From Pleurocapsa minor GSE-CHR-MK 17-07R (lineage in GTDB: Bacteria; Chloroflexota; Anaerolineae; Aggregatilineales; Phototrophicaceae), in contig JAHHHY010000003.1 of the NCBI GenBank assembly GCA_019359125.1, positions 124,001 to 188,000 on the forward strand: a stretch of DNA of 64,000 bases, read 5' to 3'. The translations under genes and the position numbers were made by a program. Below are positions 1-64,000 of the stretch, in pieces. Within the stretch, counting starts at the first letter, position 1. Each line of letters starts with the position of its first letter. Under the pieces are notes generated by a model. That model was not told where the DNA came from. It was given only the letters and a program-made list of their open reading frames with translations, and did no database searches.

Positions 1-1
1 G

Positions 2-1159
2 ATTAAAGCTGTCACCCGCACCGAGAAGGTCAGCTTCGTCGATACGCTGCTGCCGTTCATGGTGACCGGGCTGGCGCTGGCTGCGCTGGTCGTCAGCTAT
101 TCATCCGAGCCGCGCGACGAAAACATCCTGCCCTACACGACGGTTTTCGCGCTGGCACTGGCGGGCATCAGCCTGCTCATTATGCTGATCGAGCTGTTCC
201 GTCCGCAGCGGCTGAAGGGCAGCCGCGGCCTGCTGGGCGTATTCGCCGGGCTGCTGCTGGCACTGTCTACCTTCACCGTGCCATTCGCATCGACCTATTT
301 CGCGCTGCCCGAATCAGAGACACCCGCGCCGGCCGTGGCGGTCGCCCCAGCGTCCACCGAAGAAGCCGAGAGCATCAGCGCCTCGCAGGCCGAGCAGTTG
401 TTCAAGGCCATTCGCGATATCCTGGCCGACGAAATCGCGCTGGACGAGGTGACGGTGTTTGAGCAGCTCGACCAGGGCGTGCCGCTGGCGCGCATCATCA
501 CCGACAACGGCGGCGATATCGAGCGCGTGGTCGAGCGCCTGTCCGGCATCCTGAGCGAGAGCCTGCGCCGTGCAGCAGAACGCGGTGAGATTGGCCGTTT
601 GCAGGCTGCGCTGTTCCTCAGCCAGATGGACAACTTTGTGCGCCTGGCCGTGAACAGCAACCTGAATAACCTGGGCGCACGCTTTGGCGGCCCCACCCCC
701 ACCGGCACGCGCCGCAGCCTGATGAGCCTGCTCACCCCGTCTCCGGGTGCGCCGGACCAGGGCGATGCGACAGCGACGCCTCAGCCGACTAACACGACCC
801 GGCCCACGCGCACGGGAACGCCTACGGCCACGCTGACGCCCAGCACCACGCCGACGCAGGCCCCGACCGCCACGCCCACCGCGACGCGCTTCGTGTATGC
901 CAGCAGCACGCCGACGCCCTCGCCCACCGCCGTGACGCCGTGCATCGGCAGCGTGAATTTCAACCTGCGCCTGCGTGCCGCGCCCAGCGCCGACAGCGAA
1001 ACGCTGCTGGTGATTCCGTTCGGCACCGCGATTGAAATCACGGGCATGTCTGCCGACGGGCTGTGGTGGCAGACCGCGTTCGACGGGCAATCCGGCTGGG
1101 TGGATGCCGAATTTGTATCCGCCAGCGCCGCCTGCGCGTCCATGCCGGTTACGGGGTAA
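2..1159 (+). CDS. Membrane protein with C-terminal bacterial SH3 domain (5' partial)
   Basis: The reading frame is open to the left edge of the window, so the true start lies outside; the first internal ATG is at 59. About three hydrophobic segments lie in the first 100 residues after that ATG. A Glu/Ala-rich soluble stretch follows, then a Thr/Pro-rich linker, and a C-terminal SH3b-type domain over the last 65 residues (NLRLRAAPS, then GLWWQ and GWV signatures). SH3b domains of this kind usually bind cell-wall polymer, so an envelope role is likely. The precise function is unknown. No enzyme motif was seen. Confidence 0.75.
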   Translation: MKAVTRTEKVSFVDTLLPFMVTGLALAALVVSYSSEPRDENILPYTTVFALALAGISLLIMLIELFRPQRLKGSRGLLGVFAGLLLALSTFTVPFASTYFALPESETPAPAVAVAPASTEEAESISASQAEQLFKAIRDILADEIALDEVTVFEQLDQGVPLARIITDNGGDIERVVERLSGILSESLRRAAERGEIGRLQAALFLSQMDNFVRLAVNSNLNNLGARFGGPTPTGTRRSLMSLLTPSPGAPDQGDATATPQPTNTTRPTRTGTPTATLTPSTTPTQAPTATPTATRFVYASSTPTPSPTAVTPCIGSVNFNLRLRAAPSADSETLLVIPFGTAIEITGMSADGLWWQTAFDGQSGWVDAEFVSASAACASMPVTG

Positions 1160-1170
1160 GACACGAACAC

Positions 1171-1304
1171 GGACGAGGCAGGCCTCGTCCCTACCTGTTG
1201 CCAACCCTGCGAGGAAAAACAGGCCCATTCATGCCCAGTGTCTTTACCATGGATCAGCGCGATCCGCAGCATCCGCCGATGTAGGGACGAGGCCTGCCTC
1301 GTCC
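1171..1304. repeat. Perfect 24-bp inverted repeat pair (MITE/REP-like)
   Basis: The arm at 1171-1194 (GGACGAGGCAGGCCTCGTCC then CTAC) is the exact reverse complement of 1281-1304. Each arm is itself a hairpin with an 8-bp stem (GGACGAGG / CCTCGTCC). The 86 bases between the arms contain no convincing gene. This layout is typical of small non-autonomous mobile or REP-type elements. Confidence 0.75.
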
Positions 1305-1378
1305 ACCAAATCGCGTCTGTTGTGAATCTGACCTGTCGGTGCTATTGTCATGAGCATTGCAATATGGGGGACATCAGC

Positions 1379-1747
1379 ATGAGCGCCAATGGAAACAGCA
1401 CATTTGAAGCAGCGCGCGAGCTGCGCAAGCGCATCGAGGACGTCGGTCACGATACCGTGAAGGGGCTGTATGGGCTGGCGGAGAATATCCGCAAAGAAGC
1501 CCGTGAGGCTGGCGTGGAAGAAGGCATCCTGAAAGCGGCCGATGAAGCAGCCAGCCAGGTGGAGCGCATCGCCAGCACGATGAAGGCGCAGTTTGCGCGG
1601 CCAGAAGCGCCGCCCGCCCCGGCAGCGGATCCCTCCCCGGCGTCTTCAACCGGCGCGAGCGCGGCCCCGGCGCAAACATCATGGACGCTGGTCATCGCGG
1701 CATTCGTGATTGGCGTGGTCATCGGCATGATGCTGCGGCGCAAGTAG
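1379..1747 (+). CDS. DUF883/ElaB-like tail-anchored protein
   Basis: A 122-residue protein. The ATG at 1379 was chosen because GGGGG (1366-1370) precedes it at ribosome-binding distance; in-frame upstream codons read through the inverted repeat. The N-terminal 75 residues are charged and helical (ELRKRIEDVG, ENIRKEAREAG), followed by an Ala/Pro linker and a single C-terminal membrane helix (VIAAFVIGVVIGMMLRRK). This is the layout of the ElaB/YqjD/YgaM (DUF883) family of inner-membrane-anchored stress proteins. The family call rests on architecture, not on a clear sequence signature. Confidence 0.6.
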   Translation: MSANGNSTFEAARELRKRIEDVGHDTVKGLYGLAENIRKEAREAGVEEGILKAADEAASQVERIASTMKAQFARPEAPPAPAADPSPASSTGASAAPAQTSWTLVIAAFVIGVVIGMMLRRK

Positions 1748-1775
1748 CCCCGCAGCATCACATAAATTATCGGTC

Positions 1776-3725
1776 TCAGACAGGCTCGCGGGTCTGCAAA
1801 ATCAGCAGCTGAATCAGCCCGTTCATGACCACGATCACGGTGCTGCCCTCGTGGCCCAGCACGCCCAGCGGCAGCGCCAGGCTGGCGACGAACGTGCTGA
1901 TGACCAGCGTAACGATCACCAGCAGCGAAAACGTGATATTCTGCACCACCACCCGCCGGGCGCGCTTGCTGTGCGCGATGGCAAACGCGATCATCTTGAG
2001 ATCGTCGCGCATCAGCACCACGTCGGCCGTCTCCAGCGCGACATCGGTGCCGCCGGCGCCCATCGCCACACCCACGTCCGCATTGGCCAGCGCCGGCGCA
2101 TCATTCACCCCGTCGCCAATCATCGCTGTGCTGCCAAACTTCGCCTGAATGCGCTTGATCGCATCGACCTTGTCGGCGGGCATCAGCTCGGCTTCCACCG
2201 CGTCGATACCCAATTGGCGGGCAATCGCGCCTGCGGTCAGCGCATTGTCGCCGGTCAGCATGGCCACCTGCACGCCCATGCGATGCAGCGCGTCGACGGC
2301 GGCCTTCGCCTCCGGCCGCACCACATCGGCCGACGCGATCAGCCCGGCATAGCCCGTCTCGTGCTGCACGATCATCACCGTCTTGCCCTCAGCCTGAAGG
2401 CCGGCAATCTCGGCCGCCAGTTCTGTCGGGATATCGGTGAAGCTGGCCGGGCTGCCAACGCGAATTGTCTTCCCATCGACCGTGCCCGTCACGCCCTGCC
2501 CAGCCTGCGCCGCGAAATTCTCAACCGTCGGGATCGCCAGCTTGCGCTCGCCCGCCGCGCCCACAATCGCGCTGGCCAGCGGATGCTCTGAACGCGCCTC
2601 GACTGCCGCGGCCAGTTGGAGCACGTCGTCCTGCGTGTGCCCGGTGTGCGCCAGGATATCGGTCACGATCGGCTTGCCGCGTGTCAGCGTGCCCGTCTTG
2701 TCAAACGCGACTGCCTTCAGCGTGGCCAGCATCTCCAGATGCGCCCCGCCCTTGAACAGCACGCCGCGCCGCGCCGCCGACGCAATCGCCGACAGGAAGG
2801 CCGCTGGCGTGCTGATGACCAGCGCGCACGGGGATGCCACCGTCATCAGCACCATCGCCCGATAGAAATTACTGTTGAAGTCCGCGCCAAACAGCGCCGG
2901 CGGGATGACAATGAACAGCGCCACGCCGACGATAATCACCAGCGCGTAGATTTCCTCGAAGCGGTCCATGAAGCGCTCGGTCGGCGCCTTGCTGTCCTGT
3001 GCCGTCTCGACCATGCGGATGATGCGCGCCAGCACGGTATCCTGGGCGGCCTGCGTCGCCTCGACGTCCAGCGCGCCCTGTCCATTCAGCGTGCCCGCAT
3101 ACACGATCTCGCCGCCGTTCTTCTCGACCGGCATGCTCTCGCCCGTGATCGGGCTCTGGTCCACCGAAGAGTGTCCGGCGCGCACCAGCCCGTCCACCGG
3201 GATGCGCTCGCCCGGCTTGATTTGCAGCAGGTCGCCAATCACGATGGCTTCCAGCGGCACGGTCAGCACTTCACCGTTACGCACCACCCGCGCTTCCTTC
3301 GGATACAGCTTCATCAGCCCGCTGATGGCGCGGCGGCTGCGGCCAATCGCGTAATCCTGCAGCACGTTGCTGAGCGAAAACAGGAACAGCAGCATCGCGC
3401 CTTCGCGCCACTGATTCACCAGCGCCGCGCCGATCGCCGCCAGAATCATCAGCAGGTCGATATCCAGCTTGCGCTGGCGCAGGCCGTCCCATGCCGACAT
3501 GACGCCGTAGACGCCGCCCGCCGCATAGCTGACCAGGTTCAGGATCAGCACCAGTACCGGGGACATGCCGGCCGATTCGGTAATCGCGCTCAGGATCAGC
3601 GCGATCAGCGTGACGACCACCAGCCACGGGGCCAGCCTGGTTTCATGCGCGCGCAGCCACGAGGTTTGCGCCTGCTTCTTTTCCTGCGGCGCTGTCTGCT
3701 TGATGGTTTCGACTGTGGAGACCAT
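1776..3725 (-). CDS. P1B-4-type heavy-metal-exporting ATPase (Co/Fe/Zn)
   Basis: A 649-residue P-type ATPase. It shows TGES (194-197), the phosphorylated DKTGT (D342), SEHP (379-382) and GDGVND (537-542). The metal site is SPC (298-300) in transmembrane helix 4, and HEGST (625-629) lies in the last helices; that pair defines subgroup P1B-4 (CoaT/CtpD/PfeT), which exports Co2+, Fe2+ or Zn2+. No N-terminal HMA domain is present, as usual for this subgroup. GGGAG precedes the start ATG. The gene is divergent from glpK; a TTAAC-N4-GTTAA dyad lies in its upstream region. The exact ion cannot be told from sequence. Confidence 0.92.
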   Translation of the reverse strand: MVSTVETIKQTAPQEKKQAQTSWLRAHETRLAPWLVVVTLIALILSAITESAGMSPVLVLILNLVSYAAGGVYGVMSAWDGLRQRKLDIDLLMILAAIGAALVNQWREGAMLLFLFSLSNVLQDYAIGRSRRAISGLMKLYPKEARVVRNGEVLTVPLEAIVIGDLLQIKPGERIPVDGLVRAGHSSVDQSPITGESMPVEKNGGEIVYAGTLNGQGALDVEATQAAQDTVLARIIRMVETAQDSKAPTERFMDRFEEIYALVIIVGVALFIVIPPALFGADFNSNFYRAMVLMTVASPCALVISTPAAFLSAIASAARRGVLFKGGAHLEMLATLKAVAFDKTGTLTRGKPIVTDILAHTGHTQDDVLQLAAAVEARSEHPLASAIVGAAGERKLAIPTVENFAAQAGQGVTGTVDGKTIRVGSPASFTDIPTELAAEIAGLQAEGKTVMIVQHETGYAGLIASADVVRPEAKAAVDALHRMGVQVAMLTGDNALTAGAIARQLGIDAVEAELMPADKVDAIKRIQAKFGSTAMIGDGVNDAPALANADVGVAMGAGGTDVALETADVVLMRDDLKMIAFAIAHSKRARRVVVQNITFSLLVIVTLVISTFVASLALPLGVLGHEGSTVIVVMNGLIQLLILQTREPV

Positions 3726-3772
3726 GAGGTCACTCCCAGAGATGCATATTCATAAGGTTGGTTTTCTTTATT

Positions 3773-3786
3773 TTAACACACGTTAA
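3773..3786. promoter_or_regulatory. TTAAC-N4-GTTAA dyad in the metal ATPase promoter region
   Basis: A perfect 5+5 bp palindrome with a 4-base spacer in an AT-rich patch about 50 bp upstream of the P1B-4 ATPase start. It overlaps a possible minus-strand -10 (TAAAAT, with TTTAAA 16 bp upstream). A metalloregulator operator is a plausible reading, but no regulator gene lies next to it. Confidence 0.35.
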
Positions 3787-3868
3787 TTTAATTTAAACCT
3801 ATGGGTATACCAATTTAGTACACTTGCACAAACACGCTGCGCGCACGGGAAAGTCTGCCCCCAAATGC

Positions 3869-3898
3869 ATGACGCCAGCGCCTCGCGCATGGTATACT
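3869..3898 (+). promoter_or_regulatory. Candidate sigma-70-like promoter of glpK
   Basis: ATGACG (3869-3874) and TATACT (3893-3898) are separated by 18 bp, and lie about 60 bp upstream of the glpK start. The -10 is close to consensus and the -35 is weak. Confidence 0.45.
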
Positions 3899-3955
3899 CC
3901 CGCCCTGTGAAATGCTTTCCACAGGCCGCCAACAAAACTTTATTGAGGGGACCGC

Positions 3956-5437
<1,482 letters not shown>

Positions 5438-5515
5438 TACTACAGGCCGGCCATCATCATCGCGTCCTCATGCAGGCGCGTTACGCTGTACGCAGATGAG
5501 ACTTCAGGGCACAAC

Positions 5516-8317
5516 ATGGAAACAGATGTACTGGTCATAGGCGGAGGGGCGACCGGCGGCGGCATCGCCTGGGATCTGGCGCTGCGCGGCGTGCGCGTGG
5601 TGCTGGCCGAAATGGGCGACCTGGCCACAGGCACCAGCGGGCGTTATCACGGCCTGCTGCACAGCGGCGGCCGCTATGCCGTGCGTGATCCCGAAAGCGC
5701 CAAAGAGTGCATCGACGAGAATATGATCGTGCGCCGCATCGCGCCGGAAGCCATCGAGGATACCGGTGGCTATTTCGTGCTGTGCCCCGGTGACCCGGAG
5801 TCTTACATTGAGGAATTTGTGGCCGGCTGCAAGAATGCGGGCATCCCCACCTGGGAAGTCCCGCTGGCCGAAGCGCGCAAACGCGAGAAAATCCTCAATC
5901 CCAAGCTGCGTTCGGTCTATTACGTGCCCGATGGCACCTGCGATTCGTGGGACCTGCTGCATCTGCTGCAGAACGGCGCCCAGCAAACCGGCAAAGCGCA
6001 GTTCCTCACCTACCATAAAGTGACGGGCTTCCACAAAGGCGCGTCCGGCGAAATCACCGGAGCGACGCTGACCAACCTGCGCACCGGCGAATCGTTTGAC
6101 CTGGCGTGCCGCGTGGTCATCAATGCGGCCGGGCCGTGGGCGGCGGAAATTGGCGCGCTGGCCGGAGCCAGTTTCAAAATGAAGCTGAGCCGCGGCGCGA
6201 TGCTGGCCTACAATATCCGCTGGGTGAACACCGTCATCAACAAGATGCGCAAGCCCGGCGATGGCGACATCTTCGTCCCTGTGGGCACCGTCAGCGTGAT
6301 CGGCACCACGTCCGTGAAAACCGAAGACCCGGGCGATATCCGCGTCGAGCCGTGGGAAGTCAAGCGCATCCTGGAAGAAGCCGAAGCGATGACGCCGGGC
6401 ATCAGCCGCGCCCGCATCCTGCGCGCATGGGGCGGCGTCCGCCCGCTGTACGACCCCGGCGAGAGCGCCGATGGCCGCGGTGCCAAACGCACGTTCGCGG
6501 TGCTCGACCACGGTCCGTCGGATGGCGTGGAAGGCCTGCTGAGCATCCTGGGCGGCAAGCTGACCACGTTTCGCATGATGGCCGAGCGCGTGGCCGACAT
6601 GGCCTGTGCGAAGCTGGGCGTCACGACGAAGTCCAGCACCGCCAGCACGGTGCTGCCGTCGCATCACACGCCGCGCCTGCATCTGCTGCGCGACCGGCTG
6701 AATCGGCTGGAACACGGCGATACCCCCGGCGCGCTGGTGTGCGAATGCGAGCTGGTCACCACGCCGCAGATTGAAGAAGCGCTCAGCAATACCACGCCGG
6801 GCAAGAGCGATGTCTTCACGCTCAATGACCTGCGCCGCGACCTACGCATGGGCATGGGCCCGTGCCAGGGCGGCTTCTGCGCCTATCGCGCTGCCGGGGT
6901 GCGCCATGCCTGCGTACACGACACGGCCGATCATTCGCGGGCGCTGCTGGGCGATTTTGTCGAGCGGCGCGTCGGCGGCATGAAGGCGCTGCTGTGGGGG
7001 CATAATCTGCGCCAGGTGCTGCTGGCCGAGCAAATCTATGGGCGTATGGTCGGCCTGAGCACGCAGCCGGGCGGTCATGCGCGGGTCACGTTTAATGAGG
7101 GTGATTTTGCGCGCGCAGCGGACGACGCCAATGGCGCGGGCAAACGGGTGGTCGTCATCGGCGGCGGATTATCCGGCCTGATGGCGGGCATCGCCGCGCA
7201 GAAAGCCGGCGCGCGCGTCGAGATCGTGGCACACGGACAAGGCACGTTATCGCTGCATCCGGGCTGGCTGGAGCTGGGTGACGTGGCCGCATTGGCCGCC
7301 CGCCCGACGCACCCGTATCACCACAGCCATCAGGCGCTGCCTGCCGCGCTCGACCTGCTGAACGACATCCTGCCGATACACGGTGGCGAGTTTCAGGCCA
7401 CGCAGCTCATGGGCACAGCGCGCCCGGTCGATTATGCTGTTGGCGGGACGCTGCGCAGCATCAGCCCGGGCGACCACGTGCTGGTCGCGGGCATCAGCGG
7501 CTGGCGCGATTTCTATCCCGGTCTGATCGCCGATGCGCTGGGCGGGCGCGGCGTGCAGGCCGACGCCATCAGCATCACCCTGCCGCATATGGGCGGCAAT
7601 TTTGACGACTGGCCGCTGGACTATGCAGGGTATCTGGACACCGACGCCGGGCTGAATCAGTTTGTCAGCCTGCTCAAGCCACATATCAGGAATCACAGCA
7701 TTGTGCTGCTGCCGGCTGTGCTTGGCTTTGCCGATGCCACGCGCCAGCGCCTGACCGACGCGCTCGGCGTGCCGCTGGTCGAAATCCCCACCCTGCCCCC
7801 CAGCGTGCCCGGCACGCGCCTGTTCCGCAAGCTGCGCGATGCGTTTCTGGCGGGCGGCGGGCGCTACACCGTGGGGCCGAAGGCACTCGGCCTGGTTCAG
7901 CCCAATGGCCGCGTGACTGGCGTGCAGACCGAAAGCGCGTCGCACGGCCGCCCGCGCGTGATTCCCGCGGATGCGGTCATCCTGGCGACAGGCGGGCTGT
8001 ATGGCGGGGGCTATGAAAGTGACTATACAGGCCGCGTGTGGGAGCCCGTCGCCCATGCGCCGGTGCATGATGTGCCTGAGCTGGGGACGTGGTTTGCAGA
8101 AGCGGTGCTGACCGGCCAGCCACAGCCAATTCATGCCGCGCATCTGGCCACCGACGCGCAACTGCGTCCGCTGGGCGAGAATGGCCGTCCGTGCGCCGAC
8201 AATCTGTTTGCGGCCGGACGCGTGCTGGGCGGCACCAGCCCGGTCAGCGAAGGCTGCGCCGAGGGCATCGACCTGGCGACCGGCGTGCATGCAGCGCTGT
8301 CCGCCCTGGGCGGGTGA
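5516..8317 (+). CDS. glpA: Anaerobic glycerol-3-phosphate dehydrogenase, GlpA-GlpB fusion
   Basis: A 933-residue protein that joins two normally separate subunits. Residues 1-400 are a GlpA/GlpD-type FAD oxidase fold (VLVIGGGATGGG at the N-terminus). Residues about 405-475 form a BFD-like [2Fe-2S] domain (CEC, then GPCQGGFC). From about residue 541 a second flavin-binding start (VVVIGGGLSGLMAG) opens a GlpB-like part that runs to the end (NLFAAGRVLGG, PVSEGCAEGIDLATG). The enzyme oxidises glycerol 3-phosphate and passes electrons to quinone with GlpC. The GlpC gene is not adjacent; it lies at 52034-53326. No stop or frameshift marks the junction, so this is a true fusion in this sequence. Confidence 0.93.
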   Translation: METDVLVIGGGATGGGIAWDLALRGVRVVLAEMGDLATGTSGRYHGLLHSGGRYAVRDPESAKECIDENMIVRRIAPEAIEDTGGYFVLCPGDPESYIEEFVAGCKNAGIPTWEVPLAEARKREKILNPKLRSVYYVPDGTCDSWDLLHLLQNGAQQTGKAQFLTYHKVTGFHKGASGEITGATLTNLRTGESFDLACRVVINAAGPWAAEIGALAGASFKMKLSRGAMLAYNIRWVNTVINKMRKPGDGDIFVPVGTVSVIGTTSVKTEDPGDIRVEPWEVKRILEEAEAMTPGISRARILRAWGGVRPLYDPGESADGRGAKRTFAVLDHGPSDGVEGLLSILGGKLTTFRMMAERVADMACAKLGVTTKSSTASTVLPSHHTPRLHLLRDRLNRLEHGDTPGALVCECELVTTPQIEEALSNTTPGKSDVFTLNDLRRDLRMGMGPCQGGFCAYRAAGVRHACVHDTADHSRALLGDFVERRVGGMKALLWGHNLRQVLLAEQIYGRMVGLSTQPGGHARVTFNEGDFARAADDANGAGKRVVVIGGGLSGLMAGIAAQKAGARVEIVAHGQGTLSLHPGWLELGDVAALAARPTHPYHHSHQALPAALDLLNDILPIHGGEFQATQLMGTARPVDYAVGGTLRSISPGDHVLVAGISGWRDFYPGLIADALGGRGVQADAISITLPHMGGNFDDWPLDYAGYLDTDAGLNQFVSLLKPHIRNHSIVLLPAVLGFADATRQRLTDALGVPLVEIPTLPPSVPGTRLFRKLRDAFLAGGGRYTVGPKALGLVQPNGRVTGVQTESASHGRPRVIPADAVILATGGLYGGGYESDYTGRVWEPVAHAPVHDVPELGTWFAEAVLTGQPQPIHAAHLATDAQLRPLGENGRPCADNLFAAGRVLGGTSPVSEGCAEGIDLATGVHAALSALGG

Positions 8318-8327
8318 GGCTCTGTCC

Positions 8328-8414
8328 TCGGTCCTGGGGCTGAAAGCCTCCGTAGAGGCTTGGCGGGGACCGAAGGTCTCTGCTGCGTAGAGGCAAGGCA
8401 TGCCTTGCCTCTAC
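8328..8414. repeat. Composite palindromic repeat downstream of glpA
   Basis: Two structures lie side by side. The first is a nested stem-loop: TCGGTCC (8328-8334) pairs with GGACCGA (8367-8373), enclosing AAGCCTC-CGTA-GAGGCTT (8344-8361). The second is a perfect 28-bp palindrome at 8387-8414 (GTAGAGGCAAGGCA and its reverse complement). This looks like a dispersed palindromic element; it may also end transcription of the glp operon, but there is no U-tract. Confidence 0.7.
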
Positions 8415-8448
8415 CACACCACGCACATTCGGCAAGCGACGCCGTGGT

Positions 8449-8997
8449 CTAAGCGTCCCGCGCAGGCTGGTAAATCAACCCGATCACGCCGGAACCCACC
8501 GGGCGCGATTCCACCAGCTTCAGCGTGGCCATTGCGCCGTCTTCAAACAGGCGCTGCCCCTTGCCCAGCACCACCGGATACACCAGCAGGCGATACACAT
8601 CCACCAGGTCGTTGTCCATCAGCCAGCGCACCAGCCTGCCGCTGCCATGCACGGTGATGTTCGTGCCATCCTGCTGCTTAAGCTTTTCAATCTCGGCTTT
8701 CAGGCCGTCCCCCCTGAGGATGACGGAGTTGGTCCATTCGGCTTTGTCCAGCGTGTTGGTGGCCACATATTTGCGCACGCTGTTGAAATAATCCGCGCCA
8801 GAGTCCACGCCCGTGCGGTTGGGCCATGCCGCTGCAAATCCCTCATAGGTCACGCGGCCCAGCAGCAGGGCATCACTGCCATCAGTTTCTTCGCCCTTGA
8901 AGGCTGCGATCTCGTCATTCCAGTAGGGAGCCGACCAGGCCGGGTTCTCCATTACGCCGTCGAGCGAGAGGAAAGTCGTGACAACCAGTTTTCTCAT
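8449..8997 (-). CDS. Dihydrofolate-reductase-family protein (RibD C-terminal fold)
   Basis: A 182-residue protein of the YyaP/YwjB type. It opens with VVTTFLSLDGVMENP and has LLLGRVTYEGF, ITVHGSGRLVRWLM and YPVVLGKGQRLFED, the usual NADPH-reductase landmarks of RibD_C proteins. The physiological substrate of this family is mostly unknown, and folate reduction should not be assumed. It lies 89 bp downstream of an AraC-family regulator on the same strand, a pairing common for this family, so regulation by that gene is likely. Confidence 0.85.
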   Translation of the reverse strand: MRKLVVTTFLSLDGVMENPAWSAPYWNDEIAAFKGEETDGSDALLLGRVTYEGFAAAWPNRTGVDSGADYFNSVRKYVATNTLDKAEWTNSVILRGDGLKAEIEKLKQQDGTNITVHGSGRLVRWLMDNDLVDVYRLLVYPVVLGKGQRLFEDGAMATLKLVESRPVGSGVIGLIYQPARDA

Positions 8998-9086
8998 CAG
9001 TCATGCGTCCTTTGTGCGTATCGCTTATCCATACCTGCATGATACTGTGCGGAGCGATTGCCGTCTTGTAAAAAAACGCAAACCCG

Positions 9087-9770
9087 CTAGCCGGCATCGC
9101 GCAGACGAAGCACCTGGGCGGGAGTCTGGCCAATGAAGCGCCGCATGCTGTGGGTCAGGTGGGCCTGGTCGAAATAGTCGGCCTGCTGCACTGTGTCAAG
9201 GATAGACAGCCCGCTTTGCAGCAGTTCCGCCGCACGATTGGCCCGCTCGATCTGGCGGATCATCTTCAGCGTCAGACCAGTGGTGCGCACGAACCGATAT
9301 TGCAGCGCGCGGGCCGAATAGGCCTGCGGGATGCCGCGCAGCGCGTCCGTCACAACCGGGTCGTGGGCCAGCAGGCCTGCACGCGCAAGCCGTTCCACGA
9401 ACACATCGGCATTCTCGTAGGTTGGCACTTCCCAGGCCGCGCCATTCAGCCAAAAGCGCCGGCCAGATGCCATTGGCAGCACAGCATCGCGCTGATTCAG
9501 CAGCGCTCCGGGCGTCAGATGGGGCATGAAGGTGCCCAGGTTGAAGACAATGCCGATGGCATCCAGATCATCCGGAAATCCAGCCAGCGACGCCTGTGTC
9601 TCAGGCCCGCGCACGGACACGGTGGTCTCGCCCTGATGGCGCGAAATGACCATTTCCCAGTGCGTGTTCGCCTGTGACATAAATGAGCCGCTGCCGCCGC
9701 ACAGCACATGGTAAATCATCGCGGCCAGCGGTGAATCGGGTGTCCGGTCTTCTTCCACGAGAAACGTCAT
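9087..9770 (-). CDS. AraC-family transcriptional regulator
   Basis: A 227-residue protein. The last 90 residues are an AraC-type double helix-turn-helix (LKMIRQIERANRAAELL, then YFDQAHLTHSMRRFIGQTPAQ). The N-terminal 120 residues form a ligand-sensing region with a DUF6597-like look (MIYHVLCGGSG, GIVFNLG). It is transcribed towards the DHFR-like gene and probably controls it. The effector is unknown. Confidence 0.85.
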   Translation of the reverse strand: MTFLVEEDRTPDSPLAAMIYHVLCGGSGSFMSQANTHWEMVISRHQGETTVSVRGPETQASLAGFPDDLDAIGIVFNLGTFMPHLTPGALLNQRDAVLPMASGRRFWLNGAAWEVPTYENADVFVERLARAGLLAHDPVVTDALRGIPQAYSARALQYRFVRTTGLTLKMIRQIERANRAAELLQSGLSILDTVQQADYFDQAHLTHSMRRFIGQTPAQVLRLRDAG

Positions 9771-9865
9771 CGCGCTTTTACTGCCTTCGCATCCGCGCCA
9801 GTCACGCTCATTCTAGCACGGAGTGGCACTGACCCTTCGCCACGGTCAATGTTCAGATTGCAGGG

Positions 9866-9911
9866 AATACTGCAACAAACTAAGTCGGATGGACTGATTC
9901 ATTGCAGTATT
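9866..9911. repeat. 10-bp inverted repeat between AraC and BtrH-like genes
   Basis: AATACTGCAA (9866-9875) and TTGCAGTATT (9902-9911) are perfect complements around a 26-base spacer, in the 159-bp gap upstream of the AraC gene and downstream of the BtrH-like gene. It could be an operator or a weak terminator; the wide spacer argues against a simple terminator. Confidence 0.4.
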
Positions 9912-9929
9912 AACATGAATGGACCTCTT

Positions 9930-11120
9930 CTAAAGCGCGGCCTTCAGCGCCGACAGCGCCTGCACCTCGGCGGCATACAGGGCGGAAAGCTGCTCGCCCA
10001 TATGCGCGAACAACTCAGACTGCCGGGCAGGTGTGACGGGCGAGGCCGTATCATGCGCGCTGAACAGCGCCGCCAAATCAGCCGAGGCCTGCATCGAGGC
10101 ATCCACGCCCGCTTCGCCCAGCGCCAGCGCGTCATAGCGCGCATCGGTCAGCGTGCGCACCTCGCGCAGCAGGTCACTGGCATCCAGCGCAGACGCGGCA
10201 AAACGGCTCCACTGCGCGGCCAGACCGCGGTATAAACCGGCGACCTCGCGGAACTGCGGCGCGTGCAGGATGTCGGCGGCTTCTTCCAGAAAATCCGCAT
10301 ACACACCGCGCATCGCGCCGCGTGCCGTGCTGAAGCGTTCAGTATGCCCATACACCGACGTAAGCGCCTGCACCAGCCCCTCGCCGTTTGCAAACAGGAC
10401 CGGCCAGCCTTTGGGATTCTTCGTGTCCGTCATCATACGCGCCCACTTTTTGATCACCGGCAGGGCGAACGACTCGCTGCTGCCGCCCAGATAGCCGACG
10501 CAATCCTCCAGGCCAGCGCGCACGGACTCCGCAATATTCGGCGCAGCATCCGTCTGCCGCAGCGTGACCAGCCGATTCTTGTAGGTGGGGATACGGTCGC
10601 GCGCACGGGTGAGATCGGCCAGCGAAATGCGAAAGCCATCGGCACCCATGTCATCCAGCAGCGCCGTCTCGCCATCCAGCCCGTAAACCGTGCCCATATA
10701 GCCCATGCAGCCATCGAGGTCCGGGCTGATCGAGCGATACGGGACATTTTCGCGGTCGAGATACACAATCGCCGGAAGGCCGGATTCCAGCGCCGAGCGC
10801 AGCGCACGCTGCCCCGCTTTGGCCGAGCTTTCCACCACTGATGGCGCCACGCCGATGCGCGCGCACAGCCCGTTGTGATACTCGACCGGGTAATTCCAGC
10901 GATACTGCCAGCCAAACACGATCACTTTCAGCGGACGCGCCTTGAACTCCCACAGGATGTAGCCGACACCCAGCCCGCCGGCGATGCCAAACAGCAGCGC
11001 CTCAGAATACGGCTTGCCATTATGCGGGGCAACGATGCCCTGTGCCGCCAACGCATTGGCCACGCTGGCCGTCTCGGCATGGGCGCCACCAAACTGCCGA
11101 TATCCCTCGATGACGATCAT
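9930..11120 (-). CDS. BtrH-like N-terminal domain / DUF4872 protein
   Basis: A 396-residue protein. The first 130 residues resemble the BtrH N-terminal domain, a papain-like (C39-type) fold (EGYRQFGGAHAETASVANAL, then FGIAGGLGVGYILWEF). The C-terminal half matches the companion DUF4872 region (GGSSESFALPVIKKWARM, FANGEGLVQAL). BtrH itself transfers an acyl group from a carrier protein to an aminoglycoside in butirosin synthesis. No antibiotic cluster surrounds this gene, so the substrate is unknown. It stands alone, divergent from the mrp operon, with a recognisable promoter at 11167-11196. Confidence 0.75.
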   Translation of the reverse strand: MIVIEGYRQFGGAHAETASVANALAAQGIVAPHNGKPYSEALLFGIAGGLGVGYILWEFKARPLKVIVFGWQYRWNYPVEYHNGLCARIGVAPSVVESSAKAGQRALRSALESGLPAIVYLDRENVPYRSISPDLDGCMGYMGTVYGLDGETALLDDMGADGFRISLADLTRARDRIPTYKNRLVTLRQTDAAPNIAESVRAGLEDCVGYLGGSSESFALPVIKKWARMMTDTKNPKGWPVLFANGEGLVQALTSVYGHTERFSTARGAMRGVYADFLEEAADILHAPQFREVAGLYRGLAAQWSRFAASALDASDLLREVRTLTDARYDALALGEAGVDASMQASADLAALFSAHDTASPVTPARQSELFAHMGEQLSALYAAEVQALSALKAAL

Positions 11121-11166
11121 GCTGCCCCCTGTGCCGGTATCAGAGCATACGTTCTAATAAGTGTTC

Positions 11167-11196
11167 AGTATAGCTTACATTCACGGTTGAATACAA
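11167..11196 (-). promoter_or_regulatory. Candidate promoter of the BtrH-like gene
   Basis: Read on the minus strand, TTGTAT (11191-11196) and TATACT (11167-11172) are separated by 18 bp, about 45 bp upstream of the start codon. Both hexamers are close to sigma-70 consensus. Confidence 0.55.
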
Positions 11197-11274
11197 GAAA
11201 ATACTCCTGTGAGCTTCGCCCAAAATACCTGCCCTAATGTTTGGTTGCATCAACAGACAACAACATGCTAGTAT

Positions 11275-11311
11275 TTCGCGCAATATTTACGTTTTTTGAC
11301 TATTGCGCGAA
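11275..11311. promoter_or_regulatory. 11-bp dyad in the mrp leader
   Basis: TTCGCGCAATA (11275-11285) and TATTGCGCGAA (11301-11311) are perfect inverted repeats around a 15-base T-rich spacer, about 170 bp upstream of mrpA. It lies in the 357-bp gap between the BtrH-like gene and mrpA, the longest non-coding stretch in the first half of the window. Besides this dyad and the promoter at 11167-11196, I see nothing else in that gap. It may be an operator or an RNA hairpin in the mrp leader. Confidence 0.45.
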
Positions 11312-11477
11312 CCATTTCGCAAGACCCGATATCCACACCGCATCTAACCTGAAAATTTGCACCAGTTCTTAAAGCACAGGCGACAGTTTGCAGCGCCCTC
11401 AGGGACAACCTGTCCCGTCGGCACGGCATTCCTCATTCACCAGCGGGCGCACGCCCATCGCAGACCAAGGAGCATTT

Positions 11478-14261
11478 ATGGAACCAGGCCTCATTCTGAT
11501 CCCCTTCCTCGTGGCCGTCCTGGTGTCGTGGCTTCCCGGTGAGACAGCCCGCCGCTGGGCACACTGGGGCATCGCCGGCGTCATGCTGGCCTTGTTCATC
11601 TGGGTGCTGGCGCTGCTGCCCACCATTCAGGCACAGGGGCCGATCGTCCTCTCGTATACATGGGTCGAAGAATTTGACCTGTCCGTTGACCTGTATATCG
11701 ATGGCCTGGCGGCGCTGTTTGCCCTGCTGATTACCGGCATCGGCGCGGGCGTCTTTTTGTATGCGGGCTATTACCTCCAGGACGACCCGCGCAAGATGCG
11801 CTTTTATGCGCTGCTGAGCGCCTTCACCGGCAGCATGCTGGGCGTGGTGTTGTCGGGCAATGTGCTGCTGCTGTTCATCTGCTGGGAGCTGACCAGTATT
11901 TTCTCGTTCACGCTGATTGGCTTCGATGGCAAAAACCAGGCGGCCCGCGCGGCGGCATCACAGGCGCTGGTTATCACTGGTGGCGGCGGGCTGGCGCTGC
12001 TGGTCGGCCTGATCCTGCTGGGCAGCGCCAGCGGGTCGTTCAGCTTCAGCGAGATTCTCAGCCAGAACCTGTCCGAGCATCCGTGGTATGCGGGCATCAC
12101 GATTCTGATCATGCTGGGCAGCTTCACCAAAAGCGCACAGTTTCCGTTCCATTTCTGGCTGCCCGGCGGTATGACTGCCCCCACCCCGGCCAGCGCGTTT
12201 CTGCACTCGGCCACCATGGTGAAGGCGGGCATTTATCTGCTGGCGCGCATGAGCCCCACGCTGGCAGACGGCGGCCTGTGGGTGACCGGGCTGACCACGG
12301 TCGGCCTGATCACCATGCTGCTGGGCGCATTTACCGCCATTCGCCAGCGCGACCTGAAAGGTCTGCTGGCCTACGCGACCGTGAGCTGGCTGGGGACGCT
12401 GGTCTTCCTGCTGGGCCTGCCCCACGGCGAAGGCTATGTCGCGGCGATGGTGGGCATCATCGGCCACGCGCTCTATAAAAGCCCGCTGTTCATGGTGGCC
12501 GGCGCGGTGGACCATGCCACTGGCACGCGCATCATCGATAAGCTGGGCGGGCTGCGCAAAAAGATGCCGGGCGCTGCGGCCACGGCTATCCTGGCCGGGC
12601 TGTCGATGGCGGGCATCATCCCGCTGCTGGGCTTTGTGGCCAAAGAAGTGCTGCTGGAAAGCACGCTGGAATCGCATAACACGCTGTTCCTCATCGCCGT
12701 GGTCGCATCGGCCAGCCTGACCGTCGCCGCGGTGCTGATTTTCGTCTGGGATGTCTTTTTCCGGCCAGCCGCAGCAAAGCACGAGGCGCACGATGCCCAC
12801 GAGGCGCATGACGCGCACCACGGCCATGCGTCCAGCCCGCTGATGCTGGTCGGGCCGGGCCTCATCGCGGCGGCCGGGCTGGTGACCGCGCTGGGGCTGG
12901 AGCAGCTCATCGAGCCGCTGGTGGCGCTTGCCTCGCCGGGAGAGGTCTCGCTGTATTTGTTCCACGGCTTCAACACAGCCTTTATGCTCAGCCTGACGGC
13001 CGTTGCCCTGGGCGTGGTCATCTTCCTGACGCGTCGCATCTGGCTGGGCTGGTCGCTGACCACCCCGCTGACCGGCACGAAAGCCTACTATGGCTTCATG
13101 CGCGGGCTGAATGGCGCCGGGGACTTCGTGCTGCGCTCGCAAAGCGGCAAGCTCAGCCATTACCTGGCGATCATGCTGGGGGTGGTGGGCGTGCTGCTCA
13201 TCCTGCCCGCCTCGCAGTACCTGGGCAGCACCAACCTCACGTTTACCTTCAATGGCAGCAGCGACTTCATGAAGGCGGTGCTGCTGGTGCTGTCCATCGC
13301 CGCGATCATCGCCAGCATCCGCTTCAAAGGGCATCTGCTGGCGGCACTGGCGCTGGGCGTGGCCGGATACGCCGTGGGCGGCATCTTCCTGCTGGAGCCC
13401 GGGCCAGATGTGGCAATGGTGCAGATTCTGGTGGAAACGCTGGCGGCGGTGCTGGTCATCGTCATGCTCAGCCGCATCAGCGAAAGCAAGCGCAAAAAAG
13501 CCGCCGATGCCATCTGGGGCAGCGGCAAAAATATCCTGCGCCGCGACATTCTGGTGTCTGTGCTGGTGGGGCTGGGTGTTGGCGCATTTGCCATTGCAGC
13601 CGTGGTCAACCGGCCGATGCGCGATACCACCGTGCCGGACTGGTATCTGAACAATGCCGGGCAGGTGGGCGTGACCGATGTCGTCGGCGCGATGATCACC
13701 GATTTTCGCGGCGCAGACACGATGATCGAGATTATCGTGTTCGCGATGGCCGCGATGGGCGTGCTGACCGTGCTTTATCTCACGCGCCAGAAAACCGAGA
13801 AATCCTCGTTTCAGGTTCCCGCCAGCCTGAGCCAGATTTCCACCCCGCTGACGCGCCTGGCCGCCACGCTGCTGCTGCCCGTGGCGATGGTCATCGCGCT
13901 GGCGCACCTGCTGTATGCGGGCAGCGCCCCCGGCGACGGCTTCACGGCGGGCGTGGTGGGCGGCATCAGCGTGGCGCTGTGGTATCAGGTGTTTGGCTAT
14001 GGCGGCAAGCGCCTGCGCCGCCTGCGCCCGGAACTGCTGATCGGCATTGGCATCATGCTGGCCATCCTCAACGCAGTCGCCCCGCTGCTGAGCGGCGGCG
14101 CGTTCCTGCAGCACAACGATTTTGGCGATGTGCCGCTGCCCGCCGGGCTGCATTTCACCTCGACCACCCTGTTTGAAATCGCCATCTTCCTGACTGTTTT
14201 CGGCAGCGTCATCACCATGATCAACGCCATCACCAACCCGGAGGGAATCGAAGAACTATGA
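11478..14261 (+). CDS. mrpA: Mrp Na+/H+ antiporter subunit A fused to subunit B
   Basis: A 927-residue polytopic membrane protein. The ATG at 11478 follows AAGGAG (11467-11472). The first part is the NuoL/MrpA proton-channel domain (FPFHFWLPGGM, APTPASAFLHSATMVKAG). A His-rich loop sits near residues 435-455 (KHEAHDAHEAHDAHHGHA). The last 140 residues are an MrpB (MnhB) domain (YAGSAPGDGFTAG, FLTVFGSVITMINAI), so A and B are one protein, as in PhaAB-type (group 2) systems. It is the first gene of a complete operon, and the ATGA overlap with mrpC indicates translational coupling. The complex exchanges cytoplasmic Na+ for protons. Confidence 0.95.
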   Translation: MEPGLILIPFLVAVLVSWLPGETARRWAHWGIAGVMLALFIWVLALLPTIQAQGPIVLSYTWVEEFDLSVDLYIDGLAALFALLITGIGAGVFLYAGYYLQDDPRKMRFYALLSAFTGSMLGVVLSGNVLLLFICWELTSIFSFTLIGFDGKNQAARAAASQALVITGGGGLALLVGLILLGSASGSFSFSEILSQNLSEHPWYAGITILIMLGSFTKSAQFPFHFWLPGGMTAPTPASAFLHSATMVKAGIYLLARMSPTLADGGLWVTGLTTVGLITMLLGAFTAIRQRDLKGLLAYATVSWLGTLVFLLGLPHGEGYVAAMVGIIGHALYKSPLFMVAGAVDHATGTRIIDKLGGLRKKMPGAAATAILAGLSMAGIIPLLGFVAKEVLLESTLESHNTLFLIAVVASASLTVAAVLIFVWDVFFRPAAAKHEAHDAHEAHDAHHGHASSPLMLVGPGLIAAAGLVTALGLEQLIEPLVALASPGEVSLYLFHGFNTAFMLSLTAVALGVVIFLTRRIWLGWSLTTPLTGTKAYYGFMRGLNGAGDFVLRSQSGKLSHYLAIMLGVVGVLLILPASQYLGSTNLTFTFNGSSDFMKAVLLVLSIAAIIASIRFKGHLLAALALGVAGYAVGGIFLLEPGPDVAMVQILVETLAAVLVIVMLSRISESKRKKAADAIWGSGKNILRRDILVSVLVGLGVGAFAIAAVVNRPMRDTTVPDWYLNNAGQVGVTDVVGAMITDFRGADTMIEIIVFAMAAMGVLTVLYLTRQKTEKSSFQVPASLSQISTPLTRLAATLLLPVAMVIALAHLLYAGSAPGDGFTAGVVGGISVALWYQVFGYGGKRLRRLRPELLIGIGIMLAILNAVAPLLSGGAFLQHNDFGDVPLPAGLHFTSTTLFEIAIFLTVFGSVITMINAITNPEGIEEL

Positions 14262-14596
14262 GCATCCTGTTTGCAGTCGCCACCGGCATCATGTTTGGGC
14301 TGGGCATTTTTCAGCTTCTGCGGCGAGACCTGGTCAAGGCCGCCATGGGCTTCTACACGCTGTTCACCGCCGTGAACCTGTTCATGCTGGCAGCCGGCGC
14401 ATTTGATGGCGAAGTGCCTGCCTATACCGATCAGCTTGCCAACGGCCAGCCCAGCGACCCGGTCGTGCAGGGCCTGCTGCTGACGGCCATCGTCATCAGC
14501 CTCGGTTCGTACTGCCTGATCCTGGGCCTCGTCAATGTGTCGGCCAACCGCTTTGAATCCGTCGACTCGCATGAAGTCGATCAACTGAAAGGGTAA
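14258..14596 (+). CDS. mrpC: Mrp antiporter subunit C
   Basis: A 112-residue three-helix membrane protein, NuoK-like, of the usual MrpC length (GIFQLLRRDLVKAAMGF, DPVVQGLLLTAIVIS). Its ATG overlaps the mrpA stop by four bases. MrpC is an essential subunit of the Mrp complex. Confidence 0.95.
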   Translation: MSILFAVATGIMFGLGIFQLLRRDLVKAAMGFYTLFTAVNLFMLAAGAFDGEVPAYTDQLANGQPSDPVVQGLLLTAIVISLGSYCLILGLVNVSANRFESVDSHEVDQLKG

Positions 14597-14598
14597 GT

Positions 14599-16236
14599 AT
14601 GGCCGGCGCAGAAAATCCATGGGTGCTTGGGCCCATCATTATCCCGCTGTTTGGCGCAGCATTATGCCTGCTGCTGTCGCAGAATAACCGGTTACAGCGC
14701 ATCGTCGCGCTGATCGCGGGCCTCGCCGCGTGCCTGGCCAGCATCGTCGTGCTGCTTGCCAATCTGGAGGCGGGCAGCGTGGGCGTGCAGATTTATCGTC
14801 TGGGCGGCTGGGCCACGCCGTTCGGCATCGTGCTGGTGGCCGACAAGCTTGCCGCGCTGTTCTGCGTGATGGGCAGCATCGTCGTGGCGGCCGGCCTGCT
14901 CTACTGCCTGCAATGCCACGACAAATGCCTGGAATATCCGGTCTTCATGCCTGCCTTCCTGTGCATGGGCGCGGGTCTGAGCGGCAGCTTCTACACCGGC
15001 GATATCTTCACCTTCTTCGTGTTCCTGGAGCTGATGGTGATGTCCTCGGTGGTGATGGTGGCCGTGGCCGACAGCTCGCTGGGGCTGGAAGCCGCCATCA
15101 AGTACGTGTTCATCAGCGGGATGGGCTCGCTGCTGCTGCTGCTGGGCATCGCCGCGCTGTATACGACCTTCGGCACGCTGACAATGGCGCAGATCGCGCA
15201 GGCCTTCTCGACTGGAGAGCGTCCGCTGCTGGCCGTGCCTGCCGCGCTGATGTTCATCATCGCCTTCCTCATCAAAAGCGCCGTGGTGCCCTTTCATTTC
15301 TGGCAGCCGGACTTTCACACCACCGCACCCACGCCCGTGCACGGCGTGCTGTCGTCGGTGGTGGTGAAAGTAGGCATCTACGGCATCATCCGCAACACGT
15401 CGTCGTATCTGGTGCAGGAAGGCGACCTGATCCGCACCATCCTGATCGTGCTGGGGCTGGTGGGCATCTTCTTCGGCGGGCTGACGGCGCTGCGCACCTG
15501 GAATGCCAAGCGCATGCTGGCCTATTCCACGCTGGGGCAGGTCGGCTTCATCCTGGTGGCCATCGGCTGGGGATCGCAGCTCGCCATCGTGGCGGCGATC
15601 ATCTATATCTTCAACCACGCGTTCATCAAGTCTGGCCTGCTGATGCTGACCGGCGTGATCGCCAGCCACAACGCCAAACACAGCGCCGACCTGAAAGACC
15701 TGGCCGGTTCTGGCAAAGGGCTGAAATTCATCAGCGTGCTCTATCTGGTGGGCGGGCTGGCATTGGCCGGCGTTCCGCCCTTCAATGGCTTCATGAGCAA
15801 AGTCGCGCTGGTGCGCAGCGGGGCCGGCGTGGAAAGCTGGATCGTGCTTGGGCTGGTGGTCGCGGGCGGCCTGCTGACCATGATCTACATGACGCGCACC
15901 TGGCAGTGGATTTTCCAGCAGGAGCCGCCTGAAGCCGAAGACACTGGCCATGCACCCGCGCATGCGCCGCACAAAAGCGACAGCCCGCTGGCCCCGGCCC
16001 TGCTGATCGCGGCCTGTGTGCTGCTGGGCATCTTCGCCGGGCCGCTGGTCACGCTGTCTGAAGACACCGCCGCGCAGATCGCCTCTCCGGAAATCTATGC
16101 CTGTTCGGTGCTGGCGCAGATGGTGGAGTCCGGCATGTCGCTGCCCGAAGGCTCGTATGACTGCACTGGCGGCATGGAAATCAGTGCCGCGCCCACTGCC
16201 CTGCCCGTTCTGGTGATGGAGGTTCCCGGAAGATGA
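14599..16236 (+). CDS. mrpD: Mrp antiporter subunit D
   Basis: A 545-residue NuoM/N-type proton-channel subunit (VPFHFWQPDFHTTAPTPVH, FNHAFIKSGLLMLTG). About 14 membrane helices can be seen, then a hydrophilic loop with a few His residues near 450 (DTGHAPAHAPHKSDS). The start lies two bases after the mrpC stop, and the end overlaps mrpE by four bases. The role is proton translocation within the Mrp complex. Confidence 0.95.
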   Translation: MAGAENPWVLGPIIIPLFGAALCLLLSQNNRLQRIVALIAGLAACLASIVVLLANLEAGSVGVQIYRLGGWATPFGIVLVADKLAALFCVMGSIVVAAGLLYCLQCHDKCLEYPVFMPAFLCMGAGLSGSFYTGDIFTFFVFLELMVMSSVVMVAVADSSLGLEAAIKYVFISGMGSLLLLLGIAALYTTFGTLTMAQIAQAFSTGERPLLAVPAALMFIIAFLIKSAVVPFHFWQPDFHTTAPTPVHGVLSSVVVKVGIYGIIRNTSSYLVQEGDLIRTILIVLGLVGIFFGGLTALRTWNAKRMLAYSTLGQVGFILVAIGWGSQLAIVAAIIYIFNHAFIKSGLLMLTGVIASHNAKHSADLKDLAGSGKGLKFISVLYLVGGLALAGVPPFNGFMSKVALVRSGAGVESWIVLGLVVAGGLLTMIYMTRTWQWIFQQEPPEAEDTGHAPAHAPHKSDSPLAPALLIAACVLLGIFAGPLVTLSEDTAAQIASPEIYACSVLAQMVESGMSLPEGSYDCTGGMEISAAPTALPVLVMEVPGR

Positions 16237-16745
16237 CAAAATTTCTGCAGATTTTGGGCTGGAGCGTGCCCATCAGCCTGATCTGGGTGGGCGTGACAGG
16301 CACGGTGTCGCCGGGCGGACTGCTGGTCGGCCTGATCGTCGGCGTGCTGACGCTGGGCGTGATGCGCGCCCTGGGCGTGCCCGTCAACAAGCCCATTCGC
16401 CTGGGCCAGCCGCTGGCGCTGCTCACCTACAGCGGGCTGATTCTGTGGAACGGCCTGATTTCGTCGTTCAAGGTGGTCAGGCTGGTGCTCAGCCCGAAAA
16501 TCACCCTGAAGACGGGCATCGTCGCGCTGCCCACGGGCGACACCAGCGAAGGACAGCAGCTCACCGCGCTGAGCGCGCACGGCATCAACATGACGCCGGG
16601 CGCGCTGGTCATCGATTTTGACGACAACAACACGCTGTATATTCACCTGCTCGACCTGGAAGCGTCGCGCGGCACGCTGGAGCCTGACCAGGCACGCCGT
16701 TTGTCACTGCTGCGCCGGATGATAGGAGCCAAAGACAATGAATGA
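16233..16745 (+). CDS. mrpE: Mrp antiporter subunit E
   Basis: A 170-residue protein with two or three N-terminal membrane helices and a cytoplasmic C-terminal domain (LTALSAHGINMTPGALVID), typical of MrpE/PhaE. It overlaps mrpD by four and mrpF by eight bases. It is needed for assembly and activity of the antiporter. Confidence 0.94.
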   Translation: MTKFLQILGWSVPISLIWVGVTGTVSPGGLLVGLIVGVLTLGVMRALGVPVNKPIRLGQPLALLTYSGLILWNGLISSFKVVRLVLSPKITLKTGIVALPTGDTSEGQQLTALSAHGINMTPGALVIDFDDNNTLYIHLLDLEASRGTLEPDQARRLSLLRRMIGAKDNE

Positions 16746-17013
16746 GTTCATCGATTTCATCACCAATGCCGCGCTGGTGGTGCTGGTCATCGCGCTGATT
16801 CCGGCCACCTATCGCGTCTGGACCGGGCCATCGGCCATGGAACGCCTGCAGGCGCTCGACCTGACATCGACCGTGATTGTGGGCATCATCGTGGTGCTGG
16901 GCATCGTGCTGGAAAACAGCCTGATTATCGACATCGGCATCGCGCTGGCGGCTTTCTCGTTCGTGTCCACGCTGGCCATCGCGCGCTTCATCTCGGAAGG
17001 GAGATTCTTCTGA
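16738..17013 (+). CDS. mrpF: Mrp antiporter subunit F
   Basis: A 91-residue protein of three membrane helices (TYRVWTGPSAMERLQALDL, FVSTLAIARFI), the usual MrpF pattern. The start overlaps the end of mrpE and its last base is the first base of mrpG. Confidence 0.94.
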   Translation: MNEFIDFITNAALVVLVIALIPATYRVWTGPSAMERLQALDLTSTVIVGIIVVLGIVLENSLIIDIGIALAAFSFVSTLAIARFISEGRFF

Positions 17014-17468
17014 TGCTTCAGCTCATCGGCGTCTTCTTCCTCGTGTTTGGCGTATTCTTCTGCGTGATGGGCGTGATCGGCAATATTCGCCTGCCGGATA
17101 TTTTCACCCGCCTGCATGCCACCAGCAAAGTGTCGTCGATGGGCATCCTCGGGCTGATGGTCGCGTCGGCCCTGCTGGTGCCCGATTCCGCGTCAAAGGC
17201 GATCGCGCTGGGCGTGCTGGTGCTGTTCTCGGCGCCGGTGGCGTCGCAGGCCATCGCCCGCTCTGCCTACCGCGACGGCTGCGCGATGGTCGGCCTGGCG
17301 CAGGATGACCTGGCGGTGCAGTACATCGACTTCTCGTATAATTACACCATCGGCGAGGAAGTGCCGTGGCAGGCCTCGCCCGACGAACCTGAAATCGACC
17401 CGGATGACCCGGCCAATGTGGATGAACAACTTTTCGGCGCACCAGATGAGGAGCCTCGTGATGGCTAA
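17013..17468 (+). CDS. mrpG: Mrp antiporter subunit G
   Basis: A 151-residue protein. The first 95 residues are the three-helix MrpG core (GVIGNIRLPDIFTRLHATSK). An acidic soluble tail of about 50 residues follows (DEPEIDPDDPANVDEQL), longer than in many MrpG proteins. The end overlaps the UBP zinc-finger gene by eight bases. Confidence 0.93.
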   Translation: MLQLIGVFFLVFGVFFCVMGVIGNIRLPDIFTRLHATSKVSSMGILGLMVASALLVPDSASKAIALGVLVLFSAPVASQAIARSAYRDGCAMVGLAQDDLAVQYIDFSYNYTIGEEVPWQASPDEPEIDPDDPANVDEQLFGAPDEEPRDG

Positions 17469-17730
17469 CCGCTGCACACACCTGAACCAGATTCAAAAAG
17501 TCGTGCCCAGCGCCCAGGGCTGCGAGGACTGCCTGAAGACCGGTGATGCCTGGCTGCATCTGCGCATCTGCCTGACGTGCGGGCATGTGGGCTGCTGCGA
17601 TTCGTCGGCCAACCAGCACGCGCGCAGGCATTATGAGGAGACCGGCCACGCGCTCATTCAGTCGTTCGAGCGCGGCGAAAACTGGCTGTGGTGCTACATC
17701 GATGAGATGATATTGAAGCCACGCGGCTGA
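17461..17730 (+). CDS. UBP-type zinc finger protein, last gene of the mrp operon
   Basis: An 89-residue protein starting at the ATG (17461) inside the mrpG 3' end, preceded by GAGGAG. The whole protein is one UBP-type zinc finger: Cys/His pairs in NRCTHL, GCEDC, LRICLTCGHVGCCD, HARRHYEETGH. In eukaryotes this fold binds free ubiquitin C-termini; in bacteria its ligand is unknown, and it occurs as a small stand-alone domain. The 8-base overlap couples its translation to the antiporter, so a role tied to Mrp is likely. Confidence 0.85.
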   Translation: MANRCTHLNQIQKVVPSAQGCEDCLKTGDAWLHLRICLTCGHVGCCDSSANQHARRHYEETGHALIQSFERGENWLWCYIDEMILKPRG

Positions 17731-17738
17731 AGCCGGAA

Positions 17739-17786
17739 AACAAACAGGGCCCTGGATGACTGAATACATCCATGGCCCTGTTTGTT
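17739..17786. terminator. Bidirectional terminator between mrp operon and copB
   Basis: AACAAACAGGGCCCTGGAT (17739-17757) pairs with 17768-17786 with one mismatch, around a 10-base loop. A-rich and T-rich ends flank the stem, so it can serve both the plus-strand mrp operon and the minus-strand copper ATPase. Confidence 0.75.
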
Positions 17787-17803
17787 CGTTTGAGCAACCT
17801 GTC

Positions 17804-19996
17804 TCAGGCGGCCGAGAGATCCAGCCGGCGCAGCAGCTGCGCATTGAAAGCTACGACGACCGTACTCACCGTCATGAAGAGCGCGCCCACAGCCGGGTCG
17901 AGCACGATGCCGAATGGCGCCAGCACCCCCATGGCCAGCGGGATTGCCACCACGTTATAGCCCGTCGCCCAGATCAGATTCTCGATCATCTTGCGATAGC
18001 TGGCGCGGCTGAGGCGGATAATCCGCACGATATCCATCGGGTTGGAGCGCACCAGGATGATGCCGGCGCTTTCGATCGCCACATCCGTGCCCGCGCCGAT
18101 AGCGATGCCCACGTCCGCCGTCACCAGCGCCGGCGCATCATTCACACCGTCGCCAACCATCGCGACCTTATTGCCGCCGCGTTGCAGCTCACGCACCTTG
18201 TCGGCCTTGTGTTCGGGCAGCACCTGGGCAAAGGTGGTGTCGATGTTCAGCTCACGCGCCACAGCCTGCGCCACGGCTTCGCTGTCACCCGTCAGCATGG
18301 CGACCTTCAGGCCCATGTCGTGCAGCATCTTCACAGCGGCGCGGCTTTCCTCACGGATGACATCGGCGATGGTAAAGGCCGCGACAACTAGCTTTTCAGT
18401 CGTCAGATAGATGACGGCCTGCCCGGCAGCTTCGGCCGTGCGCTGGAGCGACTGGATCGCCGCCGGCGTCGTCACGCTGATCTGCTCGATCATGCGCGGG
18501 CCGCCGATGTAGTAGCGCGTCCCATCGACCTGCGCCGTCACGCCGCGCCCGGGCAGACTCTCGAAATCCGTGACCACTGCGGGCGACGTGCCCCGTGTTT
18601 CCGCATAGGCGCGGATGGCGGCCGCCACGATGTGCTCGCTGTCCCCCTCCAGGCCCGCCGCGATACGCAGCGCATCCGTCTCAGCCAGCCCGTCCGCCGC
18701 AAACCCGACAACACCCTGTTCGCCGCGGGTCAGCGTGCCCGTCTTGTCGAAAATGATCGTATTCAGGTCTTTGGCGCGCTCCAGGGCGAGACGCTGGCGC
18801 ACCAGCAGGCCATTACGGGCCGACAGCGTCGTCGAGATGGAAACGACCAGCGGCACCGCCAGGCCCAACGCGTGCGGGCACGCGATCACCAGCACGGTGA
18901 CCATATTCTTCACCGCATCGGCCAGGCTGCCTGTAATGAGCAGCCAGCCAAAGAAGGTGATGACACCGGCCGCAATCGCGATGATCGTCAGGTAGAACGC
19001 GGCCCGCTGGGCCAGCGTCTGGGCGCGCGACTGGCTCTTCTGGGCGTCCTCCACCAGGCGCATGATGCCTGCCAGCGCCGTGCCCTCACCCACCTTGTCG
19101 ATCTGAACGCGCAGCGAACCGGAGCCGTTGACCGTGCCGCCAATCACGCGGTCACCGACGACCTTGTGCAGCGGGCGGCTTTCGCCCGTGATCATGGCCT
19201 CGTTGACGCTGCTGGCGCCATCCACCACCAGGCCGTCGGACGGGATACCCGCGCCGGGGCGAACCAGCACGCGGTCGCCAACCGCCAGCGCGCTCACCAT
19301 GACCGTTTCCGTCGCGCCGGACTCAGTGATGCGTTCAGCGGTATCGGGCAGCAGGCGGGCCAGCTCGCGCAGCGCGCCCTGCGCCTGGCTGACACTGCGC
19401 AGCTCAATCCAGTGGCCCAGCAGCATCACACTGATGAGCGTGGCCAGCTCCCAGAAGAAGTCCATCGCAGGCATCATGGCGCCCATGCCCATCGAGTCCT
19501 GCGGCGGGAAGAAGAAAATGCCCATGCTATACAGGTAGGCCGTGGTGATGGCCACGCTGATCAGGGTCATCATGCCGGGCTGGCGAATCGACAGCTCGGT
19601 GCGCGCCATGCCCAGGAACGGCAGGCCGCCGTACAGGAAAATGATCGTGCCCAGCACAGGCGCGATCCACTCGCTGCCCGGAAACTGCGGCATGGTGAAC
19701 CCCAGCCAGCCCTGCACCATCGGGGAATACAGCACCACGATCAGCGTCAGCGGCAGCACCGCGAAGAAGCGATTGCGCATCATGCTGGTGTGGCCTTCAT
19801 GCATGACGCCGTGGCCTGCATGGGCATCGTGCCCGCCGTGGCCATTATGGTCGCTATGCGCTGCATTCTCACTGTGGGCAGACATGTCGTGGCCGTCGTG
19901 TGCGTGATGATCGTGGCCGTGCATCTCATGGGTCATCGCGGCATGGTCATGCGCATCATGTCCGTACGCGACGGGTGATTTCGTAAGCTCAGTCAT
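17804..19996 (-). CDS. copB: CopB-type copper-exporting P1B-3 ATPase
   Basis: A 730-residue P-type ATPase. The first 70 residues hold about 19 histidines in GH/DH repeats, a metal-binding tail typical of CopB. The helix-4 metal site is CPH ([12 protein letters not shown]), the P1B-3 signature; TGES, DKTGTLT, and [10 protein letters not shown] are intact. This subgroup exports copper (Cu2+ or Cu+) from the cytoplasm. GAGGTG precedes the start ATG. No copper chaperone or CopY/CueR regulator is adjacent. Confidence 0.93.
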
Positions 19997-20096
19997 TCTG
20001 ACACCTCATTGCTTCGTTCAAAACTGATACGTTCATTATGCGGACATAACGCCAGCCTGACGATGCGCCAAATGACGTATATTTCAGCCTGTGTAA

Positions 20097-20128
20097 TCAA
20101 AAACGCCGGAGCGGTGAGGCTCCGGCGT
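20097..20128 (-). terminator. Rho-independent terminator of the NmrA-like gene
   Basis: On the minus strand, a 10-bp perfect stem (ACGCCGGAGC / GCTCCGGCGT, 20103-20128) with a 6-base loop is followed by TTTTT. It lies 20 bp after the NmrA-like stop codon. Confidence 0.85.
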
Positions 20129-20148
20129 CATGTGCGGAAATTCGGGGA

Positions 20149-21060
20149 CTAGCGCTGCGCCTGTGCCTGCGGGCTGAGGGGCACAGCAAACTGTTCGGCC
20201 CAGTCTGCGACGCTCGTCATGGTGACGGGCAGCTTTTCCAGCACCGGGGCCATATCCGTCCACATCGGGATCAGGTCGGCCTTCTCGCGCTGCCATTCAT
20301 ACGAGGTCTTCGCGCCTGCCCCGGCACCCGGCCCAAACAGGTTGTCGAGGATGGCGGCGAAATCGTCCAGCGCCAGCTCGCTGTAGGTGATCGTGCGCCC
20401 CAGCCCCTCAGAGACGCGGGCAGCCAGTGCCGGGCCGGTCAGGTTCTCGACACCGCTGACCATGAAGCGGGCAGGCGCCAGCTCAGGGCGTTCCAGCGCA
20501 GCGACGACCAGCGCGCCCACGTCTGCCGTGGCCATCCAGCCAATCGGCGCCTGAGCGGCGGCCGGATACGTCAGCAGGTCGCGCTCGGCCACATTGGGCG
20601 CCGTCCACGGCCCCAGCAGATTCTCCAGATAGGCGGTCGGCTCGATGGTGATGTACGGCACACCGCTGGCCTTCAGCCCGTCGATCACGTCGCTGCGCAG
20701 GTCAAACATCGGATTATCCACCCGCTGGTTCAGCACCGTGCCGCTGGTGTTGTACACAATCAGCTTCACACCCGCGCTGCGTGCCGCTTCGATGGCGTTA
20801 TGCGCACCCTGTAATGCATGCAGCGGATTCGGCAGCGAGAACGGCAGCATAAACGCGACAGCGTCCATACCCGTGCTGGCGGCCTTCAGGCTGTCCGCAT
20901 CCAGCAGATCGCCGATAACCACTTTTGCCCCGTGCGCCACAAAGCCAGCGGCCTTGTCGGGATGGCGCGTCAGCAGAAATGGCTCATGACCGCGCTCCAG
21001 CAGCGCATGCACCACTGCCCCGCCCTGCGAACCCGTGGAACCGTAAACCAATACTTTCAT
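20149..21060 (-). CDS. NmrA-family NAD(P)-binding protein
   Basis: A 303-residue atypical short-chain dehydrogenase. The nucleotide-binding motif is VYGSTGSQGGAVVHALL at the N-terminus. The catalytic Tyr/Lys pair of classical SDRs is not evident, as in NmrA-like sensors and quinone reductases of the QorB type. It is divergent from an HxlR regulator, a very common pairing in which HxlR controls an electrophile- or redox-responsive reductase. The substrate is unknown. Confidence 0.85.
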   Translation of the reverse strand: MKVLVYGSTGSQGGAVVHALLERGHEPFLLTRHPDKAAGFVAHGAKVVIGDLLDADSLKAASTGMDAVAFMLPFSLPNPLHALQGAHNAIEAARSAGVKLIVYNTSGTVLNQRVDNPMFDLRSDVIDGLKASGVPYITIEPTAYLENLLGPWTAPNVAERDLLTYPAAAQAPIGWMATADVGALVVAALERPELAPARFMVSGVENLTGPALAARVSEGLGRTITYSELALDDFAAILDNLFGPGAGAGAKTSYEWQREKADLIPMWTDMAPVLEKLPVTMTSVADWAEQFAVPLSPQAQAQR

Positions 21061-21188
21061 CGTGATTTCACTCCAGCATCAATGCCAGGTCATCCGTCAA
21101 TATGTACACTATGGCGGATATGCATTATCCTGTATAGTACGCAGTATTGGCCAACATAGTCCTAAAAATCATCCTATTGGAGGATGTC
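21061..21188. promoter_or_regulatory. Divergent NmrA/HxlR promoter region
   Basis: The 128 bp between the two divergent genes holds TATAGT (21133-21138), a likely plus-strand -10, and two GTAC half-sites (GTACACTAT at 21104, GTATAGTAC at 21132) that could be HxlR contacts. No -35 is convincing. GGAGG (21179-21183) is the ribosome binding site of the HxlR gene. Confidence 0.4.
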
Positions 21189-21539
21189 ATGCACGAACAG
21201 GAACAACAATGCGCGCCAGCGCCCACGCGCTGCCCGGTTGAAACCACGCTGGAAGTGATCGGGGGAAAATGGAAGCCGCTGATCGTGTATTACCTGTCCA
21301 ATGGCACGAAGCGCTTCAATGAGTTGCAGCGCATGCTGCCCCAGGTCACACGCCAGATGCTGACGCAGCATTTGCGCGAGCTGGAAGCGGACGGCATCGT
21401 GCACCGCGAGATATACGCGCAGGTGCCGCCAAAAGTAGAGTATTCGCTGACGGAACTGGGCGAGACGGTGCGGCCGATGCTGGAGACCATGGTGGCGTGG
21501 GGCGCACAGTATGAGGCGCGCCAGCAGTCTGCACCGTGA
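21189..21539 (+). CDS. HxlR-family transcriptional regulator
   Basis: A 116-residue MarR-like winged helix protein. The start at 21189 is set by GGAGG five bases upstream; an in-frame ATG at 21147 lacks a binding site. Signatures are CPVETTLEVIGGKWKPLIVY, RFNELQRMLP and TRQMLTQHLRELEADGIV. Cysteines in the N-terminal segment (QQC, TRC) may serve redox sensing, as in HypR-type members. It probably controls the divergent NmrA-like gene. Confidence 0.92.
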   Translation: MHEQEQQCAPAPTRCPVETTLEVIGGKWKPLIVYYLSNGTKRFNELQRMLPQVTRQMLTQHLRELEADGIVHREIYAQVPPKVEYSLTELGETVRPMLETMVAWGAQYEARQQSAP

Positions 21540-21560
21540 CGCGCCCGTGCATCAATCAGG

Positions 21561-22007
21561 CTATGAAGCGGTCGGCTCGCCGCACCATTTGTATTCGCCA
21601 TCTTCCTGCGTGACGGCATAGGTCGCCAGCGGGAAATCACGGTTCTCGCCCCCATAGACCGCTGTAATGCGCCCGGTGCAGGTCACCGTCGCGCCACCTG
21701 CGTCGCTGGCGCACGACATCTCTTCCAGCGCGGCCTGCACCGCGTTGAACGACAGCGTCTCGGCATCGATGCGGCTTTCCAGAGCGGCGCAGATATTCGC
21801 GGCCACGCCCTCGCGGTCGCCCGCGACTTTTGCGGTCAGATACGCCTCCACGGCCAACGCAGCCGCGTCATCGGCGGGCGGCGCAACTGCCGAATCAGGG
21901 GCCTGTGCCCCTTCCGGCGCGGAGGTTGGGGCAGCAGCGCCCCCGCCACAAGCCGCCAGCAGCAGCGTTAATCCCAGCAGCAAAACAAACGTCAGCACAT
22001 TTTTCAT
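21561..22007 (-). CDS. Lipoprotein of unknown function
   Basis: A 148-residue protein. The ATG at 22007 was chosen because GGGGGA precedes it and it directly opens a lipoprotein signal peptide (MKNVLTFVLLLGLTLLLAAC). The lipobox is LLAAC. After an Ala/Pro linker comes an alpha+beta domain with an AVEAYLTAKVAGD opening, similar in style to NTF2-like or DUF4878-type domains. It could be the last gene of the SGNH/MBOAT operon upstream, from which it is separated by 103 bp of simple sequence. Confidence 0.7.
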   Translation of the reverse strand: MKNVLTFVLLLGLTLLLAACGGGAAAPTSAPEGAQAPDSAVAPPADDAAALAVEAYLTAKVAGDREGVAANICAALESRIDAETLSFNAVQAALEEMSCASDAGGATVTCTGRITAVYGGENRDFPLATYAVTQEDGEYKWCGEPTAS

Positions 22008-22042
22008 CTCAGTCCCCCGGAAACGGGCCGCTATACGCCCCG

Positions 22043-22103
22043 TCACTCATCACGCATTACTCATCATTCATCACTCAGTACTCATTGCTCAGTACTCAGT
22101 ACT
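22043..22103. repeat. Degenerate simple repeat (ACTCATCA / CTCAGTACT)
   Basis: A run of imperfect 6-9 base units, first CACTCATCA-like and then CTCAGTACT-like, fills the gap between the SH3-SGNH hydrolase and the lipoprotein. No gene or clear hairpin terminator was seen in it. Confidence 0.55.
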
Positions 22104-22110
22104 GTCTCTT

Positions 22111-23289
22111 TCACCCTGACGCGGTCGGCACTGCCTCCGGCGTTGGGGCGGTCAGCGGCGCGACGGCCTGCTGAATCTGCCCCAGCGTGACCAGCGAGAA
22201 CAGGTTGTGCAGCGCCACGCCCGAATAGGCATCGTTGCCGCCGTCGTAAAACAGGTAGTCATAGCCGGAATACGTCAAGTGGATGTTGTCGATGTCCAGC
22301 CCGTAATTGGGCAGCGAACGCGCACCCGCCCACAGGTTAATCAGCGGCACCTGAAGCTCATTGGCCAGCGCGATCAGCTGGCGATTGAAGTTGATGGCCT
22401 GCGCCTGATACTGGTCATTCGGGTGGATGCTGAACAGGTTGAGCACCGGAATTACCCCTGCTTCCATCGTCTGCATCACGATGGCGCGCATCTGCTGGCC
22501 AAAGCCGACATCGGTGATGGCGCGCACATCGTTGGGGCCAAACATGATGAAGGCCACCACCGGCCGCTTGACGCGATACTCGCAGGTCAGCGGCGTCTCG
22601 CCGGGCTGACAGCCCAACTCGGGATTGGCCCACATCGGGTCGACCACGGCGAAGCTGCTCAGGCCGATGCTGGCTGCCGCGCTGGGCAGCGCCATACTCG
22701 CGCCATACTGGTTGATAATCGGCGTCAGGAAGTCGAAGGCGCTGAGTGCGCGTGACGGATGGGCCATCGGCGTCAGGTATTCGTCCGACGCGACCAGGCT
22801 GTCGCCCACCTTGGTGATCACGTTGGGCAGATTGCCCAGCGCCTGCCCCCGTGCATACACGTCCAGCATCGCCTGGCTGATACCCGCCGGCACATAAGGC
22901 ACAGCATACAGCTCACGCTGAGAAAAAGTGGCCGAATATTCGGGATTATTGTCGGGCATCGGGTTGATCGGCACCTGGCTGAAAGCCAGCGACGCGCGCT
23001 CGTTCAGGTAGCCGGACAAAATCCAGCCCTCGCGGTAGACGAAGCCATTGGCATCGACCATCTGGATGCGCACCCAGTTGCCGGCGCGGTTGCGCTCGAC
23101 CAGCAGCACGGGTTGGTCGGCATACAGCGTGCCCACCTGCGGGTTGGCCGGGCCGGGGCCCGCGAAAATATAGGCCTCGCGAAACGTCGTCACGGTAGGC
23201 GGGCTGAACGGCGCGACCTGGGCCAGCACACCAATCGCGCCGGTCAGGCAGGCCAGCGCGATCACAAACATCAGAAAACGAGCTTTCAC
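22111..23289 (-). CDS. Secreted SH3-SGNH hydrolase
   Basis: A 392-residue protein. A GTG start (23289) after AGGATA opens a signal peptide (KARFLMFVIALACL); the frame extends further upstream into the previous gene without a binding site. An SH3-like domain follows (residues about 35-100; GWILSGYLN), then an SGNH/GDSL hydrolase fold: GDS (nucleophile block I, KVGDSLV), GPND (block III), and DNIH (block V). It is the last clear gene of the Dlt-like operon. Two close paralogues lie in the same operon (23306 and 28922). Likely an extracytoplasmic esterase or acyltransferase on a surface polymer. Confidence 0.82.
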   Translation of the reverse strand: MKARFLMFVIALACLTGAIGVLAQVAPFSPPTVTTFREAYIFAGPGPANPQVGTLYADQPVLLVERNRAGNWVRIQMVDANGFVYREGWILSGYLNERASLAFSQVPINPMPDNNPEYSATFSQRELYAVPYVPAGISQAMLDVYARGQALGNLPNVITKVGDSLVASDEYLTPMAHPSRALSAFDFLTPIINQYGASMALPSAAASIGLSSFAVVDPMWANPELGCQPGETPLTCEYRVKRPVVAFIMFGPNDVRAITDVGFGQQMRAIVMQTMEAGVIPVLNLFSIHPNDQYQAQAINFNRQLIALANELQVPLINLWAGARSLPNYGLDIDNIHLTYSGYDYLFYDGGNDAYSGVALHNLFSLVTLGQIQQAVAPLTAPTPEAVPTASG

Positions 23290-23305
23290 AAAACGATATC
23301 CTGGT

Positions 23306-24187
23306 CTAATTTGGCGGAAGGCTGCTCTGCCACACATCATACAGCGTTTGCAGGCCGGTCAGGTTGCGGGCCACATAGCCATACTGCAAATTTTCCGGAC
23401 TGAACACAGCCGCGACCTGCGGGCGACCGCCCGGCGGACTGGATGGATGCAGATTATCCCACGCCAGGCCGTAATCCGGCAGGGTGTTCATCACCGCGGC
23501 ATAGTCCCACAGCGGCAGATTATAGCGCGCCGTCAGCTCGCGCACGTGGTCATTGAAGCGATAAATCGTCTCTGGCATGTCAGGGCGCATGGGGATGGTG
23601 CTGAACACGGGAATCACGCCCCAGTCCAGCGAAATCTGCATGATGCGCTCCAGGTAAAACACATATTCTTCGGGCGTCAGATAGCTGGCATCGTTGGTGC
23701 CAAACATAATCAGCGCGATCTGCGGGCTCATGATGCGAAATTCGCATTCCAGCGGCTTTTCGCCCGGCTGGCAGACTTCAGGATCGGCCAGCTCCGGCTC
23801 CAGCGCGCCCCACGACGCCCAGCCCACACCCGCCGCCAGCGATTCATGCGTGAAGGCGGTCTCGCGGTTGGGCCCGGTGATGGCATAGTTGAAATGGTCA
23901 ATCGCTGGCTCCAGATAGCCATACGGCCCCAGGTCATAAGTGCCCCAGCCGAACGGATGCATGAAGCTCAGGTTGACGCTGATGCTGTCGCCCACCTTCG
24001 AGAAGACGTTGTCGCGGTTGCCATAGGCCTGCCCGACCGAGCGAATCACGCGCAGGTTGTTCACCACCGCCTCGCTGTACGGGGAGACATACGGCGCGGG
24101 CGCGTCCTGCCCCAGCGCGGCCGCGCCGATCAGCAGTGTCCCTGCCAATGCCCCTGCGGCGATGATGCCCGTGCGTAATGCTGTCAT
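23306..24187 (-). CDS. Secreted SGNH hydrolase
   Basis: A 293-residue protein. The ATG at 24187 follows GGGAGAAG; the in-frame GTG at 24202 has no site. An N-terminal signal peptide (TALRTGIIAAGALAGTLL) precedes an SGNH fold with KVGDSIS, MFGTND and DNLH, the same blocks as its two neighbours' paralogues. It has no SH3 or LysM module. The gap to the next gene downstream is 16 bp and to the ligase upstream 19 bp, so it is part of the same transcript. Confidence 0.82.
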   Translation of the reverse strand: MTALRTGIIAAGALAGTLLIGAAALGQDAPAPYVSPYSEAVVNNLRVIRSVGQAYGNRDNVFSKVGDSISVNLSFMHPFGWGTYDLGPYGYLEPAIDHFNYAITGPNRETAFTHESLAAGVGWASWGALEPELADPEVCQPGEKPLECEFRIMSPQIALIMFGTNDASYLTPEEYVFYLERIMQISLDWGVIPVFSTIPMRPDMPETIYRFNDHVRELTARYNLPLWDYAAVMNTLPDYGLAWDNLHPSSPPGGRPQVAAVFSPENLQYGYVARNLTGLQTLYDVWQSSLPPN

Positions 24188-24206
24188 GCGTGCTTCTCCC
24201 ACTCAC

Positions 24207-25964
<1,758 letters not shown>

Positions 25965-25966
25965 CG

Positions 25967-26218
25967 TCAGCGGTTGTCACGCAGAATGCGCGCCACCATC
26001 AGGTTCAGCGTGTCCATCTTCGCCACCGTCAGGTCCGGGTCGGGGATATACACGCCAAATTCCTGCTCGGCAAATACACCGATTTCGGCCAGCGCGAACG
26101 AGTCGATCAGGCCGCTGCTGCACACGCCCTCGGCATCGTCCAGCGGATAAGACGCGTTGCGGATCAGTTCTTTGGTGATAAACGCACGCAGCTTTGCGCG
26201 CACTTCAGCTTCCTGCAT
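25967..26218 (-). CDS. Acyl carrier protein (DltC-like position)
   Basis: An 83-residue carrier protein. The ATG at 26218 is preceded by GAGGAAG and overlaps the end of the DltD-like gene by 14 bases. The phosphopantetheine site is SSGLIDSFALAE with Ser40, and the overall helical pattern is that of a type II carrier protein. It would be loaded by the adjacent ligase and present the acyl group to the MBOAT protein at the membrane. Confidence 0.88.
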   Translation of the reverse strand: MQEAEVRAKLRAFITKELIRNASYPLDDAEGVCSSGLIDSFALAEIGVFAEQEFGVYIPDPDLTVAKMDTLNLMVARILRDNR

Positions 26219-27356
26219 CAGCTTCCTCTTGTATAGCGGCCACAAACGGAACCACGGCCTCGCACAGGGCGCGGCTGCCCGCGGGCGTCAGGTGGACCGG
26301 ACTGTCGGTGAATTCAGCGGGCGCGACGGCATCCCACAGGTCGGCATACGGCCAGCCTTCTGCCGCAGCCGCGTCGCCCAGCAGGGCGCGATACTGGTCA
26401 TAGGACCAGCGCGGATACCAGAAATTATAGCGCACGTCGCTGTTCTGCCCGTCCGCGATAAAAATCGGCTCGTTGACCAGCAGCAGCGGCACCCGCGCCT
26501 GCCCGGTCAGCGACGCGCCAGCGCGCAGCACGTCCAGCGCCAGAATGTCGTCATTCAGCGTGGCATCGGGGTTCAGCCCCTGCCACGTCGCATCCTCGTC
26601 AAAGTCATTCGAGCGCGGCGTGTATTCGCCGTAGACCTGGTCGATGCCGGTATGCGTCCAGGCGACGCCATAGGCCTGCAGGCGCAGCCAGTCCGCCAGC
26701 GCACGCCGCTGTCCAATCAGCGTGCGCCCGATGAAATCCGTCTCGACGAAGCGCGGGTCCAGCGGGTCAAAGCCCAGGCCGAAGCGCTCTATCAGCGGGC
26801 GAACCCGCGCCGGATTATTAGCGACGATGGGCGCGTCTAACTGGCGTTCGCGCGGCAGGCTTTCCAGCGTGACCAGCCACATGATCGCGTCGGGCTGATA
26901 GGCCAGCGCGGCCTCCAGCAGCAGCAGGTCTTTCAGCGCGCTCATGGTGGGATAGCCGACGTTATAGAATCGCGTGCCGGGCAGTTGTTCGGTCAGGCAG
27001 GCGGGCAGCGTGTCGCGGTTTTCCAGCAGCACGCCCCACACGGACGAATCGCCCAGCACGATGACGCGCCGGGCATCCGGGCGCGGCCCGGCCAGCGTGT
27101 GGCTGGCGAACATGGCGTTCAGGTCAAACAGGCTGAGGTTATAGGCGGCAGGATCCTCGCCATACGGCAGACGCTCACGCCCGGCCAGCAGCCCGTTATA
27201 CAGCGAGACGCGCCCGAGCGCGGGCACCGGGTCTGCCAGCACAAAAGCCAGGTTGAGCAGCACAAACAGGGCCAGCGCCTTGCCCAGCACGCGCGCCAAA
27301 AAGCCCCAGGTATAGCCGCCGTCGGTCAGCCATTTCCAGCCCGGCATCGCGCTCAT
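26205..27356 (-). CDS. DltD/AlgX-like membrane-anchored SGNH protein
   Basis: A 383-residue protein. The ATG at 27356 overlaps the MBOAT stop (ATGA). One N-terminal membrane anchor (VLGKALALFVLLNLAFVLA) precedes an SGNH-like domain with VIVLGDSSVWG (Ser block) and SPVHLTPAGS near the C-terminus (His block). The order anchor-SGNH next to an MBOAT gene is that of DltD with DltB, or AlgJ/AlgX with AlgI. It likely completes acyl transfer to an extracellular polymer. Confidence 0.8.
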   Translation of the reverse strand: MSAMPGWKWLTDGGYTWGFLARVLGKALALFVLLNLAFVLADPVPALGRVSLYNGLLAGRERLPYGEDPAAYNLSLFDLNAMFASHTLAGPRPDARRVIVLGDSSVWGVLLENRDTLPACLTEQLPGTRFYNVGYPTMSALKDLLLLEAALAYQPDAIMWLVTLESLPRERQLDAPIVANNPARVRPLIERFGLGFDPLDPRFVETDFIGRTLIGQRRALADWLRLQAYGVAWTHTGIDQVYGEYTPRSNDFDEDATWQGLNPDATLNDDILALDVLRAGASLTGQARVPLLLVNEPIFIADGQNSDVRYNFWYPRWSYDQYRALLGDAAAAEGWPYADLWDAVAPAEFTDSPVHLTPAGSRALCEAVVPFVAAIQEEADAGS

Positions 27357-28795
27357 GCCCCACCCCCGATGCCAAACAGCGCGGCAAAGACGCGCAGCCC
27401 CTGGCCGATATCCGGCAGGGCGAACCACACCCAGCCCAGGGCGACAAAATGGAACGTCAGCAGCGTCCCCACGACATGCCAGGCGCGGCGGCGGCCGTCG
27501 CTCAGGCCGCGATACCAGGCGCGCGTGCGGTCGGTCCACAGCTTATGGGCGAACAGGCCCAGCGCGTGCCATGCACCCCACAGCAGGAACGGCAGCGTGA
27601 TGCCGTGCCACAGCCCGATCACGATGAAGGTCGCCGCAGTCGCGCTGAAGATAATCACGTAGTTGCCCGGCTTGGGCTTGCGCTTCAGCAGCGCGCGCGA
27701 CAGGGGCGAATAGATGTAAAAGCGGCCCCAGTCGCTGAGCGATTTATGCCAGCTCTGCCAGAAAATGGTCAGGTTTTGCTTCAGGTACGGCCGGTCGAAA
27801 TTCTCCGGAAGCTGCACGCCAAACAGCAGGCCAATGCCAATGGCGATGTCGGTATAACCGCTGAAGTCGAAGAACAGCCGGAACGCATACGCGTACAGCA
27901 GCACCCAGGTCGCGCCTGCGCCATCGGCCTGCGAGGCCGTCAGCGGGCCCAGGCTGAAGATCGCCAGCGTGTCGGCAATCACGAACTTCTTGAACAGCCC
28001 GACGGCGATGCGCCCCAGCGCGGTCGTGATGCGCGCCGGGTCACGCAGGCGCGCTTCGGCCAGCCCGGCCACGGCAGCGCCATGATTCTCGGCGCGGTCG
28101 ATCGGGCCGGCCACCAGCGCGGGCGTGAAAATCACATACGAGAGATAGTCGCGGAAGCCGAGCGCGGGCAGGATGCCCGTCTGCCGGTCGCGCAGCGTGT
28201 GTATCAGGCGAAAGGCGATATACGAGAAGCCCAGCCAGCCCAGGTCAACCGGCGAGGCCAGCGCGGCATCCTGCCCGGTGGTGCTTCTGGCCAGCCCGGC
28301 CAGCGTCGTCGTCAGCGGGGAAAACTTCAGCAGCACGAATAGCCCGGCCAGCACGAACACTCCGGCCAGCAGGCCGCGCCGCGTGCCAGAAGCGAGGCGC
28401 GCCAGCAGCATCCCGGCGATGCTCAAACCAGCGACCAGCGGAATGGTGATTTCAGCGGGCGGCGGACGTGACGTGATTTCCAGCGCGGGCGGCAGCTCGA
28501 TATAGCGCGGCAGCAGCAGCAGCGCGGCGATGCCCGCCGTCAGCGCCAGCGCCAGCCAGTCAGCACGGGTGACGCGTGCATCGGGGGCCAGCGTCAGCCG
28601 CCAGCACAGCGCGACAATCACCAGCGTGAGCGCCGGCAGCGTGTAATCCAGCCAGCGCACGGGCAGCGTCGGCTGAAGCCAGAACAGCCCGACCACGCTG
28701 CCGACCATCAGAAACGTCGGCCGCCAGCGCGCGGGCAGAAACAGCACATACAGCGCGGCGGCTGCCAGAAGGATGCCAATCTGGGGGAAGTCCAC
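27353..28795 (-). CDS. MBOAT-family O-acyltransferase (DltB/AlgI-like)
   Basis: A 480-residue polytopic membrane protein with a GTG start. The conserved MBOAT core is present: DFSGYTDIAIGIGLLFG, FWQSWHKSLSDWGRFYIYSPL (345-365) and GLWHG with the catalytic His397. DltB and AlgI use this fold to carry acyl groups across the membrane. It starts four bases after the stop of a DltX-like microprotein and overlaps the DltD-like gene. The N-terminal 150 residues have extra helices compared with short AlgI proteins. Confidence 0.9.
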   Translation of the reverse strand: MDFPQIGILLAAAALYVLFLPARWRPTFLMVGSVVGLFWLQPTLPVRWLDYTLPALTLVIVALCWRLTLAPDARVTRADWLALALTAGIAALLLLPRYIELPPALEITSRPPPAEITIPLVAGLSIAGMLLARLASGTRRGLLAGVFVLAGLFVLLKFSPLTTTLAGLARSTTGQDAALASPVDLGWLGFSYIAFRLIHTLRDRQTGILPALGFRDYLSYVIFTPALVAGPIDRAENHGAAVAGLAEARLRDPARITTALGRIAVGLFKKFVIADTLAIFSLGPLTASQADGAGATWVLLYAYAFRLFFDFSGYTDIAIGIGLLFGVQLPENFDRPYLKQNLTIFWQSWHKSLSDWGRFYIYSPLSRALLKRKPKPGNYVIIFSATAATFIVIGLWHGITLPFLLWGAWHALGLFAHKLWTDRTRAWYRGLSDGRRRAWHVVGTLLTFHFVALGWVWFALPDIGQGLRVFAALFGIGGGA

Positions 28796-28799
28796 GCGC

Positions 28800-28922
28800 C
28801 TAGAACCCCTGGTAAATCCACTGCGGCGCCGTGCTGGTCGTCACGATCAGCAGCAGTGCCAGCAGCAGGCACAGGCCCAGCGCAAACAGGTTCTCGCGGG
28901 AGAAAAGTCGGCGCATCGGCAT
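28800..28922 (-). CDS. DltX-like membrane microprotein
   Basis: A 40-residue ORF (MPMRRLFSREN at the start, WIYQGF at the end). Its ATG shares one base with the stop of the LysM-SGNH gene (TGATG) and its stop lies four bases before the MBOAT start, so it fills the space exactly. One membrane helix (about residues 11-28) follows a basic N-terminus. The C-terminal IYxxF pattern resembles the conserved end of DltX (FIYNEF type), the microprotein of dlt operons whose C-terminal Tyr is reported to take part in D-alanine transfer. The family call is by position, size, topology and this motif; there is no database support here. Confidence 0.7.
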   Translation of the reverse strand: MPMRRLFSRENLFALGLCLLLALLLIVTTSTAPQWIYQGF

Positions 28923-30478
28923 CAGGATCCGTAGGCGGCGCGCATGACAGTATCCAGCACGATCAGCCCGGCCAGCGAATGCACGCCGTGGCCGGTGCGC
29001 AGCGCGTTCGGGTCGCTCCAGTCGTGCGCGTAAAACGTGGTCATATGCGTGCCGTCACTGCCCAGCCCGCGACCGGGAATGGTGAGCGCAAGCAGGTTGA
29101 AGTCCCACAGCGGCACGCGGTACTCCCGCGCCAGACGGCGGAAAATTTCATTGTTGGTGTCGTTGCCTTCAAAATCGTCGGCCTTGGTGCCAATGATCGG
29201 CACGACGCCCTGCGCGATGCAGTATTCGATGATTTCGCGCATGCTGTTCTCGACATAGGTCGGCACACCGACATCGTTCGAGCCGAGGCGAATAAAGACA
29301 TAGGCCGGATTCTGGATGCGGAACTCGCAGGCCAGCACGGTCTCGCCGCTTTCGCACTGATAAGGGTCGGCCCACATCGGGTCGAGCGCAGACCAGGTGT
29401 GCATGCCCACACGCACGGCCAGGCTGTTGCGCCCAAACGAGCCGCGGAACCAGTCGATGGTCGGCTGAAGCCAGGCATACTGCGCCAGGTTATAGCCTTC
29501 ATCGGGGAAGTCGAAGCGGTCCATGAAGTACGGGCTTTCGATGGTGCTGTCGCCCACCTTGGCGAACGCATTCGGGTTGCGCCCCATCGACTGGCCAAGC
29601 GCGAAAATCTCGCGCACGCGCTGGCGCGTTGGCGCGTCCAGCAGGATATACTGCTCCAGCGACAGCCCGTTGATGCTGTCGTCTCCGCGGGTGCCAAACA
29701 CCACCGCCGTCGGCACCGAGCTGATCGGCGGATCATCCAGCTCGCCCACCAGCATCTGCTGGGCATCGTTGGGCGCGGTGCGCGTTTGCAGGCCCATCAT
29801 CGCAGCGACCGCCAGCGTCGGGTCGAGCGTGGGAATCACCAGCGGCGTCTCGCTGGGAATCGGCGTGGCTGAGGGAATTGGCGTCTCGGTCGGCGTCGGC
29901 GTGGCGGATTCCAGCGGCGTGGGCGAGGGCGTCGGGCTGGTGGTCAGGAAGGCGATCGGCGTTACCAGCGACAGCGTCACCAGCGAGGACGGCGTGCTGG
30001 TCGGCTCGTAGCGCGGAATCAGCAGCGTCTGGCCCACCATCAGCGCGTTAATATTCGTCAGGCTGTTGGCCGACGCTATTTGGCTCACGGTGACGCCATA
30101 AAAGGATGCAATCGTGGACAGCGTATCGCCACGCGCCACCACATGGGTGGGATTGACCGGCACTGTGGCCGTGGCTGAGGCCGTATTGGTGGGCGCGGAC
30201 GTGGGCGGCACCTGAGACGCCTGGGCCGCGACAGCCGGGGCGGTCGACGTGTTCAGGAACTGGTTCACCGCTTGCGCGTAGGCCACTTCCGGGCTGTCGG
30301 CACTGGTAGACTGCGCCGTCGTGGCCGTCGTCGCAGTGATGCTGAGCACCAGGTAGGTGAGCAGCAGCACGACAGGGATCATCAGCACGGTGAGGACAAG
30401 CGATTGACGTGAACGCGCGATCATGAAGCGGCCCGATGTGAACGGTATCTCTGGCAGGTGACCGCTATAGTAGCGCAT
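28922..30478 (-). CDS. Membrane-anchored LysM-SGNH hydrolase
   Basis: Up to 518 residues; an ATG at 30424 (MIARSRQSLVL) may be the true start, giving a signal anchor at once, but neither start has a good binding site. The anchor is followed by a Thr/Ser linker, one LysM domain (THVVARGDTLSTIASFYG, LMVGQTLLIP), a long Thr/Pro linker, and a C-terminal SGNH domain (KVGDST, LGSND, DGTH). It heads the Dlt-like operon. LysM domains bind N-acetylglucosamine polymers, so the enzyme is probably held at peptidoglycan or a related wall polymer. Confidence 0.83.
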   Translation of the reverse strand: MRYYSGHLPEIPFTSGRFMIARSRQSLVLTVLMIPVVLLLTYLVLSITATTATTAQSTSADSPEVAYAQAVNQFLNTSTAPAVAAQASQVPPTSAPTNTASATATVPVNPTHVVARGDTLSTIASFYGVTVSQIASANSLTNINALMVGQTLLIPRYEPTSTPSSLVTLSLVTPIAFLTTSPTPSPTPLESATPTPTETPIPSATPIPSETPLVIPTLDPTLAVAAMMGLQTRTAPNDAQQMLVGELDDPPISSVPTAVVFGTRGDDSINGLSLEQYILLDAPTRQRVREIFALGQSMGRNPNAFAKVGDSTIESPYFMDRFDFPDEGYNLAQYAWLQPTIDWFRGSFGRNSLAVRVGMHTWSALDPMWADPYQCESGETVLACEFRIQNPAYVFIRLGSNDVGVPTYVENSMREIIEYCIAQGVVPIIGTKADDFEGNDTNNEIFRRLAREYRVPLWDFNLLALTIPGRGLGSDGTHMTTFYAHDWSDPNALRTGHGVHSLAGLIVLDTVMRAAYGS

Positions 30479-30620
30479 TTACGCGGAATCAGAAAGCGCG
30501 GCGCGGGCGCTTTGCTGCCAGAGGCCGCGACTTTCTACCGAAGAATTTCATAATTCCTTTGTGCAGGAACCATGGAGTTTTATGCAAAATGAAATTCATT
30601 GTGCAATCACTTTGTACGAG

Positions 30621-30652
30621 CGTGTTACAATCTGGGTGAAATCGTGTTACAA
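30621..30652. promoter_or_regulatory. Direct repeat CGTGTTACAA x2, 22 bp apart
   Basis: CGTGTTACAA occurs at 30621-30630 and 30643-30652, two helical turns apart, directly upstream of the receiver-kinase gene (start 30665). Spacing of this kind is typical of tandem binding sites for a dimeric regulator. TACAAT (30626-30631) could serve as a -10 element. Confidence 0.45.
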
Positions 30653-30664
30653 CCGGAAAACGTA

Positions 30665-31813
30665 ATGCTTACGATGTCCCAATTCAGCAACACAGGCTCG
30701 CCCATCATGCTGCGCATGCCCAGGGTGCTCGTGGTGGATGACGACCCCGGCAGCATGATGCTGCTGCGTCGCACGCTGGGCAAAGAGTGCGAAGTGACGA
30801 CCGCCAGCAATGGCCAGGACGCGCTTGATATTCTGCAAAGCGGGCAGGCCTTTGACGCGGTGCTGCTGGACATTATGATGCCAGGCATGAACGGCCTGGA
30901 AGTGCTGAAGGCCATCCGCGACAGCGAGGCGCTGGCAGACCTGCCGGTGGTGCTCATCAGCGGCCGCCACGAAAGCGAAGACGTGGTCGAGGGCTTGCAG
31001 CTGGGCGCCAACGACTACATTTCCAAACCTGTGAACATCCCGGTGCTGCGCGCCCGTATCCACACCCAGCTTGCCCTGAAGCAGCTCAGCGATGCCTACA
31101 AGGCCAAAATCGTGGAACTGCGCGAGGCCCAGGAGATGCAGGAGCGCTTCCTGCGCATCGTCAGCCACGACCTGAAAGGCCCGCTGACCAACCTGCGCAT
31201 GGCCCAGTATCTGCTGCGCGAGATCGTGGCCGGCCACCCGCAGGGCAGCAGCATCCTCGATAATGTAGACACCACACTGAACGATATGCAGGAGCTCATC
31301 CGGGTCTTTCTGGATGCCTCCACCTATCAGCCCGGCCGCCTGACGCCGGAAATCGAGAGCTTTGACGCCAACGATGTCATCCAGAAAGTCGTCGAGCAGT
31401 ATGCGATGACGGCCGACAACAAAGGCACGACCATCCGCTATACCCCTGCTCCGGTCGCGCTTATGGCAGACGCTCGCTTCTTCAACCAGATCGCCAGCAA
31501 CCTGCTGAGCAATGCGATCAAATACAGCCCGCCCCACTCCACGGTCACGGTGTGGGTGGAGACGGAAGACCAGTTTGCGCGCTTCTGCGTGGCAGACCAG
31601 GGCCCCGGCATCCCCGCAGCGGAACGCGGCAAGCTGTTCCAGATGTTCAGCAAGCTGAGCACACGCCCCACCGCCGGAGAATCCAGCTCCGGGCTGGGCC
31701 TGTGGATCGTCAAGATGCTGGTGGAGGCCCAGGGCGGCAGCATCGGCGTAGACTGCCCCGCAGAGGGCGGTTCTATTTTCTACACCTACCTACCGCTGGC
31801 TCAGGCAGAATAA
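30665..31813 (+). CDS. Receiver-histidine kinase hybrid protein
   Basis: A 382-residue protein. The ATG at 30665 follows GGAAAA. A receiver domain comes first (VVDDD, phospho-acceptor D69, K121), then a short coiled linker, a HisKA dimerisation domain with H168 (IVSHDLKGPL) and an HATPase domain (NLLSNAIKYS, DQGPGIP, GLGLWIVK). There is no membrane segment or sensor domain, so it is a soluble relay kinase, probably controlled by phosphorylation of its own receiver. No partner response regulator is adjacent. Confidence 0.92.
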   Translation: MLTMSQFSNTGSPIMLRMPRVLVVDDDPGSMMLLRRTLGKECEVTTASNGQDALDILQSGQAFDAVLLDIMMPGMNGLEVLKAIRDSEALADLPVVLISGRHESEDVVEGLQLGANDYISKPVNIPVLRARIHTQLALKQLSDAYKAKIVELREAQEMQERFLRIVSHDLKGPLTNLRMAQYLLREIVAGHPQGSSILDNVDTTLNDMQELIRVFLDASTYQPGRLTPEIESFDANDVIQKVVEQYAMTADNKGTTIRYTPAPVALMADARFFNQIASNLLSNAIKYSPPHSTVTVWVETEDQFARFCVADQGPGIPAAERGKLFQMFSKLSTRPTAGESSSGLGLWIVKMLVEAQGGSIGVDCPAEGGSIFYTYLPLAQAE

Positions 31814-31934
31814 GCAGACAGGCGCGCGCCACGTCTCGCCCGTTCAGGCAGCAGATACGCCCTGCGCCCACTGCCTTGTTGTCCCACACCCACACTTTTC
31901 AGACACAGCAGCCCACACCGGCCTGCACACGCGC

Positions 31935-32321
31935 CTAGCCGTCGGCGGATGGGGCGGCCTTCGTCGGCGCATCGATCCACACTGGCGTGGGCGTGATCTC
32001 AGGCGCAGGGCGCGGGCCAGAATCCTCAACGTCGCTGTTGGCCACGGTGTTGGCGACCACCAGCGTCATATCCTGTTCGCACAGCATCTGGCAGCTCAGG
32101 CGAAATTCACCCAGCAGCCCACGCGCCTCCAGGCGCTCATACTCCGCCTGCGTCATGCGGGCGGGTTCACCGCGCAGCACGGTCACGCGGCAGGTCGTGC
32201 ATTTGGCATGGCCGCCGCAGCGGTGCAGAATGTCGATGCCGGCATCCTGAATCGCCAGCACCAGGCGCTTGCCGGACGGCACTTCGATATCTTTTCCATC
32301 TTTAAACGACAATATGGGCAT
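31935..32321 (-). CDS. [2Fe-2S] ferredoxin
   Basis: A 128-residue plant/adrenodoxin-type ferredoxin. The first 85 residues hold the cluster ligands: CGGHAKCTTC and a distal SCQ. A Pro/Ala tail of about 40 residues is an unusual addition (PRPAPEITPTPVW). It works as a soluble electron carrier; its partner is not evident from the neighbours. Confidence 0.9.
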   Translation of the reverse strand: MPILSFKDGKDIEVPSGKRLVLAIQDAGIDILHRCGGHAKCTTCRVTVLRGEPARMTQAEYERLEARGLLGEFRLSCQMLCEQDMTLVVANTVANSDVEDSGPRPAPEITPTPVWIDAPTKAAPSADG

Positions 32322-32389
32322 AAACAGCGTGGCCTTTCGCGAAAAACGCTCCGATTCGGTCAGTATACCAAAGGCTGTTTAACACACGA

Positions 32390-32424
32390 AACCGCCTGAC
32401 ATGAGGGGGGCACGTCAGGCGGTT
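32390..32424. terminator. Stem-loop upstream of the ferredoxin gene
   Basis: AACCGCCTGAC (32390-32400) pairs perfectly with GTCAGGCGGTT (32414-32424) around a 13-base G-rich loop. There is no clear U-tract on either side, so its use as a terminator is a guess; it is about 70 bp upstream of the ferredoxin start. Confidence 0.5.
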
Positions 32425-32633
32425 CGTTGAGGGAGGGCATACTGCCCAAAGTTACTGAACTGTGTTGATTACAATACGTCGCTCACCATGTTTGGCATTG
32501 CTGCCCAGTTCAGTGCTTTATGTAATTAAAGATAAACCCGCCCCGTAAATAACCGGTGAGCGCGTTATGAATCATTTGTGAGAAAGCGGTCTTCTTTATT
32601 CGGCAGGAAATGCGACTGAGGGGAAATACAGCC

Positions 32634-32716
32634 AACCTCACCCCAAAACCCTGACGGGTTTTTGCCCCTCTCCAAATGGAGAGGGGCAGTTGAGCGCAGC
32701 GAAACGAGGTGAGGTT
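32634..32716. repeat. Palindromic repeat element (ACCTCACC ... GGTGAGGT)
   Basis: Outer arms AACCTCACC (32634-32642) and GGTGAGGTT (32708-32716) enclose a 10-bp hairpin GCCCCTCTCC-AAAT-GGAGAGGGGC (32664-32687). This form is well known as a dispersed intergenic element in several bacterial genomes. It lies at the 3' end of mscL and may help terminate it. Confidence 0.65.
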
Positions 32717-32734
32717 AGTCACCGTGTCACAGGC

Positions 32735-33172
32735 TTACTTTGCGCGCATGGCCTCGGTCAGCCGGTCGATGCTGGCCTTTAGCTCTTGCTGCGAGACGAG
32801 GATCGGGTCAGGCGGGGCGGCGGCCTCGGCGGCAGCTTCTTCGGCGGCTTCCTTCTTCTTGCCCAGCGTCATCATGCGGTTGGCCAGGCGCACCAGCATG
32901 AACACGACGAAGGCGATAATCAGGAAGTTGATGATGGCCTGCAGGAAATTACCCACATTCAGCGTGACGGCGGGGATATCGCCTTCAGCGGCTTTGAGCG
33001 TGATGACGATGCCCGTCAGGTCGATGCCGCCGATAATCAGGCCGATGATCGGATTGATGAGATCGGCCACCAGCGACCCGACAATGGCCGTGAAGGCCGC
33101 GCCGATGATGATACCGACCGCCAGATCGAGCACGTTGCCGCGCATGATAAAATCACGAAATTCCTTGATCAT
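32735..33172 (-). CDS. mscL: Large-conductance mechanosensitive channel
   Basis: A 145-residue MscL of normal size. The N-terminal [17 protein letters not shown] is the pore-lining helix, the second helix is [19 protein letters not shown], and the C-terminus is the usual charged helical bundle. It opens a large pore on hypo-osmotic shock. It stands alone as a single gene. Confidence 0.97.
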
Positions 33173-33252
33173 GGGATTCCCCCTCCAGAGTTAATGTATT
33201 ACAGAATCATCTTTTTCCCTTCAACCATGAGTGTAATTCCCTCAGCTAAGAC

Positions 33253-33273
33253 GCGCAAATACGCAGTTTGCGC
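33253..33273. promoter_or_regulatory. 7-bp hairpin in the mscL/pyrB intergenic region
   Basis: GCGCAAA (33253-33259) and TTTGCGC (33267-33273) form a perfect stem with a 7-base loop in the 234-bp divergent gap. It may be an operator or a leader hairpin of the pyr operon. No PyrR-binding consensus was found. Confidence 0.3.
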
Positions 33274-33406
33274 CGTGCGCAAAATGGCGATTGCCCCGGC
33301 GCGCTTCATCAAGTAGCATACTTTGACCGTGCGGCTTATGCCCCGCCGCACTGGCAGCCGCGCGGTCCGCCCTGTGTCCTGTATATGACGCTTTGCGGGA
33401 GGCATT

Positions 33407-34474
33407 ATGACCGATTCAGCCGCCAGTCAGCACCGCCAGTCACAGCCGTTTTTGTCCCTGCACAAACCTACCCCCATCGACGGCAGTTTTGCCGGCAAAC
33501 ACATCGTCACCGTTGACCAGTTTTCCAAAGCAGACCTGCGCGCGCTGTTTGATGTCGTGTTCAGGTTTCGCGAGGGCGTACGCGCTGGCGACCGTTCGCT
33601 GATCGAGCTGTGCGCCACCCACGTGATGGCGTCGCTCTTTTACGAAGCCAGCACGCGCACCGACATGAGCTTTCAGGCGGCCATGCGTCGGCTGGGCGGG
33701 CGTGTGATCGCGGCCAGCAATGGCGTGCAGTTCTCGTCGGTCTACAAAGGCGAAGATCTGGCCGACAGCATCCGCGCGGCCGCGTGCTATGCCGATGTGA
33801 TCGTGCTGCGCCACCCGGAAGTCGGCTCATCGTATCAGGCAGCCTGGTATCTCGATCAGCTTGGCGAACAGCTTGGCCATCGCACGCTGGTGATTTCCGG
33901 CGGCGACGGCGTGGGCGAGCATCCCACCCAGGCGCTGCTGGATATGTTCACCATCGTCGACCTGAAGGGCGGCACCAGCGGCAAAATGATCACCATGGTG
34001 GGCGACCTGAAGCACGGGCGCACCGTGCATTCGCTGGCCAAGCTGATCGGCCGCCTGGAGCCGAAAGACTGCACGCTGGCGCTCGTCTCGCCGGATATGC
34101 TGCAAATGCCCGACTACATCGTTGAATACCTGCGCCAGCGCAATATCGCGCTCGTGCAGACGGATACGTTGGCTGATGTGCTGCCCGACAGCGACGTCGT
34201 CTACTGGACCCGTGTGCAGGAAGAACGCTTCGACAACCGCGCCGATTACGAGGCCATCCGCGATGCCTTTGTGATGACGCCCGACGTGCTGGCCAGCGCC
34301 AAACCAGACATGATCCTGATGCACCCGCTGCCGCGCAAGAATGAAATGGGCGATGCCGCCCAGCGCGACGCGCTCGACCGCGATCCACGCGCCGCCTATT
34401 TCAAACAGATGGAGAACGGCATGTTCGTGCGTATGGCGATCCTGGCCGCCGTGCTGGGCACGGTGAAGCCGTAG
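33407..34474 (+). CDS. pyrB: Aspartate carbamoyltransferase
   Basis: A 355-residue catalytic chain joining carbamoyl phosphate to aspartate. The carbamoyl-phosphate site STRT (EASTRTDMSF), GDGVGEHPTQALLD, VGDLKHGRTVHSLA and HPLPR are all present. The N-terminal extension of about 25 residues, and the C-terminal segment DPRAAYFKQMENGMFVRMA, read closer to the ATCase domain of eukaryotic CAD than to E. coli PyrB. GGGAGG precedes the ATG. No pyrI regulatory gene is adjacent. It is the first gene of pyrBCDEF. Confidence 0.95.
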   Translation: MTDSAASQHRQSQPFLSLHKPTPIDGSFAGKHIVTVDQFSKADLRALFDVVFRFREGVRAGDRSLIELCATHVMASLFYEASTRTDMSFQAAMRRLGGRVIAASNGVQFSSVYKGEDLADSIRAAACYADVIVLRHPEVGSSYQAAWYLDQLGEQLGHRTLVISGGDGVGEHPTQALLDMFTIVDLKGGTSGKMITMVGDLKHGRTVHSLAKLIGRLEPKDCTLALVSPDMLQMPDYIVEYLRQRNIALVQTDTLADVLPDSDVVYWTRVQEERFDNRADYEAIRDAFVMTPDVLASAKPDMILMHPLPRKNEMGDAAQRDALDRDPRAAYFKQMENGMFVRMAILAAVLGTVKP

Positions 34475-34477
34475 CCT

Positions 34478-35566
34478 ATGGGACGCATCCTGACACTTCA
34501 CGCGCCGATTGACGTGCATGTACATTTGCGCGGCATGGACTGGGCGCACAAAGGCACTTTTCTGAGCGAGACGACTGCTGCGCTGGCGGGCGGCTATGTG
34601 TGCGTGCTGGACATGCCCAACACCCTGCCCAGCACCACCACCCCCGACGCGCTGGCCTACAAGCTGGCCGAAATTGGCCGCGAGGCCGTAACCGACTGGG
34701 GCGTGTATTACGGCGCAGGCCAGCATCCGGACGCGCAGGTATTCGCGCAGGTGGGCGCGGACGTGTGCGGCATGAAAATGTACTGCAACGAGACGACCGG
34801 CGAACTGCTGATCGAAGACCAGGCGCTGCGCGAGGCGCATTTCGCCGCCTGGAAAGCCTCGCGCAATCGCCAGCCGATCGCCGTGCATGCCGAAAACGAG
34901 ACCGTGCTGGAGATTCTGGCGCTGGTACGTAAATACGGCGTGCGCACGCATTTCTGCCACATCAGCACGGCGCAGGAAATTGACTATCTGCGCGCCGCCA
35001 AAGAAGAAGGCCTGCTGGTGACGCTGGGCGTGTGCCCGCATCACCTCTATCTGCACGAGGGCGACCTGGCGCGGCTGGGGGCGCACGGCATGATGAAGCC
35101 GCCGCTGAAGACGCAGGCCGACTGCGAAGCGCTGTGGGCGGCGCTGGCCGATGGCACCGTCGATGTGATCGAGAGCGATCACGCGCCGCACTCACTGGCC
35201 GACAAAGCCGCCGAAAAGCCAGCCTACGGCGTGCCCGGCCTGGAGACCACGATTCCATTGATGTGCACGGCCGTCAAACAGGGGCGCATCACCATGGCGC
35301 GCCTGGCCGAGCTGGTCACGCTCAACGCGGCGCGCATCTTCAACATCGCCTATGGCGGCGACACCTACACCGAAATCGACTTTGACGAGGAATACACGCT
35401 CGAACGCGGCATGTTCCGCACCCTGCCCGGCTGGTCTCCGTTCGAGGGGATGACCGTGAATGGCCGCGTGAAGAAAGTCGTCCTGCGCGGGCAAACGATA
35501 TTCGAGGACGGGCACGTGCTGGCCGCGCCCGGCTCTGGCGGGAATGTCCGGGGGATGTTTGCCTGA
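34478..35566 (+). CDS. pyrC: Dihydroorotase, CAD-like type
   Basis: A 362-residue amidohydrolase that cyclises carbamoyl aspartate. The metal motif is DVHVHLR at the N-terminus. The carboxylated Lys lies in GMKMYCNETTGEL, and HAE, HIS and DHAPHS supply other ligands. NETTGEL, DTYTEIDFDEEYT and the WSPFEG...VVLRG end closely follow the dihydroorotase domain of eukaryotic CAD and not E. coli PyrC or the Bacillus type. It starts three bases after pyrB and overlaps pyrD by one base. Confidence 0.95.
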   Translation: MGRILTLHAPIDVHVHLRGMDWAHKGTFLSETTAALAGGYVCVLDMPNTLPSTTTPDALAYKLAEIGREAVTDWGVYYGAGQHPDAQVFAQVGADVCGMKMYCNETTGELLIEDQALREAHFAAWKASRNRQPIAVHAENETVLEILALVRKYGVRTHFCHISTAQEIDYLRAAKEEGLLVTLGVCPHHLYLHEGDLARLGAHGMMKPPLKTQADCEALWAALADGTVDVIESDHAPHSLADKAAEKPAYGVPGLETTIPLMCTAVKQGRITMARLAELVTLNAARIFNIAYGGDTYTEIDFDEEYTLERGMFRTLPGWSPFEGMTVNGRVKKVVLRGQTIFEDGHVLAAPGSGGNVRGMFA

Positions 35567-36705
35567 TGGCGCGATTCCTGCTGTCCGCCGCCGACCTGGC
35601 TTACCGCGCTGCCCGTCCGCTCGTCTTCACGATGGACGCACAGGCTGCGCATGACCTGTTTGTGCGGGTCATGCGCGTCGGCGACAGCGCCGGAATATTC
35701 CCAGCCATGGCACGCGTTATGCGCCGCGCCGTCGAAAGCGGGACAGCGCCGGTCACAGCGGGTGGGGTATCGCTGCCCTCCACCGTGATGATCGCTGCCG
35801 GGCTGGTCAAAGGCGATGGCTTCGCGGATGAAGACGCCGCGCTGCGCGCCGTGGAGGCCGGGCGCAATATCATCCCCGGCTGGCGGCTGATGCCCGCGTT
35901 GTGCGGCGCGGTCGAATTCGGCAGTTACACGCGCTGGCCCCGGCTGGGCAACCCAGGCCGCGTGATCTGGCGCGACGCAGGGGCACGCAGCACACAGAAT
36001 CGCGTCGGGCTGAAGAATCCGGGGGCACGGGCGGCAGCAGCGTTTCTTGCTGCGCATAAACAAGACCTGCCGGACGTCTTTGGCCTCAATGTGGCGGTCA
36101 GCCCCGGCGTGGCCGACCCGGCGCAGGAACGCGACGAAGCCGCCGAAGCGTTCAGCTTTTTTGTGGCGGCGGGTCTGACGCCCGCCTGGTTCACGTTGAA
36201 TGTGAGCTGCCCAAACACCGAGGATGACCCGCGCGGCCATCAGACCCGCGACCGCACGCGTGCGCTGTGCCAGGCTGTGGGGGCCGTGATTGGCGGGCAT
36301 GGCCCGCTGTGGCTGAAAATTTCCCCTGACCTGGGCGATGCGCAGCTTGCCGCGCTGGTGGAGACCTGCGCTGAGACCGGCGTGCGTGCACTGGTGACCA
36401 CCAATACGCTCGGCCAGCCGGCACCCTCCGACCCGTCGCTGACGGCAGGCGTGGGCGGCGGACGGCTGCATCCGGCGGCGCTGGACACCTGCCAGCGCAT
36501 CGCCCATCTGCGCGACCAAACCGACGCGCCGCTGGACATCATCGGCTGCGGCGGCGCCCTCGATGGCGCTGCGGCGCACGACTTCATGCAGGCCGGGGCA
36601 AGCGCGGTGCAGCTTTACTCCGCGCTGATCTATCGCGGCCTGCTGGCGGCATCGATCGTGTCGCACGAATTGGACTTACAAGCGAAACTGCATCAGGACG
36701 CGTAA
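35566..36705 (+). CDS. pyrD: Dihydroorotate dehydrogenase (class 2-like)
   Basis: A 379-residue FMN enzyme. The amphipathic N-terminus (SAADLAYRAARPLVF, DAQAAHDL) looks like the membrane-contacting helices of class 2, quinone-dependent enzymes. However the catalytic-base position in the NVSCPNT motif holds Cys, as in class 1 enzymes; class 2 normally has Ser there. The FMN phosphate region IIGCGGALDG and a C-terminal VQLYSALIYRG are intact. Electron acceptor assignment therefore stays open. Tight coupling with pyrC. Confidence 0.9.
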   Translation: MARFLLSAADLAYRAARPLVFTMDAQAAHDLFVRVMRVGDSAGIFPAMARVMRRAVESGTAPVTAGGVSLPSTVMIAAGLVKGDGFADEDAALRAVEAGRNIIPGWRLMPALCGAVEFGSYTRWPRLGNPGRVIWRDAGARSTQNRVGLKNPGARAAAAFLAAHKQDLPDVFGLNVAVSPGVADPAQERDEAAEAFSFFVAAGLTPAWFTLNVSCPNTEDDPRGHQTRDRTRALCQAVGAVIGGHGPLWLKISPDLGDAQLAALVETCAETGVRALVTTNTLGQPAPSDPSLTAGVGGGRLHPAALDTCQRIAHLRDQTDAPLDIIGCGGALDGAAAHDFMQAGASAVQLYSALIYRGLLAASIVSHELDLQAKLHQDA

Positions 36706-36762
36706 AATGGGTCATCCATTTAGTCGTGGTACCATCGGCATCACACAGACTGCGAGGCCGTC

Positions 36763-37395
36763 ATGAACGAACATCACGTCGCACGATCACTGCTGGAAAT
36801 CGGCGCTGTGGGCTACAACGAGACAGAGCCGGTCCGCTTTAAATCGGGCATCCTGTCGCCGGTCTATGTCGATAACCGGCGCCTGCCCTTTTACCCGCGC
36901 GACTGGCGCGTGGTCATCTGGGCATTTGCCGGGCTGATCGCGTCGCGGGGCATCGAATATGATGTCATCGCGGGCATCGAGACGGCGGGCATCCCGCACA
37001 GCGCGGCGCTGGCCTATGCCATCGAGAAGCCGCATGTGTTTGTGCGCAAACAGCCGAAAGACCACGGCACCAAAAACCGCGTCGAAGGCGGTTCGGTGGT
37101 GGGAATGCGCGTGCTGCTGGTGGAGGACATGATCACGACCGGCAGCAGCAGCCTGAGCGCGGTGCACGCCCTGCGCGATACCGGCGCCATCGTCAATGAC
37201 TGCCTGAGCATCATCAGCTACGGCTTCCCGGAATCGCTCATCGCGTTCGCGGATGCGCATGTCAATCTGCACACGCTGACCAATTTTCAGGCGATTCTGG
37301 ACGCGGATGACTTTTTCACCGAGGCAGAACGCACGACTGTGCAGGAATGGCTGGCCGATCCGCACGGCTGGGCCAGCAAACGGGGCCTGACATGA
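36763..37395 (+). CDS. pyrE: Orotate phosphoribosyltransferase
   Basis: A 210-residue type I PRTase. The PRPP loop is VLLVEDMITTGSSS, and FVRKQPKDHGTKNRVEG carries the flexible catalytic loop. It makes OMP from orotate. It overlaps pyrF by four bases (ATGA). Confidence 0.95.
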   Translation: MNEHHVARSLLEIGAVGYNETEPVRFKSGILSPVYVDNRRLPFYPRDWRVVIWAFAGLIASRGIEYDVIAGIETAGIPHSAALAYAIEKPHVFVRKQPKDHGTKNRVEGGSVVGMRVLLVEDMITTGSSSLSAVHALRDTGAIVNDCLSIISYGFPESLIAFADAHVNLHTLTNFQAILDADDFFTEAERTTVQEWLADPHGWASKRGLT

Positions 37396-38219
37396 CGGAC
37401 GCGGTCGCCAAATACCGGGCGCGCGCCGCGGCCATCGACTCGCTGCTGTGCGTGGGGCTGGACACCGATGCCGCGAAGATTCCCGCCCAGTTTGGCGGGG
37501 ATGTGCTGGCCTTCAACAAACACATCATCGAGCAGACGTATGCCTTTGCCTGCGCCTACAAGCCGAACATGGCCTATTATGAGGCGCGCGGCGCGGACGG
37601 CTGGCGCGACCTGGCCGACACGATGGCATATCTGCGTGAGCGGCACCCGGATATCCTGACCATCTGCGACGCCAAGCGCGCCGATATCGGCAGCACGAAT
37701 GCGCAGTATGCGACGGCCGTTTTCGATCATCTGGGCTTCGACGCGATCACGCTGCACCCGTACCTGGGCGGCGAGGCGATCCGGCCGTTTCTGGAACGCG
37801 CCGACAAGGCCAGCATCATCCTGTGCCACACCAGCAATCCGGGCGCGGATGAATTGCAGGGGCTGGACGCAGGCGGCAGGCCGTTATGGCAGGTGGTGGC
37901 CGACCGGGCAGCGAATGCCTGGAACGCGCACGGGAATATCATGCTGGTCATGGGGGCGACGTATCCCGAAGAATTGAAACAGGTGCGCCGCATCGTGGGC
38001 GATATGCCGCTGCTGGTGCCAGGCATCGGGGCGCAGGGCGGCGATGTGGATGCGGTGATGGCCAACGGGCTGGACAGGGGCGGCGGCGGGCTGATCGTGA
38101 ATGCGTCGCGCAGCATCCAGCATGCGGATGACCCGGCGGCGGCGGCCCGTGCCCTGCGCGACGATATGAATCGCGCCCGGCGACGGGCGGCCCGCGCCCA
38201 TCAGTACTGCGAAAGCTAG
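37392..38219 (+). CDS. pyrF: Orotidine-5'-phosphate decarboxylase (type 2)
   Basis: A 275-residue OMP decarboxylase of the longer, group 2 kind. The start is the ATG at 37392 overlapping the pyrE stop. The catalytic motif is DAKRADIGSTNAQYA with the Asp-Lys-Asp network, and FKPNMAYYE-like (YKPNMAYYE) and VNASRSI are the other family marks. It completes UMP synthesis. Its stop is shared with the convergent gene at 38216. Confidence 0.95.
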   Translation: MTDAVAKYRARAAAIDSLLCVGLDTDAAKIPAQFGGDVLAFNKHIIEQTYAFACAYKPNMAYYEARGADGWRDLADTMAYLRERHPDILTICDAKRADIGSTNAQYATAVFDHLGFDAITLHPYLGGEAIRPFLERADKASIILCHTSNPGADELQGLDAGGRPLWQVVADRAANAWNAHGNIMLVMGATYPEELKQVRRIVGDMPLLVPGIGAQGGDVDAVMANGLDRGGGGLIVNASRSIQHADDPAAAARALRDDMNRARRRAARAHQYCES

Positions 38220-38494
38220 CCTGCGCGCCGTGACGACGTCGCCTTTTCCTGGCACACGGCCGTCAGCAGCAGTTCGACCGGGTCAATCGTGCGGTCTGCC
38301 TGATCGAGCAACCACGCGCGCACGCGCTGGAAATACGGCTTGGCCAGATAATAGCGGCGGATATCGGCGAAGGTCAGATTCAGGCGATTCATCACGCGCA
38401 TGGCCAGCGCATCACGGCGCAGGCAGTCTTCCAGTTCATCCGCCCATTCGGGGCCGTAAATGAAGATATAATCGCGGTCAAACTCGAAGCGCAT
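38216..38494 (-). CDS. Conserved-looking hypothetical protein (92 aa)
   Basis: A 92-residue basic/acidic mixed protein that I do not recognise. The ATG at 38494 has GAGG upstream; the frame stays open much further upstream but only antisense to the next gene. It is mostly helical (WADELEDCLRRDALAMRVMNRL, broken by ADIRRYYLAKPYF) with no membrane segment. It converges on pyrF and their stop codons share CTAG at 38216-38219. Confidence 0.6.
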   Translation of the reverse strand: MRFEFDRDYIFIYGPEWADELEDCLRRDALAMRVMNRLNLTFADIRRYYLAKPYFQRVRAWLLDQADRTIDPVELLLTAVCQEKATSSRRAG

Positions 38495-38590
38495 TTTCGT
38501 CCTCTTTCGCTCGCAAATTGCGGCGCTCTGAACAAACGGCATGTGCTTTATGTCGCTCAATTTCAAAAAAGGTGTCGGACTATTCGCCGT

Positions 38591-40327
38591 ATGAATACCA
38601 GAATCATCCGAAAGTACTATCTCCCGGTGGCGGCAGCGGCTGGCGCGCTGCTGGTGTTTACGCTGCTGCTGGGGCTGGACCTGGCCAATCAGGGGCTGGC
38701 GTGGCGGCTGTTTTACCGCGTCACCGGCGAAGAACGGCCGCTGGCCCAGGTGCGCGGCATGGTCGAGTGGACGGGGAATTTTCTGCGTCCGCCGCTGAAC
38801 CTGGCCGACAGCGTGCCCATCCAGCATGCCGATGTCAGCCCGTTTGGCGTGAACACGTTCCTGGAACAGGAAGTGGAGCCAGCCAAACGCGAACAGCAGA
38901 TGCAGATGATCGCCGACGCCGGCTTCGACTGGATTCGCCAGCAGTTTGTGTGGGAAGACATCGAGATTCACGGGCGCGGCGACTTCATCGACCGGCGCAA
39001 CGACCCGAACGGCGTCGACGCGTGGGCCAAATATGACATGATCGTCGCGCTGGCCGATCAGTATGACATCGAGATTCAGGCGCGCATCGGCAATCCGCCC
39101 GCGTGGTCGCAGACGATTCCGGGTGATTTTGCCCCGCCGGACGACCTGAATGACTTTGCAAGATTTGCAGGGACAGTGGCCGACCGTTACCGCGACAGCA
39201 TCCGCTATTTCCAGATCTGGAACGAGCCGAATATCTATCCCGAATGGGGTGAGCAGGCTGTCAATCCGGAGCAGTTCACCGAGCTGCTGTGCGCCGCTTA
39301 CGATGCCATCAAGGCGGCCAATCCCGACGCGGTCGTCATCGGGCCGGCGCTCTCGCCCACGCTGGCGCTGAATCTGCGCGACTTGAACGAGCTGATTTAC
39401 ATGGAGCGCATGTATGAGGCGGGCGCGGGCCGCTGCTTCGACGTGGCCGCCGCGCAGGGGTACGGCTTCTTCAGCGGCCCCACGGACCAGCGCCTGAGCG
39501 TGTTCCATCAGAATTTTGCCCGCCAGCAGTATCTGCGTGACCTGATGGTGGCCAATGGCGACGCCCATAAAGCCCTGTGGATCAGCGAGGCGGCCTGGAA
39601 CCCGATCGACGCGCCGGAAGTGCCCGCCGATGTGACGGCCCGCGAAGGCTTCGGCGTGGTCACCCGCGAACAGGCCGCGGCTTATCTGCCGCAGGCGTAT
39701 GCCCGCGTGCTACGCGATTTCCCCTACGTGGGCGTGATGAACGTGTGGTTCTTCAAGCTGCCCTCGCCGGACCGCGCCAACCAGTCGTGGTATTACTTCC
39801 GCATGCTGGAGCCGGATTTCACGCCCCTGCCCGTATACAATGCCATGCGCGATTACATCACCGGGCTGACGCCAACGCTGTACCACGGCGTGCATCAGGC
39901 ATCAGACTGGGCCATCGAGACTGCCAGCCCGATCCGGCAAACCGGCCTGGCCGGCGCACAGTTCGAGGACGCGCTGCTGACCGATGCTGCCAGTTTCAGC
40001 GCCTATGGCACGCATGTCTCGCTGCGCGTGCGCCCCGATGACGAGCTGCGGTCGATCACCTTCACGCGTGACGGGCAGGTCATCGAGCCGCTGGCGGCGC
40101 GCGCGCTGGCGGATGGCTGGCTGGACGTACAGCTCTATGCGTCTGACTGGCTGGCAGGGGCACACACATTCGGGCTGGCGGCGGAAGACGCCTTCGCATT
40201 GGATGCGGTCGTCGTCAGCGACCACAGCTGGCTGCACATTCAGCCGCTGCTGCTGGCCGGGCTGGGCGTCGGGCTGGTGCTGGGCATCGGCATCCTGCGC
40301 GCTCTGTGGCGCCGCTTCGCCAGATGA
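38591..40327 (+). CDS. Membrane-anchored GH39/GH-A-clan-like glycosidase
   Basis: A 578-residue protein. The ATG at 38591 opens an N-terminal membrane anchor (YYLPVAAAAGALLVFTLLLG). The (beta/alpha)8 domain, about residues 85-430, has FQIWNEPN with acid/base Glu212 and ALWISEAAWN with likely nucleophile Glu333, the clan GH-A pair seen in GH39 and GH5. A beta-domain follows, and a last C-terminal membrane helix (LLLAGLGVGLVLGIGIL). The catalytic part is outside the membrane. It overlaps the next GT39 gene by four bases. Substrate unknown. Confidence 0.78.
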   Translation: MNTRIIRKYYLPVAAAAGALLVFTLLLGLDLANQGLAWRLFYRVTGEERPLAQVRGMVEWTGNFLRPPLNLADSVPIQHADVSPFGVNTFLEQEVEPAKREQQMQMIADAGFDWIRQQFVWEDIEIHGRGDFIDRRNDPNGVDAWAKYDMIVALADQYDIEIQARIGNPPAWSQTIPGDFAPPDDLNDFARFAGTVADRYRDSIRYFQIWNEPNIYPEWGEQAVNPEQFTELLCAAYDAIKAANPDAVVIGPALSPTLALNLRDLNELIYMERMYEAGAGRCFDVAAAQGYGFFSGPTDQRLSVFHQNFARQQYLRDLMVANGDAHKALWISEAAWNPIDAPEVPADVTAREGFGVVTREQAAAYLPQAYARVLRDFPYVGVMNVWFFKLPSPDRANQSWYYFRMLEPDFTPLPVYNAMRDYITGLTPTLYHGVHQASDWAIETASPIRQTGLAGAQFEDALLTDAASFSAYGTHVSLRVRPDDELRSITFTRDGQVIEPLAARALADGWLDVQLYASDWLAGAHTFGLAAEDAFALDAVVVSDHSWLHIQPLLLAGLGVGLVLGIGILRALWRRFAR

Positions 40328-42297
40328 ATGGCCGCACGTCGCGCACGCCGTGGCTGTATCTGGGCCTGATGCTGGGCATCGTGCTGATCGCCGCGGCCGT
40401 GCGTTTTCACGGCATCACGGCGCAGTCGCTGTGGAACGACGAGGGCAACAGCTATGTGCAGGCGACGCGCTCGCTGGCCGATATTGCCGCCAATGCCGCC
40501 CGCGATATTCACCCGCCCGGCTACTACTGGCTGCTGTCAGCCTGGACGCGGCTGGCAGGCACCAGCGAGCTGGCCCTGCGCGGTCTGTCGGCCTTTGCCA
40601 GCATCTTGGCCGTCGCGCTGACATTCGCGCTGGGTCGGCGTGCCTTTGGCCGCGCCGCCGGCGTGATCGCCGCGCTGTTCACCGCGCTCAACAGCTTCAG
40701 CCTGTATTACGCGCAGGAAACGCGCATGTATGCGCTGCTGGGGCTGTGCGTCGTGGCGATGATGCTTCTCACGCTGCTGCTCATCCGCCGTCCCACGCGA
40801 AGGCGCGCTGTCCTGCTTGGGCTGGTCATGGCGGCCGGGCTGTACACGCAGTATGCCTTTCCGTTGTTCATGCTGGCCGGCGGGGCCTTCACGCTGATCT
40901 GCATCGTGGCTGTTTGGCCGCGTGACCGTCAGCATGCGCTGCGCCTGCTGGGGCATTACGCAGCGGCCTGTCTACTGGGGCTGGCGCTGTTTTTGCCCTG
41001 GCTGCCCACCGCACTGACCCAGCTTTCCGGCTGGCAGCAGACCGGCGCCGATGTCATCCCCTTCCCACTCTCGCTGTACACGCTGTTCGGGCAGTATGCC
41101 TTCGGGCTGGTGGCGCTGGGCGCGGGCTATGCCCTGCCCGTGCTGCTGCTGATCTTCGGCCTGCTCTATCGCCCGCATGAAGCATCGCCGCGCCGCCTGT
41201 GGCCGCATCCACTGCTGCCGCTGCTGTGGGTCGCCCTGCCCACCGGCCTGTTCATCGCGCTGGGAATGGCCCGCGAACAAAATCTCAAGCTGATGCTGCC
41301 CGCGCAGCTGGGCCTGTCCATGTGGATGGCGGGTGGGGTGGCCGCGCTGTGGCATCTGGACCGCATCGTGCGGGCGACCAACAGCGCCCGTGGCAGACGC
41401 GCGCTCCTGGCGGCCCGCAGTGCAGCCGTCGGCGTCACGCTGTGGATCACCCTTCAGCTTATCAGCGGGGTGAGCGGGTTGTCTGCTGCGCCGGAGCTTC
41501 AGCGGGCGAATTACCGTGGCATCGCCCAGGACATCCTGCGCATCGAGCAGCCCGGTGACGTGATCGTGCTGAACGCGCCCAATCAGGCCGAGGTGTTCGG
41601 CTATTACTACGATGGTGACCTGCCCGTAATCGGCCTGCCAGAGGGCCTGGGCGGAAACGATGCGGAGACAGCGGCGGAGGTCAGCCGGCTGGTCGAAACC
41701 TATGAACGGGCTTTCGTCGTTTACTGGGGCGAGGCCGAGCGCGACCCGAGTGGCGTGGTGGCAGCGACGCTTTCAGAGCAGACGTTTGCAGCGGGCGAAC
41801 GCTGGTACGGGGATGTGCGTCTGGCGCGCTATGTCATGCCTGACGACCTCGAAGTCACCCTCAGCCTGGGTTCACAATGGGAACACGGTATTGTCCTGTC
41901 CAACGCCGAATTGAACGCTGTGGACTTTGTGCCCGGCGATGTGGTGCAGCTGCGCCTGTGGTGGCGCACCGGGCAACCGGTGACTGAACGCTACAAGGTA
42001 TTTATCCACCTGATCGACGCCAGCCATACGATCGTCGCGCAGCGCGATACCGAGCCGGCCAACGGGCTTTCGCCAACGACATCGTGGCCACCTGACACAT
42101 TGATTGCCGACAACCACGCCATCCCCCTGCCCGCTGACCTGCCACCGGGGCATTATCTTGTGCTGGTTGGGCTGTATGCCATGGACGCGCCGAACGAGAG
42201 GCTGAGGATCGAAAACATCGGCAATTTAACCAGTGGTGCGCGCGGTGCCAGCGCCGATGCGCTTGGGCTGGTCGCGATTACGCTTCACGCGCCGTAG
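40324..42297 (+). CDS. GT39/ArnT-like polyprenyl-phosphate glycosyltransferase
   Basis: A 657-residue protein starting at the ATG overlapping the previous stop. About 11 membrane helices carry the PMT_2 signature: SLWNDEGNSYV with the catalytic acidic pair in the first extracytoplasmic loop, DIHPPGYYW and YYAQETRMYALL. A C-terminal soluble part of about 180 residues forms a beta-sandwich-like domain (VVQLRLWWRTGQPV, KVFIHLIDA) common in Chloroflexota glycosyltransferases. It should move a sugar from a lipid carrier onto a surface acceptor; it acts with the coupled glycosidase. Confidence 0.83.
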   Translation: MNGRTSRTPWLYLGLMLGIVLIAAAVRFHGITAQSLWNDEGNSYVQATRSLADIAANAARDIHPPGYYWLLSAWTRLAGTSELALRGLSAFASILAVALTFALGRRAFGRAAGVIAALFTALNSFSLYYAQETRMYALLGLCVVAMMLLTLLLIRRPTRRRAVLLGLVMAAGLYTQYAFPLFMLAGGAFTLICIVAVWPRDRQHALRLLGHYAAACLLGLALFLPWLPTALTQLSGWQQTGADVIPFPLSLYTLFGQYAFGLVALGAGYALPVLLLIFGLLYRPHEASPRRLWPHPLLPLLWVALPTGLFIALGMAREQNLKLMLPAQLGLSMWMAGGVAALWHLDRIVRATNSARGRRALLAARSAAVGVTLWITLQLISGVSGLSAAPELQRANYRGIAQDILRIEQPGDVIVLNAPNQAEVFGYYYDGDLPVIGLPEGLGGNDAETAAEVSRLVETYERAFVVYWGEAERDPSGVVAATLSEQTFAAGERWYGDVRLARYVMPDDLEVTLSLGSQWEHGIVLSNAELNAVDFVPGDVVQLRLWWRTGQPVTERYKVFIHLIDASHTIVAQRDTEPANGLSPTTSWPPDTLIADNHAIPLPADLPPGHYLVLVGLYAMDAPNERLRIENIGNLTSGARGASADALGLVAITLHAP

Positions 42298-42381
42298 GCG
42301 AACCGCTAATCCCTCATTCATACGCTGCTGTTACACTGATAGCCATTCATTTGAAATACTGCATTCGCTGGAGGTTTCAGC

Positions 42382-43335
42382 ATGGCCATTCTCGTAACCG
42401 GCGCAGCCGGATTTGTGGGCAACAATACGGTTCGTCGTCTGGTGGCACAGGGCAAGCAGGTGCGCGCGATGGTGCGCAATGCAGACAAAGCCAGCCTCCG
42501 CCTGAAAGACCTGGAGAACAAGATCGAGATCGTCTCTGGCGATGTGACCGAACGCAGCACGCTGCCCCCGCTAATGCGCGACATCACCGCCATCGTGCAC
42601 ACCGTGGCCATCCCGATGGAACGCGGCGACGCCACCTACGACGAAGTCAATTATCAGGGCACGATCAATCTGGTCGATGCCGCCGAAGCTGAAGGCGTGA
42701 TGCGCTTCATCAATGTCAGCCAGAATGGCGCCACACCCGATCATTTCTCGCGCTTCCTGCGCAGCAAGGGCCGCGCCCAGGAATATGTCGCCACCAGCAA
42801 GCTTCAGTGGACAGCCGTGCGCCCGTCGGCCATCTTCGGCCAGCAGGACGAATTCTTCAATTCAATTTCGCGCCTGGTCTCGCTGACCCCGCTGATTTTC
42901 CCGAATATCGGCGGCGGCAAGGCGACCTTCCAGCCCGTACACATCGACGACGTGGTCGAAGCGATTGTTCGCTCGCTGGATGATGCCGGCACGATTGGCA
43001 AGGAATTTGAGCTGGGCGGCCCGGAAGTGCTGACGCTGGAAGAAATTGAAAAGCGTATCTTCAAGGCGATGGGCACCAGCCGCGCGCTGTTCCCCGCGCC
43101 CGCCGGCCTGCTGAAGCTGCCCGTCATCATCATGCAGAGCACGCTGCCCGGTGCGCCGGTCAATACCACGCTGCTGGAGCTGCTGAAGGTGCCGAATGTG
43201 GTGAAGGAAAACGCCCTCGTCACCTATTTCAAGATGACGCCAAAGCCGTTCAGCGGGGACAACATCACCTACCTGAAGCAGAATACCCCCGGTATCGCGC
43301 TGAAGAAGATGTTTACCAACGCCACTGTGACGTAG
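42382..43335 (+). CDS. NAD(P)-binding epimerase/NDUFA9-like protein
   Basis: A 317-residue extended/atypical SDR. The Rossmann motif is VTGAAGFVGNNTVRRL. FINVSQNGATPDHFSRFLRSKGRAQEY is the region of the active site in epimerases, but no clear YxxxK is present, as in complex I NDUFA9-like proteins. GGAGG precedes the start. Specific role unknown. Confidence 0.82.
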   Translation: MAILVTGAAGFVGNNTVRRLVAQGKQVRAMVRNADKASLRLKDLENKIEIVSGDVTERSTLPPLMRDITAIVHTVAIPMERGDATYDEVNYQGTINLVDAAEAEGVMRFINVSQNGATPDHFSRFLRSKGRAQEYVATSKLQWTAVRPSAIFGQQDEFFNSISRLVSLTPLIFPNIGGGKATFQPVHIDDVVEAIVRSLDDAGTIGKEFELGGPEVLTLEEIEKRIFKAMGTSRALFPAPAGLLKLPVIIMQSTLPGAPVNTTLLELLKVPNVVKENALVTYFKMTPKPFSGDNITYLKQNTPGIALKKMFTNATVT

Positions 43336-43358
43336 CTCACACGATTGCCAGACAAGAG

Positions 43359-43397
43359 AACAGGCCGCGCTGGAAATAATCTTCGGCGCGGCCTGTT
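43359..43397. terminator. Bidirectional terminator between NDUFA9-like gene and vapC
   Basis: AACAGGCCGCGC (43359-43370) pairs perfectly with GCGCGGCCTGTT (43386-43397) around a 15-base loop, followed by TGTATTTTA. It lies between convergent genes. Confidence 0.8.
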
Positions 43398-43403
43398 TGT
43401 ATT

Positions 43404-43847
43404 TTACACGGGGAATGCGTCTGGCGTGAAGTCGCCCAGCCAGCGCACGCCGTAGGATGCAGCGGCCGCAGCGAACTTCCTGTCCGCCGTCCACACTGGT
43501 GCGCCCAGCCGCTCGCCCACCGCCACATACTGGGCATCGTAGGCCGTGGGCATGTTCAGCGCCGCGGCAATTTCCTGCGCCCGCGCCAGCAGCAGGTCAT
43601 CAAGGAAATAGGTGATGTCATGCGCGAAAATCGCCCGCTGAAATAGCGGTGCTGCATCGGGTGCTATACGTCCCTGATGCACAGCTTTCCTCAGCACAGA
43701 GGTAATCTCATAGCGAAACAGTGTCGGCGCGGCAATCTGATAACTGTGCTGCCACATCCACATCAGGCACTGGTCGGCTGTACCGGCTAGAGGCTCATCC
43801 AGCGCCCGGACGATAAATACGCCCGCATCAATCACCCAGTAAGGCAT
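43404..43847 (-). CDS. PIN-domain toxin (VapC-like)
   Basis: A 147-residue PIN-domain ribonuclease. Acidic metal-binding residues are D7 (WVIDAGVF), E47 (FRYEITSVL), D104 (AYDAQYVAV) and D122 (WTADRKF). VapC toxins cleave tRNA or rRNA. The ATG overlaps the antitoxin gene by 20 bases, the usual toxin-antitoxin coupling. Confidence 0.88.
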   Translation of the reverse strand: MPYWVIDAGVFIVRALDEPLAGTADQCLMWMWQHSYQIAAPTLFRYEITSVLRKAVHQGRIAPDAAPLFQRAIFAHDITYFLDDLLLARAQEIAAALNMPTAYDAQYVAVGERLGAPVWTADRKFAAAAASYGVRWLGDFTPDAFPV

Positions 43848-44076
43848 TCAGACGCTCTTCCCTCGCCTCATGTATCAGTTCCACCGCGCCCGGTTGATGA
43901 TCCTGCCGCGGCTGGGCATACAGCTTTGCCAGTCGGCGCACTTCTTCGAGAGCGGCGTAACCCTGCTTTTTCGGTTGTGCCGACTGGTCTTGATCGATAA
44001 ATTCCAGCACGCGCTGTTTGGACTTTTCGTCCATCTGCCGGATGCGTTCGATAAGCTGTTGTTCCAGGGCGCTCAT
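43828..44076 (-). CDS. Antitoxin of the VapC-like toxin
   Basis: An 82-residue helical, charged protein (start ATG at 44076; a GTG at 44085 is also possible) of no clear DNA-binding class; AbrB or RHH signatures are not evident. The C-terminus (ELIHEAREERLNALLGD) is the likely toxin-binding part. The call rests on size, position and the 20-base overlap with the PIN gene. Confidence 0.75.
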   Translation of the reverse strand: MSALEQQLIERIRQMDEKSKQRVLEFIDQDQSAQPKKQGYAALEEVRRLAKLYAQPRQDHQPGAVELIHEAREERLNALLGD

Positions 44077-44132
44077 TGTGCTCACCCCTCTCCATATCTG
44101 ATGATACCGCTAGTATACGATGGAATTATGCT

Positions 44133-45149
44133 CTATTTGCCCACCTTTTCGGCCAGCGCACGGCCACCGCGCAGCCCACTGACAAACGCGCCTTCCACGC
44201 GCGCGCCGCACCACGCATCGCCCACAAACAGCAGCGGCGCCGTCGATCCCGCCGCATCGGCCACATCCACCAGCAGATAATCGCCGGGCAGATCCGACAC
44301 AGGCCGCGAATAGCGCCAGCGCTTCACCTGCGCCGCTGTGATTTCAAATGCATCGGTGCCCATAATCGGCATCAGGTCGATGCGCACCTTGCGCACCACT
44401 TCCTCGTCATGCAGGTCCCACAGCGCGCGAGAGAATGGCCCGCTGCACTGAATCGTCAGCAGATGCGTCTTGGAAATGCCTTTGCGCTCGTTGTCTGCAA
44501 TCCAGTACAGATTGCTGTTGTGGCGCTGCATCGCGCCGGGCGCTGGCAGGCCGGTGGCGCCATTCACTTCGGCGATAATCACCAGGCACGGCTCATACTG
44601 CACTGAATCGAGCGTGGCACGGGCCTCTTTGGGCAGCACAACGCCGCCGTTGTCGATCAGCTTCAGCGACTGCGGGACGGGCGCGGTCAGCACCACTGCA
44701 TCGCTTGCGTACACCTCACCCTCGGTATCGGTCAGCTGCCAGCCGGTCACGGTGCGGCGCACCGATTGCAGCTCGACATTGACGGCAAAGTCCAGCCCGT
44801 TGGAAAGATGCTTCGCCAGCGCGTTCATGCCATCGCGCACCGCATAGCGCGGATGCCCGTCGCGGGCGGGATTCAGGCTACCATCGCTCCAGCCGCGTGA
44901 CCACTCAAACACGATGCCCTGCGCGATCCAGCCTTTCACATACGCATCAAATTCGGCATCGCGCACGGTGAAGAACTGCGCGCCGGTGTCGGCCTTGCCA
45001 TCGCCCACGCGACGGGTGGCCATGCGCCCGCCGACGCTGCGCCCCTTGTCCAGCAGGCGCACGGTGCGCCCTGCGTCCTGCAACATCCGTGCCGCCATGA
45101 GTCCTGAAAGTCCCGCGCCGATAACCAGCACGTTGTGATGCAGCGCCAT
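44133..45149 (-). CDS. Renalase-like FAD-dependent oxidoreductase
   Basis: A 338-residue flavoprotein of the amine-oxidase/renalase type. The FAD motif is VLVIGAGLSGLMAARML with the second part DKGRSVGGRMATRR; FVGDAWCGARVEGAFVSG is the C-terminal FAD-binding signature. The ATG at 45149 follows GGGAG. Bacterial members oxidise isomers of NAD(P)H or unknown substrates. It is 21 bp downstream of an acyl-CoA dehydrogenase and probably cotranscribed. Confidence 0.87.
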   Translation of the reverse strand: MALHHNVLVIGAGLSGLMAARMLQDAGRTVRLLDKGRSVGGRMATRRVGDGKADTGAQFFTVRDAEFDAYVKGWIAQGIVFEWSRGWSDGSLNPARDGHPRYAVRDGMNALAKHLSNGLDFAVNVELQSVRRTVTGWQLTDTEGEVYASDAVVLTAPVPQSLKLIDNGGVVLPKEARATLDSVQYEPCLVIIAEVNGATGLPAPGAMQRHNSNLYWIADNERKGISKTHLLTIQCSGPFSRALWDLHDEEVVRKVRIDLMPIMGTDAFEITAAQVKRWRYSRPVSDLPGDYLLVDVADAAGSTAPLLFVGDAWCGARVEGAFVSGLRGGRALAEKVGK

Positions 45150-45170
45150 AACCACTCCCACTCGTCCGAC

Positions 45171-46343
45171 TTAACGAAACAGTTCCCGCACAATGATATT
45201 GCGCTGAATTTCGCTGGTGCCTTCGTAAATCTGAAACACCTTGATATCGCGCATCAGCTTTTCAACCGGATATTCTTTCATGTAGCCATAGCCGCCGAAC
45301 ACCTGCACCGCGTCGATGGTGACCTGCATGGCCATATCGGCGGCGAAGGCTTTGGCAGCGGCGACGACTTTCGGGTTGGCGATGCCGTTGTCCACCATCC
45401 AGGCCGCCTGATACGTGAGCAGACGCGCCGCCTCGATGTTGATGGCCATGTCGGCGATCTTATGGCCGACCGCCTGATGCTGCCAGATCGGCTGGCCGAA
45501 GGTCTCGCGCTCTTTGGCATATTTCACGCATTCTTCCAGCGCACGACGGGCCACGCCCACCGCGCCAGACGCCACGCCGGGCCGGCTGTGGTCGAACACG
45601 GTCATCGCCAGCATGAAGCCCTGGCCTTCCTCGCCGATACGATTTTCGGCAGGGACTTCCACGTTCTCGAATACGATCTCGGCGGTATCGGCGGCACGCT
45701 GGCCCAGCTTGTCGAAATGCTTGCTCACGGTGATGCCGGGCGTGTCGCGGTCGATGACGAAGCACGAGATGCCCTTCTGCCGCTTCGCCGGATCCGTCAC
45801 GGCAAACACAGTGTAGAAGCTGGCATAGTTCACGTTGCTGATGAAGATTTTCGAGCCATTGATGACATAATGGCCGTTCACGCGCTCGGCACGCGTCTGG
45901 ATGCCGGCCACGTTCGACCCCGCCGCGGGCTCGGTGACGCAGTAGGCCGCCAGGTCACCCCTGCCCACCATGCGATCACCCAGCCACAGGTCTTTCTGCG
46001 CATCGGTGCCGCCCAGCATGATCGGCAGGCTGGACAGGTTGTTCACGCTCATGGCGGTGCTGATGCCGCTGCATCCGTAGGCCAGTTCTTCACCCACGAT
46101 GCATTCTTCCAGCACCGTCGCGCCCGGCCCGCCGTACTCCAGCGGGATATTCAGGTTCACGAGGCCGATCTTGCGCCCCCGGTTGATGATGTCGATGGGG
46201 AATTCCGCGGTGCGGTCAAAATGTTCGGCTACCGGGATGATCTCTTTGGCGGCAAAGTCACGCGCCAGCTTTTGCAACTGCTTCTGATCGTCCGTCAGCT
46301 CAAAGCCGAGGCCGCGCAGGGTGTCCGTCGCATTCATCATCAC
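45171..46343 (-). CDS. Acyl-CoA dehydrogenase
   Basis: A 390-residue FAD enzyme of normal length that oxidises acyl-CoA to trans-2-enoyl-CoA. CVTEPAAGSNVAG, GSKIFISN, the FAD region VFGGYGYMKEYPVE and the catalytic Glu in YEGTSEIQR are present. GGAGTGTG precedes two adjacent ATG codons, so the start may be three bases further in. Closest to short/medium-chain acyl-CoA dehydrogenases (ACADM/BCD style) by eye. Confidence 0.95.
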   Translation of the reverse strand: MMMNATDTLRGLGFELTDDQKQLQKLARDFAAKEIIPVAEHFDRTAEFPIDIINRGRKIGLVNLNIPLEYGGPGATVLEECIVGEELAYGCSGISTAMSVNNLSSLPIMLGGTDAQKDLWLGDRMVGRGDLAAYCVTEPAAGSNVAGIQTRAERVNGHYVINGSKIFISNVNYASFYTVFAVTDPAKRQKGISCFVIDRDTPGITVSKHFDKLGQRAADTAEIVFENVEVPAENRIGEEGQGFMLAMTVFDHSRPGVASGAVGVARRALEECVKYAKERETFGQPIWQHQAVGHKIADMAINIEAARLLTYQAAWMVDNGIANPKVVAAAKAFAADMAMQVTIDAVQVFGGYGYMKEYPVEKLMRDIKVFQIYEGTSEIQRNIIVRELFR

Positions 46344-46424
46344 ACTCCAAAAAGGCTATTTTTGCGAGTCTTTCAGCGATGATTATAGCGCGGGGCGCGG
46401 CTTTCGGCACGCGATGGCGCTGGC

Positions 46425-46856
46425 TTACTCCAGCGGATAGGTGAACATGGTCGAGGTCTCTTCGTCTTCCTCGGCGCCTGTGCCGCGATAGAACGAGGTG
46501 GCCAGCTCGTCTTCGGTGTAGGCCAGCACCCACACGTTATCGGCCCCGCGTTCGCGGCCCCAGGCTTTGCACGCCTCCAGCAGCATGCGACCGGCGCCCA
46601 GCCGACGAAAGTCCTCGTGCGTGCCAATCTCGTAAAACAGGATTTCAGCGCGGTAATTGTCAAACCGCTGCAGGAAGTAGGCGCTCAGGAAGGCGATCGG
46701 ACGCTCGCCCTCAAAGGCCACGAACAGGGCGTTGTTCGGGTCGGCAAAAAAGCGCTCGGCCTGCGCGGCGTCCCAGCGGACATCGTCGTCCAGCAGGGCA
46801 TTCATCTGCTCGGCAAGCTCGGGCGTGGCGTGGGTCAGGCGGGTGACAGTGGGCAT
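46425..46856 (-). CDS. GNAT-family N-acetyltransferase
   Basis: A 143-residue GNAT domain. The acetyl-CoA motif is RRLGAGRMLLEACKAWGRERG, preceded by ILFYEIGTHEDF. The C-terminal SFYRGTGAEEDE resembles AAC(3)-I-like acetyltransferases; aminoglycoside resistance should not be inferred from that alone. Single gene. Confidence 0.87.
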   Translation of the reverse strand: MPTVTRLTHATPELAEQMNALLDDDVRWDAAQAERFFADPNNALFVAFEGERPIAFLSAYFLQRFDNYRAEILFYEIGTHEDFRRLGAGRMLLEACKAWGRERGADNVWVLAYTEDELATSFYRGTGAEEDEETSTMFTYPLE

Positions 46857-47032
46857 GGGTCGGTTCCGCTTTCTCTAACTTTCTGTTGTCTGTTCAATGA
46901 CAGTCTGCATCACAAATATGACGAAATAAGTTCCGATGTAGATACCTGCGCAGACATTGCAGTTTCGCGGCGTCTGAGGCATCGTTAGCCTGCATTACTG
47001 TGACGCAGGTTCAAAATGTGGAGAATTTTCGG

Positions 47033-47920
47033 ATGACGACAAGAATTGCAGAAGCAAGCGGCACCTTCATGCTGGGTGGCGACATCCCGGTCAACCGGCT
47101 CGGCTTTGGCGCGATGCGCATCACCGGCAAAGGCATCTGGGGCGAACCCGCCGATCACGCCGAGGCGATTCGCGTGCTCAAGCGCCTGCCCGAACTGGGC
47201 ATCAACTTTATCGACACGGCCGACGCCTACGGCCCCGATGTCAGCGAGGATCTGATTCGCGAGGCGCTGCACCCGTATGAGGACGGCATGATCGTAGCCA
47301 CCAAAGGCGGGCTGACGCGCCACGGCCCCGATGAATGGCACCCGGTTGGGCGCAAAGAGTATCTGCGCCAGTGCGTGATGATGAGCCTGCGCCGTCTGGG
47401 CGTGGAGCGCATCGACCTGTGGCAGCTGCACCGCATCGACCCGCGCACCGACCGCGACGAACAGTTTCAGGTGATCGCCGACATGCAGCGCGAAGGGCTC
47501 ATTCGCCATGTCGGCCTGAGCGAAGTGGGCATCGAGGAAATTGAGGCGGCCCGCAAATTCTTCCCGGTCGTCAGCGTGCAGAACCTGTATAACCTGGTCT
47601 ATCGCCAGCATGAAGACGTGCTGGACTACTGCGAACGCGAGAATATCGCCTTCATCCCGTGGTTTCCGCTGGCGGCGGGCGGCCTGGCCCAGCCGGGCAG
47701 CACACTGAGCGAGATGGCCGCGCGCCTGAATGCGTCCCCGTCGCAGGTGGCGCTGGCGTGGGTGCTGAAACGAAGCCCGGTGATGCTGCCGATCCCCGGC
47801 ACAGGCAGCGTGAAGCACCTGGAGGAAAACACCGCCGCGGCGGGCATCCAGCTTTCAGACGAAGACTACGCGACGCTGGACGCTCTTGGCCGCGCCGAGT
47901 GGTCGCGCTCGCGGGGGTAG
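47033..47920 (+). CDS. Aldo/keto reductase
   Basis: A 295-residue TIM-barrel oxidoreductase. The ATG at 47033 follows GGAG. The catalytic tetrad is visible: D and Y in [10 protein letters not shown] in VATKGG, and H in [30 protein letters not shown] is the NADPH-binding region. It is of the YdbC/oxidoreductase AKR type. Substrate unknown. Confidence 0.92.
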
Positions 47921-47931
47921 ATGGCGAGGAA

Positions 47932-47960
47932 AGCGGGAAGCCTGATCCGGGCTTCCCGCT
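47932..47960. terminator. Terminator hairpin between AKR and TIR-STING genes
   Basis: AGCGGGAAGCC (47932-47942) pairs perfectly with GGCTTCCCGCT (47950-47960), 7-base loop, between convergent genes. The U-tract is weak. Confidence 0.65.
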
Positions 47961-48012
47961 GTATGTACCCACGCCCCGTCCTTGCCACACTGGCCAGGGG
48001 CGGCACAAGCCC

Positions 48013-49182
48013 CTACTTCCAGATAGAGCGCAGCCAGGCCATTTCGGAAGTCGTGTCGTCGGGGTCATACCACAAAATGCGGATACGCTGATTGATCTCC
48101 AGGTCGTCTCCGTCCACCCACCATTTCAGCACAAATCCAAATCGCTCTATTTGCTCCTGCTGAAGGAACTGCGTTTCATCTTCCCGGCTTCGGTACCATG
48201 TATGTTCATCGATGCGCTTGCCATCCTGCCACCACTCGTCCTTGCTGGGATGAGAGAAGCGCAGGTTGATGCGCCGCTCAATCCATGACTGCATGCTGCT
48301 GAGCGTGGTGGGGATATCAAACAGATCATGCCCGCTGGCATTCTCGCTGGCCAGAAAGGATATCGGCCGGGCGGCGGCGCGGATGACTGCCTCGCGCATA
48401 TGTTCCTTCAGCCGGCCCACACTGGCGAAGGTGGCATAGTGGATTTTGGACGGCACCACAATATTGACACGGACATCCGCGCGATCCGCCGCGCCTGTGC
48501 CGATCCGGTCGATTTCACTCCGATCCTTCGAATCCAGGATGACAACATCGTTCTGATACTCGTCCGACCCCTCTTTCTTCTGGTTGATGCTCCTCACAGC
48601 TGACTGAATGAAGTTATAGTAGCCCAGCGCCAGCCCTGCTGCCGGGGAGGTCTCTTCCAGCTTCTGAATTTCCTTGCGCGGCTGATCGAGTCGTGACAGG
48701 TTCTTCTCAATATCACCGATCACGCTTTCCATCTTGGTATAAAGCGCTTCCGCATCAGGAATCTGGATCACGTGCCGCGTCAGCATCGGGCGAATTTCAG
48801 CGGGAAGCTGCTTCTCCCTCGGCACCTTTGCGCCCTTGATGCAGATCGGGCACATGTACTTGTTTTCCTTCACCGCCAGCGCAATCTCTTCATTCACATA
48901 ATCGACCTTGCCAGAGTCAATCGCCTTCGCGATCAGGTTCTGCTCCAGGATTTTCAGCCATTTCGGGCCGATGATCGGCACAAATACGTCACAGTCCTGT
49001 ACGGTCGCCTTGATGACCTTGTCGAATTCAGCGCCGGCCTGATTACTGGCAATATCGATGTACACATTCTCAAGGCCGTAATGAATACCGAACCATGTGC
49101 GAATGTGATAGACAAAATCGGCGTTGTCATCGCGCCGATAACTGATAAAGACTTTACGCGGTGGTTTGCTGCCCAGATTCAT
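48013..49182 (-). CDS. TIR-STING effector protein
   Basis: A 389-residue protein with two domains. Residues 8-150 are a TIR domain: KVFISYRRDD at the BB-loop start, YIDIASNQAGAEF, and the likely NADase Glu in YVNEEIALAV (E98/E99). Residues about 175-345 look like a prokaryotic STING domain: AAGLALGYYNFI parallels the GLAxxYY opening of STING, VRVNIVVP parallels its ligand-pocket strand, and FDIPTTLSSM its PTTL-like motif. In known TIR-STING proteins, cyclic di-GMP binding drives filament formation and NAD+ breakdown during phage defence. GGAG precedes the ATG. The gene follows a GGDEF gene by 24 bp; no CD-NTase is near. A C-terminal extension after residue 345 is unassigned. Confidence 0.82.
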   Translation of the reverse strand: MNLGSKPPRKVFISYRRDDNADFVYHIRTWFGIHYGLENVYIDIASNQAGAEFDKVIKATVQDCDVFVPIIGPKWLKILEQNLIAKAIDSGKVDYVNEEIALAVKENKYMCPICIKGAKVPREKQLPAEIRPMLTRHVIQIPDAEALYTKMESVIGDIEKNLSRLDQPRKEIQKLEETSPAAGLALGYYNFIQSAVRSINQKKEGSDEYQNDVVILDSKDRSEIDRIGTGAADRADVRVNIVVPSKIHYATFASVGRLKEHMREAVIRAAARPISFLASENASGHDLFDIPTTLSSMQSWIERRINLRFSHPSKDEWWQDGKRIDEHTWYRSREDETQFLQQEQIERFGFVLKWWVDGDDLEINQRIRILWYDPDDTTSEMAWLRSIWK

Positions 49183-49206
49183 GCACTATCTCCGTTAGCC
49201 GTCTGG

Positions 49207-50142
49207 CTACTGCTGAAAGAAGCGATACTGGTCTTTTCCGCCCTCTTTCGCGCGGTACATCGCGATGTCAGCATTCTGCAGCAGTTCAGACACCGAGTTT
49301 CCGTCGTGCGGATACAGGCAAATCCCCAGACTGGCAGTGGTCTGGAAGGTCGCGGTTTGCACCATAAACGGCCGACGAAGAGATTCCAGCACCAGCGTGC
49401 CTGCCTGCGCCGCTGCTGCACGATCCGCACCAATCAGGATAAACGCGAATTCGTCGCCGCCCATCCGCGCGAGGATAGTGGAACCAGGCAACGTGTCTGC
49501 CACCTGCGCCAGCATCTGCCCGACATGGTAAATAAACTGGTCGCCGACACTGTGCCCGCCAAAACGGTTGATGCGTTTGAAATCGTCAATGTCCACCACC
49601 AGAATCGCCAGGTTCTGGACAGGCGAGGCGATCAGTTCCGCCAGTTTTTGATGAAAGTACAGCCGATTGGGTAATTTCGTCAGGATATGGTCGTGCGTCT
49701 GAAGATACGTGACCTGCTGCCTGAGCTGCTGTGCCCGAATGAAACTGGCGATGCCCATCCTGACCGGCACGGACAGCATCTCCAGCCGATCCATGTCATA
49801 GCCACCGCCCGGCAAAAATACCCAGCCCAACCGTTCAGCATTCAATCCCAACGCCAGCCACCCATCACCACTGATACTGGTGACATCCGGCTGATCATCA
49901 GGTAGCTGAAGACCGCTCGCATCAAATGGCAAAATCCCGGCCGAGTTGTCCATCAGCAGCCCTTCAGGACACCAGTCTGGCTGCGGATAAATCAGGCAAA
50001 CAGCACTTTGCGCGCCGGTTACCTCCACGGCAAAGCGCAGGACTTCCGCCATCATCAACGCGAGGTCGTCGGCAGCGACGAGCGTCTGGCAGAAACCAAG
50101 GAACTTGGCATGCAATTCGGAATTGCGTGTTGGCAGTACCAA
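49207..50142 (-). CDS. GAF-GGDEF diguanylate cyclase
   Basis: A 311-residue soluble protein from a TTG start; an in-frame TGA lies three codons upstream, so the frame cannot begin earlier. A GAF-like sensor occupies about residues 15-135. The GGDEF domain (150-311) has VVDIDDFKRIN for metal and an intact active site ARMGGDEF (227-232), so it should make cyclic di-GMP. The RxxD inhibitory site normally located nine residues before GGDEF is absent (Pro and Thr at those places). No membrane helix. It is the first gene of a two-gene unit with TIR-STING. Confidence 0.88.
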   Translation of the reverse strand: MVLPTRNSELHAKFLGFCQTLVAADDLALMMAEVLRFAVEVTGAQSAVCLIYPQPDWCPEGLLMDNSAGILPFDASGLQLPDDQPDVTSISGDGWLALGLNAERLGWVFLPGGGYDMDRLEMLSVPVRMGIASFIRAQQLRQQVTYLQTHDHILTKLPNRLYFHQKLAELIASPVQNLAILVVDIDDFKRINRFGGHSVGDQFIYHVGQMLAQVADTLPGSTILARMGGDEFAFILIGADRAAAAQAGTLVLESLRRPFMVQTATFQTTASLGICLYPHDGNSVSELLQNADIAMYRAKEGGKDQYRFFQQ

Positions 50143-50172
50143 TCCAGGTCACCTTTGATTCGACGATGCACT

Positions 50173-50257
50173 TCACCCGCACCACGCCCGAGCGGCCTCT
50201 GCGAGCACAGCATCGCAACGAAACGCGCTCGACGGCGGCATGGGCGCCCTCGCCCGG
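50173..50257 (-). pseudogene. Decayed copy of the M20 peptidase 3' end
   Basis: This 85-base stretch matches the last 101 bases of the M20 peptidase gene (50507-50607): both read GEGAHAAVERVSL and share ACCCGCACCACGCCCG. It has substitutions and lacks about 16 bases, breaking the frame. It lies just upstream of the GGDEF gene and marks a past duplication or recombination at this spot. Confidence 0.75.
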
Positions 50258-50321
50258 AATCACCCGGTCCCTTAATCAACTAAGAAGGATTATTCCACCA
50301 AAGTTGCTGGATTCAACGGGG

Positions 50322-50495
50322 CTACAGGTCCGTGATTTCCGGGACGTGCGCATCTTCATACCGCGTAATCAGGACGCCGATAGCTTCTATAATCGGCGCA
50401 AATGAATGGTCTTCATCCTCTCCCGCTTCATCTATCAGGCTATCGAGCCAGTCGACAAGTTGTTGATACATCTCAGGACTGATTGTAACCTGCAT
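50322..50495 (-). CDS. Small HigA-like (N-terminal part) protein
   Basis: A 57-residue ORF, ATG 11 bp after the M20 peptidase stop. DEAGEDEDHSFAPIIEAIGVLI and TRYEDAHVPEI resemble the N-terminal half of COG5499/HigA-type antitoxins, which end this segment with a YEExHYPI motif before an HTH. The HTH half is missing, so this is either a truncated antitoxin or a small stand-alone protein. No toxin is adjacent. Confidence 0.5.
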   Translation of the reverse strand: MQVTISPEMYQQLVDWLDSLIDEAGEDEDHSFAPIIEAIGVLITRYEDAHVPEITDL

Positions 50496-50506
50496 CGCAC
50501 TATCCC

Positions 50507-51661
50507 TCACCCGCACCACGCCCGTGCAGCCTCGGCCAGCACAGCAGCGGAGCGGAACACGCTGGCCAGCGAGACGCGCTCGACGGCGGCATGCGCGCCC
50601 TCGCCCGTGGGGCCAAAGGTCACCGTGGGGATGCCCGCCGCGCCCAGAATCGCGCTGTCCATCCAGAACGGCACCCCGCCCACCGGCAGCTCCGCCCCGT
50701 TCACGCGGACCAGCCCGTCCTGCACGGCGCGTACAATGGCGTGGTCTGCTGGCAGCTCGTAGCCCTCGCGGGTGAAGTCGAGCGTCACCTCGCCGCGAAA
50801 CGAGGCATCCCGCGCCTGCCAGTCCGCCAGCGCGTCGCGCCACAGGTCCAGCAGCACATCCCCGCGCTCGTCCGGCAGCAAACGATGCTCGATGCGCAGC
50901 GTGCACGCGTCGGGATACGTGCTCAGCCCCAGCCCGCCCTGAATCAAACTGGCATGGACGCTCGGCCTGCCCAACAGCGCATGCGTCCGCCGGGGCAGGA
51001 TGTCGCGCTCCATGCCATCCAGCGTATGCAGCAGGTTGCCCATCGCGCGGATGGCATCGGCCCCCAGGTCATAGCGGCTGCCATGCGCGGCCACGCCACG
51101 CGTCGTCAGCGTCAGCCAGGCGAAGCCCTTGTGCGCGATAATCACGCGGTCGTCGGTCGGCTCGGTCAGGATGGCGGCATCTGCCCGCACCTTGGTCACC
51201 AGATGCTCCATGCCGATGCTGGCGTATTCCTCGTCGCACACGAAGCCAAGCACGAGGTCCCCGGCAGGCGTGAAGCCCTCGCGTTTGAGCGCGTCCACGG
51301 CGCTGAGCGCGGCGACCACCCCGCCTTTCATGTCATACGTCCCGCGCCCGTACATCCAGTCGCCCTCGATGCGCGCATCCAGCGGGTCGCCGACCATGTC
51401 TTTCAGGCTGACGGTGTCGATGTGGCCGGTCAGCAGCAGGCTTTTGCCCCCGCCAGACCCGCGCCAGCGCGCAATCGTGTTGCAGCGTCCGGGCGCGACC
51501 TCATGCACCTCGACCTCCAGGCCGATCGTGCGGCAGGCGGCGGCCAGCCAGTGAGCGGCCTCGCGCTCGCCAGCGCCGGACGGGTCGAGGTCAGGATTGA
51601 CCGAGTCGATGCACACCAGCTGGCGCAGCCATTCGGTCGTCTGGAGGGTGTCGATGGGCAT
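50507..51661 (-). CDS. M20-family metallopeptidase (ArgE/DapE-like)
   Basis: A 384-residue enzyme; ATG at 51661 after AGGA. Metal ligands: LTGHIDTV (His and catalytic Asp), GRGTYDMKGG (bridging Asp), CDEEYAS (catalytic Glu and ligand), LTEPTD, and a C-terminal GEGAHAAVE. The dimerisation lid domain lies in the middle. Family members deacylate or cleave acyl-amino acids and dipeptides. It is the penultimate gene in a chain from glpC through a TfoX-like gene; whether all are one transcript is uncertain. Confidence 0.9.
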   Translation of the reverse strand: MPIDTLQTTEWLRQLVCIDSVNPDLDPSGAGEREAAHWLAAACRTIGLEVEVHEVAPGRCNTIARWRGSGGGKSLLLTGHIDTVSLKDMVGDPLDARIEGDWMYGRGTYDMKGGVVAALSAVDALKREGFTPAGDLVLGFVCDEEYASIGMEHLVTKVRADAAILTEPTDDRVIIAHKGFAWLTLTTRGVAAHGSRYDLGADAIRAMGNLLHTLDGMERDILPRRTHALLGRPSVHASLIQGGLGLSTYPDACTLRIEHRLLPDERGDVLLDLWRDALADWQARDASFRGEVTLDFTREGYELPADHAIVRAVQDGLVRVNGAELPVGGVPFWMDSAILGAAGIPTVTFGPTGEGAHAAVERVSLASVFRSAAVLAEAARAWCG

Positions 51662-51692
51662 GGGGAGTCTTCCTGGGAGTAAGGCTGGCGGG

Positions 51693-52037
51693 TCAGCGTT
51701 TCTTCTTTTTCGACGGCCACGCCAGCACATCGTCGATGCTGAGCTGCATCCACGCGGGCAGCAGGTCGTCGTCATGCCAGATATAGTCGGGCACGGTCAG
51801 GTACAGGCGCGTCCAGGACAAATGGCGCGCCTCGGCAGACACGGTCATCAGGTCGTCCTGCGTCGGTTTGGCAAATTTCAGCGCCGGGCCTTCGCTGTGC
51901 AGCACGAAAAAGATGCGCTCGCGCACATAGCCGCCCAGCCCGCCAAACATCGGCTGGAAGCGCAGCTCAAGCTCTGGCGGCGGCAGCGGGCACAGGTCGG
52001 TCAGGCGGGCGATCACCTCGCGATGATACGGGTTCAT
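51693..52037 (-). CDS. TfoX N-terminal domain protein
   Basis: A 114-residue protein with the TfoX_N fold: QPMFGGLGGYVRERIFFVL and PALKF, ending in a Lys/Arg tail (PSKKKKR). Stand-alone TfoX_N proteins are of unknown biochemical role; the Sxy/TfoX link to competence holds only for gamma-proteobacterial full-length proteins. The ATG overlaps the glpC stop (ATGA), so it is translated from the same message. Confidence 0.82.
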   Translation of the reverse strand: MNPYHREVIARLTDLCPLPPPELELRFQPMFGGLGGYVRERIFFVLHSEGPALKFAKPTQDDLMTVSAEARHLSWTRLYLTVPDYIWHDDDLLPAWMQLSIDDVLAWPSKKKKR

Positions 52038-53326
52038 GACAGCGCCATCAGGCCATAGGCGGCGGCCAGCACCTGCACCGGATGCACGCTTTTGGCCCCG
52101 GTCGCGTGGGTGATCTGCCAGCGACAGGTCTCGCTGTCGCAGATGACCGGCTGATGCGCCCCAATAGCGCGCACCTGGTCAAACAGCGGCTTGCCCACTT
52201 CCATGGCGATGTCATACTTCTCGGCCTTCACGCCATACGTGCCCGCGATGCCGCAGCAGGCCGCGCCGGAACGCTCCACGGTCATGCCCGGAATCAGCTC
52301 AAACAGGTCGAGCGCGGGCTGGCCGATATGGTGCAGTTTCTGCTGGCACGGCGCGTGATACACCACCGGGCCGGTCAGCGGCAGGGCAGACAAGTCGGTG
52401 CGCAGTTCGCCGCGCTGATGCAGGTCAAGCAGGAATTCGCTGATGTCCCACACCTGCGCTGACACGCTGTCTCGCTCAGGATGCTCAAGCTGGAGGATCT
52501 CGCGGTAGTCGCTTTTCAGGCTGAGCGTGCACGACGTGCTTGCGCCCACAATCGGGACGCCGCGCCGCGCATAGTCGGCCAGGCTGTCGAGATTACGCCC
52601 GGCATACTCGCGCGCCGCCTTGAATTCACCGTTGCTTTGCAGCGGCAGCCCGCAGCAGTTCTGCTCTGGCAGCACGACATCATAGCCATTGTGCGCCAGC
52701 ACCAGTACCGCCGCCCTGCTGGCCGCCGTGTCGTAGTAATTGCCGCTGCACCCGTGGAAATAGGCCACCTGCCCGCGGACGGGCTGCGCTGCGACCGGCT
52801 TGTTGCGGGCGAACCACTCGCGGAAGCTGGTGAAGCTCCACGCGGGCAGCGGCGCATCGCGGTGCACGCCGATGATCTTCTCGGCGATGATGCGCGCCGG
52901 GCGGATTTTCGCGCCAAAGTTCAGCAGCGGCGCGAATTTATGCCCCAGCTTGCCCACCAGCTCGGCGCGACCCAGCACGCGGTTGCGCAGCGGAATCTTG
53001 CCGTCATACAGGCGTTCGCGCGCCCGCGTATTCATCTCCATGATTTTCACGCCGTGCGGGCACACCATCGAGCACACGCCGCAGCCGGAGCAGTAATCGA
53101 CACTTTTGTCAGGCGAGTCGTCGCCACGGTCTGCCGGGTGACGAAAACGCTGCGCCTGCGGCCCCACAGTCTTCGGCCCCGGAAACAACGCGGTCACCGG
53201 CGCGACCGGGCAGGCCGACGTGCAGATATTGCATTTGACGCAGAAATCGGCCGTGAACTCGGCGTAGTCGTAGGCGTCAAACGGATTGTCATCAAACAGG
53301 GTCAGGTTGGGTGCGGGATCGGTCAT
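52034..53326 (-). CDS. glpC: Anaerobic glycerol-3-phosphate dehydrogenase subunit C
   Basis: A 430-residue iron-sulfur protein. Two [4Fe-4S] sites are in the N-terminal 100 residues (CVKCNICTSACP, CSGCGVCSMVCP). Two CCG domains follow (FHGCSGNYYD with NCCGLPL, and YHAPCQQKLH with ACCGIAG). GlpC passes electrons from the GlpAB dimer to the membrane quinone. Its partner, the GlpA-GlpB fusion, lies 44 kb away at 5516-8317, which is unusual. Confidence 0.93.
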   Translation of the reverse strand: MTDPAPNLTLFDDNPFDAYDYAEFTADFCVKCNICTSACPVAPVTALFPGPKTVGPQAQRFRHPADRGDDSPDKSVDYCSGCGVCSMVCPHGVKIMEMNTRARERLYDGKIPLRNRVLGRAELVGKLGHKFAPLLNFGAKIRPARIIAEKIIGVHRDAPLPAWSFTSFREWFARNKPVAAQPVRGQVAYFHGCSGNYYDTAASRAAVLVLAHNGYDVVLPEQNCCGLPLQSNGEFKAAREYAGRNLDSLADYARRGVPIVGASTSCTLSLKSDYREILQLEHPERDSVSAQVWDISEFLLDLHQRGELRTDLSALPLTGPVVYHAPCQQKLHHIGQPALDLFELIPGMTVERSGAACCGIAGTYGVKAEKYDIAMEVGKPLFDQVRAIGAHQPVICDSETCRWQITHATGAKSVHPVQVLAAAYGLMALS

Positions 53327-53475
53327 GCGCTGTCCACCAGCTAAGCATCATGTTGTGCCGCTGAGTGTAGCGCAAAACAGGCGCGTTGGGCAGCAGTCAG
53401 GCCAATGCCGTCCAATCGCTCTTGCCTCGTATTCCAAACAGATTTAGACTTTATTCTGGGCTGGCACGATCAGCC

Positions 53476-53522
53476 CCGCGATGAGGCTCGTGTTACACCA
53501 GCGATGGTTAATGGCTTCTACC
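53476..53522 (+). ncRNA. Fluoride riboswitch (crcB motif) aptamer
   Basis: The sequence follows the known fluoride aptamer. CGCG (53477-53480) and CGTG (53489-53492) pair around ATGAGGCT. A second small hairpin is CCA-GCGA-TGG (53498-53507). GAGGC in the first loop (53483-53487) can form the pseudoknot with GCTTC (53514-53518) in ATGGCTTCTAC. GCGATGAGGC and TGGCYTCTAC are the conserved blocks of the Thermotoga aptamer. It sits in the leader of a CLC-F type gene, the expected partner. Confidence 0.9.
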
Positions 53523-53555
53523 CGCATCATGCATGGGTAGAAGCCATTTTTGTTT
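53510..53555 (+). terminator. Fluoride-switch expression-platform terminator
   Basis: AATGGCTTCTACCC (53510-53523) pairs perfectly with GGGTAGAAGCCATT (53535-53548), followed by TTTGTTT. The left arm contains the pseudoknot strand of the fluoride aptamer, so ligand-bound aptamer and terminator exclude each other: fluoride should permit read-through into the antiporter gene 24 bp downstream. Confidence 0.9.
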
Positions 53556-53578
53556 CAGGACAGCAGAAAGGCCAGAGC

Positions 53579-54925
53579 ATGGCTCCACGACAGTTTGACC
53601 TGCGCGCCATTGGCACCCGCCTGCGGTTTGCCCAGCGCGCCGCCTATTTCCGCACCCTGCTCAAATGGCTGCTGCTGGGCAGCGTGGTCGGCGTCGTTGC
53701 CGGAGCGGCAGCGGCATTGTTTCTGGCTGCGCTGGAGTGGGTCACGACGATTCGGTTGGCGAACGCATGGCTGCTGTTTCTGCTGCCCGCGGCCGGATTC
53801 GCCATCAGCTGGGTTTACCTGAAATTCGGACGGACATCCGGGCGCGGCAACAACCTGATTCTGGATGAATTGTTCGAGTTTAAGGAGAACCTGCCGCGCC
53901 GGATGGCCCCGCTGGTGCTGATCGGCACGGTCGTCGGGCACCTGTTCGGCGCATCGGTCGGGCGCGAAGGCACCGCTGTGCAGATGGGCGCCAGCCTGGC
54001 CGACGGCCTGCGCCGGCTGCTGGGGCTGAACGCGGATGATCGTCGGCTGATGCTGATGGCGGGTATCAGCGGCGGCTTCGGCGCTGTCTTCGGCACGCCG
54101 GCGGCCGGCGCAATTTTCGGCATGGAGGTGCAGTCGATCGGGCGCACCCGCTATGACGGCCTGATTCCATGCGTGACCGCTTCGGTCATCGGCGACCTGA
54201 CGGCGCGGGCGCTGGGCGCGACCCATACCCTGACCCCGCAGCTTCCGGCTATCGACCTGGATGCGCTGCTGCTCGTCAAAATGGTCATCGCGGGCGTGTT
54301 GTTCGGGCTGTGCGCGCTGGCTTTCATCGAGCTGACGCATCTGGTGAAAGCGACACAGGCGCGCATGATCGCTTATGCCCCTTACCGGCCAGTCATCGGC
54401 GCGCTGGTCATCATCGCGCTGACGCTGCTGCTGGGCACGCATGACTATCTCGGCCTCAGCATCCCGCTCATCGGGGACGCACTGGATGGCACAGGTGTGC
54501 TGCCGCTGGCGTTTCTGGCCAAGCTGGTCTTCACGGCGATTTGTCTGGGGTCGGGCTTTGTCGGCGGGGAGGTGACGCCGCTGTTTGTGATGGGCGCGAC
54601 GCTGGGTTACACACTGGGCGGCGTGCTGGGCGTTGATACCACACTGATGGCTGCAGCCGGATTCGTCGCGGTGTTTGCGGCGGCCAGCAATACCCCCTTG
54701 ACGTGCGTCGTGCTGGGCATGGAGCTGTTTGGCGGCGGCGCGCTGGCCTATATCCTGATCGCCTGCGTGGTCGCGTATGTGTCCAGCGGCCACCGCAGCA
54801 TTTATGCCTCACAGCTTGTCGGCACGCCGAAAATGATGGTGTCTTCCCTGCCCCGCGACATCACACTGGAGTCCTATCGCCAGGAAAGGGAAGACCGCCA
54901 CGATCACCAGACGGTAGAAAACTGA
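53579..54925 (+). CDS. CLC-F type fluoride/proton antiporter
   Basis: A 448-residue CLC-family membrane protein. The ATG at 53579 is chosen because the frame upstream runs through the riboswitch. The CLC signatures are GRTSGRGNNLILDE, GASVGREGTAVQMG (Thr following GREG, not Pro as in chloride CLCs) and GSGFVGGEVTPLFVMGA. GREGT and the NNLI stretch are features of the CLC-F subclass, which exports fluoride against protons. The upstream fluoride riboswitch supports this. The short C-terminus has no CBS domain. Confidence 0.92.
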   Translation: MAPRQFDLRAIGTRLRFAQRAAYFRTLLKWLLLGSVVGVVAGAAAALFLAALEWVTTIRLANAWLLFLLPAAGFAISWVYLKFGRTSGRGNNLILDELFEFKENLPRRMAPLVLIGTVVGHLFGASVGREGTAVQMGASLADGLRRLLGLNADDRRLMLMAGISGGFGAVFGTPAAGAIFGMEVQSIGRTRYDGLIPCVTASVIGDLTARALGATHTLTPQLPAIDLDALLLVKMVIAGVLFGLCALAFIELTHLVKATQARMIAYAPYRPVIGALVIIALTLLLGTHDYLGLSIPLIGDALDGTGVLPLAFLAKLVFTAICLGSGFVGGEVTPLFVMGATLGYTLGGVLGVDTTLMAAAGFVAVFAAASNTPLTCVVLGMELFGGGALAYILIACVVAYVSSGHRSIYASQLVGTPKMMVSSLPRDITLESYRQEREDRHDHQTVEN

Positions 54926-54955
54926 GGGCCGTCGCAGTCTGATGACCTGAGTTTT

Positions 54956-55810
54956 CTAACCGTCTATAGTGCTTAACAGGTGTCGTATTGCATATGGGAA
55001 GCGCCGTGCCCACGCGGACTCGCTATGGGCGGCACCCTCATCCTCGACATAAACTAACGTGCTATTTAGCATATAGCCAGTTAGAAGCAGCGCGTCGCGC
55101 AGCTCGCGCACACCGGCCACATAGGCGGCATCCAGGTCATCTGAGGCGATATTCCAGCCGCGCAGCGTATCCCCTTCGCGCGTGCCCACATCCAGGTACA
55201 CCCGTCCATGGCCGCAGCCCTGCCCTTCAATCGTGCGCCGCAGCGCGTTCTCGCCCAGCCAGTACGCAGTGCTGAAGGCCCCGCAGAAACCAAACGCGTC
55301 CGGCCGCGTGATGATGCCGTGCAGGCTGATCAGCCCGCCCATCGACGAACCAGCGATGCCGGTGTGGGCCACATCGGGCAGCGTGCGAAACGTGCTGTCC
55401 ACCTGCGGCTTGACCACATCGATCAGCCAGGCGATATAGGCATCGCCATAGCCTGCATAGCGGACACCATCCCACTGCACCGGATATGGGCTGTATTCAA
55501 AGCGACGGTTTTCACCCGCATGCGGCAGCCCGACGATAATCGCGTCCAGGCCTTCGTCATGCAGGGCGGTCATACTTTCATCCACCTGCCACTCACCGGA
55601 ATAGCTGGTATGGGCGTCAAACAGGTTCTGGCCGTCATGCATATACACGACCGGATAGCGCCGCTCGCCTGACTCATAGCCGGGCGGCAGCCAGGCCAGC
55701 AGGTCACGGGTGCCTGCGCCGCGCGGCGCAGGAAAGCCGCTGTGCCGCAGGAGCTTCCCTGTCACGGTATGCGCGGACACGCTCTCGGTATAATCGTGCC
55801 ACCCATTCAT
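54956..55810 (-). CDS. Alpha/beta hydrolase esterase (Fes/esterase D-like)
   Basis: A 284-residue hydrolase of the putative esterase family (PF00756). YPVVYMHDGQNLFD is its early strand-turn motif; the nucleophile is in GIAGSSMGGLISLHG. The catalytic His is likely in the C-terminal EGAAHSESAWA. It overlaps the GH13 gene by four bases (ATGA) and so belongs to the maltodextrin operon, where it might deacylate a substituted oligosaccharide. Confidence 0.87.
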   Translation of the reverse strand: MNGWHDYTESVSAHTVTGKLLRHSGFPAPRGAGTRDLLAWLPPGYESGERRYPVVYMHDGQNLFDAHTSYSGEWQVDESMTALHDEGLDAIIVGLPHAGENRRFEYSPYPVQWDGVRYAGYGDAYIAWLIDVVKPQVDSTFRTLPDVAHTGIAGSSMGGLISLHGIITRPDAFGFCGAFSTAYWLGENALRRTIEGQGCGHGRVYLDVGTREGDTLRGWNIASDDLDAAYVAGVRELRDALLLTGYMLNSTLVYVEDEGAAHSESAWARRFPYAIRHLLSTIDG

Positions 55811-57429
55811 CGCGTTGCCTCGGCCAGACGCCCGCGCCGCGCCGCGATCATGGCGGCAAAGTCATCGCGCAGGACGGCATCCTGCGCGTCGCCCCACGGC
55901 ATCGCCATACGGCTCACATCCAGGCCGCCCTCGCGCGTGCTGCGCTCATGCGACAGCCCAGCCTCGGTGCCGTAGTAGACGATCGGCAAATTGGGCAACC
56001 CCATCAGATAGGCAAACGCCTCGCGCAATGCCGATTTATCGCCACCCGCGATATGCAGGAAGCGATTCATATCGTGGTTATCGAGGAAGGCCGGCATCAC
56101 AAAACCCGGCGGAAAGCTGGCCCGATGGCGCGCCAGCCGCCGATCCAGGCCGGCGCGATCCTGTGTGCGCCAGCCAAAGGTCTTGCGCATCGCCTCATTG
56201 GCGAAGAAATCAAGACAGCCATCCAGCCGCCCGATATACGCCCGCTGCGCTTCCGGTGAATCGATAATCTCGCCAAAAGTGAGCGCATCGCCCTTCTCTT
56301 CCTTGCACGCGGCATTGAAATATGTCCAGAAGTCTGGCCCCGGCCCGTGCGCGTAATCCAGACGATAGCCGTCGACGTCAAACTCGCGGATCCAGTAGCG
56401 CGCGATATCCAGCATCCAGTCGCGCGCGCGTGGATTGCGCAGGTTGATCTGCGGCATCTGGCGCACATTAAAGAATGTCTTGTAGCCGATTGGCGAGTCA
56501 TCGAACGTGAACCAGTCGCGGTGGCTGCTGGCGCTGCCCGACTGCGCGTCTTTGAACACAGGCGACTCGTTACTCATATGGTTGCAGGCCAGATCGAGCA
56601 GCACGCGGATGCCGCGCGCATGGGCCGCCCCCACCAGGCGGCGCAGCGCATCATCGCCGCCCAGCCAGTCGGCCGTCCGGCAATAATCCATGATGTCGTA
56701 GCCGTGATAGCTGCCGCTCTCCCAGGTCGGGCTGAGCCAGATACACGTGATGCCCAGGTCCGCCAGATAGCCCAGCTTGTCGCGCACGCCGTTCAGCGTG
56801 CCCCCCATCAGCCGGTGAACATCGTCGGTTTGCGTCCAGCTTTTGCCATCGCCCGGATAAAAGCGGTCAACAAACACCTGATAGACCACCGCATCGCGCA
56901 CCCAGGCCGGCGACGACTGCCGGTCGACCCGGTAGGTGAACACAGCTCCCGTCCCCGGATGGCTGATGTATGCGGTCTGTTCCTTGCCCTTGAAGAAGGC
57001 ATCGGCCGCATGTTCCATTGTATCGGTGACCAGCGGATAGTCTGCGAACAGTTCATCCCCGCCATCCGTCCACCCGCCGATGCGATAGCGCACGATGGTT
57101 CCGTCAGGCTGGGCGGGCAGGGTCGCCTTCCAGACAGAATAGTAGCCCCATGCCAGCGCGTCCCACTCATGGGCGTCCAGATGAAAATGGGCCACCTGGT
57201 CGCTGCTCTGGCCGAGACCCCCCGCGGGATCGTGCGCGCCAGTCGTATAATACGCGACCAGATGGCTGATATCGGTGTCTATGCCCACCCACACCGTCAG
57301 CGTGACTGGCTCGCCCGGCAGCGGGTCAGCGGGCTCCAGCATATGCCGGTGCTGAAGCCCCTGCCGCATCGTCTGGTGATGCAGCAACCGCAGTTGATCG
57401 GTTGCGAAGGTGCCAAATATGAAGTCCAT
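55807..57429 (-). CDS. GH13 alpha-amylase family (neopullulanase/cyclomaltodextrinase-like)
   Basis: A 540-residue enzyme. An N-terminal beta domain of about 170 residues (CBM34-like) precedes the TIM barrel. The four GH13 regions are DLACNH (279-284), GYRLDYAHG with nucleophile D358, TFGEIID with acid/base E387, and FLDNHD with D453. No signal peptide, so it acts in the cytoplasm on imported maltodextrins. The ATG lies two bases after the malG stop. Confidence 0.92.
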   Translation of the reverse strand: MDFIFGTFATDQLRLLHHQTMRQGLQHRHMLEPADPLPGEPVTLTVWVGIDTDISHLVAYYTTGAHDPAGGLGQSSDQVAHFHLDAHEWDALAWGYYSVWKATLPAQPDGTIVRYRIGGWTDGGDELFADYPLVTDTMEHAADAFFKGKEQTAYISHPGTGAVFTYRVDRQSSPAWVRDAVVYQVFVDRFYPGDGKSWTQTDDVHRLMGGTLNGVRDKLGYLADLGITCIWLSPTWESGSYHGYDIMDYCRTADWLGGDDALRRLVGAAHARGIRVLLDLACNHMSNESPVFKDAQSGSASSHRDWFTFDDSPIGYKTFFNVRQMPQINLRNPRARDWMLDIARYWIREFDVDGYRLDYAHGPGPDFWTYFNAACKEEKGDALTFGEIIDSPEAQRAYIGRLDGCLDFFANEAMRKTFGWRTQDRAGLDRRLARHRASFPPGFVMPAFLDNHDMNRFLHIAGGDKSALREAFAYLMGLPNLPIVYYGTEAGLSHERSTREGGLDVSRMAMPWGDAQDAVLRDDFAAMIAARRGRLAEATR

Positions 57430-57431
57430 GG

Positions 57432-58370
57432 CTACCCCTTCACGGCCCCGGCTGTCAGGCCGCTGACAATAAAGCGCTGCAGGAACAGATACAGTACCAC
57501 GACCGGGACCGCGGTCAGCAGCGCGCCGGCCGCAAACACGCCCCAGTTGTCGCTGAACTGGCCTTCGACGAAGCTGTACAGCCCCACCATCAGCGTCCAG
57601 TTCTGGCGGTCCGTCAGCAGCACCCGCGCCAGCAGGAAATCGCTCAGCGTGCCGGTGAAGGCCAGCAGGCCGACGACAGCCAGCACCGGCCGCACCAGCG
57701 GGAAGATCAGCCGCCAGTAGATCTGCGTCGGGGTGGCGCCATCCACCATGGCCGATTCGTCGATGTCACGCGGCACGGTGTCAAAGAAGCCTTTCATCAG
57801 CCAGATATTCAGGGCCATGCCGCCGCCGATGTAGATCATCATCAGCCCGCCATAGCTGTCCAGCCCCAGGAAAGGCACATATTTGCCAATTTGCAGCACC
57901 ATCAGGTAAATGGCCACCATCGCCAGCACATTGGGAAACACCTGCACCAGGAAGATGCTCAGCAGCAGATTGCGGCGATATTTGAAGCGGAAGCGCGAGA
58001 AAGCATAGGCGCTGAGCGAGGCGACCAGCACCACGCACAGCGATGACCCGCCAGCGACAAACAGCGAGTTGCCCACCCAGCGCCAGAACGGAACCTGTGG
58101 ATCGTTAAACAGACGCGTGTAGTTTCCAAACAGCTCTTCAAGGCTGTCGATATTCTGCGGAATCAGCGTCTGCGAGGCCATCGTGCCGCTGGGGTTAAAC
58201 GACGCCGAGACGACCCACAGGATCGGAAACAGCGCGAAAGCCAGCAGCAGCACGATACACAGGATGCGCGCGGCGCGCAGCACGATGGCCGACAGGGCAG
58301 GGGCCTGCCTGGGCTGGACAACCGCAACTTTCGCGGCAGTTGAGACGGCAGTTGAACTAGACATTTTCAC
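57432..58370 (-). CDS. malG: Maltose/maltodextrin ABC transporter permease MalG
   Basis: A 312-residue inner-membrane permease with six helices. The EAA motif that binds the ATPase is DIDESAMVDGATPTQIYWRLI. It overlaps malF by 14 bases. No ATPase (MalK/MsmX type) gene is in the operon, so a shared ATPase must be encoded elsewhere. Confidence 0.92.
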   Translation of the reverse strand: MKMSSSTAVSTAAKVAVVQPRQAPALSAIVLRAARILCIVLLLAFALFPILWVVSASFNPSGTMASQTLIPQNIDSLEELFGNYTRLFNDPQVPFWRWVGNSLFVAGGSSLCVVLVASLSAYAFSRFRFKYRRNLLLSIFLVQVFPNVLAMVAIYLMVLQIGKYVPFLGLDSYGGLMMIYIGGGMALNIWLMKGFFDTVPRDIDESAMVDGATPTQIYWRLIFPLVRPVLAVVGLLAFTGTLSDFLLARVLLTDRQNWTLMVGLYSFVEGQFSDNWGVFAAGALLTAVPVVVLYLFLQRFIVSGLTAGAVKG

Positions 58371-59928
58371 TTACCTGTTCCCAGGTCCGCGTCAGGCGGA
58401 ACTGAAGCAGCGTCAGAATGCCAACGATGAAGAAGATGACCACACCCAGCGCGGATGCCAGCCCGTAATCCTTGGTGCCGCCAGCACTGAACGCCAGCCG
58501 ATAGGTGTAGCTGATCAGGTTGTCGGTGTGGCCCACAGGCGGCGCAGATGTGCCTGCGATCGGCGGGCCGCCGCCAAACAGCGCTTCCATCAGAAAGAAA
58601 TTATTGAAGTTGAAAATGATCGAGGCAATCAGCAGCGGGCCCAGCGCCACCAGCACCAGCGGCAGCGTGATTTTCCAGAACTGCACCCAGCGCGACGCGC
58701 CGTCCACCTGCGCCGCCTCATACACCTGCGACGAAATCGATTGCAGCGCGCCGCTGCCAATCAGCATGAAGTACGGGGCAGAAAACCAGATGTTAACCAG
58801 CAGGATGGCAAACTTGGCCCAGCCTGGATCGCTGGAAAATGGCGGCGCCCAGCCAAAGATCGATTCCATCGTCTGCGGGATGATGCCGATATTGGCATTC
58901 AGCATGCCGCGCCACACCAGCACGCTCACCAGCCCCGGCACCGCATAGGGGACAATCATCACGGCGCGCAGCACGCGCAGCCAGGTTGATTGGCCGTCCA
59001 GCAGCAGGGCAGCGGCCAGCCCCAGCGCGAAGCCCGATAACGACCCAATCACGGCAAAACCGATCGTCCACAGAATGACGCGGATCAGCGGGCCCTGGCT
59101 TAAGGCGCTGCTGATGATGCGCCCGAAATTGTCGAAGCCGACCGAGACCCAGAAGCCAAAAGGCGCAGCGGAGCCATCTGGCGCGGTGAACTCGCCTGTC
59201 GTATTGTTTGCGGTGTAAACGACCCCTGTGGCACGGTCGGTCAGCGCATCGGCCGCCGCATCGTACACCCACTGCTGCTCAAACGCGCCGGCAGTCTCCA
59301 GCGATTGAATGCCGACAGCGTTTTCGGCATCACCAAAAGTGACCCCTTCAATGCTGTTCAGGGCACGGAAGCGCGCCCCGCCTTCCAGCAGCGCATAGCC
59401 TTCATACTCCCCCGGAGCCTCACCAGACACGGCTGTAAACATGCCCTCCGGCGTGGCGAAAAACGACTCGCCTGCCTGATTGGTCAGCCACAGCCCATAC
59501 GCGCCTGCCGCATTCTGGTAGAGCGACCAGGCGTACGTCGCGCCGCCTTCCGGCAGATAGCGCCGCTCGGCCAGCAGCTCGACGGCCTCCGTCTTGGTAT
59601 AGCGGTGGCCATCGCTGAAATTGGTGAAGGCGATGTAGCCCGTGTACAGCAGCGGATAGACCGACAGCAGGATCATCAGCGCCAGCGCGGGTGAAATCCA
59701 TTTCAGCGGCCACAGGCGCGGCACCAGCGTGATGACGGTGATGAGCGCCAGCGTGAGCACGATCACAATGGCGAAGAAGGCATTGCCGTCCTGCCAGATG
59801 TTATAGGCCAGAAATGCGCCGAAGCCGTCCACGAGGAGGAGCAGCAGCGCCTGCAGGGCGGTGGACCATTTCAGCGAGGGGGCCGCGAACCCGCCCGAGT
59901 TCGCGGCCTGTGCTGCCGTGGTTGCCAT
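58357..59928 (-). CDS. malF: Maltose/maltodextrin ABC transporter permease MalF
   Basis: A 523-residue permease with the long periplasmic-type P2 loop of MalF between helices 3 and 4 (about residues 110-255), and the EAA loop YEAAQVDGASRWVQFWKITLP. It pairs with MalG. The start lies seven bases downstream of the binding-protein stop. Confidence 0.92.
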   Translation of the reverse strand: MATTAAQAANSGGFAAPSLKWSTALQALLLLLVDGFGAFLAYNIWQDGNAFFAIVIVLTLALITVITLVPRLWPLKWISPALALMILLSVYPLLYTGYIAFTNFSDGHRYTKTEAVELLAERRYLPEGGATYAWSLYQNAAGAYGLWLTNQAGESFFATPEGMFTAVSGEAPGEYEGYALLEGGARFRALNSIEGVTFGDAENAVGIQSLETAGAFEQQWVYDAAADALTDRATGVVYTANNTTGEFTAPDGSAAPFGFWVSVGFDNFGRIISSALSQGPLIRVILWTIGFAVIGSLSGFALGLAAALLLDGQSTWLRVLRAVMIVPYAVPGLVSVLVWRGMLNANIGIIPQTMESIFGWAPPFSSDPGWAKFAILLVNIWFSAPYFMLIGSGALQSISSQVYEAAQVDGASRWVQFWKITLPLVLVALGPLLIASIIFNFNNFFLMEALFGGGPPIAGTSAPPVGHTDNLISYTYRLAFSAGGTKDYGLASALGVVIFFIVGILTLLQFRLTRTWEQVSENV

Positions 59929-59935
59929 CAGTCGG

Positions 59936-61744
59936 CTAACCAGCGACGTTTACGGTGAGCACGTTGGTCGTGCCATCAAAGACAAAATCGACCGCGGCCC
60001 CGTCAGACGGCACGCTGAAGGCGATATTGTCGCCATTGCGAACGCCATCCGCGCCATAGTTGATGCCCCAGCCATCATTCAGCGCCACCTTGACTTCATA
60101 GTCTCCGGCCGTCAGCGCAGTCGTCGACAGCGAGAACGTCCCGTCGCCGTTACTGGCCAGTTCGGACGCGGCACATTCGGGCTGCCAGTCGCCAGGGCAT
60201 CCCAGCGCCGCCTGCACCGTGCCCACCAGCGCGGCAGAGCCTTCCGACGCCGTCAGCACGTTATCGGTGGTACTGAAGCTGAACACCAGCAGCGTGCCGT
60301 CAGCGGCCACGGCCAGCGGAATATTGTCGCCGCCAGCGGCCCCGCCCATGCCGAAGTTGCGATCCCAGGTGCCATCCAGCGCGATTTTGATTTCATAGTC
60401 ACCAGCCGGAATCGCCGCGGTGCTGAGCGAGAAGCTGGTGTCGCCATCGGCCACCATGAAGGTATTCGGGCATTCTGGCGCCCAGTCGGCGGGGCAACCG
60501 AAGAACATCTGCACAGTGCCCACCAATCCGACGCTGGTCGGGGCGGCATCCAGCACGCCGATCAGCTCGACAACCTGCGCCTGAGCCTGCGTGTACGCTT
60601 CTTCAGGCGTCAGCTCGCCGTTGATAATAAACTGGAGCGCGTTGCCCCATGCGCCCCACACTGAGGCCATTTCGGGAATCGAGGGCTGCGGGATGCCATT
60701 CGCGCCAGCCTGCTGGAACGCGACCATATCCTGATCTTCGATGGCGGCCACGGCCGGCAGGAATGCAGGCGGGCGCGGATCGATGTTATACATCGCCAGC
60801 ATCGCGTCGGTCGTCGCCATGAATTCGGTCAGGAAAGCCTGGGCCAACAGCTGGTTCTGGCTGAACGCGCTGATCATGAATCCCTGGCCGCCGATGAATG
60901 GCATCGACGGGCCAGCCGGGCCGGCCGGGGGCGCGCTGATGGCAAATGGCACGCCGCTTTCGCGCACACGGTTCAGGAACCACGGACCCGTCATCATCAT
61001 GGCGGCTTCGCGGTTGCCAAACAGCGTCACCGCCACATCATTGTCGATGTCCGGCGTGATATATCCCGCCTGCACGTACTGATCGATGTATTCGCCTGCG
61101 GCCACCGCGCCAGCATTGCCAATGCCGATATCCTGCGGGTTATAGCTGCCGTCGTCGTTGCGGCCGAAGACGTAGCCGCCGAACGCGCTCATGACGGGCT
61201 GAAAGTCATAGCTGGCATTGCTGGAGACGACCCAGCCACGCGGGGCCGCGCCGGAATCCACCAGCTCCTGGGTGATGGCAAACACCTCGTCCCACGTCTC
61301 AGGGGCCTCAGGGACAAGGTCAGTGTTGCGGAAGAAAGCGAGGTTTTCCACCGCATAGGGCATGCCATACAGCTGGCCGCCCACCGTGAACAGGTCGAGC
61401 GCGCTGGGCGAAAAATCCGCCGCCTTGCTGCCCAGATCGATCGGCACAATCGCGCCATTCTGCAGATATTCGCCCAGCCAGTCATGCGCGCCGATGACGA
61501 TATCGGGGCCTTCACCGGCAGGGCCCGCCACCGTCAGGTTGGAGCGAATTTCGCCCATGCCGATTTCCTGCACCTGCGCGACAACCCCATAGTCTTCAGA
61601 AAACTGGGCCAGCAATTCCTGCAGCGCCGGGGCACGGGTCGAGTCTGCCCATAGCAGCAAGTCAGGACGATCCTGCGCCAGCACGGGCATCGTCAGCAGC
61701 AGCGCCGCACCACCGGCTACCATCAAAGAAAACAAGCGTTTCAT
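59936..61744 (-). CDS. malE: Maltodextrin-binding protein with two C-terminal X25-like domains
   Basis: A 602-residue secreted protein; the ATG at 61744 follows AGAGG and opens a signal peptide (KRLFSLMVAGGAALLL). Residues about 25-400 are a MalE-type solute-binding protein (LLLWADSTRAPALQEL, AVENLAFFRNTDL, MMMTGPWFLNRV). Two tandem domains follow, about 405-500 and 500-602, each with VGTVQ, GCPxDWxPEC and GDYEVKVAL-type motifs, like the X25 domains of bacterial pullulanases. Such domains bind starch, so this binding protein may dock on insoluble glucan. Two of them on one binding protein is uncommon. Confidence 0.88.
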   Translation of the reverse strand: MKRLFSLMVAGGAALLLTMPVLAQDRPDLLLWADSTRAPALQELLAQFSEDYGVVAQVQEIGMGEIRSNLTVAGPAGEGPDIVIGAHDWLGEYLQNGAIVPIDLGSKAADFSPSALDLFTVGGQLYGMPYAVENLAFFRNTDLVPEAPETWDEVFAITQELVDSGAAPRGWVVSSNASYDFQPVMSAFGGYVFGRNDDGSYNPQDIGIGNAGAVAAGEYIDQYVQAGYITPDIDNDVAVTLFGNREAAMMMTGPWFLNRVRESGVPFAISAPPAGPAGPSMPFIGGQGFMISAFSQNQLLAQAFLTEFMATTDAMLAMYNIDPRPPAFLPAVAAIEDQDMVAFQQAGANGIPQPSIPEMASVWGAWGNALQFIINGELTPEEAYTQAQAQVVELIGVLDAAPTSVGLVGTVQMFFGCPADWAPECPNTFMVADGDTSFSLSTAAIPAGDYEIKIALDGTWDRNFGMGGAAGGDNIPLAVAADGTLLVFSFSTTDNVLTASEGSAALVGTVQAALGCPGDWQPECAASELASNGDGTFSLSTTALTAGDYEVKVALNDGWGINYGADGVRNGDNIAFSVPSDGAAVDFVFDGTTNVLTVNVAG

Positions 61745-61890
61745 GTTTAACCTCTTTTTTTCAGAAAGCTTACAATGACTTCTAAGTGTGCAGTGTATAG
61801 TGCCAGCGTACCGAAAACGCATCAGTGCAGAATGGCGCTGCATGTGGCTACAATTATGAAACGCCTACACAGAAACCGTGAAGCACATCC
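61745..61890. promoter_or_regulatory. Divergent promoter region, maltodextrin operon / BTAD regulator
   Basis: The 146-bp gap holds TATACA (minus strand, 61794-61799) as a possible -10 for the malE operon and TATAGT (plus strand, 61796-61801) for the regulator. No MalR/LacI-type palindrome was recognised. The BTAD regulator next to it is the natural candidate for control. Confidence 0.4.
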
Positions 61891-64000
61891 TTGCTCAGGC
61901 TTTTCCTGTTCGACTCGCCCCGGCTTATGCGCGACGGCCAGCCCATCCGGCTGGAACGGCAAAAATCGCTTGCCCTGCTGGCACATCTGGCGTTAACACG
62001 GCGCCCGCACTCGCGCGAGTGGCTGGCGGCACTGCTGTGGCCGGAAATTGATTCCAGCCGCGTGCAATTGCGCAACGCGCTTTCGGGCCTGCGCCTGGCG
62101 CTGGGCGACGACGTGCTGGCTACCGACCGCGAAACGATTTCCCTGCGCCCAGGCGCGCTGACCTGCGACGTGCTGGATCTGCTCAAACAGATGGACGCTG
62201 TCATGGCCGCCCCGCACAAAGCGACGCTGGACGAGCTGGCCAAGATGGCCGATACCTATGGCTCTGGATTCATGCCCGGATTCAACCTGCGCGATGCCCC
62301 GGACTTCGACGCGTGGCAGCGCAGCGAGGACGAACACATCCGACGCACCTGCGTGCGTGCGCTGCATCGCCTGGCCAGCCTGTGGTCCGAGTCCAATGAT
62401 TACGAGCGCGCAATCGTGGCGGCCCGGCATCTGGCCCGCCTGGACCCGCTGCATGAGGAAGCGCGCCGTATGCTGATGCGCCTGTACATGTGGACACAGC
62501 AGCGTTCGCTGGCCCTGCACGAATATCGCCAGTTTCGGCAGGTGCTGGCCGAACAGATTGGCGTGGAGCCGGACGCAGAAACGCGCCGTCTTGCTGAGGC
62601 GATTCAAAGTGACCAGCAAATCGCCAGGCCGCCAGCCACACGGCCCCTGTCGTCATCAGGCATCCCTGTCATGCCTGACCTGTATGGCCGGGATGACGCT
62701 ATCACCGAAATCATCCGCCTGATAACCGGGTCCTCAGCCCGCATCGTCACCATCACCGGCGCGGGTGGCATCGGCAAGACGCACCTGGCTGCCACAGTCG
62801 CCCGGCAGTGCGCGACGGAATTCCCCGACGGCGCGTGGTTTGTCAGCCTGGACAGCGAGACCTCTCCCGATCTGCTGATCAGCACGCTGATGAACGCCTT
62901 TCACCTGTACACCTCGCTGCGCCAGTCGGCCACGCAGACCGTCATCGAATTTCTGCGTCCGCTGCGCGTGCTGCTGGTGCTGGACAACGCACACTGGCTG
63001 CGCGATCCGCATCAGGTGCTGGCTGAGCTGCTGGCAGCCGCGCCTGGTTTGCGCATCCTGTGTACAGCCTATGATCCGCTGGGGCTGTCGCTGGAACACC
63101 GCTACGCCCTGTTCGGGCTGACGGATGCGCCAGCACACGGCGCGGCACATGACGCTCTGCCACCTGCCGTCCACCTGTTTGTGCAAAGCGCACGGCGCGC
63201 ATCGCCCGGTTTCACCCTGACGCCGGACAACAGCGCGGCGGTGCTGCAAATCTGCGCTGCTGTGCAGGGCTTCCCGCTGGCGATCATCCTGGCCGCGGCC
63301 TGGTGCGATGTGCTGACACCGCAGGAAATCAACGCTGAAATCAACACCAATTACGATTTCCTCATCAGCACGCATGCCGATATCCCGGAGCGCCATCGCA
63401 GCATGCGCACCGTCTTTGAGACCACCTGGAACCGGCTTTCGGCGCGCGAACAGCACGCACTGCAATCGCTCAGCGCCTTTGAGGGCGGATTCTCGCGGCT
63501 GGCAGCCGAATCGGTGGCGGGGGTCTCGCTGGAAACGCTGAAAAGCCTGGTCGTCAAAACGCTGGTCAATTACAACGCGGGCGCGCGCCGTTACAGCCTG
63601 CACGACATCTATCGCCAATACGCCTACGAGAGGATGACGCCGGATGAGGCGCGCGCCCTCCGGCTGACCCATGCTGAATACTTCACCGGCTTCCTGATCA
63701 CCCATGCCCGGCGCATCAAAACGCCCAACCAGCATCTGGTCTGGCGCGAAATCGACTCTGACCTGAGCAACCTGCGCGCCGCCTGGGGATTTATGTGCCA
63801 GACGCGGCAGTATGCGCTGCTGACGCGGATGATTGAGCCGATGCGCATTTATATGCAGGGACGCGGGTTCTGGGACCAGGGGGTGCTGCTGTTTGACGAG
63901 CTGCGCGCGGCCAGCGCCGGGGACACAACGCCCGTTGGCCAGCTCATGTATGCCCGGTCGCTGGCGCGCATGTACCGCTTCACGGCCGATTCGCTGCATA
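61891..64000 (+). CDS. SARP-type (BTAD) regulator with NB-ARC ATPase domain (3' partial)
   Basis: The frame opens after a stop at 61879 and runs off the right edge, at least 703 residues. The best start is a TTG at 61891 (LRLFLFDSPRLMRDG); an ATG at 61927 is possible. Residues 1-90 are a winged-helix transcription-control domain, and 100-235 a BTAD (bacterial activator) domain (SEDEHIRRTCVRALHRLA, EYRQFRQVLAEQIGVEP). An NB-ARC/AAA ATPase follows: Walker A GAGGIGKT near residue 290, Walker B LLVLD. TPR-like repeats begin before the edge. This is a large ATP-dependent activator (AfsR/MalT-like architecture), divergent from the maltodextrin operon, which it may control. Confidence 0.88.
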   Translation, partial: MLRLFLFDSPRLMRDGQPIRLERQKSLALLAHLALTRRPHSREWLAALLWPEIDSSRVQLRNALSGLRLALGDDVLATDRETISLRPGALTCDVLDLLKQMDAVMAAPHKATLDELAKMADTYGSGFMPGFNLRDAPDFDAWQRSEDEHIRRTCVRALHRLASLWSESNDYERAIVAARHLARLDPLHEEARRMLMRLYMWTQQRSLALHEYRQFRQVLAEQIGVEPDAETRRLAEAIQSDQQIARPPATRPLSSSGIPVMPDLYGRDDAITEIIRLITGSSARIVTITGAGGIGKTHLAATVARQCATEFPDGAWFVSLDSETSPDLLISTLMNAFHLYTSLRQSATQTVIEFLRPLRVLLVLDNAHWLRDPHQVLAELLAAAPGLRILCTAYDPLGLSLEHRYALFGLTDAPAHGAAHDALPPAVHLFVQSARRASPGFTLTPDNSAAVLQICAAVQGFPLAIILAAAWCDVLTPQEINAEINTNYDFLISTHADIPERHRSMRTVFETTWNRLSAREQHALQSLSAFEGGFSRLAAESVAGVSLETLKSLVVKTLVNYNAGARRYSLHDIYRQYAYERMTPDEARALRLTHAEYFTGFLITHARRIKTPNQHLVWREIDSDLSNLRAAWGFMCQTRQYALLTRMIEPMRIYMQGRGFWDQGVLLFDELRAASAGDTTPVGQLMYARSLARMYRFTADSLH

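What the first reader, a model, noticed from the sequence alone, without database searches (positions are those of the whole stretch)
22111..30478. Rearranged Dlt-like polymer acylation locus with three extra SGNH hydrolases
Reading 5'-3' on the minus strand: LysM-SGNH hydrolase, 40-aa DltX-like microprotein, MBOAT, DltD-like SGNH, acyl carrier protein, FAAL-type ligase, SGNH hydrolase, SH3-SGNH hydrolase. All functional classes of a dlt operon (ligase A, MBOAT B, carrier C, SGNH D, microprotein X) are present with overlapping or near-zero spacing, but in the order X-B-D-C-A, and the ligase is FAAL-like and not DltA-like. The inference is a system that loads an acyl (perhaps fatty or hydroxy acyl) group on a carrier, moves it across the membrane and esterifies a wall polymer, with secreted SGNH enzymes to transfer or remove it. 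Chloroflexota lack classical teichoic acids, so the acceptor would be new.
Basis: partly seen in the sequence, partly recalled or inferred. Interest (0 to 1): 0.9.

Follow-up and report, generated by a model that had tools for sequence, protein, structure and literature searches.

The report
Dlt-like acylation with fatty-acyl ligase
A gene set conserved in Anaerolineae-type bacteria appears to move an acyl group, probably a fatty acid, across the cell membrane with the tyrosine-shuttle machinery that Gram-positive bacteria use to put D-alanine on teichoic acids, but with a different loading enzyme and an unknown target.

Summary
The minus strand carries LysM-SGNH, 40-aa microprotein (X), DltB-like MBOAT (B), anchored SGNH (D), carrier (C), fatty-acyl-AMP-type ligase (A), SGNH and SH3-SGNH, overlapping or a few bases apart. 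A ninth member lies just outside: an NTF2-like lipoprotein (21561-22007). X ends WIYQGF, matching DltX's acyl-shuttle motif FxYxxF except Trp for the first Phe; all 191 copies examined end [FW]xYxxF (119 of them chosen by a DNA pattern that fixes it). Of 199 class genomes 36 have B; all 36 have X and 34 have A. The ligase is FAAL-type, not DltA; B's only solved relatives are DltB, but it scores below the DltB cut-off; D has no DltD sequence match, yet its model aligns with DltD over most of its length. Another class of the phylum has a true DltD-X-DltA-DltB locus. Best reading: A loads an acyl group on C, B passes it to X's tyrosine, D transfers it to an extracytoplasmic acceptor. The fatty cargo (about 0.6) and the acceptor are not shown. 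New variant of a known kind: the one paper whose passages I read says other MBOAT-SGNH pathways lack both carrier and DltX-like microprotein.

The parts
28922..30478 (-). LysM-SGNH with N-terminal hydrophobic stretch, GDS motif (start 30478 or 30424)
   Evidence: groups with relatives' copies
28800..28922 (-). DltX-like microprotein, 40 aa, one hydrophobic segment, C-terminus PQWIYQGF (start 28922 or 28916)
27353..28795 (-). DltB-like MBOAT without a fused C-terminal shuttle motif; H350 and H397 align with DltB H289 and H336
26205..27356 (-). DltD-like SGNH protein with one N-terminal helix, probably membrane-anchored (start corrected from 27539)
25967..26218 (-). stand-alone carrier protein, phosphopantetheine site GLIDSF (start probably 26218, ORF from 26245)
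24207..25964 (-). fatty-acyl-AMP-ligase-type adenylating enzyme
23306..24202 (-). SGNH protein with N-terminal hydrophobic stretch (GDS, GTND, DNLH), two Cys conserved in its family
22111..23340 (-). SH3-like plus SGNH protein with N-terminal hydrophobic stretch (start 23340 or 23289)

Best explanation
This is a Dlt-type transmembrane acyl-transfer operon with a fatty-acyl-AMP-type ligase in place of DltA. Inferred steps: (1) the ligase (24207-25964) adenylates a carboxylic acid, most likely a fatty acid, and loads it on the phosphopantetheine of the carrier (25967-26218); (2) the loaded carrier docks on the cytoplasmic face of the MBOAT (27353-28795), which passes the acyl group to the tyrosine in the WIYQGF tail of the microprotein (28800-28922); (3) the tail carries it to the active serine of the anchored SGNH protein D (26205-27356), which esterifies an extracytoplasmic acceptor; (4) the three further SGNH proteins, two of them with LysM or SH3 modules that usually bind the wall (recalled), relay, redistribute or remove the groups. 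Shown here: gene content, motif, homology, co-occurrence and synteny. Inferred: every reaction, the acyl group, the acceptor, and the roles of the accessory SGNH proteins and the lipoprotein.
For: X ends [FW]xYxxF in all 191 copies examined: 72 found without the DNA pattern and 119 chosen by it; the first relatives used for the X profile were themselves picked with a looser motif. Of 153 ortholog MBOAT copies none has that motif at its own C-terminus, whereas 10 of 11 lower-scoring ones do and the eleventh, L069, has a separate X: the motif is on X or on the MBOAT, as in the published shuttle model (PMC12148441, passages). L091 has an MBOAT with fused FIYQGF directly before carrier and ligase, and in L078, L079, L080 and L082 X sits beside the ligase with no MBOAT in the stretch. 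In 199 class genomes: MBOAT with ligase 34 of 36, ligase without MBOAT 4 of 163 (Fisher p 1.8e-31); MBOAT with X 36 of 36, X without MBOAT 1 of 163. Cut-offs (MBOAT 1e-100, ligase 1e-150, X 1e-6) were set after seeing the listings, the ligase figures at the listing's own 1e-100 are 35 of 36 and 11 of 163, and relatedness is not corrected. In 61 genomes (own and 60 relatives) 38 of 39 MBOAT genomes have the ligase, 5 of 22 others do. Order X-B-D-C-A, other genes ignored, in 46 of 161 MBOAT loci, some genomes counted twice. All 26 aligned MBOATs match DltB TIGR04091, and the only PDB sequences matched are DltB. D's AlphaFold model (pLDDT 94) aligns with DltD chains over 277-290 of 383 residues, Z 14.1-14.6. 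FAAL-type models lead the ligase's matches; DltA is not in the best 25.
Against: No biochemistry. D's best structural match is CgnD (Z 16.4), and single-domain SGNH esterases score as high as DltD or higher; D has no DltD sequence match, and the residue of its TD/NS..H stretch is Asp or Asn. The carrier's nearest solved relatives include peptidyl carriers (PltL) as well as acyl carriers, so an amino-acyl cargo is not excluded. Of the 38 genomes with both, the ligase is on another contig in 15 and 0.3 Mb away on the same contig in one. G115 and G524 have MBOAT and X without a ligase at the cut-off, and loci such as L159, L162 and L164 are X-B-D-SGNH without carrier or ligase in the stretch. Three same-class genomes that carry X also have DltD-model proteins (G088, G307 over the cut-off; G328 below). 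PMC11035591 (passages) calls the role of DltX unclear. Neither acceptor nor acyl chain can be read from sequence.
Confidence: 0.68

Rival explanations
1. The same machine carries D-alanine or another amino acid: a D-alanylation-like system whose ligase was replaced by a FAAL-type enzyme with changed specificity.
For: The carrier profile matches peptidyl carriers such as PltL (E 6.7e-11) and DltC (E 1.2e-5) in the PDB; the MBOAT's only solved relatives are DltB.
Against: The ligase scores 335 bits with a long-chain fatty acid ligase model and 300 with a FAAL model (both below cut-off), while DltA is not in its best 25, the last of which has 93.9 bits; the DltA of L168 in the same phylum scores 533.9 bits with a DltA model. 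FAALs are described as activating fatty acids for holo-ACP (PMC8460268, passages).
Confidence: 0.15
2. Ligase and carrier make an unrelated lipid or lipopeptide and merely travel with an MBOAT-SGNH module that uses acyl-CoA.
For: In 16 of 38 genomes with both, ligase and MBOAT are far apart (15 on different contigs, one 0.3 Mb away); FAALs are best known from polyketide and peptide pathways (PMC11837247, start of abstract in the listing).
Against: Presence of ligase and MBOAT is tightly tied (34 of 36 against 4 of 163); in 21 stretches with the ligase and no MBOAT, a carrier was detected in 13 and X in 4, and no other partner recurred among the 76 neighbours scanned. The paper read in passages says MBOAT-SGNH systems that use acyl-CoA lack a separate microprotein (PMC12148441).
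Confidence: 0.1
3. Same machine, but the acceptor is not a wall glycopolymer: it acylates a membrane glycolipid, a secreted polysaccharide, peptidoglycan itself or a surface protein. (Compatible with the main statement, which leaves the acceptor open.)
For: No PF04464 match in the genome at E 0.01; LysM and SH3 modules on two accessory SGNH proteins would fit peptidoglycan (binding role recalled).
Against: Four LCP-family places (PF03816) in the genome suggest that wall-linked glycopolymers exist (LCP role recalled).
Confidence: 0.4

Closest known systems
Dlt pathway (DltX, DltA, DltB, DltC, DltD; D-alanylation of teichoic acids)
   Same: MBOAT related to DltB, carrier protein, separate microprotein with aromatic-x-Tyr-x-x-Phe tail, anchored SGNH protein, dedicated adenylating ligase
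   Different: ligase is FAAL-type; order X-B-D-C-A; D and carrier do not reach the DltD or DltC models; extra SGNH proteins and an NTF2-like lipoprotein; in the 400-genome phylum sample the X profile found it only in the window's class (the one convincing match outside is a true dlt locus)
PatA/PatB and similar MBOAT-SGNH acetylation systems
   Same: MBOAT plus SGNH, C-terminal aromatic-Tyr shuttle motif
   Different: there the motif is fused to the MBOAT, the donor is acyl-CoA, and carrier and microprotein are absent (PMC12148441, passages)
FAAL-ACP pairs of polyketide, lipopeptide and mycobacterial lipid pathways
   Same: FAAL-type ligase next to a stand-alone carrier
   Different: no synthase seen nearby; the partner set is MBOAT, X and SGNH

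Membership tests
Dlt pathway | DltX-type microprotein with C-terminal FxYxxF motif | tested here: met
   WIYQGF in the window; 191 of 191 copies [FW]xYxxF, 119 of them chosen by a pattern that fixes it. The first position is Trp in nearly all, Phe in the published motif
Dlt pathway | DltB (TIGR04091 above its cut-off of 375 bits) | tested here: not met
   199.7 bits, E 8.4e-59: related, not an equivalog. DltB of L168 scores 420.7
Dlt pathway | DltB active-site His289 and His336 | tested here: met
   align with H350 and H397, both invariant in 26 sequences; residue names from PMC11035591 passages
Dlt pathway | DltA (D-alanine ligase model) | tested here: not met
   not among the best 25 NCBIfam matches; fatty-acid and FAAL models lead
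Dlt pathway | DltC carrier model | tested here: not met
   NF003464 13 bits against a cut-off of 68; the phosphopantetheine Ser is invariant in 26 sequences
Dlt pathway | DltD (TIGR04092) | tested here: not met
   no match at E 1, none in the own genome at E 1e-10; the fold aligns with DltD over 277-290 residues
Dlt pathway | D-alanine esters on teichoic acid | not testable with these tools
   needs chemistry
PatA-type MBOAT with fused shuttle motif | FxYxxF at the MBOAT's own C-terminus | tested here: not met
   0 of 153 ortholog copies
Fatty acyl-AMP ligase (FAAL) | sequence placement with FAALs | tested here: met
   PDB FAALs are the best solved matches; FAAL-type NCBIfam models lead together with PRK07768, named long-chain-fatty-acid--CoA ligase, all below their cut-offs. 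No ANL phylogeny was built
Fatty acyl-AMP ligase (FAAL) | FAAL-specific insertion, helix and blocked CoA pocket | not tested
   features read in PMC8460268 passages; residues not checked one by one
Fatty acyl-AMP ligase (FAAL) | rejects CoA, transfers to holo-ACP | not testable with these tools
   needs enzymology

The most novel reading that the evidence does not exclude
A Dlt-type machine for lipidating the cell surface: fatty acids are loaded by a FAAL on a dedicated carrier, passed through a DltB-like MBOAT to a tyrosine on a microprotein, and esterified to a wall polymer of monoderm Anaerolineae-type bacteria, making the wall hydrophobic, with wall-bound SGNH enzymes (in relatives often with a cysteine in place of the serine nucleophile) trimming or relaying the chains.
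Probability: 0.42. Interest if true: 0.82.

Novelty: new variant of a known kind. Interest (0 to 1): 0.66.

Why it matters
A 2025 research paper on this mechanism states that MBOAT-SGNH pathways other than Dlt lack both a carrier protein and a DltX-like microprotein (PMC12148441, passages). This set has both, with a different ligase, which suggests that the carrier-and-microprotein architecture is a general chassis and not special to D-alanine. If the cargo is a fatty acid, it would be a route for putting lipid chains on the outside of a bacterium without an outer membrane, in a phylum whose envelope chemistry is little known (recalled), and it gives a compact, testable gene set.

Tried and rejected
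Canonical dlt locus: rejected, because MBOAT, ligase, carrier and D all fail the Dlt models' cut-offs. Polyketide or lipopeptide cluster: not seen among neighbours. Chance microprotein: rejected on codon-position conservation and motif. D by sequence against the PDB: five chance-like matches, best E 0.094, so the fold was predicted. P0007 against the PDB: one weak lipase/acylhydrolase match, E 0.0033, and one chance-like match, E 0.12. Lipoprotein: no Pfam family above cut-off; DUF4440 matched 4 and SnoaL_3 2 of 46 members weakly, and Foldseek gave NTF2-like folds, best E 2.3e-3; its role stays open. P0002 matches no Pfam or NCBIfam model at E 1; of 26 X proteins each of six NCBIfam models matched one, best E 0.0059. 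Literature: searches listed no paper whose title or abstract start describes a FAAL-MBOAT-microprotein set; listings of 78 (30 of 146 papers) and 103 (10 of 22) are partial, the library lacks most subscription papers, and the 2023 paper on the DltX mechanism is not held, so I know it only through PMC12148441.
Full report
OBSERVATION. The eight genes are present on the minus strand at 22111-30478 in the stated order and with near-zero spacing. Three starts need correction (D 27356, C probably 26218, lipoprotein probably 22007). Family scans support LysM-SGNH, MBOAT, SGNH, carrier, adenylating ligase, SGNH and SH3-SGNH, several of the SGNH and SH3 matches below Pfam's cut-offs. The MBOAT is the only PF03062 match in the genome at E 0.001, and four of the genome's eight PF13472 places at E 0.01 lie in this locus. 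A lipoprotein (21561-22007) belongs to the set: its family lies beside X in many relatives (79 of 119 pattern loci hold one; maps), it has five invariant cysteines in 35 rows and a predicted NTF2-like fold.

MICROPROTEIN. X has a positively charged N-terminus (MPMRRLFSREN in the window), one hydrophobic segment and the tail PQWIYQGF. In total 191 of 191 copies end [FW]xYxxF: 72 found without the DNA pattern (67 WIYQGF, 2 FIYQGF, one each WIYANF, WIYQRF, WIYQNF) and 119 chosen by the pattern, which fixes WIYQGF. The profile that found the others was seeded with relatives picked by a looser motif near the MBOAT. The published motif is FXYXXF, its Tyr carrying the acyl group between MBOAT and SGNH protein (PMC12148441, passages). 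A predicted MBOAT start lies within -60 to 400 nt downstream of 163 of 191 X genes, median gap 0.

MBOAT. P0003 matches DltB TIGR04091 with 199.7 bits against a cut-off of 375, and all 26 aligned orthologs match that model at E 1e-10. Its two PDB matches are DltB. H350 and H397 align with DltB H289 and H336 (residue names from PMC11035591 passages) and are invariant in 26 sequences. None of 153 ortholog copies (profile score above 430) carries the shuttle motif at its C-terminus; 10 of 11 lower-scoring ones do, one of them as FVYQGI, and the eleventh (L069) has a separate X. L091 pairs a fused-motif MBOAT with carrier and ligase.

LIGASE AND CARRIER. The ligase matches PRK07768, a long-chain-fatty-acid--CoA ligase model (335 bits), a FAAL model (300 bits), MbtM and FadD32, all below cut-off; DltA is not in the best 25. 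Best solved relatives are FAALs 3pbk and 3kxw, the latter deposited as saframycin Mx1 synthetase B (FAAL status of 3kxw recalled). The carrier has an invariant phosphopantetheine Ser and its profile matches acyl, peptidyl and D-alanyl carriers. As a contrast, L168, from a genome of another class of the phylum, has DltD (211.6 bits), an X-like tail PPFIYQGF, DltA (533.9 bits, over the PRK04813 cut-off; 523.5 with TIGR01734, below it) and DltB (420.7 bits); I did not look for its carrier.

D. No DltD sequence match. The AlphaFold model (pLDDT 94.2) is an SGNH fold with an N-terminal helix. In one search DltD chains align over 277-290 residues at Z 14.1-14.6, rmsd 4.6-5.4; the top row is CgnD (Z 16.4, 220 residues), and other SGNH proteins align over about 166-227 residues, several at higher Z. 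So D resembles DltD in extent, but membership is not proved.

DISTRIBUTION AND SYNTENY. In 61 genomes (own and 60 relatives): MBOAT (E<1e-60) in 39, ligase (E<=1e-60) in 43, both in 38. The exception, G041, has X-B-D on a 10-kb contig. Of the 38, ligase and MBOAT are on different contigs in 15 and 0.3 Mb apart in G042. In 199 class genomes: MBOAT (E<1e-100) 36, X (E<1e-6) 37, ligase (E<1e-150) 38; MBOAT and X 36, MBOAT and ligase 34 (Fisher values). MBOAT without ligase: G115, G524. Ligase without MBOAT: G466, G545, G573 and G579, the last inside a 1,044-aa frame. X without MBOAT: G473. At the ligase listing's own cut-off (1e-100) 46 genomes have it: 35 of the 36 with MBOAT and 11 of the 163 without. 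Cut-offs were set after seeing the listings and relatedness is not corrected. In 400 phylum genomes X was found in 36 at E 0.001: 34 of the window's class, L168's genome, and one weak match (G229) whose reading frame lacks the tail. A B, D or A gene was detected in 111 of the 119; seven of the other eight show X with lipoprotein or SGNH genes, L214 X alone. In 161 MBOAT loci, other genes ignored, the order is X-B-D-C-A in 46, X-B-D in 49 and X-B in 28, the last two including loci cut by stretch or contig ends. That the window's class is Anaerolineae is inferred from the titles. Among neighbours of the loci no family beyond the core recurs widely; the next cluster is a 340-aa one in 11 loci, one member of which is an ABC transporter ATPase. 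In 21 stretches with the ligase and no MBOAT a carrier was found in 13 and X in 4; 76 of 89 neighbours were scanned and no Pfam family matched more than two.

ACCESSORY SGNH. The three window copies fall in three well-supported sets with relatives, so they are not recent duplicates of one another. In 121 aligned rows (the window copies twice) the Gly of GDS and two Cys are invariant and the His is present in 118. The nucleophile position holds Ser in 66 and Cys in 51 of 117 tree rows, with at least two changes forced by well-supported branches. This may mean a thioester relay or loss of plain esterase activity; not tested.

MECHANISM. Ligase to carrier to MBOAT to X-Tyr to D-Ser to acceptor is the published Dlt route with another ligase. 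Each step is inferred from homology and co-occurrence. A fatty cargo rests on the ligase's sequence placement alone. The acceptor is open: no PF04464 in the genome at E 0.01, four LCP places. One paper (PMC11035591, passages) still calls the role of DltX unclear. The lipoprotein and the accessory SGNH proteins have no assigned role.

Noticed in passing
L136:12197-13027, L166:12149-12976 and further loci: Accessory SGNH proteins in related operons have GDC in place of GDS, a predicted cysteine nucleophile; 51 of 117 in the tree. The three window copies are GDS.
   Followed up: partly
L168:4878-8886: DltD, X-like tail, DltA and DltB in a row in another class of the same phylum, with a second DltD-like gene on the other strand at 9363-10589.
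   Followed up: partly
L091:1696-5138: MBOAT with fused FIYQGF tail directly followed by carrier and FAAL-type ligase: a carrier-linked set without a separate microprotein in that stretch.
   Followed up: partly
L078, L079, L080, L082: X lies next to the ligase with no MBOAT in the stretch; HypA/HypB/HypF-type maturation genes lie beside it in the three examples scanned or clustered.
   Followed up: partly
G088, G307, G328: DltD-model matches in same-class genomes that also carry the X microprotein, over the cut-off in G088 and G307; possibly a second system.
   Followed up: no
window 30599-31813 (+): Protein read as a response-regulator receiver with a histidine-kinase part (by eye), divergent from the operon; possible regulator.
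   Followed up: no
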